NCBI RefSeq assembly: GCF_020180945.1
Contig: NZ_JAIPUL010000001.1
Span: 496,001 to 560,000, forward strand
From: Lacticaseibacillus kribbianus
GTDB taxonomy: Bacteria > Bacillota > Bacilli > Lactobacillales > Lactobacillaceae
Length of the DNA stretch: 64,000 nucleotides
Reading direction: 5' to 3'
The number at the start of each line of letters is the position of its first letter. Position 1 is the first letter of the stretch. Below are positions 1-64,000 of this stretch, in pieces. The notes below the pieces were generated by a model. That model ran no database searches. It was not told the DNA's origin and saw only the letters and a program-made list of their open reading frames with translations. Position numbers and translations under genes: made by a program.

Positions 1-519
1 GGCCACCGTCAAGTACATCGTGAAGTCGGGATCCTCGCTGGCCGCGAAGTTGGTGATGGCAAGGCTCAGGCGCTCAGCCGTCTGGTCGAGCACACGCAGT
101 CCCTTGGCGCTGATTTTGAGCAGCGGCTTATCACCGTCCAGGCGCAGGGCGCCGCCGTAGCGCGTCGCGGTTGCCTGCAGCTTGATCTGGGCCTCGAGCG
201 CCGAGACTGCAATCAGGTGCGGGGCGAAAGTTGCGTCGGCACGGGCGTAGGTGCCCAGGTAGTCGGCATCGGCCGTTGCAACCGGCGTGAACAGGACGCT
301 GGAGAAGTCACCAACCCAAGGGCTCGGCTGGTGGGTCAAACGGATGCCGGCGAAGCTTTGGGCCGTCGGGTCGAACCACCAAGGCGTGTCTTCCAGGGTG
401 GTCTGCACCGCCAGATAGTTCATGGCAAACGGCGATCCGGTGAGGGGCAGGGTGTTGCCGTGTGAGAAGGTGTACGTGTTCTGGGAACCGATGCGGGTGT
501 CAATTGATTCAGGATTCAT
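1..519 (-). CDS. GH92 alpha-mannosidase, N-terminal part (cut by window edge)
   Basis: The first 173 codons are present and the frame runs off base 1. The N-terminus carries the GH92 signature: an IDTRIGSQNTYTFSHGN stretch near residues 6-22 followed by PFAMNYLAVQT. GH92 enzymes are calcium-dependent exo-alpha-mannosidases, mostly alpha-1,2 and alpha-1,3, that trim high-mannose N-glycans. No signal peptide precedes the domain, so the enzyme is probably cytoplasmic. The start ATG has a GGAGG ribosome site 9 bases upstream (529-533). The gene follows the GntR regulator on the same strand with a 78-base gap, so the two are probably co-transcribed. The catalytic C-terminal half is outside the window, so activity cannot be judged. 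Confidence 0.88.
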   Translation of the reverse strand, partial: MNPESIDTRIGSQNTYTFSHGNTLPLTGSPFAMNYLAVQTTLEDTPWWFDPTAQSFAGIRLTHQPSPWVGDFSSVLFTPVATADADYLGTYARADATFAPHLIAVSALEAQIKLQATATRYGGALRLDGDKPLLKISAKGLRVLDQTAERLSLAITNFAASEDPDFTMYLTVA

Positions 520-597
520 CTAAGAAGCCTCCAAAAAAAGTGTGGGTGACAAAACGCGGGTGCGGTAGAACTCTCAACAACGGTGGTTCGTGGTGGT

Positions 598-1656
598 TCA
601 GCGGTTCTTGGCCGGCCGGGCGGTCGAGTCGCGGGCGACCAGCTTGACCGGCACGGTGATGCGCTTGCTGCAGCCCTTTTGCGGGTCGTTGATCTGCGAC
701 AGCATCAGGTCGACGGCCTGGCGCCCCATCTCCGTGAAGTCCTGGGTTAAGGTGGTCAAAGACGGGGTGTTGGTCGCGGCCAGTTCGATGTCGTCGAAGC
801 CGACGATGGACAGGTCCAAGGGTAGCTGCCAGCCGCGGCCCTGCAGCTCGCGGGCCATCTTGATGGCCTCGACATCGTTGCCCATGATCAGGGCGGTGAT
901 GTTTTCGTGCTTGAGGTACGCGGCGGTTTCGGCGACCGAGGCAAAGGTGCTCAGCGCCTCGGCCCACAACAGCTGCTGGGTCGGCATCAGGTCGGTCGGC
1001 TGGTAGGCGTTCACATAGCCGAAGAAGCGGTCGGCGACCGTGCCGGTCCAGTCCTGCCAAAAAGGCACGCGGCTGCAAAAGGCGATGCGCTTGTGCCCCA
1101 GGGTCTGCAGGTGTCGGGCGGCCAGCGCCCCGCCGGCGGTGTTGTCCGAGCAGACGCTGGGCAAAGCCAGGGTGCTCGGTGGCTCATCGAAGACCACGGT
1201 GGGGATGTGGAGTTGCGACAGGGTGATGAGCGTGGGCATGTCCGCCGCGAGCTCCTGGGGGTAAAAGAACATCCCCGCGTAGTGCTCGGTGAACGTGTCC
1301 AGCGCCACGCGCTTGAACTGGCGGGTGGTGATGGTTTCCAGGTGCCAGGTGGTCCCGGCCAGCATCTGAGTGATGCCGCTGGCGTAGTCGCCCATCTTGG
1401 GGTTGGCGAATGGTAAGACAAGGAGCAAGGTGCGCGAACGGTTGGCGGCGTGCGGTTTGACAAAGCTGCCCTTGCCCTGCACCCGGTAGATCAGGTCCGC
1501 GTCGGCAAGTTCGTTCAGGGCACGCTTGGTCGTGATGCGGCTGACGTGGTAGCGAATGGCCAGCGCGTTCTCGCTTGGTAGCAGGGCATCGGGCGCGTAT
1601 TCGCCGCGAAGAATCGCGGTGCGAAGCTGATCGAATAACTCCTGATATTTGGTCAT
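598..1656 (-). CDS. GntR-family regulator with LacI-type sugar-binding domain
   Basis: The protein has 352 residues. Residues 1-70 form a GntR winged helix (LLPSENALAIRYHVSRITTKRALNEL is the helix-turn-helix region) and the rest is a periplasmic-binding-protein-like effector domain of the LacI/AraR type. Such proteins repress sugar catabolic genes until a sugar ligand binds. It is divergent from the GH125-GH38-GH20 genes and upstream of GH92, so it probably controls mannoside hydrolases on both sides. The effector is unknown; mannose or a mannobiose is an inference from context. Its own promoter overlaps a GTATAC palindrome, which suggests autoregulation. Confidence 0.88.
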   Translation of the reverse strand: MTKYQELFDQLRTAILRGEYAPDALLPSENALAIRYHVSRITTKRALNELADADLIYRVQGKGSFVKPHAANRSRTLLLVLPFANPKMGDYASGITQMLAGTTWHLETITTRQFKRVALDTFTEHYAGMFFYPQELAADMPTLITLSQLHIPTVVFDEPPSTLALPSVCSDNTAGGALAARHLQTLGHKRIAFCSRVPFWQDWTGTVADRFFGYVNAYQPTDLMPTQQLLWAEALSTFASVAETAAYLKHENITALIMGNDVEAIKMARELQGRGWQLPLDLSIVGFDDIELAATNTPSLTTLTQDFTEMGRQAVDLMLSQINDPQKGCSKRITVPVKLVARDSTARPAKNR

Positions 1657-1668
1657 GACGCCCTCCAG

Positions 1669-1680
1669 TTGGTATACGTT
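1669..1680. promoter_or_regulatory. Candidate operator, site 1 (overlaps GntR promoter -10)
   Basis: TTGGTATACGTT covers the -10 box of the regulator promoter and contains the palindrome GTATAC. A related copy lies at 1755-1766 on the other strand, just before the GH125 gene. The pair would let the GntR protein act on both divergent units. Confidence 0.4.
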
Positions 1681-1699
1681 GATAGTCCGACTTTTTCAA
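1671..1699 (-). promoter_or_regulatory. Promoter of the GntR regulator gene
   Basis: On the minus strand TTGAAA (1694-1699) and TATACC (1671-1676) are separated by 17 bases. This places the start of transcription close to the regulator ATG. Confidence 0.55.
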
Positions 1700-1703
1700 T
1701 TTT

Positions 1704-1717
1704 TGTGAACGCTTGCA
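1704..1717. promoter_or_regulatory. cre site (CcpA operator) in the divergent region
   Basis: TGTGAACGCTTGCA fits the catabolite-responsive element consensus (TGWAANCGNTNWCA) with small deviations. It lies between the two divergent promoters of the hydrolase genes. The implied effect is repression while a preferred sugar is present. Confidence 0.65.
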
Positions 1718-1754
1718 CCCATAGTCTCATCTAACATGATATATTGCAAGTATA

Positions 1755-1766
1755 AAAACATACCAA
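1755..1766. promoter_or_regulatory. Candidate operator, site 2 (before GH125 gene)
   Basis: The minus strand reads TTGGTATGTTTT, sharing TTGGTAT and the following T run with site 1 at 1669-1680. It sits just upstream of the AAGGAG ribosome site of the GH125 gene. Confidence 0.35.
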
Positions 1767-1777
1767 GGAGCACAAAA

Positions 1778-3064
1778 ATGACAGACTATTTGACCAAAGG
1801 CGCCAGCGCCTACATTGATAAGATCGTCGCGTTGTGCGGCACCGCGCACCCGGAGTGGGCGGAGACCTTCGCCCTGACCTACGCGGACACGCTGAAGCAC
1901 GCGCTTGTTGAAGACGGTACCTCGCGCATTTTTGTCTTGACCGGTGACATCCCGGCGATGTGGCAGCGCGACTCCACCGCGCAGATGCGGCCGTACTTGG
2001 TCCCTGCAAGAACCGACCCGGAGCTGGCCGACACCATCGAAAAGGTGATCAACCGTCAGTTCTTCAACATGGCGATGGATCCGTACGCCAACGCCTTCAA
2101 CCAAAGCGCCAACAACGCCGGCCACCAGACCGACAAGACCACGATGAACCCGTGGATCTGGGAGCGCAAGTACGAGCTGGACTCGCTGTGCTACCCGGTG
2201 CAGCTGGCCTACCTGTTCTGGAAGAACACCGGCCGCACCAGCCACTTCAACGCGGGCTTTGAGGTCGCCATCGAAAAGCTCGTGCAGGTGATCACGGCCG
2301 AGCAGGATCACGCCCACTCCCCGTACAGCTTCGAGCGCACGGGGGACCGGCCGGAAGACACGCTGATCGACGGCGTCGGCCGCCCGGTTGCCAAAACTGG
2401 GATGAGCTGGAACGGCTTCCGCCCAAGCGATGATGCCTGCGTGTACGGCTACTTGATCCCAAGCAACCTGTTTGCCGTCGAGATCCTGCGCCACCTGGCC
2501 GAGATCTACTCGGACGTGCTGCACCAGCCGGCGGAGCGCTTCACCTACTTGGCCAACGCCATCGAGGCCGGCGTCGCCCGCTACGGTACGACGACCAACA
2601 AGGCGGGTGAAAGCATCTACGCCTTTGAGGTCGACGGGCTGGGCAACCAGCTGGTGATGGACGACGCCAACGTGCCGAACCTCCTGGCGCTGCCGTACCT
2701 CGGCGCCGTGGCGGAAGACGACCCGATTTACGTCGCCACCAGAAAGACCATCCTGTCCACCGAGAACCCGTATTACTACGCCGGCACCTACGGCCAGGGC
2801 CTGGGCTCACCACACACGCCGGCCGAGTACATCTGGCCGATCGCCAAGGCCGTCGAGGGGCTGACCTCCACCGACCGCGAGGCAAAGGCCGCAATTCTGG
2901 ATTCGCTGGTGGCGACGACGGCCGGCACGAAGATGATGCACGAGGGCTACAACGTCGAGGACCCGACGCAGTACACACGCGAGTGGTTCTCATGGGCCAA
3001 CATGATGTTTTGCGAGCTGGTCATGGACTACTTCGGCGAGAACGTCAACGACGTAAAAGACTGA
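1778..3064 (+). CDS. GH125 exo-alpha-1,6-mannosidase
   Basis: The protein has 428 residues, the usual length for GH125, and no signal peptide. The family pattern is clear: GDIPAMWQRDSTAQ at residues 56-69, an NAFN motif, GMSWNGFRPSDDAC and SPHTPAEYIWPIA. GH125 enzymes remove non-reducing alpha-1,6-linked mannose, as in the core of N-glycans. An upstream in-frame ATG at 1736 is rejected because AAGGAG (1765-1770) sits 7 bases before ATG 1778. The gene begins a hydrolase run, with the GH38 gene 21 bases downstream. In pneumococcus GH125 and GH38 genes are likewise neighbours. Confidence 0.92.
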   Translation: MTDYLTKGASAYIDKIVALCGTAHPEWAETFALTYADTLKHALVEDGTSRIFVLTGDIPAMWQRDSTAQMRPYLVPARTDPELADTIEKVINRQFFNMAMDPYANAFNQSANNAGHQTDKTTMNPWIWERKYELDSLCYPVQLAYLFWKNTGRTSHFNAGFEVAIEKLVQVITAEQDHAHSPYSFERTGDRPEDTLIDGVGRPVAKTGMSWNGFRPSDDACVYGYLIPSNLFAVEILRHLAEIYSDVLHQPAERFTYLANAIEAGVARYGTTTNKAGESIYAFEVDGLGNQLVMDDANVPNLLALPYLGAVAEDDPIYVATRKTILSTENPYYYAGTYGQGLGSPHTPAEYIWPIAKAVEGLTSTDREAKAAILDSLVATTAGTKMMHEGYNVEDPTQYTREWFSWANMMFCELVMDYFGENVNDVKD

Positions 3065-3085
3065 TAGCAGTCGGAAGGGAGCAAC

Positions 3086-5758
3086 ATGGCTAAGAAAAAA
3101 GTTTTCATTGTGTCGCACAGTCACTGGGATCGCGAGTGGTACATGGGGTACGAGAAGCACCACATGCGCCTGATTAGCCTGATTGACGACCTGTTTCACC
3201 TGTTCGAAACCGACCCGAACTTCGACTCGTTCCACCTGGACGGGCAGACCATCATTTTGGACGACTACCTCAAGGTGCGCCCGGAAAAGCGCGCCGAGCT
3301 TGAGAAGTGGATTCAAAAGGGCAAGCTGCGCATTGGGCCGTTCTACATCCTGCAAGACGACTTCCTGATCAGCCCGGAGGCCAACGTCCGCAACACGCAG
3401 TACGGCCTGGCCGCCTCCCAGAAGTGGGGCCACGCCCCGGTGCCTTTGGGCTACTTCCCGGACACCTTCGGCAACATGGGTCAGACCGCGCAGATGATGA
3501 AGCTGGCCGGCCTTGACACCGTGGCGTTCGGCCGCGGCGTCACTCCAACCGGGCTGAACAACCAGGTCGGCGGGAAGGGCGACTTCGACTCCACTTACTC
3601 CGAGATGTGGTGGGAAGGCCCCGATGCCAGCAAGGTGCTGGGCATCCTGTTTGCCAATTGGTACTCCAACGGCAACGAGATCCCGGCGGACCCGGCCAAG
3701 GCAAAGGTTTACTGGGACAAGCACCTGGCCGACGCCGAGCGCTTCGCCTCGACGCCCGACCTGCTGTTCATGAACGGGGTCGACCACCAGCCGGTGCAGA
3801 TGGACCTCAGCGAGGCCATCCGCGTGGCCAACGAGCTGTACCCGGACTACGAGTTCGTGCACAGCAACTTCCCGGCCTACATCGAGGCGCTGCGCCAGGA
3901 CCTGCCAACGGACCTGTCGACGATTCACGGCGAGCTGACCTCTCAGGCCACCGACGGCTGGTACACGCTGGCCAACACGTCCAGCTCCCGCATCTATCTG
4001 AAGCAAAACAACACCAAGACCGAGCGCCTGCTCGAGGATCAGGTGGAGCCGCTGCTCGCATTGAGCGACAGCGCGACCGCCGAGAACCAGGACCGCCTGG
4101 ACTACGCCTGGCACTTCCTGCTTCAAAACCACCCGCACGACAGCATCTGCGGCTGCTCCGTCGACCCCATCCACGAGCGCATGATGACTCGCTTCCACGC
4201 CGCGCAGCAGGTCGGCGACAGCCTCAGTGCGCAGGCGCTGACCCGCTTTGCCCAGCAGCTGGACACCGCAAGCTTTGCAGACGACGCCCACCCGTTCGTG
4301 CTGTTGAACACGACCGGCGCCGCCAAGCGCGAGCCCGTGACGGTGGAAGTCGAGCTCAAGCGCGCGCTGTTCAAGGATGGCGCCCCCAAGGCCCAGTACG
4401 ACAAGCTGAGCGCCTTGGCCCAGGACCTGCCGGCCCTGACCGTGGTCGACCACGAAGGCAACGCGGTGCCTGCAATCATCCAAAACCCGCACGTCCGCTT
4501 CAACTACGAGCTGCCGGACCGCACGTTCCGCGTGCCGTTCATGGCCCTGTACGTCGACGTGCAGGTGGCGGCCGACCTGCCGGCCTTTGGCTGGCAGACC
4601 CTGGCCGTGGTGCCGGGTACCCCTGCTGCCATCGCGGCACCGGCTGCGACCAACGCGATTGACAACGGCAAGCTCCGCGTCGTTTTGGAGGCCGACAACA
4701 GCATCACGGTTGAGGACCGCCTCACCGGCCACCGCTACCAAGACGCCTTACTGATCGAGGACACCGGCGACATGGGCAACGAGTACATCTACCGCCAGTC
4801 GGCCGATAAGCTGACCTTCACGTCCAAGGACGGCAAGGTCTCTGACGTCACCACCAAGGCGACGGCCACCGGCCAGGAGCTGGACTTCACGCTGACCTTG
4901 ACCGTGCCGGACCAGGCCGCGGCGACGCTTGACTACGAACGCCAGGCGGTGATCGACATCACCAACCGCACCAGCAAGCGCGGCGATCACGACGTTGACC
5001 TGCCGCTGGCCATCACCCTGCGGCTCGATCAGGACAGCCGCCTCAGCGTGACGGTTGCAGGCCACAACACGGTCAAGGACCACCGGCTGCGCGCCGTGGT
5101 CGCCACCGGGCTGACCACGACCACGCACCAGGCGGAGTCGATCTTTGAGGTCGTCACCCGCCAAAACCAGGTCGGCCCTAACTGGCAGAACCCGACCAAC
5201 CCGCAGCACCAGCAGGCCTTCGCGACCGTGCACAACGAACAGCGCGGCGTGGTGGTCGGAAACTACGGCCTCAACGAGTACGAGGTCAGCCCGACCGGCG
5301 ACACCATCGCCGTGACGCTTCTGCGCTGCATCGGTGAGATGGGGGACTGGGGCTACTTCGAAACCCCGGCGGCCCAGTGCCTCGGCGACTTCACCGCGGC
5401 CTTCTCTTTGACCTTCACCGACGGCAGCGAGGCCGCTCAGCTTGCCGCCTACCAGGCGGCCCGCGCCGCCCAGGTGCCGGTGATCACCAAGCAGACTGGC
5501 GCCCACGCCGGCAGCAAGCCGGTCCAAGCGACCTACCTGACCGTCAGCGACCCGGCCTTTGCCGTGACCGCGACCAAGCAGGGGGCGGACGGTCTGATCG
5601 TGCGCGGTTACAACATGACCGGGGAAGCCAAGCCGCTGACCGTCGAGTACGACGGCAAGCCGGCGGCCGGGCTTTTGGACCTGGTCGACAAACCGCTTGC
5701 AGGTGACGTGACCGCCGCGCTGCGGCCGGCCGAGATTCGGACCTACCTGTTCAAGTAA
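3086..5758 (+). CDS. GH38 alpha-mannosidase (cytoplasmic, zinc-dependent)
   Basis: The protein has 890 residues. The N-terminus carries SHSHWDREW with zinc ligands His13 and Asp15. The expected nucleophile is Asp126 in GYFPDTFGN, and a further zinc ligand is His351 in HDSICG. Beta-rich GH38 C-terminal domains follow. Bacterial GH38 enzymes of this size hydrolyse alpha-1,3 (and some alpha-1,2/1,6) mannosyl bonds, releasing mannose. No export signal is visible, so substrate must be imported first. The gene sits between GH125 and GH20 in one strand-wise run and has its own GGAGGG-like ribosome site. A mannosylglycerate hydrolase role (MngB-like) is possible but less likely in this setting. Confidence 0.92.
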   Translation: MAKKKVFIVSHSHWDREWYMGYEKHHMRLISLIDDLFHLFETDPNFDSFHLDGQTIILDDYLKVRPEKRAELEKWIQKGKLRIGPFYILQDDFLISPEANVRNTQYGLAASQKWGHAPVPLGYFPDTFGNMGQTAQMMKLAGLDTVAFGRGVTPTGLNNQVGGKGDFDSTYSEMWWEGPDASKVLGILFANWYSNGNEIPADPAKAKVYWDKHLADAERFASTPDLLFMNGVDHQPVQMDLSEAIRVANELYPDYEFVHSNFPAYIEALRQDLPTDLSTIHGELTSQATDGWYTLANTSSSRIYLKQNNTKTERLLEDQVEPLLALSDSATAENQDRLDYAWHFLLQNHPHDSICGCSVDPIHERMMTRFHAAQQVGDSLSAQALTRFAQQLDTASFADDAHPFVLLNTTGAAKREPVTVEVELKRALFKDGAPKAQYDKLSALAQDLPALTVVDHEGNAVPAIIQNPHVRFNYELPDRTFRVPFMALYVDVQVAADLPAFGWQTLAVVPGTPAAIAAPAATNAIDNGKLRVVLEADNSITVEDRLTGHRYQDALLIEDTGDMGNEYIYRQSADKLTFTSKDGKVSDVTTKATATGQELDFTLTLTVPDQAAATLDYERQAVIDITNRTSKRGDHDVDLPLAITLRLDQDSRLSVTVAGHNTVKDHRLRAVVATGLTTTTHQAESIFEVVTRQNQVGPNWQNPTNPQHQQAFATVHNEQRGVVVGNYGLNEYEVSPTGDTIAVTLLRCIGEMGDWGYFETPAAQCLGDFTAAFSLTFTDGSEAAQLAAYQAARAAQVPVITKQTGAHAGSKPVQATYLTVSDPAFAVTATKQGADGLIVRGYNMTGEAKPLTVEYDGKPAAGLLDLVDKPLAGDVTAALRPAEIRTYLFK

Positions 5759-5824
5759 CTTGTACACCGCCGCAACCGCGGGCACCTGTGTCCGCGGCTG
5801 TTGCGGTGCCCGGAGGAGGAAATT

Positions 5825-7675
5825 ATGACGGATTGGCAAGGCGTTCCAAGCAAGTACCAAGACGCGGTGGCCCTGATTGCAGGCGCGCACCACGACAACG
5901 ACGTGACGGCCAAGGTGACCGTGGCCCAAGGCGATCCCGGGCTGACCCTGACCCGCGACGGCGCAAGCGGCACCATCACTTACGGCACCGTGCACGAGCT
6001 GATGCGCGGCGTCACGCTGTGGCTGGGCCACGCGCAGCACGAGACCAGCTTTGCACTGCACGAAACCCCGGCGTTCGACGAGGTCGGCGCGATGATCGAC
6101 CTGGCGCGCAACGGCGTGCTGTCGGTGCCGGGGCTCAAGCGCGTGATCGTGCGCATGGCAAGCCTCGGCTACACGGAAATCTGGATGTACATGGAGGACG
6201 TGTTCGAAGTCCCGGAGGAGCCGTACTTCGGCCACCTGCGCGGCCGCTACAGTCAGTCCGATCTCCACGAACTGGCCGTGTTCGCCGATCGCTTCGGCGT
6301 GCGGCTGGTGCCGGCCATCCAGACGCTGGCGCACTTGCAAAACGCGCTGAAGTGGCAAGCCTTTCAGGAGATCAAGGACACCCCGGACGTGCTGTGGGTC
6401 GAAAAGCCCGAGACCACCAAGTTCCTGCGTGAGCTTTTGAAGGCGGCCACCGCGCCGTTTTTGACCAACAAGATTCACATCGGCATGGACGAGGCGTACG
6501 GCTTGGGCATGGGCAACCGCGCGGTCAAGGAGGGCTTCGTTGATCAGCAGACGCTGATTCAGGCCCACCTGAAGACAGTCGCGGCGCTGTGTGAGGAGCT
6601 TCACCTCGATCCGTACATGTGGAGCGACATGTGGTTCACCATCGCCAGCCCGACGCACACCATGTACGACGAAACCGTGCACTTCACGCCGGAGTTCGCC
6701 GCGCAGATGCCCAACGTCGGTCAGGTGTACTGGGACTACTACCACGAGGACGTCGAGACCTACGCAGCCCGGCTGGCCCAGCACTTCGAGTTGCAAAAGC
6801 CGGTGGTCTACGCCGGCGGTCTGTGGACCTGGCCGAGTCTGGCCCCGCACCAGGAGAAAATGCTGCAGTCCGTCAAAGCGGGCATGACCGGCGCCAAGCA
6901 GGCCGGCGTGCGCCAGGCCGTGGCCACCATGTGGTTCGACGACGGCGCCGAGACGCCGTTTGCCGCCTCCTGGCTGGGGCTTCAGACCTTCATCGAGTAC
7001 CAGTACCACGACACGGTGAGCCCCGAATTTTTGGCCCAGCAGTTCAAGCTGATGCAGGGCGAGGACGCCGCGGCGTTCATGCTGTTGGACGAGTTCGACC
7101 ACGTCGAAGGCAACCCGGTCAACCTGACCGGCGAAAACACCAGTAAGCTGGTGCTCTACGAGGACCTGTTGCTCCAGAAGTACCGCGTCAACCTCGGCAA
7201 GTTCAACCTGGCGGCGCACTACGACAGGCTCGCAGGTCAGCTGGCGACAGTGACCACCACCGCGGTCAGCCGGCCGCTGTTTGCCTACTACCACGCGCTG
7301 GCCAAGGCGCTGGCCCAAAAGGCGCGCGTGCTGGTCGCCCTGCAGCAGCTGATTCACCAGCCACGCCGCGACGCCGGCGAGGTGGTGGCGCAGCTGGTCA
7401 CGTACCGCGACCTGTTGACCGCGACACTCGATGCCTACCGCCCGGTCTGGCACGACGAGCGGCGCGGCAACGGCTTTGAGGTGATCGATATCCGCTACGG
7501 CGGCCAGTTTGCCCGCATCAACACCGTGCTGTGGCGCCTTGGCGAGTGGGAGGCCGGCAACGACGACCTCGCCGAGCTGCACGCCAAAGCCCTGCCCGCC
7601 GACAAGTGGACCAGCGGCCCAATCGGCCACGGCCTGTACATGCAGATTGCAAGCGCCTGTGACATTTCACGCTAG
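5825..7675 (+). CDS. GH20 beta-N-acetylhexosaminidase (GH20C-like)
   Basis: The protein has 616 residues and no signal peptide. The GH20 catalytic pair Asp222-Glu223 is in HIGMDEA; the Asp positions the substrate acetamido group and the Glu is the acid. Size, lack of export signal and position next to GH38/GH125 recall the pneumococcal cytoplasmic GH20C, which acts on terminal GlcNAc and GalNAc. ATG 5825 is chosen because GGAGGAGG precedes it directly; the longer in-frame form starting at 5801 is not supported. It probably removes GlcNAc exposed after or before mannose trimming of N-glycans. A terminator follows at 7696. Confidence 0.87.
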   Translation: MTDWQGVPSKYQDAVALIAGAHHDNDVTAKVTVAQGDPGLTLTRDGASGTITYGTVHELMRGVTLWLGHAQHETSFALHETPAFDEVGAMIDLARNGVLSVPGLKRVIVRMASLGYTEIWMYMEDVFEVPEEPYFGHLRGRYSQSDLHELAVFADRFGVRLVPAIQTLAHLQNALKWQAFQEIKDTPDVLWVEKPETTKFLRELLKAATAPFLTNKIHIGMDEAYGLGMGNRAVKEGFVDQQTLIQAHLKTVAALCEELHLDPYMWSDMWFTIASPTHTMYDETVHFTPEFAAQMPNVGQVYWDYYHEDVETYAARLAQHFELQKPVVYAGGLWTWPSLAPHQEKMLQSVKAGMTGAKQAGVRQAVATMWFDDGAETPFAASWLGLQTFIEYQYHDTVSPEFLAQQFKLMQGEDAAAFMLLDEFDHVEGNPVNLTGENTSKLVLYEDLLLQKYRVNLGKFNLAAHYDRLAGQLATVTTTAVSRPLFAYYHALAKALAQKARVLVALQQLIHQPRRDAGEVVAQLVTYRDLLTATLDAYRPVWHDERRGNGFEVIDIRYGGQFARINTVLWRLGEWEAGNDDLAELHAKALPADKWTSGPIGHGLYMQIASACDISR

Positions 7676-7695
7676 GCGCGCATCATGACCCCTCG

Positions 7696-7726
7696 GAAGC
7701 ACCGCGCCAAGCCGCGGTGCTTCTTT
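7696..7726 (+). terminator. Terminator after the GH125-GH38-GH20 genes
   Basis: A perfect 11-bp stem (7696-7706 with 7713-7723), a 6-base loop and a short TTT tail. It separates the hydrolase run from yesL. Confidence 0.7.
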
Positions 7727-7910
7727 GTGGTTGGCGTCGGCTTGCGGCTTGCAGGCGGACGCGGCTGGCGTGTCGGCCCGGGCGCCATCGCCCGGACCAC
7801 AGCCGTGGCTCACGGTGCCGTGGTTTGGGGCAGAGAGGAGCTACGGGAGCCGCCTTTGTAAGCCTTTTAGAATTTTGTTACAATGCTAGTGAGTTGCGGC
7901 CGACGCGGGG

Positions 7911-7938
7911 TTGTTCCGGCGGCTGCACGTGATAGAAT
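7911..7938 (+). promoter_or_regulatory. Promoter of yesL-yesM
   Basis: TTGTTC (7911-7916), 16-base spacer, TAGAAT (7933-7938). The rest of the gap 7727-7988 has no gene and shows only a weaker second candidate (TACAAT at 7879-7884). Confidence 0.5.
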
Positions 7939-7988
7939 GAACACTTACGGGGCCGGCACGTGGCTCGCACAAGAAAGGACGCGGTACG

Positions 7989-8594
7989 ATGTTAGGACGC
8001 GGTATCAATAGTATTTTCACGAAGGTGTTCATCTTGCTGATTCTGAACCTTCAATTCTGGCTGTTCACCATCATGGGGCTGGTGGTGCTGGGCGTCGGCC
8101 CGGCGCTGCGCACAATCGCCGAGCTGTTTTCCGCCAACCAGTGGGAGCTGGCCGACTACCGCTTCAAGGACAGCTGGGCGCTGTTCAAGACCCACTTCTG
8201 GCAGGCCAACGGTCACTTCTGGATTTTCGGTGCGGTCTTTGGCGTTCTCAGCTACAGCTTGTACCTGTCCACACAGCTGAAGTTCGGCTGGATGGTGTTC
8301 ATTCAGTTCATCATTTTGTTCGCACTGCTTCTGTGCGCGACATCCGGGCTGTTCACGCTGTCGATTGAGAGCCACTACGAGATCAGCCTTAAAAACGCGT
8401 TTCGCCTGGCCATCGGGCAGTTCTTCCAGAACTTCCTGCAGCTTCTGGTGTACTTCGGCGGACTCGGGGTGATCATCATCCTGACGGCCAAGGCCATGGG
8501 GCTGATCCTGTTTCTGAGCATCGCGGCGGTGGTGGTCTGGACCCACATTCAGTCCGCCCGCTGGTACGCGCAGATTGACGCGCAGCTGGCGTAG
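7989..8594 (+). CDS. yesL: YesL-family membrane protein (DUF624)
   Basis: The protein has 201 residues with four to five hydrophobic helices and short polar loops. The N-terminal FILLILNLQFWLFTIMG and the pattern of Trp/Phe residues match DUF624/YesL. The biochemical function is unknown, but yesL genes accompany YesMN two-component systems and Lpl-type sugar importers in Firmicutes, exactly as here. The ribosome site GAAAGGA lies about 9 bases before ATG. The sensor kinase gene starts one base after the stop, so the two are translationally coupled and possibly act together at the membrane. Confidence 0.85.
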   Translation: MLGRGINSIFTKVFILLILNLQFWLFTIMGLVVLGVGPALRTIAELFSANQWELADYRFKDSWALFKTHFWQANGHFWIFGAVFGVLSYSLYLSTQLKFGWMVFIQFIILFALLLCATSGLFTLSIESHYEISLKNAFRLAIGQFFQNFLQLLVYFGGLGVIIILTAKAMGLILFLSIAAVVVWTHIQSARWYAQIDAQLA

Positions 8595-8595
8595 G

Positions 8596-10344
8596 ATGCG
8601 GCGGTCGAACTTTCAGCGCCTGATGCAGTGGTACACCCTGATCCTGTCGATCATGGTGATCGGGGTGACGCTGGTCGCCGGCATCATCAGCGTGGACAGC
8701 TACAACGCGCAGATTCGCCAGGCCAAGACCTACGCCCGCCAGCGCGTGGCGTCGGCGCTGCTGCGCTACCAGGAGGTCACCAGCGACTTCGCGCGGCAGC
8801 TGGGCGCGGACCAGTCGAACCTGGGCTCGCTTGAGGCGTATTTCTCCGAATCCGTGCCGAGCTATGCGCAGTACGCGCTGAACGCGGCGGAAAAAGGGGG
8901 CAACTACTTCTACTGGCCGCAGCAGGTCTTCAATTTCTTCATTAATCACGATGAGGTCGACAAGCTCGAACTCGTGCTGACGTCGGGCAAGAACCACTTC
9001 GTTGCGACCAGGCTGAACCGCTCGGGCCGCATCGCGCCCAAGGCCCAAGTGTCGGCCGGCGCGTTCGTCGCGCCCTTGATCAACAGCAGCTCCCAGCTGG
9101 ATTCGGCCGGGACGCTGGGGTTGACCTTCAACGACACCAGTCTGATCTCGCAGCTGCGCCAGAGCCAAAGCCCGGCACACATGCAGATTCTGGTGGTCAA
9201 CGACCGCGGGGCGCTGTTGACCCACTACGCGGACTCTTCGGTCACCGCCGGCGAGAAGACGGAGCTGATGCAGGCCTTTCGCCACGGCACGCTGAAGAGC
9301 AACAACCACTACACGGTGGATACCTACCAGGTCGGCTCGACCACGGTGAACGACCAGGCGACCATGATTGTCGCCATCAACCGCTCCGGCCTGGCCAACA
9401 TGATGATCTGGCACATCCTGCCGATCGCCGGGCTGGGGCTGATCGTGCTGCTTTTGCTTGGCACGACGCTGTGGGTCACCTTCCTGCGCTACCAGCGCCA
9501 GCTTTCGACCATCGTGACCACTGTGTCGGCCGTCAGCTCGGGCAACCTGAGCGCGCAGGTGCCGATTGTCAGCTCGCACACCGACCTGTCGGAGCTGGCC
9601 TCGGGCATCAACACGATGCTCGACGACATCAACCAGTACATCAACACCATCTACAAGCTGCAGATGGCGCAGCAGCAGGCCAGCATGAAGGCGTTGCAGG
9701 CGCAGATCAACCCGCACTTCATGTCCAACACCCTGGAATACATCCGCATGGCGGCGCTCGATGCCGACCAGCCGGACCTCGCCAAGGTGGTGTACAGCTT
9801 CGCCGCGCTTTTGCGCAACAACACGGACCTCTCGGCGGTGGCGACGCTCGATTCCGAGCTGACCTTCGTTGAAAAGTACATTTACCTCTACCAAGTCCGC
9901 TTCCCGGACCGGCTGGCGTACCAAGTCGAGATCGATCCGACGCTGGCTGACCTTGAGCTGCCTAAGTTCAGCCTGCAGCCGCTGGTCGAAAACTACTTCG
10001 TCCACGGCGTCGATTTTTCCCGCCACGACAACGCCATCTCGATTCGCGCCACGCGCACCGAAACCGGCGTGCGCATCGTGATCAAGGACAACGGGCGCGG
10101 CGTCATCCCGGCCGACCTGGCGCGGCTGAACGTGCGCATGACCGAGCCGCTGGGCAACTCCCAGCACGAGTCGATCGGGCTGCAGAACGTGTACGCCCGG
10201 ATGAGCAACTACTTTGGCCCGAGCTTCCGGATGCGCCTGCAGGGCAACGACCAGGGCGGCACCAGCGTGGTGGTCAGCTTTGACGTGGACCCGGTCAGGC
10301 GTCGTCACCAGACCCCGATGCTGCCTGGCGGGCCAACGGCTTAG
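8596..10344 (+). CDS. yesM: YesM-type sensor histidine kinase
   Basis: The protein has 582 residues. A first membrane helix at about residues 8-28, an extracellular sensing region, a second helix near 270-292, then a HAMP segment and the kinase core. The phospho-accepting His374 sits in QINPHFMSNTLEYIRM, and the ATP-binding G box is IKDNGRGV. This is the HPK8 (YesM/LytS-like) class that phosphorylates AraC-type response regulators. In related systems the ligand is an extracellular oligosaccharide, sometimes via the binding lipoprotein. Its partner yesN lies downstream, separated by a structured repeat. ATG 8596 is taken as start because it directly follows the yesL stop; a TTG at 8575 is possible. 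Confidence 0.9.
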   Translation: MRRSNFQRLMQWYTLILSIMVIGVTLVAGIISVDSYNAQIRQAKTYARQRVASALLRYQEVTSDFARQLGADQSNLGSLEAYFSESVPSYAQYALNAAEKGGNYFYWPQQVFNFFINHDEVDKLELVLTSGKNHFVATRLNRSGRIAPKAQVSAGAFVAPLINSSSQLDSAGTLGLTFNDTSLISQLRQSQSPAHMQILVVNDRGALLTHYADSSVTAGEKTELMQAFRHGTLKSNNHYTVDTYQVGSTTVNDQATMIVAINRSGLANMMIWHILPIAGLGLIVLLLLGTTLWVTFLRYQRQLSTIVTTVSAVSSGNLSAQVPIVSSHTDLSELASGINTMLDDINQYINTIYKLQMAQQQASMKALQAQINPHFMSNTLEYIRMAALDADQPDLAKVVYSFAALLRNNTDLSAVATLDSELTFVEKYIYLYQVRFPDRLAYQVEIDPTLADLELPKFSLQPLVENYFVHGVDFSRHDNAISIRATRTETGVRIVIKDNGRGVIPADLARLNVRMTEPLGNSQHESIGLQNVYARMSNYFGPSFRMRLQGNDQGGTSVVVSFDVDPVRRRHQTPMLPGGPTA

Positions 10345-10412
10345 GCAAACCGTCGGAATTGTGGGTTGAAAAGGGTGGGGGCAGCGGCTTAAGCTCGAAA
10401 GGGCGGCCGGGC

Positions 10413-10564
10413 GCTAAGCCCGCGCTTTTCCACCCTCTAAACGGGTTCCCCAAGGCAACGCCGGTTCGGCCAGCTAGGACCGGCACTCGGGCCAAAGAGC
10501 GGCCCAAGCGCCAGTCCTACGCTGGCCGACCGGCTAAGCCCGCCTTGGTCCACCCTCTGAAAGG
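10413..10564 (+). repeat. Structured intergenic repeat, locus A (one full copy plus part)
   Basis: This is one of four loci carrying the same repeat family (others at 18413, 32991 and 58744). The core at 10482-10512 forms GGGCC/GGCCC around an AAAGA loop. It is enclosed by a 13-bp helix (GGCCAGC-TAGGAC paired with GTCCTA-C-GCTGGCC). The flank GCTAAGCCCGC...CCACCCTCT occurs at 10413 and again at 10533, a 120-base period. It lies between yesM and yesN, inside what is probably one operon. Confidence 0.75.
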
Positions 10565-10574
10565 AGTTATCCCC

Positions 10575-12053
10575 ATGAAACGTGTGATGGCAGTCGATGA
10601 TGAGTTCATGATTCTGCGGGGCATTCCCAAGCTCATTGACTGGGCCGCGCTGGATCTGACCATCGTGCAGACCGAGCAGAATCCGGTGGCCGCTTTGACC
10701 TATCTGCAGCACGAGCCGATCGACATTCTGCTGTCGGACATGAACATGCCGGAGATGGCCGGCCCCGAGTTCTTGGCCGCGGCCCGCCGGCTGCAGCCAA
10801 ACATGCAGATCATCGTGCTGTCGGGCTACGGCGACTTCGATTACGTCAAGGCCGGCCTCGAGCAGGGCGCGCTGAACTACCTGCGCAAGCCGATCGACCC
10901 CGACGAGCTGGTCAAAACGCTGCAAAAGGCGCTGCGGCAGCTCGCCCAGCACGACACGGCGGATCAAAACGCGCAGCTGGCCCACCAGGCGCTGACCCGC
11001 GAGCTGGTCACCGGCCGCTCGCAGGCCCCGGTCGACCCGGCCGCGGCCCACCTCGCGCTCAGCCTGCCGGACAACTGCGAGTGGCGCCTGCTGGCGATTC
11101 TCAATCCGCAGCAGCGGGCGGCGCTGCAGGCCGACCTAGTGTCGCAGCGCGAGGTTGCCGGCTTCTTTTCCGAGGGTCAAGACGTGATTGTGCTGTTCAC
11201 CGGGACCACGATGCAAGTGCGCCAGTTCCTCGATCAGCTGCCCGACAGTGTCGGGCCGACTCGCCGGCCGGTGGTGGTATCGCCGGTGATCAAAAACCAC
11301 GCGGCGATTGCCGACGTCTATCAGCGCGTACGCTGGGCGATCAACCGGCGGTACTTTTTCGCCGTCGCCAACGGACTGGTGATCCTACCGGAGCAGGAGG
11401 CGGGCCCGAGCGTGAAGCTGCCGACGGTGGACACACTCAAGGGCGAGCTGCGCGACGTGCCGCTGACCGGCCTGGCCGACTGGCTGAACGCGCGCTTCTC
11501 GCAGATGGAGCAAGAGGATGCCTCAGTCGAACTGACCCGCCAGATTGCGGTGGTCATCCTGCTGGCGATGCGCGCGCTGCACCCCAGCTACGAGCTGACC
11601 TCCGCGAGCTTCGGGCGCATCAACGGGGCGGCGACGGTCGCCGAGCTGACGGATGTGCTGCTGACAACGGCGGCGTCGATGTCGCAGACGGCGCAAAAGC
11701 GCTACTCGCGCAACGTCTCCGAGGTGCTGGGCATCATTTCCCAGCGCTTCAAGGAGCCGCTGACCCTCGGCGACATCGCCGGTGACCTGCACCTCAGCCC
11801 GGTGTATTTGGGCCAGCAGTTCAAAAAAGAGGTCGGCCAGACGGTTGCGCAGTACCTCAACGACTACCGGATCAACCAGGCGATCCAGCTGCTGGAGCGC
11901 ACCGAGATGGACGTCAACGAGATTGCGCACGCGGTCGGCTACCAGACGGCCAGCTACTTTTTCAAGACGTTCAAAAAGCAGTTGAACATGAGCCCGGGCG
12001 AGTACCGCGAGGTCGCCTTGGCCGCACCGAGCGAAAGCGGGCGACAGGCATGA
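10575..12053 (+). CDS. yesN: YesN-type response regulator with AraC DNA-binding domain
   Basis: The protein has 492 residues. A receiver domain occupies about residues 1-120, with the acidic pair Asp8/Asp9, phosphoacceptor Asp55 (LLSDMNMP) and the KP motif near residue 105. A linker of about 270 residues follows. Two AraC helix-turn-helix motifs fill the last 100 residues (NEIAHAVGYQTASYFFKTFK). It should activate glycan-uptake and hydrolase genes when phosphorylated by YesM. ATG 10575 is chosen over an upstream extension because AAGGAG precedes it and the upstream DNA is the structured repeat. The next gene overlaps the stop by 4 bases. Confidence 0.92.
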   Translation: MKRVMAVDDEFMILRGIPKLIDWAALDLTIVQTEQNPVAALTYLQHEPIDILLSDMNMPEMAGPEFLAAARRLQPNMQIIVLSGYGDFDYVKAGLEQGALNYLRKPIDPDELVKTLQKALRQLAQHDTADQNAQLAHQALTRELVTGRSQAPVDPAAAHLALSLPDNCEWRLLAILNPQQRAALQADLVSQREVAGFFSEGQDVIVLFTGTTMQVRQFLDQLPDSVGPTRRPVVVSPVIKNHAAIADVYQRVRWAINRRYFFAVANGLVILPEQEAGPSVKLPTVDTLKGELRDVPLTGLADWLNARFSQMEQEDASVELTRQIAVVILLAMRALHPSYELTSASFGRINGAATVAELTDVLLTTAASMSQTAQKRYSRNVSEVLGIISQRFKEPLTLGDIAGDLHLSPVYLGQQFKKEVGQTVAQYLNDYRINQAIQLLERTEMDVNEIAHAVGYQTASYFFKTFKKQLNMSPGEYREVALAAPSESGRQA

Positions 12054-12730
12054 GACTGAACGTGGCGACCTTCAACATCGCCGGCGGCAACGCACCGGAC
12101 CTCACCGCCATCACGCGCCTGTGCGAGCGCGAGCGGCTGGACCTAGTCGGGCTACAGGAGGTGGACCGAAACACCCGGCGCAACCCCTACGACATGCCGG
12201 CGCTTCTGGCGGGCCAGACCTACACCTACCGGTTCGCCGCGGCCATGCCGTTGATGGGCGGCGAGTACGGCATCGCGACGCTGGCCGCCGGGCCGCTGCA
12301 GGCGTCACGCGCGGTCGCCTACACCACTCACGGGCTGGAGCCGCGCGTCTTTCAGCGCAGCCTTTACACCCGAGACGGCGTGACGCTTGCCGTGTACAAC
12401 ACGCACCTGTCCTTTGAAACCCCGGCGCTTAGGCGTCAGCAGGCGGCGGAGCTGCTCGCCGCAATGCGGGCGGAGGACGGCCCTGCGGTGTGCTTCGGCG
12501 ATTTCAACTGCGACCAGTCGCAAGACGAGTGGGCAAGCTTCAACCCGCTGCGCCGGGTGAACGGGAACAGCACGTGGTTTGAAAGCTTCATCGGCCGCGA
12601 CGACACGATGAAGGTGATGACCATCGACAACATCCTGATGACGCCTGACGTGCGCTTTGAGGGCGCGCGGCTGGTGCCGACCATCCTGTCCGATCACCGG
12701 ATGCTTGAGGCGCAGCTGATCATCGCGTGA
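12050..12730 (+). CDS. Endonuclease/exonuclease/phosphatase-family hydrolase
   Basis: The protein has 226 residues of EEP fold. Motifs in order are ATFNIAGGN, GLQEVDRNT, YNTHLS, GDFNC and SDHRML, which hold the metal-binding Glu, the catalytic His/Asp and the C-terminal DH pair. EEP enzymes cleave phosphodiesters or phosphomonoesters in nucleic acids, lipids or sugar phosphates. The ATGA overlap with yesN implies co-translation, so the substrate may be linked to the glycan pathway. A phosphodiester on a mannose-containing glycan is conceivable but speculative. There is no signal peptide. Confidence 0.8.
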   Translation: MRLNVATFNIAGGNAPDLTAITRLCERERLDLVGLQEVDRNTRRNPYDMPALLAGQTYTYRFAAAMPLMGGEYGIATLAAGPLQASRAVAYTTHGLEPRVFQRSLYTRDGVTLAVYNTHLSFETPALRRQQAAELLAAMRAEDGPAVCFGDFNCDQSQDEWASFNPLRRVNGNSTWFESFIGRDDTMKVMTIDNILMTPDVRFEGARLVPTILSDHRMLEAQLIIA

Positions 12731-12752
12731 TCATCAGGTTTGAACAACACGG

Positions 12753-12782
12753 GGACTGGCCACATTATGGCCAGTCCTTTTC
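12753..12782 (+). terminator. Terminator of the yes operon
   Basis: A 9-bp stem GGACTGGCC/GGCCAGTCC (12753-12761 with 12769-12777) followed by five T residues. Confidence 0.85.
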
Positions 12783-12912
12783 AGTTGACAGCCTCGCCAG
12801 TGGGTGTCGCGTCGCTCGGTCCGATGGTGGCGGCGACCGCCGCCGTCGCGACTCGCCGATGTCACCTTAAATTTGACCAGTAATCTCCATAGTTTGGCTA
12901 GTCCACGGATTC

Positions 12913-12929
12913 TGAAAGCGCTTTATAAT
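12913..12929 (+). promoter_or_regulatory. cre site overlapping the promoter of the first lplA gene
   Basis: TGAAAGCGCTTTAT (12913-12926) is a near-perfect cre element and its end forms a consensus -10 box TATAAT (12924-12929). No good -35 box is seen, so an activator such as YesN may be needed. The leader up to 13077 holds two small hairpins (12961-12976 and 13002-13019) and no gene. CcpA bound here would cover the -10 region and repress. Confidence 0.72.
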
Positions 12930-13077
12930 GTAAATGTTAACAAAACTGCACATGTGCTTTGCCTGCGACGGCAGGCTTCCATCGCACCATCATCGCTCAT
13001 TGGCCCAAATCTTGGGGCCCGCATAATTCGTTTTGGTAGTTGGGGTTCATTCAAATTATGTTCAGGAGGTACTTGTG

Positions 13078-14568
13078 ATGAGAAAGTGGCAAAAGGGTTT
13101 AGCATTGGCTGGCACTGCAGCGGCAACACTGGCACTAGTGGCCTGTGGCAAGGGTAACGATAGCGGTGACAGCGGCAGCAAAGGGAGCAAGGTCACCGTG
13201 ACCATGTACCGTCCAGGGGATGTGCTGGACAACGACAAGGCCATGATGAAGATCGTCAACAAAGAGATTCAAAAGCAGTACCCGAACGTGGAGCTGTCCA
13301 TCAAGCCGCTCTCCTGGGGGGATTACGGCCAGAAGTTCAACGTCATGCTGACTTCCGGCGACGGCTTTGACCTCGCGTTCTCTTCCGGCAGTTACGTCGA
13401 CAACGCACACAAGGGCGCGTTCACCGACCTGACGCCGTTGATTAAGAAGTACGCGCAAAAGGCATACGATGCCATTAACCCGGCGTACTGGAAGGGTGTC
13501 AAGGTAGATGGCAAGATCTACGGCTTCCCAACCAACGCCAACGTTTACTCGCAGGAAACGCTGACCTTCAACGACACGTTCCTGAAGAAGTACAACATCG
13601 ACGTGTCCAACGTCAACTCGCTGCAAGACGCGACCCCGGCACTGGCGGCCTTCCACAAGGCTAACCCTGGTGTCGCGGCGTTTGCCATCGGCAAGGGCTA
13701 CCACGCCCCGGCGTTCGGGCCTGACAACAGCTACGAGTACCCGCTGAGCAACGCGTACCCGTTCGTGATCGACCAGACCGGCAAGTCCACCAAGGTGGTT
13801 AACCCGTACAACACGCCGACCCTGCAGAAGAACCTGAAGACGCTGCACGAATGGTACCAGGCGGGCTACATTCCAAAGGATGCCGCAACGTCAAGCACGG
13901 CCTACAACCTGCCTGAGGATACCTGGTTCACCCGCGTCGAGACCAACGGCCCATTCGACTACGGTGCAACCGCGTTGAACAACGCACGTACCGGCAAGAC
14001 GGCAACCGTGCGCCAGATTTCCAAGCCTTACAAGTCCACGTCTGATGCCCAGATGGCGATGTACGTGGTTTCCAAGTCCTCCAAGCACAAGAAGGAGGCC
14101 GTTGAAGTCCTGAACGCCATCAACACCAACAAGAAGATCCTGAACACCATGGTTTGGGGCATTGAGGGCAAGCAGTGGGAATTCACCGACAAGGCGAAGG
14201 GCAAGATCAAGACCCTGGATGGTTACAAGCAAAAGACCTACTACGGTGCTTGGATGACCGGGAACAACAAGCTGCTTTACACCAAGGACGAAGTGACCGA
14301 CGCGATGATCAAGGATCGCGACAAGAAGATTGCGGAGGCCAAGGAGTCTGCCGGGCTGGGCTTCGTTCCGGACACCACGTCTGTGAAGACGGAAATGACC
14401 AACATCTCCAACGTTGTCAGCAAATACTCCGACATCATCAACACCGGGACGGTTGAGCCGATGGGCGCAATCAAGAAGATGAACGCCGAGCTGAAGAGCG
14501 CCGGTTGGGACAAGGTTCAAAAGGTGATCCAGGATCAGTACGACAAGTTCCGTTCTGAAAACAACTAA
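13078..14568 (+). CDS. Sugar-binding lipoprotein of Lpl-type ABC importer (copy 1)
   Basis: The protein has 496 residues. It begins with a lipoprotein signal (MRKWQKGLALAG) and a LALVAC lipobox with Cys23, so it is anchored outside the membrane. The rest is a solute-binding fold of the CUT1/LplA type with a DYGQKFNVMLTSGD motif near residue 80. Such proteins deliver complex glycans to LplB/LplC. AGGAGG at 13064-13069 supports ATG 13078. A nearly identical paralogue lies at 16878. It has its own cre-controlled promoter and its own terminator, which fits the need for an excess of binding protein over permease. Confidence 0.92.
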   Translation: MRKWQKGLALAGTAAATLALVACGKGNDSGDSGSKGSKVTVTMYRPGDVLDNDKAMMKIVNKEIQKQYPNVELSIKPLSWGDYGQKFNVMLTSGDGFDLAFSSGSYVDNAHKGAFTDLTPLIKKYAQKAYDAINPAYWKGVKVDGKIYGFPTNANVYSQETLTFNDTFLKKYNIDVSNVNSLQDATPALAAFHKANPGVAAFAIGKGYHAPAFGPDNSYEYPLSNAYPFVIDQTGKSTKVVNPYNTPTLQKNLKTLHEWYQAGYIPKDAATSSTAYNLPEDTWFTRVETNGPFDYGATALNNARTGKTATVRQISKPYKSTSDAQMAMYVVSKSSKHKKEAVEVLNAINTNKKILNTMVWGIEGKQWEFTDKAKGKIKTLDGYKQKTYYGAWMTGNNKLLYTKDEVTDAMIKDRDKKIAEAKESAGLGFVPDTTSVKTEMTNISNVVSKYSDIINTGTVEPMGAIKKMNAELKSAGWDKVQKVIQDQYDKFRSENN

Positions 14569-14580
14569 GCATCGCCGAGA

Positions 14581-14609
14581 AAGAGACTGGAGGCTTCCAG
14601 TCTCTTTTT
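14581..14609 (+). terminator. Terminator after lipoprotein copy 1
   Basis: Stem AGAGACTGGA/TCCAGTCTCT (14582-14591 with 14596-14605), 4-base loop and a T tract. Confidence 0.88.
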
Positions 14610-14701
14610 ACGGGTTGCAAAAAGGGTCACCGACTGGCCGTATTCGCGCCAAGACATTGAATTTGTGAAGTAAGACCCTTAATATGGCAAGTCGTCAAAC
14701 T

Positions 14702-14718
14702 TGTAAACGCTTTATACT
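14702..14718 (+). promoter_or_regulatory. cre site overlapping the lplBC promoter
   Basis: TGTAAACGCTTTAT (14702-14715) is an excellent cre match, overlapped by a TATACT -10 box (14713-14718). The architecture is the same as at 12913, so the binding protein and the permeases share one control logic. Confidence 0.72.
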
Positions 14719-14755
14719 GAATAGTGTAGTCGTGAGCCACAAAGGAGGGATGGCA

Positions 14756-15721
14756 ATGCAGACGAAACAGTCCGCGGTCGTCGGGGGTAATAACAAGGGC
14801 TTCATCGCCAAGATGAAAAAGAACAGCACGTTTTTCCTGCTGGTCGCACCAGGGACCATCTTCCTGATCATCTTCTTTTACATTCCCGTGTTGGCCAATG
14901 TCGTGGCGTTCCAGAATTTCCAGTACTCGGATGGAGGCTTCCTGTACAGCCTGTTCCACAGCCCGTGGGTCGGGTTCCAGAACTTCATCTTCTTCTTCAA
15001 GTCCGCCGACTTCTGGCTGGTACTTCGCAATACCGTCGGGTACAACCTGACGTTCCTGCTTCTGAACTTCTTCTTTGCCATTTTCTTCGGCATTGTGATG
15101 AGCCAGATGCGCAACATGCGGCTGCTTCGGGTCTACCAGACCTCGATGCTGTTCCCGTACTTCCTGTCTTGGGCGATTCTGGCCTACTTCCTCTACGCCT
15201 TCTTGAGCGCGGATAAGGGGATCATCAACCACATCATCACCGGGGCGGGCGGCACGGCCATCGACTTCTACAACACGCCGTACGTCTGGCCGTTCCTGAT
15301 CGTCTTCATGGGCGTTTGGAAGGGGATCGGCTACAACAGTATCCTGTACTTCGCGACCGCTTCCGGCATCGACCCGTCGTACTACGACGCGGCGATGATG
15401 GACGGCGCCAACAAGTGGCAGCAGATTAAAAACGTCACGCTGCCGCACATCCTGCCGATTGCGACGTTGATGCTGATCATCAACATCGGCGGCATCTTCC
15501 GGTCCGACTTCGGGCTGTTCTACCTGCTGCCGCGCGCTTCGGGCACTTTGATCAACGTGACGCAGACGTTCGATACCTACGTCTACCGCGCGTTGACCAC
15601 GACCAGCGACATCGGCATGAGCACCGCGACCGGTCTGATCCAGTCCGTGGTCGGCTCGGTCATGATCCTGGGCTCCAACGCGATTGTTCGTAAGCTGCAG
15701 CCGGATTCGGCACTGTTTTAG
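14756..15721 (+). CDS. lplB: ABC importer permease LplB-like
   Basis: The protein has 321 residues with six predicted membrane helices; the first begins near residue 25 (TFFLLVAPGTIFLIIFFYIP). The EAA loop is seen as YDAAMMDGANKWQQIKNVTLPHILP near residues 220-245, the contact site for the ATPase. LplB and LplC form the channel of a CUT1-type importer for oligosaccharides. Two ATGs are possible; the second (14756) is preferred because AAAGGAGG ends 7 bases before it. No ATP-binding subunit is encoded nearby, so a shared MsmX-type ATPase is expected. Confidence 0.9.
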   Translation: MQTKQSAVVGGNNKGFIAKMKKNSTFFLLVAPGTIFLIIFFYIPVLANVVAFQNFQYSDGGFLYSLFHSPWVGFQNFIFFFKSADFWLVLRNTVGYNLTFLLLNFFFAIFFGIVMSQMRNMRLLRVYQTSMLFPYFLSWAILAYFLYAFLSADKGIINHIITGAGGTAIDFYNTPYVWPFLIVFMGVWKGIGYNSILYFATASGIDPSYYDAAMMDGANKWQQIKNVTLPHILPIATLMLIINIGGIFRSDFGLFYLLPRASGTLINVTQTFDTYVYRALTTTSDIGMSTATGLIQSVVGSVMILGSNAIVRKLQPDSALF

Positions 15722-15732
15722 GAGGCGCGCGC

Positions 15733-16656
15733 ATGGCAAAAAAGAAAAAAGTCGTCAGCGCCGTGGACATCCGCAAGTTCAGCGCCGGCACCAACCTGTT
15801 CTTCAACATTTTTCTGGGCATCTTCGCCTTCACCTGCGTGGTGCCGTTCGTCTTCATCATCATCCTGTCGTTGACCAAGGAGTCGGACATCACCCTGTAC
15901 GGCTACCAGTTTTGGCCGAAGCACTGGACGTTGGCGTCTTACACGTACCTGACCGGTATGGGTGGCCAGGTCGGCAAGTCCTTCCTGATTTCCGTCATCG
16001 TGACGGTGGTCGGGACCATCATGAGTTCGACCTTCACGTCGACTTACGCCTACGCGATTTCGCGGCGTGACTTCGACTACAAGAAGTTCTTCACTGTCTT
16101 CGCCCTGATCTCCATGCTCTTCACCCCGGGCATGGTGCCGAACTACTTGGTTGTCACGCAGATGCTGCACCTGAAGGACAGCATCTGGGCCCTGATTCTG
16201 CCGGCATCCTTCGGGGTGTTCAACGTGTTGATCATGCGGACTTTCTTCCTGACTAACATTCCGGAATCGATCATCGAGTCCGCCCGCATCGACGGGGCGT
16301 CTGAGCTGAAGATTTTCCGCAGCATCGTGGTGCCGCTGGCGGTGCCCGGGATTGCGACCATCTCGCTGTTCTCCGCTTTGGGCTACTGGAACGACTGGTT
16401 CAACGCGATGCTGTACACGGACAGTCCGGATGTGACGCCGCTGCAGTACCTGCTGGTTAAGATCCAAAACAACATCACGATGTTGACGCAGCAGGCGGCC
16501 CAGGGCGGGTCGACCATGGCGGCCGGCACGGAGATCCCGTCTGAAGGCATGCGCTTCGCCGTCGTCGTGGTCGCCACCTTGCCAATCGCCCTGACGTACC
16601 CATTCTTCCAGAAGTACTTCGTCAAGGGCATGACCGTCGGCGGGGTCAAGGGCTAG
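15733..16656 (+). CDS. lplC: ABC importer permease LplC-like
   Basis: The protein has 307 residues with six membrane helices. The EAA loop reads ESARIDGASELKIFRSIVVP near residues 178-197. It pairs with LplB to form the importer channel. The gene starts 11 bases after lplB behind TAGGAGG, so the two are one operon. A long hairpin terminator follows, which separates it from the second lipoprotein gene. Confidence 0.92.
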   Translation: MAKKKKVVSAVDIRKFSAGTNLFFNIFLGIFAFTCVVPFVFIIILSLTKESDITLYGYQFWPKHWTLASYTYLTGMGGQVGKSFLISVIVTVVGTIMSSTFTSTYAYAISRRDFDYKKFFTVFALISMLFTPGMVPNYLVVTQMLHLKDSIWALILPASFGVFNVLIMRTFFLTNIPESIIESARIDGASELKIFRSIVVPLAVPGIATISLFSALGYWNDWFNAMLYTDSPDVTPLQYLLVKIQNNITMLTQQAAQGGSTMAAGTEIPSEGMRFAVVVVATLPIALTYPFFQKYFVKGMTVGGVKG

Positions 16657-16716
16657 ACCGTTTTCAACACCATCACAAGCACTCGCAACCCGTATCTGTT
16701 CACAACCGGACCTGGA

Positions 16717-16779
16717 GGCAGGGCCGGCCAGGGGACCGCGGAATCTGCGCACACTCCCTTGCCGTGTCCTGCCATTTTT
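16717..16779 (+). terminator. Long terminator hairpin after lplC
   Basis: Nested helices GGCAGG/CCTGCC (16717-16722 with 16768-16773), CGGC/GCCG and GGG/CCC are followed by ATTTTT. No clear promoter for the next gene was found between 16780 and 16877. Confidence 0.6.
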
Positions 16780-16877
16780 GTTGCCTGAGCGCCTCGTGAA
16801 ATGGTTAACGAATTATCTCAATGTGGTACCAACTGGCTGAAAGCCAAAAAATTGTGTTTTGTAGGAGGAACTAAGCT

Positions 16878-18365
16878 ATGAGTAAGTGGCAAAAAGGATT
16901 AGCACTCGCAGGCACCGCTGCGGCGGCCCTCGCCCTCGTGGGTTGTGGCAAGAGCGGCAGCAACGGTGACAGCGGCAGCAGCAATGGCAAAGTGACCGTG
17001 ACGATGTACCGCCCCGGTGACGTTTTGACCAACGACAAGGCCATGATGAAGATCGTCAACAAGGAGATCCAAAAGCAGTACCCGAACGTTCAGCTGTCAA
17101 TCAAGCCCCTTTCCTGGGGCGATTACGGCCAGAAGTTCAACGTGATGCTGACTTCCGGTGATCCGTTCGACCTGGCGTTCTCCTCAGGCAGCTACGTGGA
17201 CAACGCCCACAAAGGCGCGTTCACAGACCTCACGCCACTGCTGAAGAAGTACGCCAAGAAGGCCTACGATGGCATCAACAAGGCCTACTGGAAAGGGGTC
17301 ACCGTCAACGGCAAGATCTACGGCTTCCCGACCAACGCGAACGTTTTCTCCCAGGAAACCCTGACCTTCAACGACACCTTCCTGAAGAAGTACAACATCA
17401 GTGTTGACGACGTGAAGACCCTTCAAGACGCCACCCCGGCGCTTGCGGCCTTCCACAAGGCCAACCCTGGCGTCGCGGCGTTTGCCATCGGCAAGGGCTA
17501 CCACGCCCCGGCCTTTGACGCCACTCACAGCTACGAGTACCCACTGAGCAACGCCTACCCGTTCGTGATCGACCAGACGGGCAAGACCACGAAGGTTGAA
17601 AACCCGTACGACACCAAGACGATGCAAAAGAACCTCAAGACCCTGCACAGCTGGTACCAGGCGGGCTACATCCCACAGGATGCCGCAACCTCCAGCACCG
17701 CTTACAACCTGCCTGAGGACACTTGGTTCACCCGCGTCGAGACGAACGGTCCCTTCGACTACGGCTCAACCGCTTTGAACAACGCCCGCGGCAACGGCAA
17801 GACCGTCACCGTCAAGCAGATTTCCAAGCCTTACAAGGCGACGTCCGACGCCCAGATGGCGATGTACGTGGTCTCCAAGTCTTCCAAGCACAAGAAGGAA
17901 GCCGTTGAGGTCCTGAACGCCATCAACACCAACAAGAAGATCCTGAACACCATGGTTTGGGGCATCGAAGGCAAGCAGTGGGAATTCACCGACAAGGCTA
18001 AGGGCAAGGTCAAGACGCTCGATGGCTACAAGGAAAAGACCTACTACGGCGCTTGGATGACCGGGAACAACAAGCTGCTTTACACCAAGGACGAAGTGAC
18101 CGACGCGATGATCAAGGATCGCGACGACAAGATCGCCAACGCCAAGCAGTCTGCCGGCCTGGGCTTTGTTCCGGACACCACGTCTGTGAAGACCGAAATG
18201 ACCAACATCGCCAACGTGATGAGCAAGTACTCCGACATCCTGAACACCGGGACCGCGGATCCGATGCCGACCATCAAGAAGATGAACGCCGAGCTGAAGA
18301 GCGCTGGCTGGGACAAGGTTCAACAGCTGATCCAAAAGCAGTACAACGAATTTCTGAAGAAGTAA
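16878..18365 (+). CDS. Sugar-binding lipoprotein of Lpl-type ABC importer (copy 2)
   Basis: The protein has 495 residues with a LALVGC lipobox (Cys23). It is nearly identical over its length to copy 1 at 13078. Differences cluster in the Ser/Gly linker after Cys23, around residues 172-190 and in the last 60 residues. The two copies flank lplBC, which suggests duplication of the binding protein with the permease pair left single. They may bind overlapping but not identical glycans. TAGGAGG precedes ATG by about 9 bases. A terminator follows at 18380. Confidence 0.92.
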   Translation: MSKWQKGLALAGTAAAALALVGCGKSGSNGDSGSSNGKVTVTMYRPGDVLTNDKAMMKIVNKEIQKQYPNVQLSIKPLSWGDYGQKFNVMLTSGDPFDLAFSSGSYVDNAHKGAFTDLTPLLKKYAKKAYDGINKAYWKGVTVNGKIYGFPTNANVFSQETLTFNDTFLKKYNISVDDVKTLQDATPALAAFHKANPGVAAFAIGKGYHAPAFDATHSYEYPLSNAYPFVIDQTGKTTKVENPYDTKTMQKNLKTLHSWYQAGYIPQDAATSSTAYNLPEDTWFTRVETNGPFDYGSTALNNARGNGKTVTVKQISKPYKATSDAQMAMYVVSKSSKHKKEAVEVLNAINTNKKILNTMVWGIEGKQWEFTDKAKGKVKTLDGYKEKTYYGAWMTGNNKLLYTKDEVTDAMIKDRDDKIANAKQSAGLGFVPDTTSVKTEMTNIANVMSKYSDILNTGTADPMPTIKKMNAELKSAGWDKVQQLIQKQYNEFLKK

Positions 18366-18379
18366 TCCGCCGTCTGCAC

Positions 18380-18409
18380 ACGGTCGAGTCGAAAGGCTCG
18401 GCCGTTTTT
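18380..18409 (+). terminator. Terminator after lipoprotein copy 2
   Basis: Stem ACGGTCGAG/CTCGGCCGT (18380-18388 with 18397-18405, one G-T pair) followed by TTTTG. It ends the glycan island. Confidence 0.82.
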
Positions 18410-18412
18410 GTG

Positions 18413-18661
18413 CCCAGGGCTTTGAAAGGCGCACCTAGCGGGACGGATTGCCTAGCCAAGGCGCTTGGGCCGCACTTTGGCCCGAGTGCCTTGGCGTAGC
18501 AAGCCGCTCCCGCGTTGCCTTTCAAAGCCCGACGATGCCCAGGGCGGAGGCCGGCGCACTTAGCGGGACGGGTAGCCTAGCCAAGGCACTTGGGCTGTTC
18601 TTTGGCCCGAGTGCCTTGGCGTAGCAAGCCGCTTGCGCGTTGCCTTTCAAAGCCCGCCGAC
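18413..18661 (-). repeat. Structured intergenic repeat, locus B (two tandem copies)
   Basis: Two copies lie head to tail with a period of exactly 125 bases (CCTAGCCAAGG at 18451 and 18576). Read on the minus strand each has the family core CTCGGGCCAAAG and the frame GGCTTGCTACGCC...GGCTAGGC...CCCGTCCCGCTAAG/GGTGCGCC. The enclosing helix is GCCAAGGC/GCCTTGGC. The inner helix is GGGCC/GGCCC in one copy and GGGC/GCCC in the other. No ORF is conserved between the copies. Confidence 0.8.
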
Positions 18662-18732
18662 GCCCGACGCGCAGGAGGGCTCAGTTCGCGGCCGGCCGGG
18701 TGCTGCCATGCGGCGGTCGGCCGCGCTGCGCA

Positions 18733-18761
18733 TTGTTGTCCGGCGCCAAGTCTGCTACACT
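18733..18761 (+). promoter_or_regulatory. Promoter of the rRNA methyltransferase gene
   Basis: TTGTTG (18733-18738), 17-base spacer, TACACT (18756-18761). Confidence 0.55.
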
Positions 18762-18790
18762 ACGGGTACGAACCAATGAGGAGGGCCATC

Positions 18791-20155
18791 GTGGCAAAAA
18801 CACCGGTAGCAAAAAACGAAGAATTGACGGTCACGGTTGAGGATCTGACCTACGAGGGCATGGGCGTGGCCAAGGTTGACGGCTACCCGCTGTTCATCGA
18901 CGGCGCGCTGCCCGGCGAGCGGGCCGTGGTGCATGTGGTGAAGGCGGAAAAGAAGTTCGCCTTCGCGCGGCTGAAGACGCTTGAAACCACGTCGCCCGAC
19001 CGCGTGACGCCGCGCGACGCGGCCTACACGCAGACCGGCATCGCGCCGCTGCAGCACCTGGCGTACCCGGCGCAGCTGGCTTTCAAGGCCGCGCAGATCC
19101 GCAACCTTTACAAGAAGGCGCACCTGGACGTGCCGGTCAAAGAGACGCTGGGCATGGCCCAGCCGTCGGGTTACCGCAACAAGGCGCAGATTCCGGTGAG
19201 GATGGTCAACGGGCAGCCGACCACCGGTTTTTACAAGCGGCGCTCCCACGAGCTTTTGCCGCTCGAGGATTTTTACATTCAAGACCCCAAGATCGATACG
19301 GCGGTGCTGGTGGTGCGCGACCTGCTGCGGCGCTACGGCGTGCCCGCCTACGACGAGGCGACCAACACCGGTGTGATCCGCCACATCATGGTGCGGCGCG
19401 GCTACTTCTCGCACCAGATGATGATCGTGCTGGTCAGCCGGACCTGGGCCGTGCCTTACCTCGACGAGCTGGTGGCCGGGATCACCGCCGCGTTGCCGGA
19501 GGTCGTGTCCATCGTCTTGAACCTCAACGAGCGGGCGACCAACGTGATTCTGGGCAAAAAGACGCAGATGCTGTACGGCACGCCGTACCTGGAAGACAGC
19601 CTGCTGGGCAGCCGCTTCCGCATCAGCCCGCTGAGCTTCTACCAAGTCAACCCGACCCAGACCGAGGTGCTGTACACCCAGGCCGTTGAGGCGGCCGGGC
19701 TGACCGGCCAGGAGGTGGTGATCGACGCGTACTCGGGCATCGGCACCATCAGCCTGACCATGGCCAAGCACGCTAAGCAGGTCTACGGCGTCGAGATTGT
19801 CCCGGAGGCCGTCGCCGACGCGCGCGAGAACGCGCGGCTCAACGGCGTGACCAACGCCGAGTTCGTGCTCGGCAAGGCCGAGGACGTGATGCAGGCCTGG
19901 AAGGAAGAGGGGCTGCACGCGGACGTGCTGATGGTCGACCCGCCGCGCAAGGGGCTTGCCCCCGAGTTCGTCGCGGCGGTCGGCGTGATGCTGCCGCCCA
20001 AGGTGGTGTACGTCTCCTGCAACCCGGCCACCCTGGCCCGCGACATCGCGGCGCTTCAGGGCTTCGGCTACAAGGCGACCGCGACGCAGCCGGTCGACAT
20101 GTTCCCGCAGACCACCTCGATCGAGTCGGTCACGGTGCTGACGCGGGCGGAGTAA
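18791..20155 (+). CDS. rlmD: 23S rRNA (uracil-5)-methyltransferase, RlmD/RlmCD type
   Basis: The protein has 454 residues. An N-terminal TRAM RNA-binding domain (about residues 8-65, with TYEGMGVAKVDGYPLFI) precedes a SAM-dependent methyltransferase domain. SAM motif: VIDAYSGIGTISL. Other motifs are MVDPPRKGL and VYVSCNPATLARD with catalytic Cys410. It makes 5-methyluridine in 23S rRNA; Firmicute members often modify two sites (RlmCD). GTG 18791 is preferred because GAGGAGG lies just upstream; an in-frame ATG at 18776 sits ahead of that ribosome site. The iron-sulfur Cys cluster of the E. coli enzyme is not evident. Confidence 0.9.
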   Translation: MAKTPVAKNEELTVTVEDLTYEGMGVAKVDGYPLFIDGALPGERAVVHVVKAEKKFAFARLKTLETTSPDRVTPRDAAYTQTGIAPLQHLAYPAQLAFKAAQIRNLYKKAHLDVPVKETLGMAQPSGYRNKAQIPVRMVNGQPTTGFYKRRSHELLPLEDFYIQDPKIDTAVLVVRDLLRRYGVPAYDEATNTGVIRHIMVRRGYFSHQMMIVLVSRTWAVPYLDELVAGITAALPEVVSIVLNLNERATNVILGKKTQMLYGTPYLEDSLLGSRFRISPLSFYQVNPTQTEVLYTQAVEAAGLTGQEVVIDAYSGIGTISLTMAKHAKQVYGVEIVPEAVADARENARLNGVTNAEFVLGKAEDVMQAWKEEGLHADVLMVDPPRKGLAPEFVAAVGVMLPPKVVYVSCNPATLARDIAALQGFGYKATATQPVDMFPQTTSIESVTVLTRAE

Positions 20156-20180
20156 CCGTTAATACAGACACCTGCCACAG

Positions 20181-20216
20181 GCGCTCGGATTGCAGCCGCA
20201 ATCCGGGCGCTTTTTT
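20181..20216 (+). terminator. Terminator after rlmD
   Basis: Stem GCGCTCGGATTGC/GCAATCCGGGCGC (20181-20193 with 20198-20210) and six T residues. Confidence 0.9.
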
Positions 20217-20370
20217 GGTGCCGGGCGGCTGGCGGCTTGGGCGCACGTTCGACGCGCGTGGGTGGCGCCGAGGGAAACGGCGGCTGAAATTTTGTGAAAT
20301 CGGCAATTTTTTGGGCCGGCGTCAGCGGCGAAACGGCGGTTTTTCGCGGCGGCCGGGGCTTGTGAAGCAC

Positions 20371-20423
20371 AGAAAACGTTTGACAAAAACGCGGCGAGGC
20401 CCGATAGTTAATCATTGTCAATG
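20371..20423 (+). promoter_or_regulatory. Promoter and candidate operator of yhgE-marR
   Basis: TTGACA (20380-20385) and GATAGT (20403-20408) are 17 bases apart. A perfect palindrome CATTG-T-CAATG at 20413-20423 covers the transcription start and is a plausible site for the MarR protein encoded at the end of this operon. AGAAAACGTTTGAC at 20371 is loosely cre-like. Confidence 0.5.
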
Positions 20424-20508
20424 GCATAAACATTCAATGCGGTTGAAGTTCCACGCCATGGTGCGTAATTCCGCCTCACCACGGGGCGATGAAGGAGTTG
20501 AAAGTGAT

Positions 20509-23226
20509 TTGTTCAAGCACGAATTTCAAAGCATCGTCAAACACAAGGGGTTGATGTGGGCGATGCTGGTGATCTTGTTCATTCCCTTTGCCTATTCGTT
20601 TTGCTTTTTGACCTCGGCATGGGACCCCTACGGCAACACCGGCAAGATTCCGGTGGCGGTGGTGAACCTGGACCAGCCCGCGGAGCTTGAGGGCGAACCG
20701 ATCAACGCCGGGCACGACACGGTGGCCGAGCTGAAGGACGACAAGCAGCTCAAGTGGATTTTCTGCACGCCGGAGCAGGCCAAAAAGGGCCTGGCGAGCA
20801 ACAAGTACTACACGGTCGTGACGCTGCCGAAGGACTTTTCGGCCAACGCGGCGACGCTGCTCGATGCGCACCCCAAGCAGATGAAGCTGACCTACCAGAC
20901 CAACGGCTCTTTGAACTACGTGTCGGAGATCATCAGCCAGGTCGGCGCGGACAAGCTCAACGCGCAGATTCGCGAGAAGGTGACCACCGCCTTCGCCCAG
21001 GCGCTGTTCGCCAAGGTGTCCGAGATCGGCAGCCAGCTCAAGGTGGCCAAAAACGGCGCCAACAAGCTGGTGGCCGGCCAGACCACGCTGAAAGACGGCC
21101 TGGGCCAGTACACGGCGGGCGTGAGCCAGGTCGACGGCGGCCTGAGCCAGATGAACGGCCAGGTGCCGGCCTTGGCCTCGGGCGTCGCCCAGCTGACGGA
21201 CGGCGGCAGCCAGCTACAGAGCGGTCTCGGCCAGCTCAACGGCAAGGCGCCGGCCCTGGCTTCAGGCGTGGGTCAGCTCAACGGCGGCCTCGCGACGCTC
21301 AACAGCAAGACCCCGGCCCTGGCCAGCGGCGTCTCGCAGCTGCAGGCCGGCGGCGTCAGCATCCACGACAACCTCGGCAAGATCAACGGTCAGGTCAACG
21401 GCAAGACGGCCGAGACGGACCTGACCGGGTCGGTGCAGAAGCTGACGGACGGCCTGGATCAGCTGTACAAGGCCGTGTCGACGAAGACCGGGGACGACCC
21501 GAAGTTCGTCGATGCGATCGACCAGCTGACGGCCAACCTGGAGCAGATTCAGACGGCGACCAAGGAACTGCCTTCGGGCGCCAGCCGCCTGAGCGCCGCG
21601 ATGAGCAAGCTGCACAAGACGGTCACCAGCCAGATCGGGTTGTTCAAGACCTTCTACAATGACGCCAAGTACCCGGCCGTCGCCAGCATGATGGGCACCG
21701 GCAGCGGTTTTGACACCGAGAAAAAGGCGCTTGTGGCCGACCTCAACACCAGCAACAAGCAGATGCAGGCCGCCATCGACGCGGTCAGCGATCCGGACCA
21801 AAAGGCGGCGCTTGAGGCAGCCTTTGCCGCCAACAAGAAGGCGTCCGGGGCGGTTTCGACCAAGCTCGGCACCGCGTACATGGTGCTGAACACGGTCAAG
21901 TACAACCTGACCACGGAGGACACCGATCCGACGGTCAACCCGGACACCGGCGAGAAGGATCCCAAGGGGCTGTTGAAGGCGGTCGGCGAGCTCGACGACG
22001 GCCTGAGCCAGATCAACCTTGGCCTGAACACGCCGCGCCCGGCCGTCGGCACCGACGCGCAGTACACCTTTGCCCAGGGGCTGGCCGCCCTGGTCGCGGG
22101 GCTCAAGAAGCTCCAGGTCCAGGCGCCGACCTTGGTCGACGGCGTCAAGCAGCTCGATGAGGGGATCAACGCCCTGAACAAGAAGGCGCCGCAGCTGGCC
22201 TCCGACATCAACCAGCTCTACAATGGCGCCGGGCAGCTGTCCGGGGGGCTTAATCAGCTCAACGGTCAGGTGCCGGCTTTGACCAGCGGCGTCTCCCAGC
22301 TGTACGCCGGGAGCACGCAGCTGAACAACGCCGTGCCGGCCCTGCAAAGCGGCGTCAAGCAGCTTTACGACGGGTCGGTCAAGGAGGCCGCGGGGCTCAA
22401 CGAGCTCAACGGCAAGGTGCCGACGCTGACCAGTGGCGTCAAGCAGCTTTACGACGGCACCCAGCAGCTGACGGCCAAAAACAAGCAGCTGACCTCCGGT
22501 GCGGACCAGCTTTTGGACGGCAACACGCAGCTGGCCACCGGGCTTGACGATGGCTACCAGCAGATTGTCGCCACCAAGCTGACCAAGCTGACGGCCAAGA
22601 TGTTCGCGGCCCCGGCCCAGGACGTCCAGCTCAAGTACACGACGGTCAAGAACTACGGCGCCGCACTTGCACCTTACGTGCTGGCCCTCGCAATGTTTGT
22701 GGCGATCATCATCTTCAACTTCGCCTACCCGATGAAGCGGACGGAGGACGACGACCGCAGCCCGCTTGCCTGGCTGCTCGGCAAGCTTGCCATCGGCACC
22801 CTGGTCGCCGTTGCGGCGGCGTTGATTGAGGCCACGCTGATGCTTCTGATGATGCATCTGCCGGTGGCCAACGTCGCCGGGTTCTACGCGATGACGCTGC
22901 TCTTCGCGCTGGCCGCGCAGTACCTGACCATGGTCTTGAACCTCGCGTTCGGCCGCGCCGGCATTTTCATCGCCCTGGGGCTTTTGACCCTGAGCGGCTC
23001 CGGCGGCCTGTTCCCAGCGGAGACCATCAGCCCGCTGTACGAGTCGACGCAGAAGTTCCTGCCGATGACCTACGCGATCAACGGCTACCGCGAGGTGATC
23101 ACCGGCGGGATGGCGACGGACACCACGGTCACAAGCGTCGTGATCCTGCTGGCCGTGGGCCTGATCTCACTGGCCCTGATGATTCCGGCGGTCATGATGC
23201 ACCAAGGACTGAAGACGACGGATTAA
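20509..23226 (+). CDS. YhgE/Pip-family membrane protein
   Basis: The protein has about 905 residues. One membrane helix lies near residues 15-35, followed by a roughly 700-residue extracellular region rich in short repeats of the form QL(N/Y)(G/D)...VPAL(A/T)SGV. Five to six membrane helices fill the last 200 residues. This is the YhgE/Pip architecture, related to the ESX/type VII accessory EsaA and to phage-infection protein Pip. Its function is not settled; it may act as an export or efflux component. The start is a TTG at 20509 with AAGGAG 11 bases upstream; an ATG at 20458 is a weaker option. A MarR gene follows 30 bases later, as is common for this family. Confidence 0.85.
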   Translation: MFKHEFQSIVKHKGLMWAMLVILFIPFAYSFCFLTSAWDPYGNTGKIPVAVVNLDQPAELEGEPINAGHDTVAELKDDKQLKWIFCTPEQAKKGLASNKYYTVVTLPKDFSANAATLLDAHPKQMKLTYQTNGSLNYVSEIISQVGADKLNAQIREKVTTAFAQALFAKVSEIGSQLKVAKNGANKLVAGQTTLKDGLGQYTAGVSQVDGGLSQMNGQVPALASGVAQLTDGGSQLQSGLGQLNGKAPALASGVGQLNGGLATLNSKTPALASGVSQLQAGGVSIHDNLGKINGQVNGKTAETDLTGSVQKLTDGLDQLYKAVSTKTGDDPKFVDAIDQLTANLEQIQTATKELPSGASRLSAAMSKLHKTVTSQIGLFKTFYNDAKYPAVASMMGTGSGFDTEKKALVADLNTSNKQMQAAIDAVSDPDQKAALEAAFAANKKASGAVSTKLGTAYMVLNTVKYNLTTEDTDPTVNPDTGEKDPKGLLKAVGELDDGLSQINLGLNTPRPAVGTDAQYTFAQGLAALVAGLKKLQVQAPTLVDGVKQLDEGINALNKKAPQLASDINQLYNGAGQLSGGLNQLNGQVPALTSGVSQLYAGSTQLNNAVPALQSGVKQLYDGSVKEAAGLNELNGKVPTLTSGVKQLYDGTQQLTAKNKQLTSGADQLLDGNTQLATGLDDGYQQIVATKLTKLTAKMFAAPAQDVQLKYTTVKNYGAALAPYVLALAMFVAIIIFNFAYPMKRTEDDDRSPLAWLLGKLAIGTLVAVAAALIEATLMLLMMHLPVANVAGFYAMTLLFALAAQYLTMVLNLAFGRAGIFIALGLLTLSGSGGLFPAETISPLYESTQKFLPMTYAINGYREVITGGMATDTTVTSVVILLAVGLISLALMIPAVMMHQGLKTTD

Positions 23227-23256
23227 GACACAGCCGGCGAAAAAGGGGGGAGCGCC

Positions 23257-23715
23257 GTGGCGGACGCACAGCTGTTGAACGACTACATTGAGATGTACTT
23301 CGAAACGTTCAAGAACATCGACGACCTGATCAATGCGCCGATGAAGGCGGACGGGTTGTCCTTCGAGCAGTTCTTCATCATGCACGACTTGGCGGCCGGC
23401 CACCGGCTGGCCATGACCGAGATTGCGCAGCGCCGCGGCGTCACCCGGGCGGCGATTTCGCGCCAGATCAAGGCGCTGATGGCCCGGGGGATGATCACGC
23501 AGGAGCGCCACGTGAGCGACCGAAGGCGGCTGCCGCTGGTGTTGACGGCAAGCGGCGCGGCGGTGGTCGCCCGCCTGGACGTCACCATCGCCGCGCGCTT
23601 CGACCGCTGGGTGGTCGCGCTCGGCGAGCCGGACGCCCGCGAGCTGCTGCGGCTGCTCCAGAAGGTCGGCGACAAGCTGATTCGCCCGGTGGTCCCCGCA
23701 GACGACGGCGCGTGA
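23257..23715 (+). CDS. MarR-family transcriptional regulator
   Basis: The protein has 152 residues with a GTG start behind a GGGGGGAG-type ribosome site. The winged helix is visible as MTEIAQRRGVTRAAISRQIKALMARGMI, followed by a wing with DRRRLPLVLT. MarR proteins are dimeric repressors released by small molecules. It is the last gene of the yhgE operon and may bind the CATTGTCAATG palindrome at 20413. The second half is rich in Arg and Leu, typical of the dimer interface. Confidence 0.85.
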   Translation: MADAQLLNDYIEMYFETFKNIDDLINAPMKADGLSFEQFFIMHDLAAGHRLAMTEIAQRRGVTRAAISRQIKALMARGMITQERHVSDRRRLPLVLTASGAAVVARLDVTIAARFDRWVVALGEPDARELLRLLQKVGDKLIRPVVPADDGA

Positions 23716-23740
23716 CCCAAACCCTGAACAGACCTGCGAG

Positions 23741-23770
23741 CGCCAGCCGGGCAACCGGCTGGCGTTTTTT
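23741..23770 (+). terminator. Terminator of the yhgE-marR operon
   Basis: A perfect 10-bp stem CGCCAGCCGG/CCGGCTGGCG, GCAA loop, six T residues. The following 217 bases to the next gene hold only GC-rich DNA with a possible decayed piece of the 125-bp repeat near 23845-23875. Confidence 0.95.
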
Positions 23771-23987
23771 GCGTCCCAGCGCGACGAACCCAGCGCGGCG
23801 CAAGGCGCGCTGAGATCCCGGGTAGCGACAGGCAGGGCGTGGAGCGCCTTTAGCTAGCCGGGCGGCGCGGGGACGCCTTGGTTACCGGTATCGCGCTTTG
23901 GCAACCCGATGACGCGCACCACCGGGAGTGTTAAGCTTGGGGTAACGGTTTCAGGCGCACGCCCGGAATCAGAATGGAGGGCCTAAC

Positions 23988-24608
23988 ATGGCAACGGATA
24001 AGGAATTGATGGTCGCAGGCAAGCTGTACTACTCGGGAGGCGCGGAGCTTCAGGCCGGGCGCGAACGGGCGCGGGAGTTGGTGTACGCGTTCAACCAGAC
24101 CGCCCCCAAGCAGATGGATGAGCGCCAGGAGATTTTGAACCAGCTGATCGACAGTCCGAGCGGCGATCCGTACATGGAGGTGCCGATCCGCGTGGACTAC
24201 GGGGAAAATGTTCACGTTGGCCAAAGATTTTACGCCAATTATGACTGCATTCTCCTCGACATCGCGCCGATCACCATCGGCGACCACGTGATGTTTGGCC
24301 CGCGCGTCGGGCTTTACACGGCGGGGCACCCGCTGATTCCGGCCATTCGCAACGCCGACCTGGAGTACGGCCACCCGATCACCATCGGCGACAACGTCTG
24401 GCTGGGCGGCAACGTCACGGTGTGCCCCGGTGTGACCATCGGGGCCAACACCGTGGTCGGCGCCGGCGCCGTGGTGACGCACGATCTGCCCGCCAACGTG
24501 GTGGCGGCCGGGGTGCCGGCCAAGGTGATTCGGCCGATCACGGAAGCGGATAAGGCGGACTGGGAGGCCCAAAAGGCGGCCTACGAGGCGACCCACACGG
24601 CCGAGTGA
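23988..24608 (+). CDS. Maltose/galactoside-type O-acetyltransferase
   Basis: The protein has 206 residues with an N-terminal MAC domain (residues 1-55) and a left-handed beta-helix of hexapeptide repeats (VHVGQRFYANYDCILLDIAPITIGDHVMFGP). The catalytic His is in GLYTAGHPL. The C-terminal PAKVIRPI is typical. Such enzymes transfer acetyl from acetyl-CoA to the 6-hydroxyl of glucose, maltose or galactosides, thought to detoxify sugars that cannot be metabolised. GGAGGG precedes ATG. It is a single-gene unit. Confidence 0.9.
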   Translation: MATDKELMVAGKLYYSGGAELQAGRERARELVYAFNQTAPKQMDERQEILNQLIDSPSGDPYMEVPIRVDYGENVHVGQRFYANYDCILLDIAPITIGDHVMFGPRVGLYTAGHPLIPAIRNADLEYGHPITIGDNVWLGGNVTVCPGVTIGANTVVGAGAVVTHDLPANVVAAGVPAKVIRPITEADKADWEAQKAAYEATHTAE

Positions 24609-24728
24609 CCGAGGCCGGCGAGCTGGCTAGGCGGCGCTAAACTCCGGTCGGTGACGGCGGGGGCAATCGCGCGCAAGCCGCCGCGCCGCGCGGCATTACA
24701 GAAAGATTAGGAAGCCCAAAAAATATAC

Positions 24729-24757
24729 TTGTTTTATGGTTGCTCGCGGGGTACAGT
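24729..24757 (+). promoter_or_regulatory. Promoter of mntH
   Basis: TTGTTT (24729-24734), 17-base spacer, TACAGT (24752-24757). No manganese riboswitch (yybP-ykoY) pattern and no clear MntR palindrome was recognised in 24609-24842. Confidence 0.5.
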
Positions 24758-24842
24758 ATCATGTGGGGTTACACGAGCACCCGGTTAGGCCGGGCGGATT
24801 TGACACCAAATTTCTAATCCAATAGAAAAGAGGCCACTCGAA

Positions 24843-26219
24843 ATGAAGGCAAATGAACCGAAGAAGAAGCGCGAGGTCCTGCACTTTGCGGAGGAACCCG
24901 GGCAAAAGAGTTTAGACGAGGTCAACGGCTCCGTCGAGGTCCCCAAGAACGCGGGCTTTTTCCGCACCCTGATGGCCTACACCGGCCCCGGCGTCCTGAT
25001 CGCCGTGGGCTACATGGATCCGGGTAACTGGATCACCTCGATCGCCGGGGGCGCGCAGTTCCAGTACCGCCTGCTGGCCGTCGTCCTGCTGTCCAGTTTG
25101 ATCGCCATGCTGCTTCAGAGCATGGCCGCCAAACTGGGCATCGTGACGGGGAAGGACCTGGCGCAGCTGACGCGCGAGCACACCGGTAAGGTCTCCGGCT
25201 TCCTGCTTTGGATCGTCGCCGAGCTCGCCATCATGGCAACCGACATCGCCGAGATCATCGGCTCGGCGATCGCCATCAAGCTGCTGTTCAACATTCCGCT
25301 GATCGTCGGCATCATCATCACCGCCGCCGACGTCTTGATCCTGCTGCTTTTGATGAAGCTGGGCTTCCGCAAGATCGAGGCAATCGTCGCCACGCTGGTC
25401 GCCGTGATTCTCCTGGTGTTCGCCTACGAGGTCTTCCTCGCCAAGCCGAGCATCACCGGGATCCTCGAGGGTTACCTGCCGGTCAAGGAAATCCTGACCA
25501 ACCACGGCATGCTGTACCTGACGCTGGGGATTGTCGGTGCGACCGTGATGCCGCACGACCTGTACCTCGGCTCGTCGATCTCCCAGACCCGTAAGGTGGA
25601 CCGCAAGAACCGTGACGAGCTGGCCAAGGCCGTCCGCTTCTCCACCATCGACTCCAACATGCAGCTGTTCCTGGCGTTCATCGTCAACTCGCTGCTGTTG
25701 ATCCTCGGTGCGGCGCTGTTTTACGGCACCAACTCCGACCTCGGTCGCTTCGTCGACCTGTTCCACGCGCTGAGCGACTCGCAGGTGGTCGGCGCTATCG
25801 CCAGCCCCGTGCTGTCCATGCTGTTCGCCGTCGCGCTGCTGTCGTCGGGTCAAAGCTCGACGATCACCGGGACCTTGGCCGGGCAGATCATCATGGAGGG
25901 CTTCATCCACCTGAAGATGCCGATGTGGGCGCAGCGCCTGCTGACCCGGCTGCTCTCCGTCACGCCGGTTCTGGTCTTTGCCATCTACTACCACGGCAAC
26001 GAGGCCAAGATCGAGGACCTGCTGACCTTCTCGCAGGTGTTCCTCAGCGTGGCGCTGCCGTTTGCGGTCATCCCGCTGGTGGCCTTCACCTCCAACCGGG
26101 ACTTGATGGGCGAGTTCGCCAACAAGACCTGGGTGCGCGTGTGCGCCTGGACCGCGACTTGGGTGCTGATCGCGCTGAACGTGTACCTGATTCTTCAGAC
26201 CTTGGGCATCGTGGGCTGA
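24843..26219 (+). CDS. mntH: Nramp-family manganese/divalent metal transporter MntH
   Basis: The protein has 458 residues with about 11 membrane helices after a polar N-tail of 50 residues. The metal-binding DPGN motif is in [10 protein letters not shown] and the second signature [10 protein letters not shown] is in helix 6. It imports Mn(II), and possibly Fe(II), with protons. Lactobacilli rely on high internal manganese for protection against oxidants, so this is a core function. It is a single-gene unit ended by a bidirectional terminator shared with araD. Confidence 0.95.
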
Positions 26220-26233
26220 CCCTCGCTGCCAAA

Positions 26234-26280
26234 AAGGCGATTGCCGTCACCGCTGCTGCGGTCGAGGCAATCGCCTTTTG
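26234..26280. terminator. Bidirectional terminator between mntH and araD
   Basis: Outer stem GGCGATTGCC/GGCAATCGCC (26236-26245 with 26266-26275), inner ACCGC/GCGGT, T tract on the plus strand and A tract (T on the minus strand) at the other side. Confidence 0.9.
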
Positions 26281-26298
26281 TGTTATGCTGAGTTGGGG

Positions 26299-27030
26299 TT
26301 ACGCCTGGTGTGCGGCGTGGGTGCCGCTTTGCGGGTTGCTTTGGCCGTAGTAGGCGTCCTTGCCGTGCTTGCGGTAGTAGTGCTTGTCCAGCAGGTACTG
26401 CGGCACGTGGCTGTCTTTGTGGCTCAGCGTCAGCGCGTGGTAGTCGATCTCGGCGACGACCTCCAGCACCTTGGCGTTGTAGACCGCCTGGGCCGGCGTC
26501 GCCCCCCAGGCGAAGGGCCCGTGCTGGGCGACCAGCACCGCCGGCACCGCGGTGGGGTCGATGCCCTCATCCTGGAAGGTGGTGACGATTGCGTTGCCGG
26601 TTTCCGCCTCGTAGGCGCGCTCAATCTGCGCCTGGGTCAACGGTGCGGTGACCGGCACGTCGCCGTAGAAGGTGTCCGCCGCGGTGGTGTTCAGGGCCGG
26701 CACCGGCAGCTGGGCGCTGGCGAAGGCCACGGCCCACGGTGAGTGGGTGTGGACGATGCCGCCGATGTCGGGGAAGGCGTTGTACAGCACCGTGTGGGTC
26801 GGCGTGTCGCTCGAGGGGTTCAGCCTGCCCTCGACGACCTCGCCCTTGAGGTTGACCACCACCATGTCATCGGGCGTCAGCTTGTCGTAGGCGACGCCCG
26901 AGGGCTTGATCACGAACAGGCCGGCGGCGCGGTCGATGCCCGAGACGTTGCCCCAAGTGAAGGTGACCAGGTCGAGCTTTGGCAGCTGCATGTTCGCCTC
27001 GTAGACTTCTTGTTTCAGTTGTTCAAGCAT
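26299..27030 (-). CDS. araD: L-ribulose-5-phosphate 4-epimerase
   Basis: The protein has 243 residues of class II aldolase fold. Zinc ligands are in HTHSPWAVAFA (two His) and HGPFAWG. Substrate loop: TWGNVSGID with the Asn and Gly that bind phosphate. It converts L-ribulose 5-phosphate to D-xylulose 5-phosphate, the last step of arabinose entry. GGAGG lies 6 bases before ATG. Unlike the usual araBDA layout it is separated from araBA by the araR gene on the opposite strand. Confidence 0.95.
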   Translation of the reverse strand: MLEQLKQEVYEANMQLPKLDLVTFTWGNVSGIDRAAGLFVIKPSGVAYDKLTPDDMVVVNLKGEVVEGRLNPSSDTPTHTVLYNAFPDIGGIVHTHSPWAVAFASAQLPVPALNTTAADTFYGDVPVTAPLTQAQIERAYEAETGNAIVTTFQDEGIDPTAVPAVLVAQHGPFAWGATPAQAVYNAKVLEVVAEIDYHALTLSHKDSHVPQYLLDKHYYRKHGKDAYYGQSNPQSGTHAAHQA

Positions 27031-27071
27031 TGCAATTCCTCCGTATCATTTTTGCTAAGCGGTGCGCGGAC

Positions 27072-27114
27072 TTGAGCTTCGGCGCGCCAAGCGGTAGAAT
27101 TTATCCGCACCAAT
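27072..27114 (+). promoter_or_regulatory. araR promoter with candidate AraR operator
   Basis: TTGAGC (27072-27077), 17-base spacer, TAGAAT (27095-27100). Directly after the -10 box ATTTATCCGCACCAAT (27099-27114) matches the operator-like site before araA at 11 of 16 positions, which suggests autorepression. Confidence 0.5.
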
Positions 27115-27133
27115 CTAAGGGAGACGCGAGCTT

Positions 27134-28222
27134 ATGGAAAAAAAGTACCAGGCGGTCACGGCCGCCATCCGCGGTTGGATCGCGGACGGGCAGTACGGCG
27201 ACGACGCCCAGCTGCCGACCGAAAGCGCGCTGATGCAGCAGTTTGCCGTCAGCCGCCACACCATCCGCAAGGCGCTGGCCGAGCTTGAGGCCGCGGCTTG
27301 GGTTTACCGCGTGCAGGGGGCCGGCAGCTTCGTCACCCCTAAGGCCAAGCGGGGAGCCGGTCAGCCGGCGCAGGGCACCGTGGCGGTGATTGCGACCTAC
27401 CTGAACGATTATATTTTTCCCGCCATCATCGAGGGCGTGGAGCAAACACTGAGCGCCTCCGGGGTCGCGCTGATGCTGGCCAGCACCCGCAATGACCCGG
27501 CGCTTGAGGCCCAGACGCTCGCGCGTTTTCTTGCCAACCCGGTGTCCGGGCTGATCATCGAGCCCAGCCAGTCGGCCTTCGAGCTCGCCAACCGCGACGG
27601 CTACCGCAAGCTGCTTGAGGCCGGGGTGCCGATGCTCACGATCAACGCGCGCGCGGCGGATCTGCCGGTGCCGGCCCTGGTGATGGACGATGCCGCAGGC
27701 GGGCGGCTGGCGACCGAGTACGTCCTGGCGCGCCACCACCGCCGCCTGCTCGGGGTGTTCAAGACCGACGACCAGCAGGGCATCGACCGCATGAACGGCT
27801 TCGTGACCGCGCTGCAGCGTATGAGTGGGTCGACCGCCGCCAGCCTCGTCACGTACCGCACCGAGACGGCCCCGGCAACGCTTGAGGCGCAGCTGACGGC
27901 CGTCCTGGCCCGCCCCGACCGGCCGACCGCCGTTGTCTGCTACAACGATACGGTGGCGCTGCGCGTGGCGACCGTGGCGCAGGGGCTGGGGCTGACCGTG
28001 CCGGCCGACCTGTCGTTGATCGGTTTTGACAACGCGGGGCTGGCCACCGCCACCGGGGAGCAGCTGACCTCGATCGACCACCCCAAGGCGCAGATGGGGC
28101 AAGACGCCGCGGCGATGATGCTTTCGATGCTTGCGGCCGCACCCAAGGCCGCGCTGCCCCAGTCGCGCGTGTACGCCCCGGTGGTGGTGCCGGGCGACAC
28201 GGTGCGCGACTTGGCCGAATAA
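27134..28222 (+). CDS. araR: Arabinose operon repressor AraR
   Basis: The protein has 362 residues: an N-terminal GntR winged helix (LPTESALMQQFAVSRHTIRKAL, residues about 35-56) and a LacI-type effector domain with VPADLSLIGFDN near the C-terminus. AraR represses arabinose genes and is released by L-arabinose. It is divergent from araD and convergent with araB. The gene position amid ara genes makes the assignment firm; specificity for arabinose rather than an arabinoside is inferred. Confidence 0.9.
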   Translation: MEKKYQAVTAAIRGWIADGQYGDDAQLPTESALMQQFAVSRHTIRKALAELEAAAWVYRVQGAGSFVTPKAKRGAGQPAQGTVAVIATYLNDYIFPAIIEGVEQTLSASGVALMLASTRNDPALEAQTLARFLANPVSGLIIEPSQSAFELANRDGYRKLLEAGVPMLTINARAADLPVPALVMDDAAGGRLATEYVLARHHRRLLGVFKTDDQQGIDRMNGFVTALQRMSGSTAASLVTYRTETAPATLEAQLTAVLARPDRPTAVVCYNDTVALRVATVAQGLGLTVPADLSLIGFDNAGLATATGEQLTSIDHPKAQMGQDAAAMMLSMLAAAPKAALPQSRVYAPVVVPGDTVRDLAE

Positions 28223-28235
28223 CACGACAACCCAC

Positions 28236-28263
28236 AGGCACGCCGAACGCGGCGTGCCTTTTT
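28236..28263. terminator. Terminator between convergent araR and araB
   Basis: Stem AGGCACGCC/GGCGTGCCT (28236-28244 with 28251-28259) and a TTTTT tail on the plus strand. About 97 bases of unremarkable GC-rich DNA separate it from the araB stop. Confidence 0.88.
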
Positions 28264-28360
28264 GTGTGCCGCGACAATCCCGCCGGGGCAGGCCGGTCCG
28301 GCGATGGCTCGCGCCCGTGGGAGCTGACGAATCCGGCGGGTGGTTGGCTGCCGCCTGCGG

Positions 28361-29971
28361 TCAGGACCAAGCGGCGTGCAGCGGCAGGTCAGCCCCTGCC
28401 AGGCGAATCGCGGGCAGGCCGCGCTGGTACTGGGCGATGTAGCGGTCAAAGCCCGCGGTGCCCGCGGCGGTCGGCGCAAGGGTCGTGCCGCTGGCGCCGG
28501 CAAAAATCACCCGGTCCAGGTAGTCACCAAGGTTGTCAAACCCGTGCGAATCCAGCGCGAAGGCCGCCAGCACCGCAGCGCCCCACGGTCCGCCCTCGCC
28601 GGCGTTTTGCATCACCGTGATCGGCGTGGCCAGGGCGTCGGCCAGCACCTGCTGTGCAATCTTCGGGGTGCGAAACAGCCCGCCCTGGGCCACCAGCCGC
28701 GTCGCGCGGATGCCCTCCGCCTGCACCAGCCGGTCGCTGCCGATCTTGAGCGGGGCGAAGGCGGCGAACAGCTGGCTTTGGATGAAGTTGGCCAGGGTGA
28801 AGTGCGCGTCCGGGGTTCGCACCGCCGACGGCCGCCCGGCGGCGACTGCGGTGATGTTTTCCCCCGACAGGTTGGCGTAGTTCACCAGCCCCCCGGCGTC
28901 CGCATCGGCCGCGGCGGTGAGTGAAAGCAGCCTGCCGTACAGCGCATCGGCGGCCTGGGGCGCACCGAGCGCCTCCGCCAGCTCGCCGAACAGGCCGAAC
29001 CAGGCGTTGAGGTCGCTGGTGCAGTTGTTGGCGTGCACCATCGCGACCGGCGCGCCGGCCGGGGTGGTCACGCAGTCGATGTCCGGCTGCACGGTGTGAA
29101 GCGGCCGGTTCAGCACGATCATGGAAAAGGCCGAGGTGCCGACCGACACGTTGCCGGTGCCCGGCCGCACGCTGTTGGTGGCGACCATGCCGGTGCCGGC
29201 GTCGCCCTCCGGCGGGGCCATCAGCGCACCGGAGCGCAGGGTGCCGGTGGGGTCCAGCAGTTGGGCGCCGTGGTCCGTCAGTCGCCCGGCCGCGCTGCCG
29301 GCCGGCAGGGGCGTTGGCAGCAGCGCGCGCAGGCTCACCGGGTAGCCGGCCGCGGCCGCCAGCGCGTCGAACTGGGCCAGGCGCGCGGGGTCGTAGGCGC
29401 GGCCAGCGGCGTCAAGCGGGAACATGCCGGAGGCGTCGCCTGCGCCCAGCACCTTTTTTCCGCTGAGCTGCCAGTGGATGTAGCCGGCCAGCGTCGTCAG
29501 GAAGGCGAGGCGCGGCAGGTGCGCCTCGTCGTCGAGCATCGCCTGGTAGAGGTGGGCGACGCTGAAGCGCTGCGGCACGTTGAACGAAAGGGCATCGCTG
29601 AGCGCCGCGGCGGATTGGGCCGTGGTGTTGTTGCGCCAAGTGCGAAACGGCACCAGCTGCGTGCCGTCGGCGGCGAAGGCCAGGTAGCCGTGCATCATCG
29701 CGGACACACCGATCGCATCAAGCGTGGTCAGCGGGTGTCCGGTGGCCGCCTGCACCTGCGTCGCCACCTGGGCGATGCAGTCCTGAATGCCGCGCCAGGC
29801 GTCCTGCAGGTCGTAGGTCCAGTAGCCGGCTTCCAGCCGGTTCTCCCAGGCGTGGCTGCCGGTGGCCAGTGTCTGCGCCTGGCCATCGATCAAGACGGCC
29901 TTGATGCGCGTGGAGCCCAGCTCGATGCCCAGGCTGAGGCGCTCGGAGGGATGGCGGGTCATGGCGCTCAC
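28361..29971 (-). CDS. araB: L-ribulokinase
   Basis: The protein has 536 residues of FGGY kinase fold. The N-terminal phosphate-binding segment is [17 protein letters not shown], and later come [17 protein letters not shown] and [12 protein letters not shown]-type ATP motifs near the C-terminus. It phosphorylates L-ribulose. The GTG start overlaps the araA stop in GTGA (29968-29971), which indicates translational coupling; an ATG three codons further on is an alternative. The length is typical of the lactobacillar enzyme. Confidence 0.93.
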
Positions 29972-31401
29972 CGGCTTTCGTCCAGGTTGACGAAGGTGAG
30001 CTTGAACATGGTGGCGAGGTCTGCCAGCTGCGCCATGGTCAGCGTGGTGCTGAAGACGGTGTGGTGACCGCCGCCGTTTTGAATCCAGGCGGTGGCGCCC
30101 CGCTTCAGGCCGACCTTGGGCGTCCAGAGCTGGCGCGCAACCGGCAGGTGTGGGGCCGGGGCCTCGGCCGCCTTGGCGTCGACGCTGTAGCCGATCAGGC
30201 GGTATTCGTCGCCGAAGTCCGAAACGGTGACGTCGATCGCGTCGCCGACCTGGCCGTCAAAGACCAGCCGTGCCGGGTCCTTGCGGTCGCCGATGCCCAG
30301 CGGGTGAACCTCGACGCGCGGCTTGGTGGTCGCAAGCGTCGGGTCGACCTCCAGCATGTGGGAGCCGAGGATCACCTCGTGGCCCTGGCGCAGGTCCAGC
30401 GTGTAGTCTTCCATGAAGCCGGTCGCCCGGTTACCGCTGGCGATCTTGAGTAGGCGGTCCAGCGCCGCGGTCTTCCAGTCGCCCTCGCCGGCGAAGCCGT
30501 AGCCCTCGCGGTTCAGGAGCTGGACGGCCAGGCCCGGCAGCTGCTCAATGCCCCAGAGGTCCTCGAAGTTGGTGGTGAAGGCCGAGTAGCCGCCGCGCTC
30601 AAAGAAGCGCTGCATCGCGATTTTTTCCTTGAGCTGGTAGCGGACCTGCTGTTCGTAAAACGCGGGGTCGTTGGCGCCGACGACCAGGTCGTAGCGGGCC
30701 TTAAGGTCGGCGTACTCGGCGTCGATGTCGGCCTCACTGACGCGGGTCATCTCGTCCACTAGGTCGCCGATGCCGTAGTAATCGACGGTCCAGCCCAGCT
30801 GAATCTGGGCCTCAATCTTGTCACCCTCGGTCACGGCGACGTTGCGCATGTTGTCGCCAAAGCGCGCGACCTTGATGTTGAAGCTTTCGTTGTAGGCGAC
30901 GGCGACGTCCATCCAGTCGGCGATTTCCTTTTGCACTGCCGCGTCACCCCAGAAGCCGTAGACGACCTTGTTGTGCTTGCGCAGCCGGGCGTTGATGAAG
31001 CCGTACTCGCGGTCGCCGTGGGCGCTTTGGTTGAGGTTCATGTAGTCCATGTCGATGGTGGCCCACGGAATGTCCTGGCGGAACTGGGTGGCCAGGTGCA
31101 GCAGCGGCTTTTGCAGCAGCTTGGTGCCGCGAATCCAGTTCTTAGCGGGTGAGAAGGTGTGCATCCAGGTGATGACGCCGGCGCAGGTGTCGTCGAAGTT
31201 GGCCTCCTTCATGCCGCGGGTGATGGTGGCCGCATCGATGGCGACCTCCTTGAGGACGACGGGGTAGGGCAGGGTCTTGGCCGCGTTCAGCGCGTCGACG
31301 ATGTGTTCAGCATCGGCGCGCACCTGACGCAGGTCGTCCTCGCCATATAAAGCTTGGGAGCCGACGATGAACCAGAATTGATAGGAATGGGTTGTGAGCA
31401 T
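29968..31401 (-). CDS. araA: L-arabinose isomerase
   Basis: The protein has 477 residues, the standard length. The N-terminus is [16 protein letters not shown]. Catalytic-site segments are visible as [22 protein letters not shown] and the metal-binding MLEVDPTLA region, and the C-terminus has [10 protein letters not shown]. It converts L-arabinose to L-ribulose with Mn(II). AGGAG lies before ATG. It is first in the araAB operon, whose promoter contains an AraR-type operator. Confidence 0.95.
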
Positions 31402-31457
31402 GAGTTGTTCTCCTTGCTGGTCGCGAGGACCGGGTAATTGGTAGGGCTTTCGTCACG

Positions 31458-31486
31458 ATACTAGAATATTTGTCCGGATAATTCAA
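31458..31486 (-). promoter_or_regulatory. araA promoter with AraR-type operator in the spacer
   Basis: On the minus strand TTGAAT (31481-31486) and TAGTAT (31458-31463) are 17 bases apart. The 16-base spacer-filling sequence ATTTGTCCGGATAATT (31468-31483) is palindromic at 12 of 16 positions. It resembles the Bacillus AraR operator ATTTGTACGTACAAAT. A second half-site (TTGTCCGATT on the minus strand) lies near 31497-31512. Confidence 0.7.
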
Positions 31487-31732
31487 TTGCGACCGACGAA
31501 AATCGGACAACTAATCGGGCGACGGTGACCGGACGTCTCGGACGGCCGCGGAGATTTCCCGCGGTATCGGCCAAAAATCGGCTTTTGTTGGCGCAAGTGA
31601 CTTGTCATTATCGGCGCAACCGACTAGAATTTGTACGTAAACTAGCCGCGCCGACGTCGCGTCGCCGCGGTCCAATCTCACAATGTGACCGCTGCCATCG
31701 GGCGGCGGCATGCGGAAAGGGAACAACTCAAC

Positions 31733-32935
31733 ATGGCAGACTTTCAACAATGGGCGCCGCGCGCGCCGATGGGGTGGAACAGCTGGGATTGCTTCGGTGC
31801 CTCCGTGACCGAGGCCGAGGTGCGCGCCAACGCCGACTACATGGCCGCCCACCTGCGCCAGTTCGGCTACACCTACGTGGTCGTGGACATCCAGTGGTCG
31901 CAGCCGAACCCGGACGGCTGGGCCTACCGCCCGTTCACCGACCTTTTGATGGACGACCAGTGCCGGCTGATCCCGGCGCCGAACCGTTTTCCCTCGGCAA
32001 AAGGCGACGGCGGCTTCACGGCGCTTGCGGATTACGTGCACGGGCTGGGGCTGAAGTTCGGCATCCACATGATGCGCGGCATTCCGCGCCAGGCGGTGCA
32101 CCGCGACCTGACCTTCGGGGACGGGATCCGGGCGCGCGACGTGGCGGCCAACAACATCTGCCGCTGGAACCCCGACATGTACGGGCTTGACATGGCAAAG
32201 CCCGGCGCCCAGGCCTACTACGACAGCGTGGCGGCACTGTACGCCAGCTGGGGCGTGGACTTCATCAAGTGCGACGACATCGCCGACTCCACGCTGTACG
32301 GGATGATGAAGTCGGAGATCGTCGCGCTACGCCGGGCGATTGACAAAACGGGCCGTGAGATGGTGCTCAGCCTATCGCCGGGCCCGGCCGACATCAACGA
32401 GGGCGCCTTTTTGCAGCAAAACGCCAACATGTGGCGGCTGACCGACGACTTCTGGGACACCTGGCCGCAGCTTGAGGGGATGTTCCCGGTGGCCGCCAAG
32501 TGGGCGCCGTTCGTGCGGCAGGGCAGCTGGCCGGATCCGGACATGCTGCCGCTCGGGGCGATTCTTCAGCGCCAGGGCGGGCCGCGCTCGCGCTTCACGA
32601 CCGCCGAGGCCCAGACGATGCTGACGCTGTGGTCGCTGTTGCAGGCGCCGATGTTTCTCGGCGGCGACCTGACGGCCAGTGGCCCCGAGGAGGCGCTTTA
32701 CACCAACCCGAAGCTGATGGCGATGCGCGAGGACCTGATTGAGGCCTGGCAGGTTGACGCGGACGAGAAGCGGGTGATCTGGCACGGCCGCGGTGCAAAG
32801 AACGATTACGTCGCGGTGTTCAACCTGACCGAGCAACCTGTGCCGCTGCCAAAGCGGGCGGCGACCGCCGAGCCACTGTGGACGGCAGACGCCATCGCGC
32901 CGCACGGGGTTGCCGCCTGGGCGACGGCGCGGTAG
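31733..32935 (+). CDS. GH27-family glycosidase (alpha-galactosidase or beta-L-arabinopyranosidase)
   Basis: The protein has 400 residues and no signal peptide. The start of the barrel is PMGWNSWDCFG. The expected nucleophile Asp181 is in DFIKCDDIAD. The usual IDDCW motif is replaced by VVVDIQW (Asp52-Ile53), so one of the two Asp residues that contact galactose hydroxyls in alpha-galactosidases is missing. GH27 also contains beta-L-arabinopyranosidases. Being divergent from araAB suggests release of arabinose, though this is an inference. ATG 31733 is chosen for AAAGGGA upstream; an in-frame start at 31685 has no ribosome site. The gap 31402-31732 holds the divergent promoters. Confidence 0.82.
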   Translation: MADFQQWAPRAPMGWNSWDCFGASVTEAEVRANADYMAAHLRQFGYTYVVVDIQWSQPNPDGWAYRPFTDLLMDDQCRLIPAPNRFPSAKGDGGFTALADYVHGLGLKFGIHMMRGIPRQAVHRDLTFGDGIRARDVAANNICRWNPDMYGLDMAKPGAQAYYDSVAALYASWGVDFIKCDDIADSTLYGMMKSEIVALRRAIDKTGREMVLSLSPGPADINEGAFLQQNANMWRLTDDFWDTWPQLEGMFPVAAKWAPFVRQGSWPDPDMLPLGAILQRQGGPRSRFTTAEAQTMLTLWSLLQAPMFLGGDLTASGPEEALYTNPKLMAMREDLIEAWQVDADEKRVIWHGRGAKNDYVAVFNLTEQPVPLPKRAATAEPLWTADAIAPHGVAAWATAR

Positions 32936-32990
32936 CCAGCGCCACCCTGCGCTAGCCGGTGCCCTGAGACCGCGCTTCTCCGCCTTGGAT

Positions 32991-33238
32991 ATCGTCGGGC
33001 TGCGCGGGGCAACGCGGGCGCGGCTTGCTACGCCGGGATGCTCGGGCCAAAGTGCGGCCCAATCCCCCCGGCTAGGCAACCCGTCCCGCTAAGTGCGCCC
33101 CGCTCCGCCCTGGTCATCGTCGGGCTGCGCGGGGCAACGCGGGCGCGGCTTGCTACGCCGGGGTGCTCGAGCCAAAGTGCGGCTCAATCATCCCGGCTAG
33201 GCAACCCGTCCCGCTAAGTGCGCCTCGCTCCGCCTTGG
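32991..33238 (+). repeat. Structured intergenic repeat, locus C (two tandem copies)
   Basis: Two copies follow with a period of exactly 125 bases (GGCTAGGCAACCCG recurs at 33070 and 33195). The core is CTCGGGCCAAAGTGCGGCCC in copy 1 and CTCGAGCCAAAGTGCGGCTC in copy 2: a G to A change on one arm is matched by C to T on the other, so the helix is preserved. An outer helix GCCGGG/CCCGGC and a TTGC/GCAA helix enclose it. A decayed partial copy may precede it at 32945-32990. Confidence 0.85.
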
Positions 33239-33247
33239 AATACAAAT

Positions 33248-33284
33248 AGCGCCAACTTCCAGAATCTTGGAAGTTGGCGCTTTT
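33248..33284. terminator. Terminator hairpin between GH27 and phnE
   Basis: A 14-bp stem AGCGCCAACTTCCA/TGGAAGTTGGCGCT with TTTT on the plus strand and a T-rich stretch on the minus strand. It can serve the phn operon, which ends at 33307. Confidence 0.85.
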
Positions 33285-33306
33285 CTGTTGTCTTGGAAGA
33301 CTTAAG

Positions 33307-34110
33307 TCAGACCAGGCGCTTGCGCAGCGCACCGGACAGCCAGTCGACGGCCGTGACCATGATGATGATGCCGATCAGGATGATGCCGACCCGCGGCCAG
33401 GAACGCGTCTGAATCGCGAAGATCAGAGGCGTCCCGACCCCGCCGGCACCGACCATGCCCAGGATCGAGGCAGAACGGATCGCGAGCTCGAAGCGGTACA
33501 GGGTGTTGGAGACGAATTCGGGGAGCAGCTGCGGCAGGGAAGCCAGGATGGTGACGTCCAGCCGGGTGCCGCCGGCCGCGGTGACGGACTCGCCGGCGCC
33601 GTTGTCCATGTTTTCGATCGCCTCGGAGAACAGCTTGGCGAGCATGCCGACACTGTGGAAGCCGACCGCCAGGACACCGGCGAAGGAGCCGGGGCCGACC
33701 GCCTTGATGAACATCAGGGCCATGACGATTTCTGGGAACGTGCGGATCGCGGTGAGCACGAACTTACCGGAGCGCGAGGTGAGCCAGAACTTGTTTTTGG
33801 TGTGCGCCGCCCAGAAGGCGAAGGGCAGGCTGATGATCGCACTGATGAAGGTCCCGAGGAACGCGATGCCCAGGGTTTGGAGCAGGGCGTTGGTCAGGTC
33901 CTCGCCGTCGCCGGTCCAGACGTAGCTCCAGTCGGGGTGAATCAGGCCGTCGAGCATGGACTTGGCCACCATCACCGCGTTTTGCTTGAGCTCGAAGCTC
34001 GGCATGCCGGTGAAGGACCAGACAATCAGGACGATGACGGCCGCCCAGCCGAGCCAAAACGGCCAGCGGTGCTGCGCCGGCTGTGCCGGCAGTTTTTTCA
34101 TTTCGGTCAT
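33307..34110 (-). CDS. phnE: Phosphonate-type ABC transporter permease (second PhnE)
   Basis: The protein has 267 residues with about six membrane helices. The ATPase-contact loop has AGGTRLDVTILASLPQLLPE near residues 178-197 and the family ending VDWLSGALRKRL. PhnE proteins form the channel for phosphonates, phosphite or phosphate esters. The start overlaps the stop of the first phnE by 4 bases (ATGA). The two unequal permeases probably form a heterodimer. No C-P lyase or phosphonatase gene is seen in the window. Confidence 0.9.
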   Translation of the reverse strand: MTEMKKLPAQPAQHRWPFWLGWAAVIVLIVWSFTGMPSFELKQNAVMVAKSMLDGLIHPDWSYVWTGDGEDLTNALLQTLGIAFLGTFISAIISLPFAFWAAHTKNKFWLTSRSGKFVLTAIRTFPEIVMALMFIKAVGPGSFAGVLAVGFHSVGMLAKLFSEAIENMDNGAGESVTAAGGTRLDVTILASLPQLLPEFVSNTLYRFELAIRSASILGMVGAGGVGTPLIFAIQTRSWPRVGIILIGIIIMVTAVDWLSGALRKRLV

Positions 34111-34880
34111 AGCAAGGCCTCCCGCATTTTACCACTGGTGTAATCGATCAACAGCACGACGATGAAGATGACCAGCACCATCAGGCCGACGCGGTCGTAG
34201 CGGAACATCGACAGGGCCTGCTGCAGGTAAACCCCGATACCACCGGCACCCAGGTACCCAAGCACGGTACTGGCGCGGACGTTGATCTCAAAGGCGTACA
34301 GCACGTAGGAGACGAAGTAGTTGGCAATCTGTGGGAGCACCGCGAAGCGGATGATCTCGAGGCGCCCGGCACCGGCCGCGCGCACGGCCTCAAGTGGGCC
34401 GGGGTCGATGGTCTCGACGGCCTCGTAGAACAGCTTGCCGACCATGCCGAAGGTGAAAATCGCCAGGGTGATGACACCGGCAACCGGGCCGATACCGACA
34501 ACGGCAACGAACAGGGCGGCGAGCATCAGGTCAGGAATCGTGCGGACGATGTTCAGGATGAAGCGGAAGACGCCGACCACGACCTTGTTGGTGACGATGT
34601 TGCGGGCCACCAGCAAAGCGTATGGGAAGGCGAGCACGGAGCCGATCAGGGTCCCGATGACGGCCATCTTGATGGTTTCAATCATCGGCTGGAAGACGTA
34701 GGTGGTGTAGGACCAGTCGGGCTGGCACATCTCGACGAAAATCTTGGTGAACTCGCCGAAGTTCTCGAAGAACTTGCCCATGTGCGCGTCGGTGATGAAG
34801 GCCGACCAGATCAGCCCGAGCACCATGATGATGGTCAAGACCCACTTTTGCCAAGGAAAAGCACGCTTTGGTAAGGTCAT
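34107..34880 (-). CDS. phnE: Phosphonate-type ABC transporter permease (first PhnE)
   Basis: The protein has 257 residues with a longer N-terminal region before the membrane helices. The EAA-type loop is ETIDPGPLEAVRAAGAGRLE near residues 150-169. The ending LLIDYTSGKMREAL is typical of PhnE. It begins one base after the phnC stop, so translation is coupled. It partners the second PhnE encoded next. Confidence 0.9.
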   Translation of the reverse strand: MTLPKRAFPWQKWVLTIIMVLGLIWSAFITDAHMGKFFENFGEFTKIFVEMCQPDWSYTTYVFQPMIETIKMAVIGTLIGSVLAFPYALLVARNIVTNKVVVGVFRFILNIVRTIPDLMLAALFVAVVGIGPVAGVITLAIFTFGMVGKLFYEAVETIDPGPLEAVRAAGAGRLEIIRFAVLPQIANYFVSYVLYAFEINVRASTVLGYLGAGGIGVYLQQALSMFRYDRVGLMVLVIFIVVLLIDYTSGKMREALL

Positions 34881-34881
34881 C

Positions 34882-35646
34882 TTAACCCTCCTCTTCGCCG
34901 CTGTAGATCTGCGCCATCGTCGCGTCGTCGGCTTCTGAGACCGGCCCGTCGAAGACCTTCTCGCCGGCGCGGATGCCGATGATGCGGGTCCCGTACTCCT
35001 GGGCCAGCTCGACGTTGTGGAGGTTGATCAGAACCGTGATGCCCATCTCCTGGTTGATGCGGCGCAGGTCGTCCATGACGCGCTTGGTGGTCTGCGGGTC
35101 GAGGCTGGCGATCGGCTCATCGGCCAGAATGATCTTCGGCGCCTGAGTCAGTGCGCGCGCGATGGAGACACGCTGCTGCTGACCGCCGGAGAGCTGATCG
35201 GCGCGGGTGTAGACCTTGTCCTCAAGCTCGACGGTCTGCAGGGCCTCGTAGGCACGCTGCTTGTCCTCCGGGCTGAACAGGCCGAACATCATCTTCCAGG
35301 TCGGGTAGTAACCGACGCGCCCGGTCAGGACGTTTTTCAGCACCGTGGCGCGACGCACCAGGTTGAAGTTCTGGAAAATCATCCCGATGTTGCGACGGAT
35401 GTGCAGCAGCTGCTTGCCGCGGGCCTTGGTGATCGACTCTCCATCGATGCGGATATCCCCGTTGGAAATATCGTGCAGGCGGTTCACGGCGCGCATGAGG
35501 GTACTCTTACCGGCACCACTCAGGCCCACAACGACAACGAATTCGCCAGGCATGATCGTCAAGTTAATGTCTTTGAGGCCGAGGACCCCATTGTCATAGA
35601 TCTTGTTGACATGGTCGAATTCAATGACGGGCTTTGGTTCTGACAT
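34882..35646 (-). CDS. phnC: Phosphonate-type ABC transporter ATPase
   Basis: The protein has 254 residues. Walker [10 protein letters not shown]; signature: [15 protein letters not shown]; Walker [14 protein letters not shown]-loop His in NLHNVELA. It energises uptake through the two PhnE permeases. ATG 35646 is preferred because AGGAGG precedes it; the longer in-frame form extends into the hairpin region. A 155-base gap with four hairpins separates it from phnD. Confidence 0.93.
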
Positions 35647-35663
35647 GTGTTTTCCTCCTGAAA

Positions 35664-35795
35664 ACGCGGCCACAAATTTGATCGTGGCCGCGTCTAAGTA
35701 TTGCCGCTTACGCGGCGTCGTGATTGCTCACGAGAACTGGTTATGTAGCGCCCCGGACCCCGGGGCGGGGGATTTGGCGCGGTCAGTGCCAAATC
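35664..35795 (-). other. Array of four hairpins between phnD and phnC
   Basis: Read along the phn mRNA: GATTTGGC/GCCAAATC (35771-35795), CGCCCCGG/CCGGGGCG (35749-35767), GCCGC/GCGGC (35703-35716) and ACGCGGCCAC/GTGGCCGCGT (35664-35693). All stems are perfect. The last is followed by TTTC just before the phnC ribosome site, so it could work as a partial terminator. It may set a high binding-protein to ATPase ratio or protect phnD mRNA. Confidence 0.7.
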
Positions 35796-35829
35796 TTAGT
35801 GTACTACTTACTGCCGCGCTTGAGAAGAA

Positions 35830-36768
35830 TCACTTCGCGTCGTCGTTGACGATCTTGTCGTACTTGCGGACGATGTCGAAGTTGGAATCCTTGGTGTTGA
35901 CGTAGCCTTCGTGGGTGTAGATGGAGGAGATGATCGCGTGACCTTCCTTGGACTTCACAATCTTCTTGAAGGCTGCGGCCAGCTTCTTGCGGAAGGCCTG
36001 GCTCATGTCGGTGCGAACGGTGATCGTGTCGTTCGGAATCGGCTTGGTGAAGTAGATCGGGACAACCTTGTTCATGATGTCCGGCACATCCTTCTTGACG
36101 ATGTTGCGCGCGTCTTCGAAGATGAAGGCCGCGTCGGTGTCGCCGTTCAGAACGGACATCACGCCTTGGTCGTGGCCCTTGACGGTGACCAGTGTGTCGT
36201 CCTTAGGAATGTCGACGCCCTTTTGCAGGAGCTCGGCAACCGGCCAGATGTAGCCGGCGGAACTGGTGACGTCCTGAACCGCAATCTTCTTGCCCTTGAG
36301 ATCCTTGTAGGACTTGATGTCGGAACCCTTCTTGACCACGATCATGGAGCGGTAGGAGCCAACCAGCTTGTCGGTGTTCTTACCACCCGGCTGCTTGATG
36401 CCGAAGCGCTCGGCCTGAAGCAAAACGTCCGCGGCGCCTTGCTTGTGGGCAACCACGTAGCCATCAGGCGGCAGGAAGCCAACGTCGACCTGCTTGGAGT
36501 CCATCGCTTCAACAATGGAGTTGTAGTCGGTGGAAACCGAAACCTTAACCGGAATGTGCAGCTCGTTTTTGAGCAGCTTTTCCAGTGGCTTGGCCTTGGC
36601 CTCGATGGTGTCGGCCTGGGAAGAAGGTACGAATTGAATGTTCAACGACTTTGGCGTGTAGTCCTTGCTACCCTTGTCGGCAGAGCTCGACTTGCTGCTG
36701 CAGGCGGCAAGCGAGGCCGCGGCGAGCAGGAGCGTGCCGGTGACGGCGAGTGTCTTCCAGATCTTCAT
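35830..36768 (-). CDS. phnD: Phosphonate/phosphite-binding lipoprotein
   Basis: The protein has 312 residues with a lipobox LAAC near residue 22. Family motifs include NIQFVPSSQADTIE, VDVGFLPPDGYVVA and SSAGYIWP, the last two lining the ligand pocket of PhnD-like proteins. It captures phosphonate, phosphite or a phosphate ester outside the cell. The exact ligand cannot be read from sequence. It is first in phnDCEE and has a well-formed promoter at 36888. Confidence 0.9.
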   Translation of the reverse strand: MKIWKTLAVTGTLLLAAASLAACSSKSSSADKGSKDYTPKSLNIQFVPSSQADTIEAKAKPLEKLLKNELHIPVKVSVSTDYNSIVEAMDSKQVDVGFLPPDGYVVAHKQGAADVLLQAERFGIKQPGGKNTDKLVGSYRSMIVVKKGSDIKSYKDLKGKKIAVQDVTSSAGYIWPVAELLQKGVDIPKDDTLVTVKGHDQGVMSVLNGDTDAAFIFEDARNIVKKDVPDIMNKVVPIYFTKPIPNDTITVRTDMSQAFRKKLAAAFKKIVKSKEGHAIISSIYTHEGYVNTKDSNFDIVRKYDKIVNDDAK

Positions 36769-36887
36769 TCTATTTGGTCCCCCAGTAAGTTTTTGTCTGT
36801 GTCAGTTCACAGCATGGCAAAATCCGAACGATATGTATCCTGTGCCGATGATCGGGCGGCGAAGTCCGAATTTCAACTGCCACAAGC

Positions 36888-36916
36888 AGTATAAAACGGG
36901 ATACGGTTAAATTCAA
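36888..36916 (-). promoter_or_regulatory. Promoter of the phn operon
   Basis: On the minus strand TTGAAT (36911-36916) and TATACT (36888-36893) are separated by 17 bases. The leader to phnD is about 110 bases and contains TCCGAA motifs (see 36823 and 36865). Confidence 0.7.
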
Positions 36917-36941
36917 CCGGAAGTTCACGCGATTTTCAAAA

Positions 36942-36965
36942 ATTGTTCGGCAAGAGCCGAACGAT
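36942..36965. promoter_or_regulatory. Inverted repeat upstream of phnD, candidate operator
   Basis: ATTGTTCGGC and GCCGAACGAT face each other across AAGA, with one mismatch in ten. The half-site recurs at 36823-36832 (TCCGAACGAT) and at 37281-37290 (TCCGAACGTT). The position just upstream of the -35 box suits an activator. Confidence 0.5.
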
Positions 36966-37415
36966 GTCACAAAAAAGTCAATATTCATTTACACCGATAT
37001 TGTTTTTGAAAGCGAAATCGGTTTCATTTTCAACCTCCGGGGCCGCGCCGGAGGGTGGCAAGGGACGCCGCAAGCGCGTGATCTTCGAACTCGCACCGTT
37101 ATTTATTAATGGAAAGAAAACGTATTCATGACCGACCGTGCTCTCGCCACCGGGGTCCGGTCGCCTCCTCCTCGGCCCGCCGGTACGGGCGCGACGAGGC
37201 CTTGGCGACGTCGCGCAACGGCCGCCGCACCTAGCCACTGGCGCCGTTGCGCGCGCTCGGGTAGACTTAGGGGGAGAATGTCCGAACGTTCCGCCGGGAC
37301 TAAACAGAATTCGGACAATCGTGTAACAGTAAATCCCCGTTTCACCATAATATTTGGCTTTCCTCCGGTACAGATGTGTGGTATCTTGTATAACAGCAAA
37401 CGAAGGAGGTTTATC
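36966..37415. other. Intergenic region before alsS
   Basis: No credible gene is seen. It holds CCTCCGG/CCGGAGG (37034-37054), a 10-bp inverted repeat GCGCAACGGC/GCCGTTGCGC (37213-37252), the motif TCCGAACGTT (37281) and AATTCGGACAAT (37308). A TATAAC box at 37389-37394 is a possible alsS -10, without a good -35. An open frame in phase with alsS extends back to 37128 but lacks a ribosome site. Confidence 0.45.
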
Positions 37416-39089
37416 ATGACGGATAAACAGTACGGTGGCGACCTGATCGTCGATAGCCTGGCCAACCACCAGGTGGATTATGTCTTCGGCATTCCCGGGG
37501 CCAAGATTGACCGGGTCTTCGACCAGCTGGCGCACCCGAAAAACCCGAACGCCCCGCGGCTGATTGTGGCCCGGCACGAGCAAAACGCGGCATTCATGGC
37601 CCAGGGCGTCGGCCGCCTGACCGGCAAGCCCGGGGTGGTGATCACCACCTCCGGGCCCGGCGCCTCCAACCTCGCCACCGGCCTGGTCACCGCCACCGCG
37701 GAGGGCGATCCCGTGGTCGCCATCTCCGGTCAGGTGCGCCGCGCCGACCTTCAGCGCTCGTCGCACCAGAGCATGAAAAACGCCGAGCTCTTCGCGCCGA
37801 TCACCAAGTACGCCGTGGAGGTCCAGGACCCGGACAACATCTCCGAGACCATCGCCAACGCCTTTCGCGCCGCGGAATCGGGCAAGCAGGGGGCAAGCTT
37901 CGTCTCCGTGCCCCAGGACGTCACCGACAGTCCCGTGACCACGCACGCGATTCGCCCGCTGCACGCCCCAAAGCTCGGGCCGGCCAGCCCGGAAGACATG
38001 ACCTACCTCGCGCGGGCCATCAAGGAGGCCCAGCTGCCGGTGCTATTGCTTGGCATGCGCGCCTCCTCGCAGGAGGTGACGGCGGCGATCCGCGACCTGC
38101 TTGCGGTCACCGAGCTGCCGGTGGTCGAGACCTTCCAGGGCGCGGGCATCATTCCCCAGGCGCTTGAGGCCAACTTCTTCGGCCGCGTCGGGCTGTTTCG
38201 CAACCAGCCGGGCGACCAACTGCTGCAGCGCAGCGACCTGGTGGTGGCGATCGGCTACGATCCGATCGAGTACGAGCCGCGCAACTGGAACCCGGCCGGC
38301 GACTCCCGCGTGATCGTGATCGATTCGCTGGCCGCCGAGATCGACCACAACTTCCAGCCAGAAACCGAGCTGGTCGGCGACATCGCGCTGACGCTGGCGG
38401 TGCTGACGCCGCTTCTGCGCGGCTACCGGGTCGCACCTGGCGCCAAGGACTACCTGACGGCGCTTCAGGCCAAGCTCGCCGAGCGCGACGTGCCGCCAGC
38501 AGCCGCCAAGTCCGGGCTGGTGCACCCGCTGGCCATCGTCGCGGCGCTGCAGCAGCGCGTGGACGACCACATGACCGTCGCGGTGGATGTCGGCAGCTTC
38601 TACATCTGGATGGCGCGCCACTTCCGCAGCTACGAGCCGCGGCGGCTGCTTTTCTCCAACGGCATGCAGACGCTCGGCGTGGCCCTGCCGTGGGCCATCG
38701 CGGCGACGCTGGTGCGCCCGGGCGAAAAGGCGGTGTCCGTGTCCGGCGACGGCGGCTTCTTGTTTTCCGGGCAGGAGCTTGAGACGGCGGTGCGCCTGCA
38801 CGCCAACCTCGTGCACATCATCTGGAACGACGGCCACTACGACATGGTGAAGTTCCAGGAGGAGATGAAGTACGGGCGGGCGGCCGGCACCAGCTTCGGG
38901 CCGGTGGACTTCGTGGCCTACGCCGAAAGCTTCGGCGCCAAGGGGCTGCGGGTGACGCGCCAGGAGGACCTGGAGGCGGTGCTCGACGAGGCCTTCGCAG
39001 CGGACGGGCCCGTGGTGGTCGACATTCCGGTCGACTACAGCGACAACCCGTCGCTCGGCGCGGCGATGCTCGAGGATCAATTCTACTAA
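37416..39089 (+). CDS. alsS: Acetolactate synthase (catabolic, AlsS type)
   Basis: The protein has 557 residues with three ThDP-enzyme domains. The N-terminus is [27 protein letters not shown], with the activating Glu in [13 protein letters not shown]. The ThDP/Mg motif is [17 protein letters not shown]...WND. It condenses two pyruvates to 2-acetolactate. Linkage to alsD and the absence of a regulatory subunit gene indicate the catabolic acetoin pathway, not branched-chain amino acid synthesis. AAGGAGG precedes ATG 37416. Confidence 0.94.
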
Positions 39090-39098
39090 AACCAAGCG

Positions 39099-39124
39099 AC
39101 CGCGCGGGCATTCCCGCGCGGTTT
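39099..39124 (+). terminator. Hairpin between alsS and alsD
   Basis: A perfect 10-bp stem ACCGCGCGGG/CCCGCGCGGT with CATT loop and only TTTC after it. It probably reduces, rather than ends, transcription into alsD. Confidence 0.6.
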
Positions 39125-39150
39125 CGCGTAATCACTTACAGGAGGCAGCA

Positions 39151-39861
39151 ATGACGACAATGTATCAGCACGGCACCCTGGCGAACCTCGTGCCAGGCGG
39201 TTTTGAAGGCACGATGACTTTGGGGGAGCTGCTCACGCACGGCGACACCGGCATCGGCACGCTTGAAGGGCTTGACGGCGAGCTGGTGATCCTTGACGGC
39301 GTGGTGTACCAGGTGACGGCGACGGGGACGGTGAACCGACCGGATGCGGACAAGACGGTGCCCTTTGCCAACGTGCACCCCGCGGATTTCGAAGCCGTCG
39401 GCACCTTTTCGGCCACGGGGATGGCCGAAGCCAGCCACCGGTTTGAAAAGGCGATCGCAAGCGCCAACCGCTTCGCCGCCGTGCGCCTGACCGGCCGCTT
39501 CCAGTCGGTGACCGCCCGCGCGGTCAAGGCGCAGCACGCGCCGTACCCAAGCCTCGTGGCCACGGCGGCGGACCAGGCGGTGTTCACCCGTGAGGACGTT
39601 GAGGGGACGCTGATCGGCTACTTTGCGCCGACCCTGTACGGCGGCATGGCGGTGCCGGGCTTTCACCTGCACTTTCTGGCCGCGACGCACGACTTCGGCG
39701 GGCACGTGCTGGACTTCGGCGCCGTGTCCGGGACGCTTGGCGTGCAGACGTTTGCGGACGTGCAGCTGCACCTGCCGGACACGCCGGCATTTTTGGCTCG
39801 GAACCTGGACTCACCCGACGTGCTGGACCAGATTGCGACGGCCGAGGGCGCCCGAAACTAG
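39151..39861 (+). CDS. alsD: Alpha-acetolactate decarboxylase
   Basis: The protein has 236 residues. The zinc ligands are the three His of FHLHFLAATHDFGGH near residues 172-186. The substrate-binding Glu is in the region after KTVPFANVH. It converts 2-acetolactate to acetoin, a neutral overflow product that spares the cell acid. AGGAGG precedes ATG. The next gene promoter starts directly after the stop codon. Confidence 0.94.
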   Translation: MTTMYQHGTLANLVPGGFEGTMTLGELLTHGDTGIGTLEGLDGELVILDGVVYQVTATGTVNRPDADKTVPFANVHPADFEAVGTFSATGMAEASHRFEKAIASANRFAAVRLTGRFQSVTARAVKAQHAPYPSLVATAADQAVFTREDVEGTLIGYFAPTLYGGMAVPGFHLHFLAATHDFGGHVLDFGAVSGTLGVQTFADVQLHLPDTPAFLARNLDSPDVLDQIATAEGARN

Positions 39862-39890
39862 TTGACAGCGTTTTCAGCCAAGGCTAGAAT
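39862..39890 (+). promoter_or_regulatory. Near-consensus promoter after alsD
   Basis: TTGACA (39862-39867), 17-base spacer, TAGAAT (39885-39890). It is among the closest matches to the vegetative consensus in the window and has no visible operator. Confidence 0.8.
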
Positions 39891-39918
39891 TGGAATGTTG
39901 GGGGAAAGGGGAATCGCG

Positions 39919-40695
39919 ATGCGACTCGCACCAGAGACGAAGGTCTTCATGTACATGCTGACCATGTCGGGCAAGCCGGACGTTCAGGCCGATACGATGT
40001 GGCAGGAGCGCTACCACATCGAGCCACGCCGCCTGATCGGGCGGCTGGTTCACCGCGGTCTGGTTCACCAGCTGCCGGAGGGCTTCACGCTGACGCCCAA
40101 GGGGCAGGCGGCCCTGGCCGACATTGCCGATTGGCTTTGGATTCACGAGTACTACCTGCCGGACGTGATCGACTTCACCCGCTTGCGGCGCCACCCTTGG
40201 CAGCCCAAGCGCACCGGCTACCCGCTTTTGCACGACTGCCTGGTTCAGGCGGCCGCGCGCAACCAGGACGACCCGGCCTACCTGGCGGTGATCCTGCGCC
40301 ACCAGCTGCGGCTGGAGTACGACACGCAGCACGACGAGGCCGCCATCTGCACGCTGATGGCCCTGATCGACCAGGACCTGGACCTACGCGGCCCGATCGA
40401 GGGCGCGACGTTCAGCTACCAGACCACCTGGGCGAAGATGACCCAGTTCGAGAAGTCGATGCTCAAGTCGCTGCTCAGCCGGCTGGACTGGACGCTTGCG
40501 GATTTTGAGATGCACTTCTCCGCGTGGCTTGACACCCAGCCGCGCAGACCGCGCCTGTTCACGCGCTTTGAGCTGATGACGATCGTGATGTACGAGCTGG
40601 CCAACAACGTCGGCGCGCTGACCCGGCTTTACGCCGGGGCGGCGGCCCGCACGTGCCCGGCGCAGCCCATGGTCGGCGAGAAGCTGATGTCCTAG
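39919..40695 (+). CDS. Unknown protein with N-terminal winged-helix-like region
   Basis: I do not recognise this protein. It has 258 residues, is soluble and is rich in Trp, His and Arg. Residues 1-70 resemble a small winged helix (ETKVFMYMLTMSG, then RRLIGRLVHRGLVHQLPEGFTLTPKGQAAL). The remainder is helical. The start is taken at ATG 39919 because an upstream in-frame start at 39862 lies inside the promoter, and GAAAGGGGA precedes the ATG. Its strong promoter and separate terminator show an independent unit. It could be a DNA-binding regulator. Confidence 0.7.
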   Translation: MRLAPETKVFMYMLTMSGKPDVQADTMWQERYHIEPRRLIGRLVHRGLVHQLPEGFTLTPKGQAALADIADWLWIHEYYLPDVIDFTRLRRHPWQPKRTGYPLLHDCLVQAAARNQDDPAYLAVILRHQLRLEYDTQHDEAAICTLMALIDQDLDLRGPIEGATFSYQTTWAKMTQFEKSMLKSLLSRLDWTLADFEMHFSAWLDTQPRRPRLFTRFELMTIVMYELANNVGALTRLYAGAAARTCPAQPMVGEKLMS

Positions 40696-40720
40696 CCGAA
40701 CGCGATTAACCGAGACAAGC

Positions 40721-40755
40721 AAATACGCCTTTCGAGTAATCGAAAGGCGTATTTT
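40721..40755. terminator. Bidirectional terminator (orphan gene / efflux operon)
   Basis: A 14-bp perfect stem AATACGCCTTTCGA/TCGAAAGGCGTATT, GTAA loop, T residues on the plus strand and AAA on the left side. Confidence 0.93.
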
Positions 40756-40762
40756 AGTGCGC

Positions 40763-41740
40763 TCAGGGCCGAATCAAAAGCCGGTCCTTGACGCGCGGGT
40801 CGCAGACGTCGCGGTGGGCCGCTGCGGTCTGAGCCAGCGGCAGCACGCGATAGGCCAGCGGGGCCAGCGCCGCAGCGTGCGCGACCAAAAAGCGGTTCGC
40901 CGCGGTCAGCTCGGCCAGGCTGGCGTGGCTGATCACAAAGCCCACCAGGCGCTGGCGGTTCATGTAAAAGCGGGGCAGGTCGAAGCTCGCCTGCGGCTTG
41001 GGCGGCGTGGCCATCACCACGATTTGGCCACCCGGGGCCAGCACGTCGAGGCTTTGCTGCAGCGGCACGCGCCCGGAGGTGTCGACCACCGCGGCGACCG
41101 GACTGCTCAGGTGCCGCGCCCAGCCCTCATGGTAGTCGACCGGGTTGGCGCCGAGCGCGGCCACCGTGTCAAAATCGCGCGGGGCGCAGGTCGCAGTGAC
41201 GGTCAGCCCCTGCAGGCGGGCGCACTGGATCAACAGGCGCCCGACGTGCCCGGCGCCGCCGGCCACCAGCAGGCGCGCGCCGGGCTTGAGCTGCAGCAGC
41301 TGGTTGACGATGATGGCGGCGGTGGCACCGGGGTGAACCAGCGCCAGCCAGGCGTCCGGGTCCACGCCCTCGGGCAGTGGGGCCAGCCGCGCGGCGGGGA
41401 TCACGGCGTTGGTCGCGGTCACCCCCTGGCGGCCGTCGTAGCCCGCGCTGTTGGTCCAGACCCGGTCCCCGACGGCAAATTCCGTGACCGAAGCACCGGT
41501 GGCGACCACGGTGCCCCAGGCGTCGCGCCCGACGACGAAGGGGAAGGTCAGGGCGGTTTGAAAGGTGCCAGCCCGCACGTAGGTGTCGACGCGGTCGACG
41601 GCCGCGGCGTGCACGGCGATCAGGCAGTCGCTCGGGCCGACGGGGGGCAGCGGCAAGGCGCCGATCCGGATGCGGTCGGGGCCGCCGATTGTGGTGATGT
41701 ACGCCGCCTGCGCGGTGGTCGGCAGGGTGGATGAAGTCAT
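40763..41740 (-). CDS. Quinone oxidoreductase-like zinc-independent MDR protein
   Basis: The protein has 325 residues of medium-chain dehydrogenase/reductase fold. An N-terminal GroES-like domain (DRVDTYVRAGTF, VVGRDAWGTVVATG) is followed by a Rossmann domain with VAGGAGHVGRLLIQ as NADPH motif. The zinc-binding Cys cluster of alcohol dehydrogenases is absent. Such enzymes reduce quinones or enones with NADPH. It is third in a marR-MFS-oxidoreductase operon (23-base gap), which suggests defence against reactive compounds. AGGAGG precedes ATG. Confidence 0.88.
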   Translation of the reverse strand: MTSSTLPTTAQAAYITTIGGPDRIRIGALPLPPVGPSDCLIAVHAAAVDRVDTYVRAGTFQTALTFPFVVGRDAWGTVVATGASVTEFAVGDRVWTNSAGYDGRQGVTATNAVIPAARLAPLPEGVDPDAWLALVHPGATAAIIVNQLLQLKPGARLLVAGGAGHVGRLLIQCARLQGLTVTATCAPRDFDTVAALGANPVDYHEGWARHLSSPVAAVVDTSGRVPLQQSLDVLAPGGQIVVMATPPKPQASFDLPRFYMNRQRLVGFVISHASLAELTAANRFLVAHAAALAPLAYRVLPLAQTAAAHRDVCDPRVKDRLLIRP

Positions 41741-41763
41741 GGGATGCGCCTCCTTTGGCGCCT

Positions 41764-43164
41764 TCAGTGTACCATTTTTTTGGCCGGGCGGCGCGTCAGG
41801 GCGAAGGCCAGCACGGCCTCAACCGCCATCAGGCCGACCAGGATCACCAGCGTCTTGGCGGTGCCGGTCACGGTGCCTGCGGCGAGGCGGCCGGACTCGG
41901 CCTGCCCCGCGGCGACCAGGCTGGCGGCCAGGCTGGTGCCGACCGCGGCGAAGAACTGCTGCGCGGTGTTGAAAATCGCGTTGCCGTCCGGGTGAGACTC
42001 AGCGGGCAGGGCCTGCAAGCCGCTGGTCATCAGGTTGCCGTAGCTCACGCCCATGCCCAGCATGAAGACGCAGTAGCAGCCCAGGATCGCAGTGTCGCTC
42101 AGGTGGGCGGCAAAGCCCAAAAGCCCGAGCAGCCCGGCGAGCGTCAACAGCGCCCCGGCGCGCAGCGGCAGCCGGGCGCCGTGCGCGTCGAGCAGCCGCC
42201 CGCCCCACGGGCCTGCGGTTGCGCCGAGCGCCGCGCCCGGCAGCACCACCAGCCCGGCAATCAGGGCCGAGCGGTGGTTCACCAGCTGAATGGCGTTGGG
42301 CAGCAGAAACGAGAGGCTGAGCGCGGCCACCTGCAGGCAGGCGAAGGCCAACAGGTGCGTGGTGAAGCCGCGGTTGGCGAACAGTTGCAGGTTCAGGATC
42401 GGCGCGGCCAGGCGGCGCGAGCGCCAGACGAAGCCAACCAGCGCGATCAGGCCGATCGCCAAGGCGCCGGCGACCTGCAGGCCCCAAAACGGCACGGTGC
42501 CGAGGTTGGCGAGGCCGTAGATCAGCCCGGCGAAGGTCAGGCTGATCAGCGCGACGCTCGCGCTGTCGATCCGGGCCGCCTGAGTCGGGCTGACCTGGCG
42601 AATGCAGGTGATGCCCAGAATCAGGGCGACCACCAGCACCGGCAGCAGGAACCAGAACACGCTGCGCCAGCCCAGCGTCGCGACCAAAACGCCCCCGAAG
42701 GTTGGCCCGATCGCCGGGGCGACGCCGGTGATCATGGTGCCGACGCCCATCATCGTGCCGATCAAAGCCTGCGGCACCTGCTCGAGGATGATGTTGAACA
42801 TCAACGGCAGCGCGATGCCGGTGCCCAGCCCCTGCACGGCGCGGCCGAGCAGCAGCCAGACGAAGCGCGGGGCCAGGGCGTCCATCAACACGCCGAGGAT
42901 GAAGCAGCTGATGGCGACCAGAAACAGCGACCGGGTGCGAAAGCGCCGCTTGAGCGTCGCCGACAGCGGCACCAGCGCGGCGACGACCAGCAGGTACACG
43001 GTGGTCAGCCACTGCACGGTGTTGGTGGTGACGTGAAACTCCGTCATCAGGGTGGGAAAGGTGATGTTCATTGCGGTTTCGACGATCACGCCGCAAAACG
43101 ACATGAGCCCGGTCGCCACGATGGCAAGCACCGTGGCGAGGCTCAGGTGATTGGATTCAGTCAT
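41764..43164 (-). CDS. DHA2-family MFS drug efflux transporter
   Basis: The protein has 466 residues with 14 membrane helices, the EmrB/QacA pattern. Motif A region is PLSATLKRRFRTR and motif C region is GTMITGVAPAIGPTFGG near residues 145-161. It should export cationic or amphipathic drugs using the proton gradient. It overlaps the marR gene by 8 bases, so expression is tied to the regulator. The substrate cannot be predicted. Confidence 0.9.
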   Translation of the reverse strand: MTESNHLSLATVLAIVATGLMSFCGVIVETAMNITFPTLMTEFHVTTNTVQWLTTVYLLVVAALVPLSATLKRRFRTRSLFLVAISCFILGVLMDALAPRFVWLLLGRAVQGLGTGIALPLMFNIILEQVPQALIGTMMGVGTMITGVAPAIGPTFGGVLVATLGWRSVFWFLLPVLVVALILGITCIRQVSPTQAARIDSASVALISLTFAGLIYGLANLGTVPFWGLQVAGALAIGLIALVGFVWRSRRLAAPILNLQLFANRGFTTHLLAFACLQVAALSLSFLLPNAIQLVNHRSALIAGLVVLPGAALGATAGPWGGRLLDAHGARLPLRAGALLTLAGLLGLLGFAAHLSDTAILGCYCVFMLGMGVSYGNLMTSGLQALPAESHPDGNAIFNTAQQFFAAVGTSLAASLVAAGQAESGRLAAGTVTGTAKTLVILVGLMAVEAVLAFALTRRPAKKMVH

Positions 43165-43585
43165 GAGTGATATCGCTTCCTGTAATCTGAGTGAATTGGG
43201 TGAGCATGGTGACGAAAAGGGCCAGCTCTTCGGGCGTGAAGGCCTCGGTCATCGCCGCCTGCTGGGCGCTGATGTAGGCCGACACCCCGTGCTGCAGCTC
43301 TTGGGCCTTGGCCGTCAGCGCGACCGTTTTCTGGCGACCATCGCTGGCGGCCTGGCGTCGTTCCACCAGTCCGGCGCGCTCCATGCGCTGAAGCAGCAGG
43401 GTGGCGGAGGAGCGCTGAATGTTGAACTCGCCCTCGATGTCGCGCTGAAGGGCGTCGGGGTGGTCGGCCAGGTAATCGATGATGGACATCTGCACGCCGG
43501 TCAGGCCGAACTGCCTGGCGTACGCGTCCATGCCGCGCGCCATCTGGTTGGCGGCGTGTTTGAGCAGCTTGCCGTATTCGGGCAT
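43157..43585 (-). CDS. MarR-family regulator of the efflux operon
   Basis: The protein has 142 residues. The recognition region is LQRDIEGEFNIQRSSATLLLQRME and the wing has ASDGRQKTVALT. It is the first gene of marR-MFS-oxidoreductase. A perfect palindrome GTTAGCTAAC lies just upstream (43610-43619) in the position expected for an autoregulatory operator. GGAGG precedes ATG. Confidence 0.9.
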   Translation of the reverse strand: MPEYGKLLKHAANQMARGMDAYARQFGLTGVQMSIIDYLADHPDALQRDIEGEFNIQRSSATLLLQRMERAGLVERRQAASDGRQKTVALTAKAQELQHGVSAYISAQQAAMTEAFTPEELALFVTMLTQFTQITGSDITHD

Positions 43586-43609
43586 GGGCTCACCTCCTGA
43601 AATTTGTTA

Positions 43610-43619
43610 GTTAGCTAAC
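43610..43619. promoter_or_regulatory. MarR-type operator palindrome
   Basis: GTTAGCTAAC is perfectly palindromic and is flanked by TTGTTA and GATTA, resembling MarR-family operators built on TTAG/CTAA halves. It lies 24 bases upstream of the marR start. Confidence 0.6.
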
Positions 43620-43669
43620 GATTACGAGCATAGCGCAATTTTCGCTAGGTCGCAAACGTTTTTTGTGGC

Positions 43670-43698
43670 AAAAAAAAACGCCGGGGATTCCCCGGCGT
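43670..43698 (-). terminator. Terminator of the second MFS gene
   Basis: On the minus strand a 9-bp stem ACGCCGGGG/CCCCGGCGT is followed by eight T residues. Confidence 0.93.
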
Positions 43699-43709
43699 GA
43701 GCAGTGGGC

Positions 43710-44855
43710 CTACCTGCGGCGCAGCACCAGCGTGGCGCAGGCGACTAGGCCACCGCTGACGGCGAAGGTGGCACCGAAGCCGAAGCGGCTGACCGCAAAG
43801 CCCAACAGCGGGAACAAGACGATCATGCATACGGAGTAGAGCAAGGACGCGACGGACAGCAGCGTCGCGCGCTGGGCGCTTGGGATGCCGTCGTTGTAGT
43901 AGACGTCAAACACCGGACGCAGCAGGGCCGACAGCGCGTAGGTGAGCAGGTACACCGCGGCCAGCAGCCACGCGGCATCGAGCCCGGCGGCAAGCAGGGC
44001 CAGCGCCAGCGCCGCGCTCAGCCCGATCAGCACCCGGCGCGGGGAGAGGCGCAGCAGGTGCGGGCTGAGCTGGATGGCGAGGATGGCGACCAGCGCGGCG
44101 GCCGCCAGCAGCGCGGTGATCACGCCACCGGCGAAGTGGCGGGCGGTCATCACGCTTTGGAAGTAGTAGTAGTAGCCGGTGGTGATGGCGCTGAAACTGG
44201 CGTCAAACACCATCAGGGCCAGCAGGCGCCGATCGTGGCGCAGCACGCGCCAGGCGGTGGTCACGATGGTTTTGATGGTCTGGTGCGGGGCGCTTTGCGC
44301 GTGCAACGGCGGCTCGGCCAGCCGCCACACCGCGCCAATCGCGAGCACCGCCAGGCCCAGGGCGATCGCGTAGGTGGCGGCGAAGTGCCAGTGCGTCATC
44401 GCCCCGGCGACGATCAGCCCGCCGCTTGAGGCGACCTCGATGACGGTGTTGAGCCGGCTGGTGACCTGGGGCCAGCGCGTAGTTTCGCCCGCCGCCTTCA
44501 GCGATTCGTAAAGCAGCGCCTCGAGCGTTCCGGACTGCAGGTTGAACGACCAGGCGGAAAAGACGAAGCTGGCGGCGAACCACCAGAAGCCGCCGCGGTA
44601 CAGCATCATGGCGGCGGACACGAGGGCGGCGATGCGCGACAGCGTCAGCATCCGGCGGTAGGTGAAGCGGTCGGCCAAGACGCCCGAGGGCACCTCGAAC
44701 AGGAACGAGGCGACGTGAAACACGCTTTCGCACAGGCCGATGGCGACCAGGCTCAGGCCCATGCGGCCCAGGTAGATCACCCACAGCTGGGTGATGCCGC
44801 AAAAGGCGAAGAAGCTGTACGCGTAGGCGGCGCGTAATTGTGAGTTAATTTTCAT
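43710..44855 (-). CDS. MFS transporter under a leader-peptide/terminator region
   Basis: The protein has 381 residues with about 12 membrane helices. Motif A region: EVPSGVLADRFTYRRML near residues 56-72. It resembles small MFS efflux proteins. ATG 44855 is preferred: GGAG lies 6 bases before it, inside the codons of an upstream ATG at 44867. Immediately upstream are a strong terminator hairpin (44870-44896) and a short leader ORF (44931-44987). This implies that full-length mRNA is made only when the terminator is bypassed, as in ribosome-mediated attenuation of antibiotic resistance genes. The substrate is unknown. Confidence 0.87.
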   Translation of the reverse strand: MKINSQLRAAYAYSFFAFCGITQLWVIYLGRMGLSLVAIGLCESVFHVASFLFEVPSGVLADRFTYRRMLTLSRIAALVSAAMMLYRGGFWWFAASFVFSAWSFNLQSGTLEALLYESLKAAGETTRWPQVTSRLNTVIEVASSGGLIVAGAMTHWHFAATYAIALGLAVLAIGAVWRLAEPPLHAQSAPHQTIKTIVTTAWRVLRHDRRLLALMVFDASFSAITTGYYYYFQSVMTARHFAGGVITALLAAAALVAILAIQLSPHLLRLSPRRVLIGLSAALALALLAAGLDAAWLLAAVYLLTYALSALLRPVFDVYYNDGIPSAQRATLLSVASLLYSVCMIVLFPLLGFAVSRFGFGATFAVSGGLVACATLVLRRR

Positions 44856-44869
44856 GATTTTCTCCATAG

Positions 44870-44896
44870 AAAAAGCGCAAGCGTCGCCGCTTGCGC
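44870..44896 (-). terminator. Attenuator-like terminator before the MFS gene
   Basis: On the minus strand GCGCAAGCG/CGCTTGCGC with GCGA loop and TTTTT ends only about 15 bases before the MFS start. A weaker hairpin GGG-TA/TA-CCC followed by six T residues (44909-44914) precedes it. Confidence 0.8.
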
Positions 44897-44930
44897 CAGC
44901 GGCGGTCCAAAAAAGGGTAGACTATCCCCG

Positions 44931-44987
44931 TTAGGCCGCCAGAATGTATGTAATCGTGTAGATGGTCACTTGCCACGCGTGCGTCAT
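44931..44987 (-). CDS. 18-residue leader peptide (candidate attenuation sensor)
   Basis: ATG is preceded by GGAGG with 6 intervening bases. The encoded peptide is MTHAWQVTIYTITYILAA, ending in TAA. It begins about 27 bases after the predicted transcription start and ends 35 bases before the terminator stem. The end of the ORF (GGCGG) can pair with CCGCC at the foot of the terminator region. Position, size and ribosome site match leader peptides whose stalled ribosome prevents formation of a downstream terminator. The hydrophobic end, rich in Ile, Thr and Tyr, is of the kind that can stall with macrolide-type drugs, but this is inference. Confidence 0.65.
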   Translation of the reverse strand: MTHAWQVTIYTITYILAA

Positions 44988-45013
44988 GATGCGCCTCCGA
45001 AATTGTTACGGGT

Positions 45014-45042
45014 AGCATACCGCAAACAATTCGCACGCGCAA
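45014..45042 (-). promoter_or_regulatory. Promoter of the leader-MFS unit
   Basis: On the minus strand TTGCGC (45037-45042), 17-base spacer, TATGCT (45014-45019). Confidence 0.6.
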
Positions 45043-45110
45043 TGCCAAAGTCGTTCGAAATCTGGTAATATAGTCGCATACATTAAAAATCGTGATAAAG
45101 GAAGATTACG

Positions 45111-46001
45111 TTGACGAACAAAACCCTGATCTTCGGCTCGGCGCTGGTCGATGCCCTGATGAATGTCCCGAACGTCCCGCTGACCGGCGGCAACGCCCTC
45201 GGCGATTTCCTGGAGTACCAAGTCGGCGGCTGCGCCATCAATGCCTACTGCGCCATGCGCTCGGCCGGTGAAACCGCCGACCTCTTCGTGCCGGTCGGCC
45301 ACGGCGCCAACGCCGATCGCATCGCCGCCCACATCCGCCGCATCGGCGAGGTGCCGCACGTGATCTCCGGCGCCCCGGACAACGGCTGGACCGTCGCCAT
45401 GATCGAGCCCAACGGCGAGCGCACCTTCATCGTGCTGCCGGGGATGGAGAAGCTGATTCGCCAAGACTGGCTGCGCGAGCTGGACATGGCGAGCTACGAC
45501 CTGCTGTACCTCAGCGGTTTTCAGCTCACCCAGCCGCACGTGGCGGAGGACGTGGTCGCGACCTACAGCAAGCGCCGCCCAGACGCCACCGTGCTGTTCG
45601 ACGTCGCGGCGCGGATTCAAAGCGTCGATCCTGACCTGTTGATGACGCTTCTGAAATCCGGCGTGATGGTCCACTGCAACGAAGTCGAGCTGCCCCAGGT
45701 GGCCAAGGGCGACACCTTTGAGGAGCAGGTCGCCTACCTGCACGGCCTGACGCACCAGCCGGTGGTCGTGACGCTCGGGGCGCGTGGCACCTACTACTAC
45801 GTCTCGGACACGGAGCAGGGCATCGTGCCTGGCGAAAAGGTGCGCGTGGTCAACACGGTCGGCGCCGGCGACTCCCACTGCGGCGGGATGCTGGCGGGCT
45901 TGGCCAAGGGGCTGTCGGTGCCGGACTCAATCGCCATCGCCAACCGCCTGGCCGCCAAGGTCTGTGGGATGCAGGCCAACATGCTGCCGGTGTTCGGGTA
46001 G
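45111..46001 (+). CDS. PfkB-family sugar/nucleoside kinase
   Basis: The protein has 296 residues. Motif 1 region is YQVGGCAINAYCAM and motif 2 is NTVGAGDSHCGGML with the catalytic Asp. PfkB kinases phosphorylate sugars or nucleosides with ATP. The substrate is not evident, and no sugar transporter is adjacent. The start is TTG behind AAAGGAAG; no in-frame ATG is nearby. It is divergent from the leader-MFS unit and stands alone. Confidence 0.88.
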   Translation: MTNKTLIFGSALVDALMNVPNVPLTGGNALGDFLEYQVGGCAINAYCAMRSAGETADLFVPVGHGANADRIAAHIRRIGEVPHVISGAPDNGWTVAMIEPNGERTFIVLPGMEKLIRQDWLRELDMASYDLLYLSGFQLTQPHVAEDVVATYSKRRPDATVLFDVAARIQSVDPDLLMTLLKSGVMVHCNEVELPQVAKGDTFEEQVAYLHGLTHQPVVVTLGARGTYYYVSDTEQGIVPGEKVRVVNTVGAGDSHCGGMLAGLAKGLSVPDSIAIANRLAAKVCGMQANMLPVFG

Positions 46002-46113
46002 GGGATTTTGGCGCCGGAAGATGGCTGCGGGCCGCTGATCGGTGGCCCATCCGCTGCTGCACGACCAACTGCGGCGGGCGCACCGGCGGCACACCTTGTG
46101 TGAGATGACAAAG

Positions 46114-46147
46114 AAATAAGGCCTCGGCTTTTGCCGAGGCCTTATTT
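46114..46147. terminator. Bidirectional terminator between pfkB and the PNAG-like operon
   Basis: A 15-bp perfect stem AAATAAGGCCTCGGC/GCCGAGGCCTTATTT with TTTT loop; the T and A runs lie within the stem ends, so it can act in both directions. Confidence 0.88.
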
Positions 46148-46151
46148 GCGC

Positions 46152-47042
46152 TCACTTGTAGTCCAGCCACGCTTGGAACTGGTTCCAGTTCTTGTTGGTG
46201 ATCAGGATGCGATCGAGCGTGCCCTTGTGCGGGGTGGTGGTTTCGATGATGCGCTGGGAGAGGTTGAACACCCCGTACATCTCGGTCTGGTGGTTCAGGA
46301 AGCTCACGTTGTTCTTGGTGATCGTCCCGTACGGGGAGGCGAAGTAGTGGGCGTACTCGCCGAAGTGGCGCAGGTAGGTCGCCTGGGAGGCCTCGTAGTC
46401 CTCCTGGAAGAAGTCCTCGTAGCTCTTCAGGTTCCCCACCGGGATGTCGTTTTTCAGGTAGTGCATGTCGTTGGTGTGCAGGGCGATGGTGGCAAGCCCC
46501 GAGTCGTGCATCTCCTTGAGCTGCGCCCAGCTGGCCAGCTTCTGGTCGGCGTCGTACTTGCCGACCTTGCTGGTGATGATGAACGCGGTGAAGGGGATCT
46601 TGTTGGCCTTCAGGTACGGGTACGCGTTTTGGAACGCGCTTTCCGCGATGTCGTCGAAGGTCAGGACCACGTACTTGCCGACCGGCTTGATGTCGGCCGC
46701 CATGATGTCGTGGGCCTGGTCCATCGAGATGATCTCGGCGCCGGAGGCCTCAATCGCCTCGATCTGGGCGATAAAGTTGTCCTTGGTGATGTTGTACTCG
46801 CTGAGCTGGTTGTTGTTGCTCATGCTGCGGGCCACGCGCAGGCTGACCTGGTCCTTCAGGATGCGGTGGTACGAGAGGATGGCGATGCCGTCCTCCTTTT
46901 GAAGCTCTTCGGTCGGGATCTCGAAGCCGGATTCCACCTCGGAGTGCACGCGCAGCTCCTGCGCGCCGATGGTGGCGCCGACGGCAATCAGGGCGATGGT
47001 GAAAACAATCATGATCGCCCAGCGTTTGATCCGCTTGGCCAT
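46152..47042 (-). CDS. Polysaccharide deacetylase, IcaB/PgaB-like
   Basis: The protein has 296 residues: an N-terminal membrane anchor (residues 5-25) and a NodB-type deacetylase domain. Motifs are AILSYHRI, the metal/catalytic LTFDD, HTNDMHYL and FASPYGTITKNN. IcaB removes some acetyl groups from poly-beta-1,6-GlcNAc at the cell surface, which gives the polymer positive charge. It is last in a three-gene operon with a glycosyltransferase and a small membrane protein. ATG 47042 has AGGAG upstream. Confidence 0.88.
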   Translation of the reverse strand: MAKRIKRWAIMIVFTIALIAVGATIGAQELRVHSEVESGFEIPTEELQKEDGIAILSYHRILKDQVSLRVARSMSNNNQLSEYNITKDNFIAQIEAIEASGAEIISMDQAHDIMAADIKPVGKYVVLTFDDIAESAFQNAYPYLKANKIPFTAFIITSKVGKYDADQKLASWAQLKEMHDSGLATIALHTNDMHYLKNDIPVGNLKSYEDFFQEDYEASQATYLRHFGEYAHYFASPYGTITKNNVSFLNHQTEMYGVFNLSQRIIETTTPHKGTLDRILITNKNWNQFQAWLDYK

Positions 47043-47043
47043 G

Positions 47044-47319
47044 TTAATTCTCCTTTCCGTGGGTCCACAGCACGCGCAGGAGCGCGAGGCTGCCAATCGT
47101 CGCGATGATCCAGCCGAGGGCCTTGACCACGTCGGCCCCGAGCTGCCACTCGATGTTGAAGAGGTTGTAGATCGGCGCGATGAAGTCGCTGAAGTACCCG
47201 ATGTCGAACAGCACGTTGAGCACTAAGAGCCCGGCAATCGCGGCCCACATCAGGATGAGCCAAAGCGCGTTGACCGCGGTGGCCCAGCGGTTGGTGGCGT
47301 AGATCACTTTAACCCGCAT
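47044..47319 (-). CDS. Small membrane protein, IcaD/PgaD-like
   Basis: The protein has 91 residues with two membrane helices (about 14-38 and 62-84). Its place between the IcaA-like transferase (11-base overlap) and the IcaB-like deacetylase (1-base gap) matches IcaD/PgaD, a partner needed for full polymerase activity. Sequence similarity alone would not settle this; the call rests on topology and position. Confidence 0.72.
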   Translation of the reverse strand: MRVKVIYATNRWATAVNALWLILMWAAIAGLLVLNVLFDIGYFSDFIAPIYNLFNIEWQLGADVVKALGWIIATIGSLALLRVLWTHGKEN

Positions 47320-48538
47320 TGGTCGATTTTCCTTTCATTTGGCCCAGTGACCGGCTGCGGTCGGCGGACTCCCAGCGACCGTGTTCGATCGGGGTGTACA
47401 CCATTTTCAGCACCGCGGTCACCAGCGAGTACAGGTTCAAAAACCAGTAGAAGAACAGGTACATCGGGGTGTAGAGGAACATCCGCATGCGCAGCTTGGC
47501 GGTGCGCACCGACATGATCATGCCGGCGAAGAACTGCAGCAGGCCGATGAAGAAGATCATCAGAATCACGTTGCCGTCCAGCTGCACCGCCTGGTTGATG
47601 ATCGAGGAGGCGACGAAGAAGGACATGGAGAACAGCGTGCCGAAGGACCACAGAATCGAGGTCATCATCTCGTACAGCAGCCAGGTGTTTGGCTGCCACG
47701 GCTTGAACAGGAGGCGCCAGTTGCTCACCAGCACCTGCAGGCCGCCGTACGCCCAGCGCTGGCGCTGCTTGAGCAGGGACTTGATGGTCGATGGCACCAG
47801 GATCCAGGTCGTCGCCTGCGGCTGGTAGGCCACGCGCCAGTTCTTGAGCTTCATGCGCCAAGTGATGTCGATGTCTTCGGTCTGCACGTTCTCGTTCCAG
47901 CCGTTGACACTGGCCAGTGCGGCCTTGCGGTACAGCACCAGCACGCCGGACAGGGTCAGGATGTTGCTGGTGAAAAACATCTGCGAGCGCTTGATCAGGT
48001 CGATGATCGCGGTGTACTCCATCGTCTGCATCTTCTCGACGATCACGCCGCGGTTGAGCACGATCGGCTTGCCGGTCACGGCGCCGATGCGGTCGTCTTT
48101 CTTCAGGCTGTTCAGCAGGTGGTCAACCGCGTGCGGGTCGATCAAGGAATCGGAGTCGACGCACAGGAGGTACTCACCGTGGGCGGCCTTGGCGCCGGCG
48201 TTCATCGCCGCCGCCTTGCCCCCGTTGTGCGGCTGGGCAACGATGGTCATCGGCACCCGGCGGAATTTTTGCTTGAGCGCATTCATCACCAGCAGGGTGT
48301 TGTCGGTGGAGTGATCGTCCACCAGAATCAGCTCAATGTTGCGGTGCGCCTGCTGGCACAGCGACTGAACCGTTTCGTGAAGTGTGGCCTCCTCGTTGTA
48401 GCAAGGCACGATCACGCTCACGAGATCGTCGTGGCTGGCCTGGGAGCGGCGCGGAGACGTTAAGCGGTAGAACAAGGTGCCGATCAGCCAGACCAAGGTC
48501 ATGGTGAGCGGATACAGCAGAATGAAGCTGGTTAGCAT
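47309..48538 (-). CDS. Family 2 glycosyltransferase, IcaA/PgaC-like PNAG synthase
   Basis: The protein has 409 residues. A membrane helix at residues 3-23 precedes the GT2 domain with VIVPCYNEEATLHETV, LVDDHSTD, CVDSDSLID, QTEDIDITWR and the processive-synthase motif KQRQRWAYG; several C-terminal membrane helices follow. It should polymerise UDP-GlcNAc into beta-1,6-GlcNAc chains and extrude them. ATG 48538 has GGAGG 8 bases upstream; the longer frame from 48577 overlaps the leader. No IcaC-like O-succinyltransferase gene is present. Confidence 0.88.
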   Translation of the reverse strand: MLTSFILLYPLTMTLVWLIGTLFYRLTSPRRSQASHDDLVSVIVPCYNEEATLHETVQSLCQQAHRNIELILVDDHSTDNTLLVMNALKQKFRRVPMTIVAQPHNGGKAAAMNAGAKAAHGEYLLCVDSDSLIDPHAVDHLLNSLKKDDRIGAVTGKPIVLNRGVIVEKMQTMEYTAIIDLIKRSQMFFTSNILTLSGVLVLYRKAALASVNGWNENVQTEDIDITWRMKLKNWRVAYQPQATTWILVPSTIKSLLKQRQRWAYGGLQVLVSNWRLLFKPWQPNTWLLYEMMTSILWSFGTLFSMSFFVASSIINQAVQLDGNVILMIFFIGLLQFFAGMIMSVRTAKLRMRMFLYTPMYLFFYWFLNLYSLVTAVLKMVYTPIEHGRWESADRSRSLGQMKGKSTNAG

Positions 48539-48610
48539 CAGCGTAGCCTCCCTTTGAGTATTTGCATCGCCTACCACTAAAGCATAGCATGGTCAAGACT
48601 GATTCATGAA

Positions 48611-48639
48611 ACATTATGACGATTATTTATCCTGGTCAA
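48611..48639 (-). promoter_or_regulatory. Promoter of the PNAG-like operon
   Basis: On the minus strand TTGACC (48634-48639), 17-base spacer, TAATGT (48611-48616). The surrounding 48580-48680 is unusually AT-rich for this window. Confidence 0.6.
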
Positions 48640-48701
48640 CGATTTATTTGTCAATCCATCTTTTTTATTCTTATTTAAAGGCGCATCGCTGGTGACAAGA
48701 C

Positions 48702-48730
48702 AAAAAAATCCCCGCGAAATAAACGCGGGG
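48702..48730 (-). terminator. Terminator of the GNAT gene
   Basis: On the minus strand CCCCGCG/CGCGGGG with a 7-base loop, followed by A and seven T residues. Confidence 0.92.
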
Positions 48731-48747
48731 AAAGCGAGTCTGGGGAG

Positions 48748-49230
48748 CTAGGCGAACGCCGCGGCGGCAGGCGCCAGGCAAAGGCCTCCGATCCGGCGGC
48801 CGGGGCGCTGCAGGTCCTTTTGCCACATGGTCTGGGTCGCGTCCGGCCAAAAGCCGGTGGCGCGCAGGAAGGCGGCGTCGGCCGGGCCGCGGTGCCACAG
48901 CCGGGTCTGGCCGCCTGCCTGGGCGACTTGCTCGGCCTGGTGCAGCAGCACCCGGCCGCACCCGTGGCCGCGCCAGGCGGGGGCGACGTACAGCTGGGCG
49001 ACCTCGAGCTGATCGGGCCAAAGCCCGGTACTTTGGGCGTCGCCCGCATTGCAGCGGAGGAAGCCGACCGGGGTGCAGCCCGCAAACAAGAAGTAAAAAT
49101 CGACGTTCGGGGTGGCCAAGGCCCGGCGCAGGGCGGCCGCACTCGGCGCAGGCGCCAGCGCGGGGGCCGCCATCATGGTAGCCAACTGATCGATGTCTGC
49201 CAGCGTGCACCTGCGCAGTGTTGTGTTCAT
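48748..49230 (-). CDS. GNAT-family acetyltransferase
   Basis: The protein has 160 residues. The acetyl-CoA site is seen in VAQLYVAPAWRGHGCGRVLLHQAE (the RGHGCG loop). ATG 49230 is used with GGGGGTAA upstream; the longer open frame has no ribosome site. GNAT enzymes acetylate amines of small molecules or proteins, but the substrate is unknown. It is a single-gene unit. The C-terminal 15 residues are Ala-rich. Confidence 0.85.
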   Translation of the reverse strand: MNTTLRRCTLADIDQLATMMAAPALAPAPSAAALRRALATPNVDFYFLFAGCTPVGFLRCNAGDAQSTGLWPDQLEVAQLYVAPAWRGHGCGRVLLHQAEQVAQAGGQTRLWHRGPADAAFLRATGFWPDATQTMWQKDLQRPGRRIGGLCLAPAAAAFA

Positions 49231-49423
49231 GCCGTTACCCCCAGTCTTCCGTGTTGTGAAACCGACAAGTGACGAGTCTACCACCGCGGCGGGCGGCGCG
49301 CACGCGAAAAACGGGTTACATGGCAAAACTCTCATGCAATGCCTGGCCTGGGCTGGTGGCACAACTTTGTGAAGGATGGTACAATGTTGGCAAAAGGCGC
49401 CGCGGCGCAGGGGAGGTCATCAC

Positions 49424-50335
49424 GTGGACGGCGAGTCGTTGTTCGAGCGGGCGAGTGCGGAGGAGCGCAACTGGTGCTGGGCGGAGACGCCGCCCAAGCG
49501 CGCCGTTCGGGTCCGCGCGCGGCAGCGCATTTTGGATCAGCGGGTGGTGATCGCGGGCCAGCCGACGCTTGCGGCCCTCGTGTCGCGGGCCGGCGCCGCG
49601 CGCGTGGTGGACTACCTGCGCTACGGCACGGAGATCGACCGCGCCAGCTGCACGGTCGACGGCCAGCCGCTTGCCATCACCGGCGACAAGACCCTGGTGG
49701 TGGTGATGAAGCACCCCAGCGGCAGTGCGTGCAGGGTGCTGGACGAGACGGCGGTGCGGGTCTGCCTAGACGCGCCGGCCTGCTACGCGCGGGTCTTCAT
49801 GGTCAACGTCGTGCCGGTGGTCTGCGGCAACGCGCGCTACCTGCGCCCGGGGGCCCTGCTCGAGGAGGCCGCGACGTACGGCCTCGGCCACTTCGTGCAG
49901 GTCAGCCAGACGGGGGAGAAAACGGTGGTGAGCCAGCCCCTGTTGGCCCGGTGCGATGCCCACAACCCGCAGATGGTCGAGCAGACCACCGGGGTCCATG
50001 CGGTGCCGGGGCTGCGCAACGCGGCCTTCATCCGCCAGATCCTGCTGCAGCGGCTGGACGCCGACGTGCTGCTGGCGACCGGGGCGTTGCGCTGCTCGAT
50101 CGAAACCGGCGAGCACGCGCTGGGGCAGGCCTACTGCCGGCTGCTCGAGACGCTGGCGCCCTTGGCCGACCTGAACCGGCTGTTCGTGCTCGGCCTGTGC
50201 GCCGACCACCAGTACGGCCGCAGCCCGCGCCCGCAAAACCCGCGCGACGCCGTGCCGCTGGTGGACGGGGCCTGGGTGCTGCACCCGGTCGCCCTGGCCC
50301 GACTCGGCCGGCGGCGGGTGCTGACGCTGCGCTGA
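49424..50335 (+). CDS. DUF1643-like protein, Cys/Arg-rich
   Basis: The protein has 303 residues. LVVVMKHPSGSA, DETAVRVC and FMVNVVPV follow the order of DUF1643 (MLNPS...D.T...VNLFP), and FVLGLCADHQYGRSPRPQNPRD fits its C-terminal segment. The assignment is tentative. The start is GTG 49424 behind GGGGAGG; an in-frame ATG at 49376 lies inside a TACAAT promoter box (49380-49385). DUF1643 proteins have no settled function. It contains about ten Cys residues, high for a cytoplasmic protein of this organism. Confidence 0.6.
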   Translation: MDGESLFERASAEERNWCWAETPPKRAVRVRARQRILDQRVVIAGQPTLAALVSRAGAARVVDYLRYGTEIDRASCTVDGQPLAITGDKTLVVVMKHPSGSACRVLDETAVRVCLDAPACYARVFMVNVVPVVCGNARYLRPGALLEEAATYGLGHFVQVSQTGEKTVVSQPLLARCDAHNPQMVEQTTGVHAVPGLRNAAFIRQILLQRLDADVLLATGALRCSIETGEHALGQAYCRLLETLAPLADLNRLFVLGLCADHQYGRSPRPQNPRDAVPLVDGAWVLHPVALARLGRRRVLTLR

Positions 50336-50415
50336 CCCGGATGCCGGGCCTGCACCGGCCGCGGGCCCGGCGCCGGCGCAATCCCGCCAGCGGGGGTACA
50401 GGATAGACACGATGG

Positions 50416-50446
50416 GGCCAGACCGCGGTTGCGGCCTGGCCTTTTT
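50416..50446 (+). terminator. Terminator after the DUF1643-like gene
   Basis: Stem GGCCAGACCGC/GCGGCCTGGCC with one mismatch, GGTT loop, five T residues. Confidence 0.85.
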
Positions 50447-50614
50447 GGTGGCCGCCGGCGGGGTGAAAGCGGTGCCGAGCACCCACTAGTGGTATGCTCA
50501 ATATTTAATTAACACAAGATGTGGTGGTTGCGGGTTTACAAATGCCCCAGCGAGGTCAATAATGGATGACATGCTGCTTTTGCAGACGAGACGAAAAAAG
50601 GGGACTTATTCATT

Positions 50615-51346
50615 ATGACGCACGAGAATTACGGGACCTGGCTGCTCAATCAACTCAAGGGCTGGCCGCAGCAGAACTACTACCTCTTCTGGTTCGCTCT
50701 GGGCTGTCAGATCATGACGCTGGTCAATGCGCCGATCACGGCCGTGTCGGTTGTCACCTTCATCGGCACCACCATCGGCGTGCTGTGTGTTCTGGCGATC
50801 AACGCCACCAAGGCCGTCAACGGCTGGCTGGGCCTGGTGTCCGCCGCCTGCTTCATTTTTGTCGGCTTCACCGCCAAGAACTACCTGTCGATCTTCGAGC
50901 AGATCGCCTACGTGATCACGCTCGACCTGCCCGTCTTGATCTCCGTGCGCAGCTGGAACGACGACACGAAGAACCACCTGCGCAAGTTCGGGGCCAAGGA
51001 GTGGGCGATTTCTTTGGGCTTCACCCTGATCGTCTGGGCGCTGTCCGCGTACCTGATCGGCAACTTCACCAATGACCCGCGGCCGGTTTACGACGGCATG
51101 GCCTTCGCCATCAGCCTGACCGGCGGCATCGTCTGCTACCTGCGCTACTCCAACCAGTACTTCTGGTGGCTGTTCTCCGGCATCGCCCAGCTGATTCTTT
51201 GGGGCATCACCTACGCGCAGGGCGACGCGAGCCTGGGCATGGCGATCAACTCCAGCATCTACGTGATCAACGACATTCTGGCCTTCACGATCAGCCCGTG
51301 GTTCAACGCCGGGCGCCGCAAGCTGGGCCTGAGCGAAATTAAGTGA
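50615..51346 (+). CDS. pnuC: PnuC-family nucleoside transporter
   Basis: The protein has 243 residues with seven to eight membrane helices and the PnuC pattern of aromatic residues (LRYSNQYFWWLFSGIAQLILW). Classic PnuC carries nicotinamide riboside. Here the next two genes handle deoxynucleosides, so a deoxynucleoside substrate is plausible. No NAD-biosynthesis gene is adjacent. AAAAAAGGGG precedes ATG. The upstream gap 50447-50614 has a TGGTATGCT extended -10 box near 50491 and no recognised riboswitch. Confidence 0.85.
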   Translation: MTHENYGTWLLNQLKGWPQQNYYLFWFALGCQIMTLVNAPITAVSVVTFIGTTIGVLCVLAINATKAVNGWLGLVSAACFIFVGFTAKNYLSIFEQIAYVITLDLPVLISVRSWNDDTKNHLRKFGAKEWAISLGFTLIVWALSAYLIGNFTNDPRPVYDGMAFAISLTGGIVCYLRYSNQYFWWLFSGIAQLILWGITYAQGDASLGMAINSSIYVINDILAFTISPWFNAGRRKLGLSEIK

Positions 51347-51400
51347 TTGTCGCCGGGCGGTTTCTGGTATGATAGAGACTGCCGGTTTTGGGAGGACGAG

Positions 51401-51892
51401 ATGACAGACAAAAGCAAGCGGCGGGTGCCTTTGGCCAAGCTGTACCTGGGCAGCCCGTGGTTCAACCCGACGCAACAGGCGCGGGTGGTGGCCGCCAAGG
51501 CGGCGCTTGACGCCAACGACACGGTCGCCCTGGTGCATTTTCCCTTCGACTGGGAGTACCACGACGAGCCGGTGACGGGGGAGACGATGACCCGCGAGTG
51601 GGTCGATGCGACCTACCAAAACGACCTGTCCGCGATGGCCACGGCCGACGCCGGCGTCTTCTTGTACGACTTGGACCAGGAGGATGCCGGCTGTGCCTTC
51701 GAGATCGGCTACCTGCGGGCGCTGCACAAGCCCGTGGTGCTGGTGCCTTTGGCCGCCGACCTGGCCGACAAGAAGCTCAACCTGATGCTGGCGGCGGGGG
51801 TCACGACCTTCCTGCCGGACATCGCGGCGCTTGAGGCCTTTGACTTCAACCACCTGCCCAGCGAGCCGGTTCACCCGTTTCCGGTATTTTGA
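51401..51892 (+). CDS. Nucleoside 2-deoxyribosyltransferase
   Basis: The protein has 163 residues. The nucleophile Glu101 is in CAFEIGYLRALHKPVV, and the N-terminus has KLYLGSPWFNPTQ. It exchanges bases between 2-deoxynucleosides, a hallmark enzyme of lactobacilli. ATG 51401 has GGGAGG upstream. An extended -10 promoter TGGTATGAT (51365-51373) overlaps the end of the gap after pnuC, so it can be expressed separately from the transporter. Confidence 0.93.
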   Translation: MTDKSKRRVPLAKLYLGSPWFNPTQQARVVAAKAALDANDTVALVHFPFDWEYHDEPVTGETMTREWVDATYQNDLSAMATADAGVFLYDLDQEDAGCAFEIGYLRALHKPVVLVPLAADLADKKLNLMLAAGVTTFLPDIAALEAFDFNHLPSEPVHPFPVF

Positions 51893-51922
51893 TTCGATTC
51901 ATCAGAGGAGGAACTACAACAC

Positions 51923-52630
51923 ATGATTTATATTCTCGGCAGCATCGGCGCAGGCAAAACGTCTTTGACCCGGCTGCTATCCGCGGACCTTGGCGCGCCT
52001 GCCTACTACGAAGACGTTGAGGGCAACGGCATGATCGCCAACATGCTCCAGAAGTTCTACAACGCCGGTGCCGAAAGCCGCAAGACCACGGGCACGATCC
52101 TGCAGATTGCCTTTTTGACCTTCCGCTACCAGCAGCTCAAAAAGGCCGTGATGCAAGAGAACGCCGTGATGGACTCCTCGCTTGAATCCGACTTCGTGAT
52201 GGCCTCGCAGCTGCACAAGAACGGCGAGATCGACGACGCGGACTTCAACATCTACGTTACCCTGTCCCAGGAGATGCAGGCCAACGTCAACGGCAGCCCG
52301 TGGAACGGCCTGCCGGACCTGGCGATCTACCTGCAGATCGACCCGGAGCACGAGATCGAAGAGATCCAGGGCCGCGGCCGCGAGATGGAGGACATCCGCG
52401 AAAAGCCCGAGCTTGTCGCCTACTACAACCGGGTCAACCAGGCCTACCGCGACTGGGCCAAGGGCTACACCCGCTCGACTTTGATCACGGTCGACCGCGA
52501 TCACTTCGACTTCGTCAACAACCCGGCCGACCGCAACGCGGTGCTGGACCAGATCGAGTCTAAGCTGGTCGAGCTCGGCAAGCTTGCGCCGAGCCGCTTC
52601 GAAGCCATCCAGGCGGCCCGCGCCATCTAA
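51923..52630 (+). CDS. Deoxynucleoside kinase
   Basis: The protein has 235 residues. P-loop GSIGAGKTS (residues 6-14); the DRS-like motif appears as MDSSLESD near residue 90; a LID Arg-rich segment GRGREME follows. It phosphorylates deoxynucleosides, completing a salvage route: import, base exchange, trapping as monophosphate. The gene follows the transferase by 30 bases with AGGAGGA as ribosome site. A strong bidirectional terminator ends the unit. Confidence 0.92.
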   Translation: MIYILGSIGAGKTSLTRLLSADLGAPAYYEDVEGNGMIANMLQKFYNAGAESRKTTGTILQIAFLTFRYQQLKKAVMQENAVMDSSLESDFVMASQLHKNGEIDDADFNIYVTLSQEMQANVNGSPWNGLPDLAIYLQIDPEHEIEEIQGRGREMEDIREKPELVAYYNRVNQAYRDWAKGYTRSTLITVDRDHFDFVNNPADRNAVLDQIESKLVELGKLAPSRFEAIQAARAI

Positions 52631-52646
52631 ACGCTGACAACCAGAA

Positions 52647-52680
52647 AACCGGCCCCCGACTGCAAAGTCGGGGGCCGGTT
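52647..52680. terminator. Bidirectional terminator (kinase / SPFH gene)
   Basis: A 15-bp perfect stem AACCGGCCCCCGACT/AGTCGGGGGCCGGTT. The minus strand continues with TTC after the stem TT, the plus strand with CGTGTTTATT. Confidence 0.9.
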
Positions 52681-52697
52681 CGTGTTTATTGACGGGC

Positions 52698-53615
52698 TTA
52701 CTTCTTGGCCGCGGCGGTCAGAACCTGGCCGACGGCTGGAATCTGGCCCAGCGAGTCGACGGCGGTGCTTGGCATCACCACGGTGTTGGCCGTGCCCTTG
52801 GCGAGGGCTTCGAGGGCCTCGACGTTCTTGTACTTGAGGTACATGTCGCCGTCCTTGGCGAGCCCGGCGTTGATCGAGTTGATCTGGTCCTTGACCGCCT
52901 CGGCGATCAGGCGCTGGGATTCGGCGCGGCCCTGGGCCTCCAGAATCTGGGTCTGCTTGTTGGCCTCGGCCTGCAGGATGTCGGCCTGCTTTTCACCTTC
53001 GGCCTTGGCGATGGCGGACTGCTTGAGCCCCTCGGCCTCCATGATGTTGGCTTCCTTTTCACGGGAGGCCCGCAGCAGCTTGTTCATGGATTCCTGGATG
53101 GTCTTGTCGACCTGGATGGAGTCGATGTTGACGCGGTCGACGTTCAGGCCGTAGCCCGCGGTGGTCGCGGCAATCTGCTGAAACAGGGTCTGGTTGATAG
53201 TCTCGGTGCCGTTCAGCACGTCGTTGAGGTCCATGTTGCCGATGATGCCGCGCAGGTTGGCGCGGGTGTCTTGAACCATGGACAACACGGAGTCCTTGTT
53301 CTGGTAGACGTAGGCGTTGACGTCGGTGATGTGGTACTTCAGGGTCTCGGAGATGCGCACCACAACGTTATCCTTGGTGATGACCTCCTGCTCGTCGACT
53401 TTGAGCGGGATCTGCTTCATGTTGACGATCTCGGTGATGCGGTAGATGATCGGCAGCACCACGTGGAACCCGGGCTGCAGGGTCTGAACGTACTTCCCCA
53501 GGCGCTCGACGATCCCAACCTCACCGGTGTGAATGATGGCCACACTGCTCAAAATCATGACGACCAGCAGGACGGCGACGATGCCGACCACGGTCCACAG
53601 AATAATTTGTCCCAT
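52698..53615 (-). CDS. SPFH/Band 7 (stomatin-like) membrane protein
   Basis: The protein has 305 residues: one N-terminal membrane helix (4-24), the SPFH domain (GEVGIVERLGKYVQTLQPGFH) and a long Glu/Ala/Lys coiled coil (AEGEKQADILQAEANKQTQ). Such proteins form large membrane-associated rings or rafts and often work with NfeD partners. A short NfeD-like gene lies directly upstream on the same strand. AGGAGG precedes ATG 53615; the longer open frame is not supported. Confidence 0.92.
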   Translation of the reverse strand: MGQIILWTVVGIVAVLLVVMILSSVAIIHTGEVGIVERLGKYVQTLQPGFHVVLPIIYRITEIVNMKQIPLKVDEQEVITKDNVVVRISETLKYHITDVNAYVYQNKDSVLSMVQDTRANLRGIIGNMDLNDVLNGTETINQTLFQQIAATTAGYGLNVDRVNIDSIQVDKTIQESMNKLLRASREKEANIMEAEGLKQSAIAKAEGEKQADILQAEANKQTQILEAQGRAESQRLIAEAVKDQINSINAGLAKDGDMYLKYKNVEALEALAKGTANTVVMPSTAVDSLGQIPAVGQVLTAAAKK

Positions 53616-53652
53616 AAAAAACTCCTCCTTAGTGTGCGGGTGACCCCGCGCC

Positions 53653-53859
53653 TCAGTACTGCAAGTCTCGCTCGGCCGCGCGCACGCGCAGCGCAAGCGG
53701 GGTGACGCCGACCACGACGACCAGGTCGCCGGGCGTTGCCCCATCGAGGACCAGGAAGTGGTAGTGAATCCCGTACAGGCACACCGTATCGCCGGTCGCC
53801 GGCAGGGTGAAAACGGCGCCGAGCAGCCGCGAATCCAGCGTCTTGTTCTCCTGATTCAT
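53653..53859 (-). CDS. Short NfeD-like OB-domain protein
   Basis: The protein has 68 residues and is soluble. GDTVCLYGIHYHFLV, TPGDLVVVVGV and LALRVRAAE follow the beta-strand order of the C-terminal OB domain of NfeD (GDTV-type strand, KGD-V-VV, LTV). The usual NfeD membrane helices are missing. It precedes the SPFH gene by 37 bases, the position normally taken by nfeD. GGGAGG supports ATG 53859. The assignment rests on context plus a weak pattern. Confidence 0.6.
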   Translation of the reverse strand: MNQENKTLDSRLLGAVFTLPATGDTVCLYGIHYHFLVLDGATPGDLVVVVGVTPLALRVRAAERDLQY

Positions 53860-53987
53860 GCTACCACCTCCCTTCTCCTCTATGATAAGGCTTACCTGAG
53901 GATGAGACAATCATAACCCATGGGTGCCAGCCGGAATCAGTCGCGAGGCTGATTTTGATTCAGCCTTTCAGCCGCCGGGATATCCGG

Positions 53988-53993
53988 TATAAT
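53988..53993 (+). promoter_or_regulatory. -10 box close to the GH25-like gene
   Basis: Perfect TATAAT only about 12 bases before the predicted start codon; the -35 is poor (TTTCAG). Transcription would begin near 54000, at the GGAGG itself, so the mRNA has almost no leader. Confidence 0.5.
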
Positions 53994-54004
53994 GGGCGAC
54001 GGAG

Positions 54005-54733
54005 GTGATTCCCATCGCAAGCAAGCGTCCGATCTACGCGACGACATACGAGAGAAGGCGGCGCTGGACCCGGTTCCTAGTGCTGGTCGCCTGCGTGGTA
54101 GCCGCTGTGGTGGCCGCCGCCCTTGGCGTGCGCGCCTGGCAGCGCCGCGGCCTTGCCCGCTACCCGGTGGCGGGCGTGGTGCTCGACCAAAGCGCCGGCC
54201 ACCAGGACTTCGCCGCGCTGGGGGATGCCGGCGTCGACTTCGCCTACCTGAAGGCGACGCAGGGCGCCAGCTACTTCGACGACGCGTTCACGGTCAACTA
54301 CGACCGCAGCGTCGGCGCCGCGGTGCGCATCGGCGTGTACCACTACTTCAGCTTCGATTCGACCCCGGAGGCCCAGGCCACGCAGTTTCTCAAGCAGACC
54401 GGCCGCGACTGGGGCAGCCTGCCGATCGGGGTTTACCTGACCTACTACGGCGGCTACGCGGACGACCCGCCGGCCGCACCGACGCTGACGCAAAATGTCG
54501 GGCGCTTCGTCGCGCTGATCCAAAAGGCGACCGGCAAGCCGGTGGTCCTGATGGGCAGTGCCCGGGTGCTGAAGGCCGTGTCGCAACTGGCGTGCCAGCA
54601 CTTCGTCATCGGCGGCGGCCGGCCGAGTCACGCGCAGTTTTGGCAGTCCGGGACGCTTGACTGCGACGGCACGCGGCTGCCCGCCGCGGCCTTTCTCGGG
54701 AGCAAAAAGGCGTTCGCCGCGCTGGGGCGCTGA
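54005..54733 (+). CDS. GH25 lysozyme-fold protein lacking the catalytic DxE pair
   Basis: The protein has about 242 residues: a basic N-terminus, a membrane anchor (about 22-42) and a GH25-type barrel. The first family Asp is kept (VVLDQSAG, Asp61), as are FAYLKATQG and GVYHYFSF. The segment that normally reads LP-x-x-LDxE reads LPIGVYLTYYG, with Tyr144 and Thr146 in place of the catalytic Asp and Glu. It is therefore probably not a muramidase but may bind peptidoglycan. The start is uncertain: GTG 54005 touches the GGAGG, whereas ATC 54014 has ideal spacing. Confidence 0.75.
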   Translation: MIPIASKRPIYATTYERRRRWTRFLVLVACVVAAVVAAALGVRAWQRRGLARYPVAGVVLDQSAGHQDFAALGDAGVDFAYLKATQGASYFDDAFTVNYDRSVGAAVRIGVYHYFSFDSTPEAQATQFLKQTGRDWGSLPIGVYLTYYGGYADDPPAAPTLTQNVGRFVALIQKATGKPVVLMGSARVLKAVSQLACQHFVIGGGRPSHAQFWQSGTLDCDGTRLPAAAFLGSKKAFAALGR

Positions 54734-54748
54734 GCGCGAGCATAAAAG

Positions 54749-54777
54749 TTGACGGTAAAAATTACCGCGGGTACGAT
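54749..54777 (+). promoter_or_regulatory. Promoter of a candidate structured RNA
   Basis: TTGACG (54749-54754), 17-base spacer, TACGAT (54772-54777). Predicted start near 54784. No protein gene follows for more than 500 bases. Confidence 0.65.
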
Positions 54778-54783
54778 GGGTTC

Positions 54784-55198
54784 ACATGAGCATCGGAGTC
54801 GTGGGGCGGCAAACGCGTTGCCGGGTCCCCCCCGCGGCTCAGGCGAACGATCCGGCGGCAAGCGCCACCAGTAGCCAACTCAGACCAGGCCCCGACCAGG
54901 CCATCTTATGCATAGGGTAGTGGAACCCGCCCAGCACCACAGCGGGAAGATGAACAGGGTTACGGATCACCATCCGCGCGTCGCACCACGAGAGGGCCTA
55001 CTCACTGAGGTAGCAGCGGCCCAACCCAGACGCGCGGCGCACGCACCGGCTGCACAGATACCAGCATTGCCTCGGGTGGTTCCGGGAGGTCCTGCAGCAA
55101 CAGGCCGTGCACAGTACCACGCGCAGAGCCAACTGAAGCTAATTCAATCGCGCCAGATCCGGTTCGGGGGCACCCCGGGCCGGGTTTGGCGCGTCTTT
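54784..55198 (+). ncRNA. Candidate structured non-coding RNA, about 415 nt
   Basis: The stretch has a good promoter, a long terminator hairpin and no convincing ORF. Internal helices include CCGCGCGTC/GACGCGCGG (54974-54982 with 55029-55037) enclosing GGGCC/GGCCC (54994-54998 with 55018-55022), a CATCTT...CCCGC/GCGGGAAGATG fold around 54902-54953 and GGCAA/TTGCC near 54810. The repeat GACCAGGCC occurs twice near 54882. I looked for RNase P, tmRNA, SRP and 6S hallmarks and did not recognise any. The RNA class is unknown. It could also be a long leader of the following ABC genes, but the terminator argues against this. Confidence 0.55.
55149..55198 (+). terminator. Extended hairpin ending the candidate RNA
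   Basis: CGCGCCA/TGGCGCG (55149-55155 with 55187-55193) encloses CCGGTTCGGGG/CCCCGGGCCGG (55159-55169 with 55173-55183) and is followed by TCTTT. Confidence 0.65.
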
Positions 55199-55226
55199 GC
55201 GTCGCCCGGGGGCCCGAGCACCGCAG

Positions 55227-55263
55227 ATACTTTGCTTTACAAAGTATGCGAACCTGCTATACT
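55227..55263 (+). promoter_or_regulatory. Promoter and palindromic operator of the ABC exporter operon
   Basis: A perfect 8-bp inverted repeat ATACTTTG-CTTTA-CAAAGTAT (55227-55247) covers the -35 TTTACA (55236-55241). After 16 bases comes TATACT (55258-55263), itself part of another TACTTTG half-site. A hairpin GCGACCGG/CCGGTCGC (55275-55300) lies in the leader. No candidate repressor gene is adjacent. Confidence 0.7.
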
Positions 55264-55346
55264 TTGTCTGACCAGCGACCGGGTGAATCAGACCGGTCGC
55301 CCCGGTAGTCGGGTTAACCGCGGCGTGGCCGCAGAGGAGGCGCACC

Positions 55347-56132
55347 ATGGCAGTTGCAATCGCACTGACCAATGTTCAAAAGAGTTTCGGGGCCAAGCAG
55401 GTCCTCAAAGACGTGACTTTTTCCATCGAGCCGGGCACCATCGTCGGCTACATCGGCCCCAACGGCGCGGGCAAGAGCACGACCGTCAAGATCATTCTGG
55501 GGCTGTTGACTCAAGACGCCGGCACCATCGAGCTGATGGGCCAGCCGGTGCGGCCGGACGACCCGAGCTACAAGCAGCACATCGGCTACGTGCCGGAAAG
55601 CGCCGACGTGTTCGACGCGCTGACCGCCCGCGAGTACCTGACCCTGATCGGCCAGCTGTACGGGCTGAGCGAGGCGGCCGCCGAGGACAAGGCGGTGGCC
55701 CTGGCCCAGATCGTCGGCCTCGGCCCGGCGCTTGACCGGCGCATCACCGCGTACTCCAAGGGGATGCGCCAGCTGGTGCTGATCATCGCCAGCCTGTTGC
55801 ACGACCCGGACGTCTTGTTTTGGGACGAGCCGCTCAACGGGCTGGACGCCAACACCGTGCTGGTGATCGAGGAGATCCTAGTCGAGCTGCGCAACCGCGG
55901 CAAGACGATTTTCTACTCCAGCCACATCATGGACGTGGTGCAAAAGCTCTCCGACCGCATCATCCTGCTCAACGACGGGCAGGTGCAGGCCGACGGGACC
56001 TTTGCGACCATCACCAACGGCGCGGACACCAACCTGCAGGAGCTGTTCAACGAGCTGACCGGCTTTGCCGAGCACGGGGAAAAGGCGCGGGCCTTCGTCG
56101 ACATCGTGACGGGCGGTGAGCGCCATGACTGA
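55347..56132 (+). CDS. ABC transporter ATP-binding protein
   Basis: The protein has 261 residues. Walker A is GPNGAGKST, the signature is YSKGMRQLV (a degenerate LSGGQ, common in exporter-type ATPases), Walker B is DVLFWDEP with D-loop NGLDA and H-loop SSHIMD. It should pair with the membrane protein encoded next, whose start overlaps its stop. This class (CcmA/NatA-like) drives export of peptides, drugs or lipids. GAGGAGG precedes ATG. Confidence 0.9.
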   Translation: MAVAIALTNVQKSFGAKQVLKDVTFSIEPGTIVGYIGPNGAGKSTTVKIILGLLTQDAGTIELMGQPVRPDDPSYKQHIGYVPESADVFDALTAREYLTLIGQLYGLSEAAAEDKAVALAQIVGLGPALDRRITAYSKGMRQLVLIIASLLHDPDVLFWDEPLNGLDANTVLVIEEILVELRNRGKTIFYSSHIMDVVQKLSDRIILLNDGQVQADGTFATITNGADTNLQELFNELTGFAEHGEKARAFVDIVTGGERHD

Positions 56133-57798
56133 GCTGCCACGGGGGCTGGGCTTTTTGACCGCGCTGCAAAGGCCCTTGACCCGAGCCGGCGTCGACTTCG
56201 CCCAGTTCGCGCTGATCGTCGGTGCGAAGTTCAAGCTGGCCGCGCGCAGCAAGAGCGGCATCGGCGTCTCCAACCGCCGCAAGAAACGGGCGGACGCGCC
56301 GGACCACGGCCTGCGCAACACCTTCTTGATGAACCTTTTGATCGGGGTGGTGATCGGCATCACGATGATCCTGCCGCTGCCCCTGATGACGCAGCTGACC
56401 CTGTTTGACACCAGCCTGTTCGTGATGTTCTTCCTGCAGATGCTGGCCAGCTACTCGAGCCTGATCTTGGACCCGCGCGACCGGCGCATCTTCTCCGTGC
56501 GCGGGGTCAGCGACAAGACGCTCAACGCCGCGCGCATCGCGGTGGTGGTGTTCTTCCTGGCGGTGACGCTGGTGGCCCTGGCCGTGCCGAGCCTGATCAT
56601 GATCGGGCTGCAGCAGGGGCCTCTGGTCGCCATCGGGGCGGCGCTTGGCGCGGTGATGCTCGCCATCTTCGCCTTCGTGCTGTCGCTGTTTCTCTACCTG
56701 CTGGTGCTGCGGTTCTTTGACGGCGAGCGGCTGCGCAACATTCTCAACGTCGTGCAGATCGGCCTGATCGTCTTGATGTACGCCGCCAGCCAGCTGCCCA
56801 ACCTCGTCGGCGTCGACACCATGGCCAAGGTCAACTTCGCCATGCCGACGCGCCTGTTGTGGTGGTACGTGCCGGCCGCGCCGGTGTGGTTCGCCGGGCC
56901 CGCGCTTTTGGCCGACGGCATCTTCGCGCCGGTCAGCCTGGTGCTGACCGTCCTGGCCGTCGGGGTGACCGCGCTGTTGATCGCGGCGTACTTCAGCCGC
57001 GCGGCGCAGTTCGAGCAGTCGCTTGAAAAACTGGAGCAAAGCTCGGAGCACAACCGGCGCCACTCCTGGTGGTTCACCGCGACGCGCCGCCTGCTGACAA
57101 AAAAGGGCGCGGAGGCGACCTACTTCACGCTGGGCTGGCGGATGATGCAATACGAGCGCGACTTCAAGCTGCGCGTCTACCCGCAGCTGGCGTACGGCTT
57201 CATGATCCCCGTCATCATGGGGGCCGGCTTCCTGCGCGGCGACAACGCGCTGTCCTTCACGCACTTTCTGCCGTACCTCGGCGTGGGGCTGACCATCGCG
57301 CTGCCCACCGCAATCGTGAACCTGTCCTTCTCGCACCAGCCGGAGGCGATGGGGATCTTTCGCACCGTGCCCTTCGAGACGCACGGCCTGCTGCTGCGGG
57401 GCGTGATCGCGGCGCTTTACGCGCGGCTGATCCTGCCGTTCGTGCTGCTGTGGGGCATCGTGTTCGTACCGTTCGTCGGCGTGCACGCGCTCTCGGCCCT
57501 GGTGCTGACGGTGGTGATGACGGCGATGTTTGCGCTGGTGTTCGGGCGCATGATCATCGGGCGCACGCTGCCGTTTTCAAGCGAGTTCACCGCGCAAAAG
57601 GGTGCGACCAACGGCATGATCGGCGTCGCCGCCGTGCTGGTGGGGATGATCATCATGATGGCCATCGTCGTCTTGTGCGGCCTCGTGTTCTCCATCTGGC
57701 TTGACCTCGGGCTGGCCCTGGTGTTTGCCCTGATTGGCTGGGCCGTGTGGGCGAGCTACCCCAAGAGCATTCACTACGACCTGCGCCTGCCGGGTTGA
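56125..57798 (+). CDS. ABC exporter membrane subunit
   Basis: The protein has about 557 residues with roughly 12 membrane helices in two groups, separated by a charged cytoplasmic stretch (EQSLEKLEQSSEHNRR) near residue 300. It has no recognisable conserved catalytic motif. Overlap with the ATPase gene (8 bases if ATG 56125 is used; GTG 56116 is an alternative) shows they form one transporter. The substrate is unknown; bacteriocin or antimicrobial resistance is typical of such two-gene systems but is not shown. Confidence 0.82.
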   Translation: MTELPRGLGFLTALQRPLTRAGVDFAQFALIVGAKFKLAARSKSGIGVSNRRKKRADAPDHGLRNTFLMNLLIGVVIGITMILPLPLMTQLTLFDTSLFVMFFLQMLASYSSLILDPRDRRIFSVRGVSDKTLNAARIAVVVFFLAVTLVALAVPSLIMIGLQQGPLVAIGAALGAVMLAIFAFVLSLFLYLLVLRFFDGERLRNILNVVQIGLIVLMYAASQLPNLVGVDTMAKVNFAMPTRLLWWYVPAAPVWFAGPALLADGIFAPVSLVLTVLAVGVTALLIAAYFSRAAQFEQSLEKLEQSSEHNRRHSWWFTATRRLLTKKGAEATYFTLGWRMMQYERDFKLRVYPQLAYGFMIPVIMGAGFLRGDNALSFTHFLPYLGVGLTIALPTAIVNLSFSHQPEAMGIFRTVPFETHGLLLRGVIAALYARLILPFVLLWGIVFVPFVGVHALSALVLTVVMTAMFALVFGRMIIGRTLPFSSEFTAQKGATNGMIGVAAVLVGMIIMMAIVVLCGLVFSIWLDLGLALVFALIGWAVWASYPKSIHYDLRLPG

Positions 57799-57808
57799 CC
57801 GACAAGCC

Positions 57809-57852
57809 AAGCGGCCGTCACGCCTCCAAGAGGAGGGTGGCGGCCGCTTTTT
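57809..57852 (+). terminator. Terminator of the ABC exporter operon
   Basis: Outer stem AGCGGCCG/CGGCCGCT (57810-57817 with 57841-57848), inner CCTCC/GGAGG, then TTTTT. Confidence 0.88.
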
Positions 57853-57870
57853 GGCGTCCTGGCTCGGTGC

Positions 57871-58218
57871 TCAAAAGGGTAGGCCGACGTTGGTCTCGAT
57901 GTCGCGCTGGCGTTTTTGAATCAGCTCGCCGGTGGCCGGCCAGCGCTCCTTGGTGAAGCCGAAGTAGTCGATACTCAGGTTGGTGTGGGCGCGGATGCCG
58001 GCGATGACCGCGGCGAACACGTCGATGTCCTCGGTCTGCAGGCTGTGCAGGGGCAGGGACTTCTGGCGCTCGCCGCGGCGCTGCTGCCAGAAGAAAAAGC
58101 TGAACTCGTGGTCGTAGCCGTTGTGCACCGCGGTCAGCCAGTAGCGGGTGTGCGGTGCGCGCTTGAACAGCGCGTCGATGCGGTCGTTGATCACGCGGAT
58201 GTCTTGCTGTGTGCTCAT
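57871..58218 (-). CDS. Small soluble protein of unknown function
   Basis: I do not recognise this protein. It has 115 residues, with an aromatic cluster (HEFSFFFWQQRRGE) and alternating charged helices, no membrane segment and no signal. GAGGTGA precedes ATG. It has its own promoter with a palindrome GAACAAACGTTC in the spacer, so it appears to be tightly regulated, and it stands as a single-gene unit convergent with the ABC operon. Confidence 0.7.
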   Translation of the reverse strand: MSTQQDIRVINDRIDALFKRAPHTRYWLTAVHNGYDHEFSFFFWQQRRGERQKSLPLHSLQTEDIDVFAAVIAGIRAHTNLSIDYFGFTKERWPATGELIQKRQRDIETNVGLPF

Positions 58219-58235
58219 GAAATCACCTCGTGGTC

Positions 58236-58264
58236 ATTATACGAACAAACGTTCCCTAATGCAA
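58236..58264 (-). promoter_or_regulatory. Promoter with palindromic operator for the 115-residue protein
   Basis: On the minus strand TTGCAT (58259-58264), 17-base spacer, TATAAT (58236-58241). The spacer contains GAACAAACGTTC (58243-58254), and a related GCGTTCGTTC lies at about 58273. TetR-family operators often have this form. Confidence 0.65.
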
Positions 58265-58348
58265 GGTGACAAAAGCGTTCGTTCAAAGTGCCGCCAATCG
58301 CTGGCGGAGCGGCCGGCGGACTGGCACAATGGAGGAGAGGTGAAGCAG

Positions 58349-58705
58349 ATGAGAAAAGTATTAATCGGCTTTGTCGTGCTGGTTGCCCTCGCGTTCGGCG
58401 GACTGAAGCTGTTCGAGGTGACCAACTACGGCGGCACGGCCTACTACACGCAAGTCGTCGCGACGGGCCAAAAAATCGTGCAGCGCGGATCGAACGGCGG
58501 CACCTGGACGGACTACCGCTACCGCCAGCTGGCCTACACTGAAGACGGCGCGGCCAAGACCGTCACCTTCAACGGCAACAAGTCCCGGCCGCTGCGCATG
58601 GGCGCCTACCTGAAGCTGACGGTCAACGACAAGAAGGGCGTGACCCGCTGGACCGCCGTTGAGGCCAAGGACGTGCCGGCCGGCGCAATGGCCAAGCTGA
58701 AGTAG
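58349..58705 (+). CDS. YxeA-family (DUF1093) secreted or anchored small protein
   Basis: The protein has 118 residues: an N-terminal hydrophobic helix (KVLIGFVVLVALAFGGLKLF) and a small beta-rich domain with GTAYYTQV, DYRYRQLAYTEDG and GAYLKLTVNDKKGVTRW, the DUF1093 pattern. Members are cell-surface proteins of unknown function, sometimes linked to ABC-type antimicrobial resistance modules. ATG 58349 is used with GAGGAGAGGTGA upstream. Confidence 0.85.
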   Translation: MRKVLIGFVVLVALAFGGLKLFEVTNYGGTAYYTQVVATGQKIVQRGSNGGTWTDYRYRQLAYTEDGAAKTVTFNGNKSRPLRMGAYLKLTVNDKKGVTRWTAVEAKDVPAGAMAKLK

Positions 58706-58743
58706 GGGGCGGGGACTATGCTGGTCCCCTGAGTGCGGGTCAC

Positions 58744-58904
58744 GCTAGGCGGCCCGCTAAGAGCGCCGCGCTCCGCCCTGGATCGTCGAGCTCCGCGCGT
58801 CGACGCGGGCGCACCTAGCTTGCACCGGCACTTGGGCCTAAGTGCGGGCCCAACTGTCGACGCAGCGCTAGGCGGCCCGCTAAGAGCGCCGCGCTCCGCC
58901 CTGT
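58744..58904 (+). repeat. Structured intergenic repeat, locus D (partial plus degenerate full copy)
   Basis: GCTAGGCGGCCCGCTAAGAG occurs at 58744 and again at 58867, a period of 123. The core GGCACTTGGGCCTAAGTGCGG is a variant of the family core with helix TTGGGCC/GGGCCCAA. The second enclosing helix is not well preserved, so this locus looks decayed. Orientation is the same as locus C. Confidence 0.65.
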
Positions 58905-58910
58905 GTACAC

Positions 58911-58965
58911 AAAGACGCGCAGTCGTTTCTCGGCCATTTTGGTCGGGGAACGACTGCGCGTCTTT
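58911..58965. terminator. Long perfect hairpin (17-bp stem)
   Basis: AAAGACGCGCAGTCGTT (58911-58927) pairs with AACGACTGCGCGTCTTT (58949-58965). The ends of the stem supply CTTT on both strands, so it may terminate in either direction. Confidence 0.6.
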
Positions 58966-59057
58966 GCGTGGCTTGCGTTTCGCGGGGCAGCAGCTGAAAA
59001 TAAAACCTTTCTGCAATGTCTCGGGCTTCGCCAACGGCGGAAGCTTGTCACAGTGTA

Positions 59058-59256
59058 GGGCGGAGGCTCGGACGCACCACTGCTGAGGCGGAGGGCCGGG
59101 GCGAGCCAGCGTGAAATTGCTGTTAGTCGGCTGAACCTGCCGACTTACAGCAAGGGCGGGTCTTGAGACCGGAACGGGCTACGAGAGCCCCACGCGTTCC
59201 GCCGCCCCGGCCTGGAGCCTTCAGCTCTGGTGCATCCGGGCCGGAGCCCGGATTTT
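59058..59256 (+). ncRNA. Candidate multi-branched structured RNA, about 200 nt
   Basis: Nested helices close a multi-arm fold: GGACGCACCA/TGGTGCATCC (59070-59079 with 59228-59237, one mismatch), GCTGAGGC/GCCTTCAGC (59082-59089 with 59217-59225, one bulge) and GGCCGGGGC/GCCCCGGCC (59094-59102 with 59204-59212). Inside are three hairpins: 59119-59151, 59159-59170 and 59170-59201. It ends in CCGGGC-CGGA-GCCCGG followed by ATTTT (59236-59256), a terminator on the plus strand. No clear promoter was found. I could not assign a known family. Confidence 0.5.
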
Positions 59257-59266
59257 CAGGTGCGAC

Positions 59267-59629
59267 CTAGTCTTCCGCGGTGGGGTCGATCACCTGGTAG
59301 GTGGCGTCTTCCGCCTCGTCGTACACGGCGGTCGGGCCGTTCAGCCCGGCGGTGATCACCAGCGAGTAGCCGTAGTGGTCGAGGAAGGTCAGCTTCTCCG
59401 TCGTGATGCCGGTGACCTGGCCGGGCAGCGCCCGCCCGTCGATCTTGATGGTCAGGTCGGGCTCCACGGCCAGCTGGTGGGTCTTGTTGGTCTGCTCGTC
59501 GAGGAAGGCGAACTTGCCCGTGTACTGGTGCGCCAGCTGCTGAACCGGGCTTGCGGCCGGCGCCTGCTGCGGGGTCTTGCCCGTCAATCGCAGCAGGAAG
59601 GCCTTCAATTGGGGTTTGTGCAGTGCCAT
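59267..59629 (-). CDS. DUF4828-like protein
   Basis: The protein has 120 residues. The pattern YTGKFAFLDEQTNKTHQL, LTFLDHYGYSLVI and AVYDEAEDATYQVI agrees with DUF4828, a lactobacillar family of unknown function. ATG 59629 is supported by GGAGGAG; an earlier in-frame ATG (59647) contains that ribosome site. It is divergent from a Gfo/Idh oxidoreductase. Confidence 0.72.
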   Translation of the reverse strand: MALHKPQLKAFLLRLTGKTPQQAPAASPVQQLAHQYTGKFAFLDEQTNKTHQLAVEPDLTIKIDGRALPGQVTGITTEKLTFLDHYGYSLVITAGLNGPTAVYDEAEDATYQVIDPTAED

Positions 59630-59698
59630 CCTGAACTCCTCCTCCAAGTTGATAGGTCTATTCTAACACGCGACTGTGACAACCGGTTACGAGTTGGC

Positions 59699-59727
59699 CT
59701 GCAATTTTGTTGCAGTGCTGTTACAAT
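59699..59727 (+). promoter_or_regulatory. Promoter region of the Gfo/Idh gene with inverted repeat
   Basis: A perfect CTGCAA-TTTTG-TTGCAG repeat (59699-59715) lies upstream of a TACAAT -10 box (59722-59727). The repeat may be an operator. Confidence 0.45.
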
Positions 59728-59754
59728 AGGATAAAACAGACAGGAGATGCGCGC

Positions 59755-60729
59755 ATGAAGTTAGGGATTATTGGCACCAACTGGATCACGGCGCAGTTCG
59801 TCGCGGCTGCCCAGGCAAGCGGGGCCTACACGCTCAGTGCGGTGTACTCGCGCCGCGCCGAGACCGCGGAGGCTTTCATCGCCAAAACCGCGCCGGCGGT
59901 GGCGTACACGGACCTCGCCGCATTTTTGGCCAGCGACCTGGACGTCGTGTACATCGCAAGCCCCAACAGCCTGCACGCCGCCCAGACCCTTCAGGCGGTG
60001 GCCGCCGGCAAGCACGTGATCGTGGAAAAACCGATGGTCGCAAGCCTGGACGAGCTGGCGGCCATCCAAGACGCGCTGGCCGCCCACCCCGGCGTGATGG
60101 TGTTTGAGGCCGCGCGCCACGTGCACGACCCCAACTTCGCGGTGATTCGAGATTGGGTGGCAACGCACGACATCGCCGGCGCCGACCTGCGCTACGCCAA
60201 GTACAGCTCGCGCTACGACGCCTACCTGGCCGGCGAGAACCCGAACATCTTCTCGCCGCGCTTCGCCGGCGGTGCGTTGATGGACCTCGGCGTCTACCTG
60301 GTGTACGCCGCCGTCGCGTGGTTTGGCGTGCCCGAGTCCGCGCAGTACCTGCCGCACAAGCTGGCCAACGGCATCGACGGCTCCGGCACCGCGCGCCTGC
60401 AGTACCCGGGCTTTGACGTCACCCTGACGGCGGGCAAGACCTTCAACAGCCTCGCCCCAAGCGAGATCTACAGCGGCCGCGAGACCCTGTCCTTCGACTC
60501 GCCGGGCGAGCTCAACCGCGTCGCCCTGGTCGGCGAGCAGGAGCGCGAGCTGACCGTGGCCAAGGCGGCCAACCCGATGGCCGACGAGGCGGCCGACTTC
60601 GCGGCCATCATCACCCGAGACGACCGCCAGGCGGCCGCGGACCTGATGGCGTTGGCCACCAAGGTCCACCGGGTGATGGCGCAGCTGCGCCAAAGCGGCG
60701 GCATCGACTTCACGAACAACGCAGAATAG
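59755..60729 (+). CDS. Gfo/Idh/MocA-family oxidoreductase
   Basis: The protein has 324 residues: an N-terminal Rossmann domain (KLGIIGTNWITAQF) and the family Lys in HVIVEKPM, which acts in catalysis. GGALMDLGVYLVYAAVAWFG is typical of the C-terminal domain. These enzymes oxidise or reduce sugars and cyclitols with NAD(P). The substrate is unknown. ATG 59755 has CAGGAG upstream. The helicase gene begins 9 bases after its stop. Confidence 0.9.
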   Translation: MKLGIIGTNWITAQFVAAAQASGAYTLSAVYSRRAETAEAFIAKTAPAVAYTDLAAFLASDLDVVYIASPNSLHAAQTLQAVAAGKHVIVEKPMVASLDELAAIQDALAAHPGVMVFEAARHVHDPNFAVIRDWVATHDIAGADLRYAKYSSRYDAYLAGENPNIFSPRFAGGALMDLGVYLVYAAVAWFGVPESAQYLPHKLANGIDGSGTARLQYPGFDVTLTAGKTFNSLAPSEIYSGRETLSFDSPGELNRVALVGEQERELTVAKAANPMADEAADFAAIITRDDRQAAADLMALATKVHRVMAQLRQSGGIDFTNNAE

Positions 60730-60738
60730 AGGCAGATT

Positions 60739-62055
60739 ATGACCATTGCAACCCCGTTTTTACCCCTCTGGCAGCAGGCCGGCTTCAAGGACGAGACCCC
60801 GATTCAGGCCGCGGTTGACCAGCCGCTGCGCCAAGACGAGTCCATCGTCGGCCTGGCGCCGACGGGATCCGGCAAGACCCTGGCGTTTGGCCTGCCGCTT
60901 TTGACCAAGGTGGTGCCGCAGGGCGGCGTCCAGATCCTGATTCTGGCGCCGTCGCAGGAGCTGGCCGTCCAGACCAGAGACGTGCTGCGGCCGTACGCCG
61001 CCGCCGTCGACGTGTCGATCGTGGCGGTGACCGGCTCGGCCAACGTCAAGCGCCAGCTGGAGCAGCTGAAGAAAAAGCCCGAGGTGATCGTGGCGACGGC
61101 CGGCCGGCTGCTCGAGCTGGTCGCCGCCGGCAAGGTGCGCCTGCACACGCTGCAGACGCTGGTGGTCGACGAGGCCGACGAGCTGCTGCGCGATCCGGGG
61201 CTGGGGCAGGTCCGCGACCTCGCGATGGAGGCGCCAAGCGACGTGCAGCTGGCCTTCTTCTCCGCCACGCCGAGCCCGATGTTCTCGGACCTCGCCAAGT
61301 GGTTCGGCCAGGAGGTGCGCGTGATCGACGTGCGTGACATCGACCACACCCAGGGCGCGGTGCGCCACCTGTTCGTGCAGACGGACAACGCCCACCGCGA
61401 GACCTGGCTGCGGCACCTGGCCCACCTGGACAAGTTCCAGGCGCTGGTGTTTTTCAACCAGAACGCCGTGATGGAGAAGGTCGCGCGGACGCTGTCGCAC
61501 CAGCAGATTAAGTTCGCCGTGCTGTCCAAAACGGACCGGGCGGCCAACCGCGCCAAGGCGCTGACCGATTTTCGCAAGGGCCGCCTGACGCTGCTTCTGG
61601 TCACCGACATGGCCGGGCGCGGCCTGGACATCCCCAAGCTCCCGGCGGTGATCAACTACCAGACCCCGACGCGCGCGGAGGCCTACATTCACCGCGCCGG
61701 TCGCACCGGGCGGATGGGCGAGCCCGGCACCGTGGTGACCATCGGCGACGACCACGACAAGCGAAACCTGCGCAAGCTGGTGCCGCAGTACGACATTCGC
61801 CGCGCCTTCCTGGTCGACGGCAAGCTGAGCCTGACCCCGCCGCCGCGCGAGGCGGTTGAGTCAGAAACCGCCGCGGCGGGCACCGGGGCCGCCACGGGGA
61901 GCACCACCAGCGCGCGTCCGGCGACCAAGCCGGTTCGCCGCGAGAAGCCGGCCGCCGCGCCGCGCCAGGCGGATGCCGCCCCGGCCGCGCGCAAGCCGCA
62001 CAAGAAGGCGCGCGCCCGCGACCAGAAGAACAAGGGCAAGCGCAAGAAGGGATGA
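60739..62055 (+). CDS. DEAD-box ATP-dependent RNA helicase
   Basis: The protein has 438 residues. Motifs in order: PIQ (Q motif), APTGSGKT, VVDEADELL, FFSATPS, then VTDMAGRGLDIP and YIHRAGRTGRMG in the second RecA domain. The last 60 residues are a basic Arg/Lys/Ala tail that binds RNA. It probably helps ribosome assembly or mRNA turnover, similar to Bacillus YfmL/CshC. It follows the Gfo/Idh gene closely and may be co-transcribed. Confidence 0.92.
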   Translation: MTIATPFLPLWQQAGFKDETPIQAAVDQPLRQDESIVGLAPTGSGKTLAFGLPLLTKVVPQGGVQILILAPSQELAVQTRDVLRPYAAAVDVSIVAVTGSANVKRQLEQLKKKPEVIVATAGRLLELVAAGKVRLHTLQTLVVDEADELLRDPGLGQVRDLAMEAPSDVQLAFFSATPSPMFSDLAKWFGQEVRVIDVRDIDHTQGAVRHLFVQTDNAHRETWLRHLAHLDKFQALVFFNQNAVMEKVARTLSHQQIKFAVLSKTDRAANRAKALTDFRKGRLTLLLVTDMAGRGLDIPKLPAVINYQTPTRAEAYIHRAGRTGRMGEPGTVVTIGDDHDKRNLRKLVPQYDIRRAFLVDGKLSLTPPPREAVESETAAAGTGAATGSTTSARPATKPVRREKPAAAPRQADAAPAARKPHKKARARDQKNKGKRKKG

Positions 62056-62056
62056 C

Positions 62057-62085
62057 TTGTTCCCACCAATTCAACAGTGTACACT
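62057..62085 (+). promoter_or_regulatory. Promoter of the DUF3284 gene
   Basis: TTGTTC (62057-62062), 17-base spacer, TACACT (62080-62085), directly after the helicase stop codon. Confidence 0.65.
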
Positions 62086-62144
62086 AAAGACAGCGGTATC
62101 ATGAGGCCGCGCGTGGTGCTGGGCACCACAGAGGGGGGTCAACT

Positions 62145-62570
62145 ATGGAACTAGAACGCACAGTCAACGCGCCGGCCAGCTACATCTACCAGACGATCAT
62201 CGACTCGGTGCTGTACGACATCAAGCAGGAAACCGGCAACAGCATCGCGCCCGGGGCCTTGACCGGCTACGAGTACCAGAAGAAGATGGGCAAAAACGGG
62301 CACGGCCGCGTGAAAATCACCAAGGCGGACAAGAACCGCGCGTACGCCTTCCAGACGCGCATCGGCCGGGGCACCTACTACGTCGAGTACGCCCTGCAGG
62401 AGACGCAAGACGACCAGACCAAGGTGACCTACACCGAAAACACGCTGTACGACGACAAGTCGCGCGAGCTCAACCAGATGCTCATGATGATGCTGCTGGG
62501 CCGCCGCCGCAAGCGCCGCATCAAGTACATGCTCGACACGATGGCGTCTCAGTACCACGCCGCCGAATAA
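62145..62570 (+). CDS. DUF3284 protein
   Basis: The protein has 141 residues. ERTVNAPASYIYQTIIDSVLYDIKQ and TGYEYQKKM match DUF3284, a lactobacillar family with a predicted START-like fold. The C-terminus is basic (GRRRKRRIKYMLDTM). Function is unknown; in other lactobacilli such genes often lie near sugar-uptake genes. GAGGGGGG precedes ATG. Confidence 0.82.
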   Translation: MELERTVNAPASYIYQTIIDSVLYDIKQETGNSIAPGALTGYEYQKKMGKNGHGRVKITKADKNRAYAFQTRIGRGTYYVEYALQETQDDQTKVTYTENTLYDDKSRELNQMLMMMLLGRRRKRRIKYMLDTMASQYHAAE

Positions 62571-62584
62571 GTTTCAGAAAAAAC

Positions 62585-62613
62585 TTTCGTCGCGGGCGAA
62601 TCGGTGGTATATT
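62585..62613 (+). promoter_or_regulatory. Promoter of a candidate small RNA
   Basis: TTTCGT (62585-62590), 17-base spacer, TATATT (62608-62613), with TGG before the -10. GGTTGC-ACA-GCAACC (62616-62630) overlaps the start point and might be an operator. Confidence 0.5.
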
Positions 62614-62619
62614 TAGGTT

Positions 62620-62733
62620 GCACAGCAACCGGCATATTGCGGTGCATCGGATATGGTGTCTTTGCATGTCTAGCGTTTGACGCCATAGGAGCGGCCCGGA
62701 CTTACGGTAACGTTGAGTCTGGGCTGTTTTTTT
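62620..62733 (+). ncRNA. Candidate small RNA, about 114 nt
   Basis: It runs from a plausible promoter to a strong terminator (GCCCGGACT/AGTCTGGGC, 62694-62702 with 62716-62724, then G and seven T). In between ATGGTGTC/GACGCCAT (62653-62660 with 62679-62686) forms a helix. There is no ORF with a ribosome site. The next gene is a tRNA on the other strand, so this is not a leader of a downstream gene. The class is not recognised. Confidence 0.55.
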
Positions 62734-62925
62734 GGCTTCGATTGGAATTGTGCGCACGGGCGGGCGGGTCAAGACCGCCGCGGTGAGGTGCGGGACGGTT
62801 GCCTGCGGTGCGGGTGGTCCAGGCGGGCCTCGCGATTGGTCTGTGCGGCGCCGGGGCATTCCGGCTCGGCCGACAGTCGGGTGACGCGTCTGGTTGCGAC
62901 TCGCATCGGCACCGCGCAAACACGC

Positions 62926-62968
62926 AAAAAAACGGACCGCAACGACGTTTTGAACGTGCTGCGGCCCG
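62926..62968 (-). terminator. Terminator of the tRNA-Arg transcript
   Basis: On the minus strand CGGGCCGCA...TGCGGTCCG with inner ACGTT/AACGT, followed by seven T residues. The stretch 62740-62925 shows no gene. Confidence 0.85.
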
Positions 62969-62995
62969 GTGAGATTTGATCTAGCGGTTGCGAGA

Positions 62996-63069
62996 TGCGA
63001 CAGGGGGGACTCGAACCCTCTACCTATGGTTTAGGAAACCATTGCTCTATCCAGGTGAGCTACTATCGC
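62996..63069 (-). tRNA. tRNA-Arg (anticodon CCT)
   Basis: The 74-nt cloverleaf reads: acceptor G1CGATAG with CTGTCGC, D arm GCTC/GAGC with GG in the loop, anticodon arm ATGGT-TTCCTAA-ACCAT, 5-base variable loop, T arm GAGGG-TTCGAGT-CCCCC. The anticodon CCT reads AGG codons. The T stem has an A-C mismatch at its second pair. CCA is not encoded. Confidence 0.95.
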
Positions 63070-63165
63070 GAACCAGACCATTATAAGGGTTTTTGCGACG
63101 CGGTGCAATCACCTTGGCGCCGCGCGGACGAATCCGTCGCCATACTGAACACAGGAGGGATGCAC

Positions 63166-63852
63166 ATGCTTGAGGACTTGACCCTGACCGCCGGCGCGAC
63201 CCTGGCGCTCCTTGTCGGCTTCGCGGCGGTGATCACCTGGGGCAACCGGGCGCTTTTGCAGCGGCTGGTCAACCGGGCGCAGCGCGACAGCGCGCACGTC
63301 TGGTGGGCGCGCCCCGGACTGTGGTGGCACGAGGGGACGCACGCGCTGGTCGGGCGGCTGTTTGGCCTGACCGTGCGCGAGGTGTCCGTGCGGGCCAGCG
63401 GGCAGACGGCGGGGCACGTGACCTTCGCGCTGAACCCGCGCTCTTGGTGGCAGCACGTCGGGCTGTTTGCGGCCGCCGGCGCGCCGGTGTGGACCAGCGC
63501 CGCGGTGATCCTCGGCGTGGGGAAAATGGTCTGGTGGCCGCGCGTGGCCTGGCGCGCCGTCGGCCTGGCGACGCTGGCCCCAACGTGGCCAGGGGTTGCG
63601 GGGTGGCTTGTGATGAGCCTTGCGCTGAGCCTGGGCGCGGTGCTGTCGCCGGCGGATCTGCGCCAGCTGATGCGCGGCCTGCCGGCGGTGGCGGCGCTGG
63701 TGCTCGGCGTGTTCGCGGCGCTGGCACTGGTCTGGCCGGCGGGGCTTGCCGCCTGGCGCACGGGCAACGCGCTGCTGGCTCTGGCCGGCGCGGTGGTCAC
63801 CGCCCTCAGCCTGCTGCTCGGCCTGCTGGCGGCGGTGCTGATGCGGCGCTGA
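63166..63852 (+). CDS. Polytopic membrane protein with an HExxH motif
   Basis: The protein has 228 residues with about five hydrophobic helices. His55-Glu56-Gly-Thr-His59 (WWHEGTHALVGRLFG) is an HExxH zinc-protease signature at a membrane boundary, followed by VREVSVRASGQTAGHVTF, reminiscent of site-2-type peptidases (M50) although the second LDG motif is not seen. It may be an intramembrane protease or a non-catalytic relative. The start is ATG 63166, 7 bases after AGGAGG; an ATG at 63160 is too close to it. I do not recognise a named family. Confidence 0.72.
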   Translation: MLEDLTLTAGATLALLVGFAAVITWGNRALLQRLVNRAQRDSAHVWWARPGLWWHEGTHALVGRLFGLTVREVSVRASGQTAGHVTFALNPRSWWQHVGLFAAAGAPVWTSAAVILGVGKMVWWPRVAWRAVGLATLAPTWPGVAGWLVMSLALSLGAVLSPADLRQLMRGLPAVAALVLGVFAALALVWPAGLAAWRTGNALLALAGAVVTALSLLLGLLAAVLMRR

Positions 63853-63893
63853 GGCCCAGCTTCGATCTTCTTCGCGAGGAATGGCTGACCACC

Positions 63894-63976
63894 GGAGGCG
63901 TCGGATGCCTGACTTACGGTAGCGCCGACCACCAGCGGCGTCGACGCCTCCGCGGTCGCAGGGGCCCGAGACCCCT
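63894..63976. other. Inverted repeats at the window end
   Basis: GGAGGCGTCG (63894-63903) faces CGACGCCTCC (63942-63951) and AGGGG (63960-63964) faces ACCCCT (63971-63976). The sequence GACTTACGGTA (63911-63921) also occurs in the terminator loop of the small RNA at 62699-62709. No gene is visible in 63853-64000; the structure may continue past the window. Confidence 0.35.
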
Positions 63977-64000
63977 GGCCTGCGCGGTACCCGTGGTGGC

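Follow-up and report, generated by a model that had tools for sequence, protein, structure and literature searches.

A family of 123-nucleotide hairpin repeats in Lacticaseibacillus kribbianus and other Lactobacillales

In the genome of Lacticaseibacillus kribbianus (host genome G000; 2.79 Mb, 11 contigs) a folded repeat occurs between genes, at some sites singly and at others in head-to-tail arrays. A first-pass annotation of one stretch of this genome (C1:496001-560000; 64,000 nucleotides, called the window from here on) had found one sequence family at four loci, A to D, and had offered two options for it, either a mobile palindromic element or a structured RNA in multiple copies.

The family in the window and in the host genome

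All four loci were located in the window. Loci B (18411-18535 and 18536-18660) and C (32951-33075 and 33076-33200) contain, as had been described, two head-to-tail copies each with a start-to-start distance of 125, and loci A and D a fragment plus a full copy with spacings of 120 and 123, respectively. The number of copies had been given as seven; a covariance model built from 28 units (R1) finds six full units, to which the fragments at A and D are to be added. Two subfamilies differ in their ends, which are CCAGGG...GACGAT in subfamily I and AGGG...CCCGTTTAG in subfamily II; the strand that has CCAGGG or AGGG at the left is referred to as canonical.

Locus A has a full unit of subfamily II (10437-10558, minus strand, 116.6 bits with R1), at whose junction CTCCTTTCAG is followed by AGGG. 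The unit is reversed and lies just upstream of the Shine-Dalgarno (SD) sequence of a response-regulator/AraC-type gene (10575-12053, plus strand), and at its right end comes a fragment of the next unit, approximately the first 25 nt (10412-10436, minus strand; limits drawn by eye, repeat spacing 120). At locus B an intrinsic terminator, recognized by eye as a hairpin followed by TTTTTG (18380-18413, plus strand; T-run class, see below), belongs to the gene of a solute-binding protein (16878-18365); array B begins immediately after the terminator with two units of subfamily I on the plus strand (18414-18536, 127 bits with R1, and 18539-18661, 106.2 bits). Locus C consists of two subfamily I units on the minus strand, the first in canonical orientation at 33116-33238 (120.5 bits with R1) and the second at 32991-33113 (122.8 bits), after which, in the canonical direction, the fragment CCAAGGCGGAGAAGCGCGG is seen by eye at approximately 32970-32988. 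A few bases left of array C is a terminator-like inverted repeat with 17-nt arms (33245-33284, minus strand), behind a permease gene (33307-34110, minus strand; Pfam BPD_transp_1). Locus D has a full unit of subfamily I (58782-58904, minus strand, 102.6 bits with R1), a right-end fragment comprising the first 43-44 model positions (58738-58781, minus strand; nhmmer) and, directly left of the array, a terminator-like inverted repeat whose 30-nt arms are 87% complementary (58907-58969, minus strand). In the automatic classification of sites (see below) arrays C and D fell under 'elsewhere' (C as 'other', because the T-run of the inverted repeat at 33245-33284 is interrupted); by eye each of them adjoins a terminator-like inverted repeat.

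Further copies were found in the genome and in relatives, both by BLAST and by scans with covariance models. In the host a 248-bp query gave 68 BLAST matches and R1 gave at least 150 matches, a floor, as scoring covered 150 of the 2600 candidates and every one of these was a match. Contig C4, of which 400 kb were taken without selection, has 116 units or fragments in 54 arrays, and all 864 kb examined, in which the C5 and C1 stretches were picked for containing matches, have 237 units or fragments in 106 arrays; if C4 is typical, we infer that the genome holds several hundred units. The units of an array abut with no genes between them, their spacings are 118-127 in 115 of 130 cases, and one strand is kept throughout in 66 of the 67 multi-unit arrays. 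Mean identity between units of the host is 0.69 (4000 sampled pairs). Within the 864 kb the identity between units of different loci is at most 95.3%, if one case of overlapping stretches of the same DNA is set aside; no very recent move is thus seen, so movement is slow or unsampled. One pair of arrays shares 281 nt at 91.8% identity, namely two units plus approximately 30 nt, which suggests that several units with a ragged end can travel together.

The scores of an eight-unit array in the host (C5b:24717-25693, corresponding to C5:144717-145693) recur every three units, which suggests that a block of three units was duplicated. Positions 14742-16656 of the window (1915 bp) have a 100% identical copy at C6:49640-51554, a perfect duplication within the same genome.

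Each unit of approximately 123 nt is one long imperfect hairpin, and both the family and its fold are real. The helix exchanges noticed at the outset, GGGCC/GGCCC to GAGCC/GGCTC and GCCGGG to GCCAAGGC, are present in the sequence, and covariation held, against shuffled controls and controls with one side slid, in 149 distinct units of the host and again in 49 units from 19 genomes. The first set, the distinct units among the best 150 of 177 host matches in an alignment fitted to the structure of the model, has standard pairs in 95.8% of pair cells versus 77.6% in shuffles and 31.8-42.2% with one side slid; 32 of 41 pairs have two-sided changes, which occupy 1034 cells versus 285 (sd 14.5) in shuffles and 92-168 in slid controls. 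The second set was aligned by sequence alone and counted on the RNAalifold structure of that alignment: 92.2% of its cells are paired, 435 are two-sided versus 111 (sd 10) in shuffles and 76-143 in slid controls, and 31 of 33 pairs have two-sided changes, a pair count equalled in 6 of 500 shuffles. The earlier conclusion that the folded form is selected is supported by this covariation with one qualification, that some of the variation between copies is whole-unit replacement (see below); because whole units get replaced, the two-sided changes cannot all be counted as independent compensatory mutations.

Common to most units are CCAGGGCGGAGC, GCACTTAG, TA-containing internal loops, a GCACTTTG-like apical loop and GTTGCC...GAGCCCGACGAT, and bulges and mismatches hold their positions across units. 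The loop AAAGTGC (plus strand), which had been called constant, is mostly kept; its constancy did not stand, with GCTCTTT, GCACCTT and other forms being found on the canonical strand.

Strand, ends and sites of the units

The canonical strand is the better-folding one. When folds forbid GU pairs, the isolated helix mismatches in 202 full units are GT/TG in 354 cases versus AC/CA in 30, and the canonical strand is more stable in 195 of the 202 units (mean 12.2 kcal/mol). The same holds for 49 of 49 units in set A4, six of which are from the host, and for 26 of 31 units in set A5, with a GT to AC count of just 19 to 5. Some columns have GT almost throughout; when the four with the most GT are left out, the count is still 211 GT to 54 AC. 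GT is favoured over AC in DNA as in RNA, so that the mismatch test identifies a strand but does not tell RNA from DNA. The bias persists (67 to 5) in subfamily II units whose left neighbour is divergent and would have the other strand in its mRNA, so it seems to be a property of the element and not of the mRNA around it. Among the youngest one-sided differences (unit pairs with at most six) GU-type to AC-type is 13:7, and the ratio climbs with divergence over 26:10 and 87:19 to 177:37, as expected if spreading lineages are filtered more than each resident copy. This asymmetry tells which strand folds, and was stated by neither of the two options offered for the family.

The sites were analyzed for the 97 arrays that have at least one near-full unit (subfamily I 54, subfamily II 38, neither 5), fragment-only arrays being left out; genes were predicted by a hexamer scorer of our own, not by a standard gene finder. 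The arrays start after a T-run in 32 cases, at a stop codon in 30, reversed and just upstream of an SD in 12 and elsewhere in 23, versus 361, 86, 78 and 4475, respectively, for 5000 random intergenic points. The first three classes thus comprise 74 of 97 arrays versus 525 of 5000 random points, a comparison in which the definitions for the points are slightly narrower (distance only, no overlap) than those for the arrays (stop class, 0-8 nt after the stop or at most 30 nt overlap with a predicted gene; SD class, by distance or motif). An overlap of over 20 bp with a predicted gene is seen in only 3 of the 97 arrays.

Arrays of subfamily I follow a T-run in 31 of 54 cases and are co-oriented with the left gene in 46 of 54; their junction stops are TAA 10, TAG 2 and TGA 2. 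Those of subfamily II are TAG 10 and TGA 3, whereas the predicted genes end with TGA 300, TAA 221 and TAG 208 times. The left flank of subfamily II arrays has A at -2 in 32 of 38 and G at -1 in 31 of 38 cases, and as the unit itself ends with TTTAG, its end resembles its target. The subfamily II sites that were read have a TTT(A)G-like right end regardless of the left flank. Nor was a target-site duplication, the mark of a MITE of a DDE transposon, demonstrated.

At the left the arrays listed have an exact end; at the right the end is ragged. Of 98 terminal units 62 continue for 9-44 nt (one for 63 nt) into a further unit, and a piece of a preceding unit is found at 4 of 98 first units; no such continuation arose in the shuffled right-side control (0 of 98). 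The right-sided asymmetry together with the limit of approximately 44 nt argues against random loss from both sides. Some solitary pieces that have no left part also exist.

Other small repeats were observed next to the arrays. Directly left of the host sites C4:45749, C4:133609, C4:142191, C4:284093 and C5b:44609 is a small repeat with CTTTTAGGT and a GAGCC-like end, whose exact core (CTTTTAGGTT, then G or C, then GAGCC) occurs 5 times in 864 kb; it is possibly a partner element. Yet another intergenic repeat, represented by 15 exact occurrences of CTTCCGGCTCCGG and 8 of TAACAGCAATTTCACGC in 864 kb, lies right of arrays C4:72981-73175 and C4:115902-116020, within DNA that is missing from the sister genome G010.

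Turnover of the units and how it may be explained

By both flanks 36 of the 106 host arrays can be placed in G010, where 15 of these sites have a unit and 21 are without a detected unit (two of the 21 share one interval, two of the intervals are 1350 and 3738 bp long, and the site corresponding to C4:283978 has a unit-like fragment). At the single-unit sites C4:107407-107528 and C4:311033-311146 of the host there are short spacers in G010; the unit at the latter site is seen by eye to separate a TATACT-like box from the gene's SD. Twelve sites have full units in both genomes, at 11 of them on the same strand. For the 30 host units at shared sites the best match in G010 is on the same site in 10 cases (0.78-0.96), tied in 2 and elsewhere in 18, with approximately 1.5 of 30 expected on-site by chance if the 57 units of G010 are equally likely. 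Inheritance in place and replacement therefore both occur, and many units are inherited in place between the species.

Replacement is seen most directly on plasmids. At a site between the genes for IIB and IIC of a mannose phosphotransferase system (man-PTS), a comparison of the L. paracasei plasmids CP064307 and CP064301 gives 8 differences over 1176 positions of flank and 29 over the 126 positions of the unit (p 3e-24), with a complete fold in each of the two units; for a Pediococcus inopinatus plasmid versus CP064307 the differences are 24 of 1176 in the flanks and 2 of 126 in the unit. With near-identical flanks and a divergent unit, the whole unit has been replaced with the site unchanged: units are replaced as blocks at a fixed site. 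At the same man-PTS site one L. plantarum plasmid, out of four records of this kind, retains only approximately the last 14 nt of the unit. At a second site the aligned plasmids differ: in one, from L. paracasei, a remnant accompanies two full units, another carries a single unit, and in the remaining two nothing but the remnant is left. That such sites were never occupied was rejected, the unit ends being kept in the alignment; what happened there is therefore loss and not gain. Deletion remnants of this kind mark former units and could serve to count lost ones. Remnants with one or both unit ends were observed in L. plantarum CP018325 and in L. paracasei CP035565 and CP039708.

Both options of the first-pass annotation find support in these results, the best reading being a mobile repeat and its main rival a structured RNA that acts in place. 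The best-supported account, which we consider somewhat probable, is that of a non-autonomous mobile, exchangeable repeat recognized as a folded single strand. The unit would fold as a single strand, RNA or single-stranded DNA, of canonical polarity; a trans-acting factor would recognize the folded single-stranded unit; its exact left end would be placed at gene-end sites, i.e. after the T-run of a terminator, after a TAA or TAG stop or upstream of an SD; and units would then be multiplied or replaced at the site as whole units. We infer that the factor is a dedicated one acting on the single strand, and that the placement reflects target choice and not only what selection leaves.

If the units were instead structured RNAs, stabilizing mRNA 3' ends, damping read-through or setting translation at the gene ends where they lie, copies would spread slowly and each would be held in place by selection. 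This agrees with the position of the arrays at transcript and gene boundaries, with the canonical strand being the sense strand of the left gene in 46 of 54 subfamily I arrays, with the deep covariation and with the 10 of 30 units inherited at their own site between species; similar repeats of Bacillus cereus are often located in UTRs, and for one of the families a correlation with the decay of mRNA is described (PMC3446304). The reading is nevertheless unlikely in our judgement, as the strand bias is no weaker where the left neighbour of a subfamily II unit is divergent (67 to 5), a T-run precedes 31 of the 54 arrays of subfamily I, the presence, number and sequence of units vary between species and between plasmids, and the ratio of GU to AC rises from 13:7 among the youngest differences to 177:37, as if selection acted on lineages more than on copies. 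We consider rather improbable a DNA-level process without a dedicated factor, with homologous recombination and slippage moving the units and template switching at the hairpins keeping the pairing without selection. Whole-unit replacement and deletion remnants that keep their ends could arise by recombination, and the repeating scores of the array at C5b:24717-25693 suggest block duplication; arm-to-arm correction, however, would erase mismatches, whereas the bulges and mismatches hold their positions, and it is strand-neutral, whereas GT was observed 354 times versus AC 30 times, and the first arrival at new sites and the exact left ends are left unexplained. The strand bias and the fixed mismatches together rule out that quasipalindrome correction alone produces the pairing.

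Known moving enzymes account less well for the mobile repeat. Arrays of integron-type attC sites without genes, a very improbable reading, would resemble the family in folding as a long single-strand hairpin with bulged bases, in the uniform direction of the units and in whole-unit replacement. The integron integrase (TIGR02249), however, is over the cut-off in 0 of 14 carrier genomes (sub-threshold matches, probably Xer-like recombinases, occur in the 14 carriers and in all 14 control genomes), there are no gene cassettes between the units and, by eye, the units do not have RYYYAAC/GTTRRRY, the end motifs of attC. Hardly credible is an element of the REP/REPIN type moved by a Y1 (RAYT/IS200) transposase: although the folded single strand, the TTTAG end resembling an NAG target and the tandem arrays would suit transposition of single-stranded DNA, and Y1_Tnp (PF01797) is present in 13 of 30 genomes of the genus, among them the copy-rich G007, G012, G020 and G021, it has 0 matches in the copy-rich G000, G001, G006, G010 and G013, for which genomes the reading is contradicted. 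The unit, moreover, is approximately 123 nt long, not 20-40 nt, and has no GTAG or CGTC tag at its ends. A retrotransposed (target-primed) element was rejected, the reverse transcriptase RVT_1 being absent from G000, G001 and G010, all of them copy-rich; RVT_1 is present in 11 of 30 genomes of the genus, including the copy-rich G006, G013, G014 and G017. As other copy-rich congeners have Y1_Tnp or RVT_1, a helper enzyme may have been lost from some lineages. Between 23 pairs of near arrays (less than 2.6 kb apart) only what look by eye like ordinary host genes, and no autonomous element, were seen. The family is without the tested defining features of REP/RAYT or attC.

Known families and distribution

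No Rfam 15 family reaches its gathering cut-off at the repeat, the only match in the window being a tRNA, and at E<=1 positions 32900-33300 gave two irrelevant sub-threshold matches. The tRNA-Arg (CCT) at 62996-63069 (minus strand) is the sole RNA gene detected in the window. The statement that no family of this form has been described agrees with what was found, none being named in Rfam or in the literature searched, which most subscription papers lay outside.

In kind the family appears to stand near ERIC, bcr, EFAR, BOX and REP, the first four of them judged by description. EFAR of Enterococcus faecalis are stem-loop repeats that are said to insert into stem-loop sequences. ERIC, the enterobacterial imperfect palindrome of 127 bp, is similar in size, in forming one long stem-loop, in its intergenic position and in having no gene of its own; it is from another bacterial order, and we know of no head-to-tail arrays of ERIC or of exact starts at stops or terminators. 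RU-1 we take to be ERIC. ERIC is described as a stem-loop (PMC2267715) and RU-1 as a unit of 127 bp (PMC2759123). EFAR and Efa-1 are likewise stem-loop repeats of Lactobacillales, Efa-1 differing in that it is a double hairpin of 163 bp (PMC2267715). BOX, RUP and SPRITE of Streptococcus pneumoniae are folded interspersed repeats, also of Lactobacillales, and BOX has tandem middle modules (PMC3049150); BOX is thus modular (A-Bn-C), whereas in the Lacticaseibacillus family the whole hairpin is the tandem unit. The repeats bcr1-bcr18 of the Bacillus cereus group are similarly interspersed and have conserved folds, bcr1-3 being MITE-like (PMC3446304); they belong to other taxa, and a covariance model of the family (R2, see below) gave 0 matches outside Lactobacillales in a phylum-wide sample. 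REP/REPIN with RAYT shares with the family the folded single strand, the extragenic position and the arrays; REP/REPIN are 20-40 bp long with a GTAG or CGTC tag, and a Y1 transposase goes with the GTAG class (PMC3733652), unlike the units of approximately 123 nt, which end with CCAGG/AGGG and GACGAT/TTTAG.

R1 matches 22 of 29 congeners, the host genome apart, and 0 of 50 genomes of other genera, the congeners in which it finds no copy including G009, G011, G019 and G022; in a scan of 295 Lactobacillales two genomes of another family match. R2, which was built from 49 diverse units, matches at E<=1e-4 in 36 of 395 Lactobacillales genomes (the host included) from 16 of 80 genera and five families, among them the congeners G008 and G028, which R1 missed; in the phylum-wide sample of 398 genomes the host alone matches (0 of 397 others). 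Filtering was strict in these scans and the number of candidates scored per genome small (44, 12, 9 and 8), so that absences are soft and counts are floors. By eye the distant copies have at the left a GAG(T/C)GC-like box, then TTAG, paired arms and at the right a GTT-containing end; in G178, G352 and G385 they are tandem with a period of 124-125.

The protein flanking the repeat in the window has its nearest named relatives in L. manihotivorans (77%) and L. thailandensis (72%). Two 21-kb loci of relatives of this protein in Lacticaseibacillus match neither R1 nor R2, and R2 on 76 of 80 such loci gave one weak match, in Latilactobacillus fragifolii (35.4 bits). The DNA pattern of the family gave 0 matches in named genome contigs.

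That an order-wide class of gene-less mobile elements exists, in which an enzyme would join the left end of a folded RNA or DNA of fixed polarity to the boundaries of transcripts and reading frames, is a generalization that we regard as doubtful. If true, the gene ends of lactic acid bacteria would serve for docking, hairpin units being swapped there in the manner of cassettes. The structured repeat is present in well over a hundred copies in a single genome and also on plasmids of the food bacteria L. paracasei, L. rhamnosus and Pediococcus. It provides numerous natural replicates of one hairpin per genome, with clear polarity and exact left junctions, and block replacement between plasmids that are nearly identical. 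Two questions become testable with it: what moves palindromic repeats that have no transposase, and do repeats at stops, terminators and ribosome-binding sites alter gene output?

A search of plasmids with the window copy and with copy L228 gave no match, and a phage origin was rejected, the window, L186 and L228 copies having no match in phages. Copy L186 is matched by 15 plasmid records, namely from Pediococcus acidilactici (8), P. inopinatus (1), L. paracasei (4), L. rhamnosus (1) and, over 57% of the query, Latilactobacillus curvatus (1). On the L. rhamnosus plasmid CP125316 (L201) a unit at 4001-4120 lies approximately 460 bp from the gene of an IS30 transposase.
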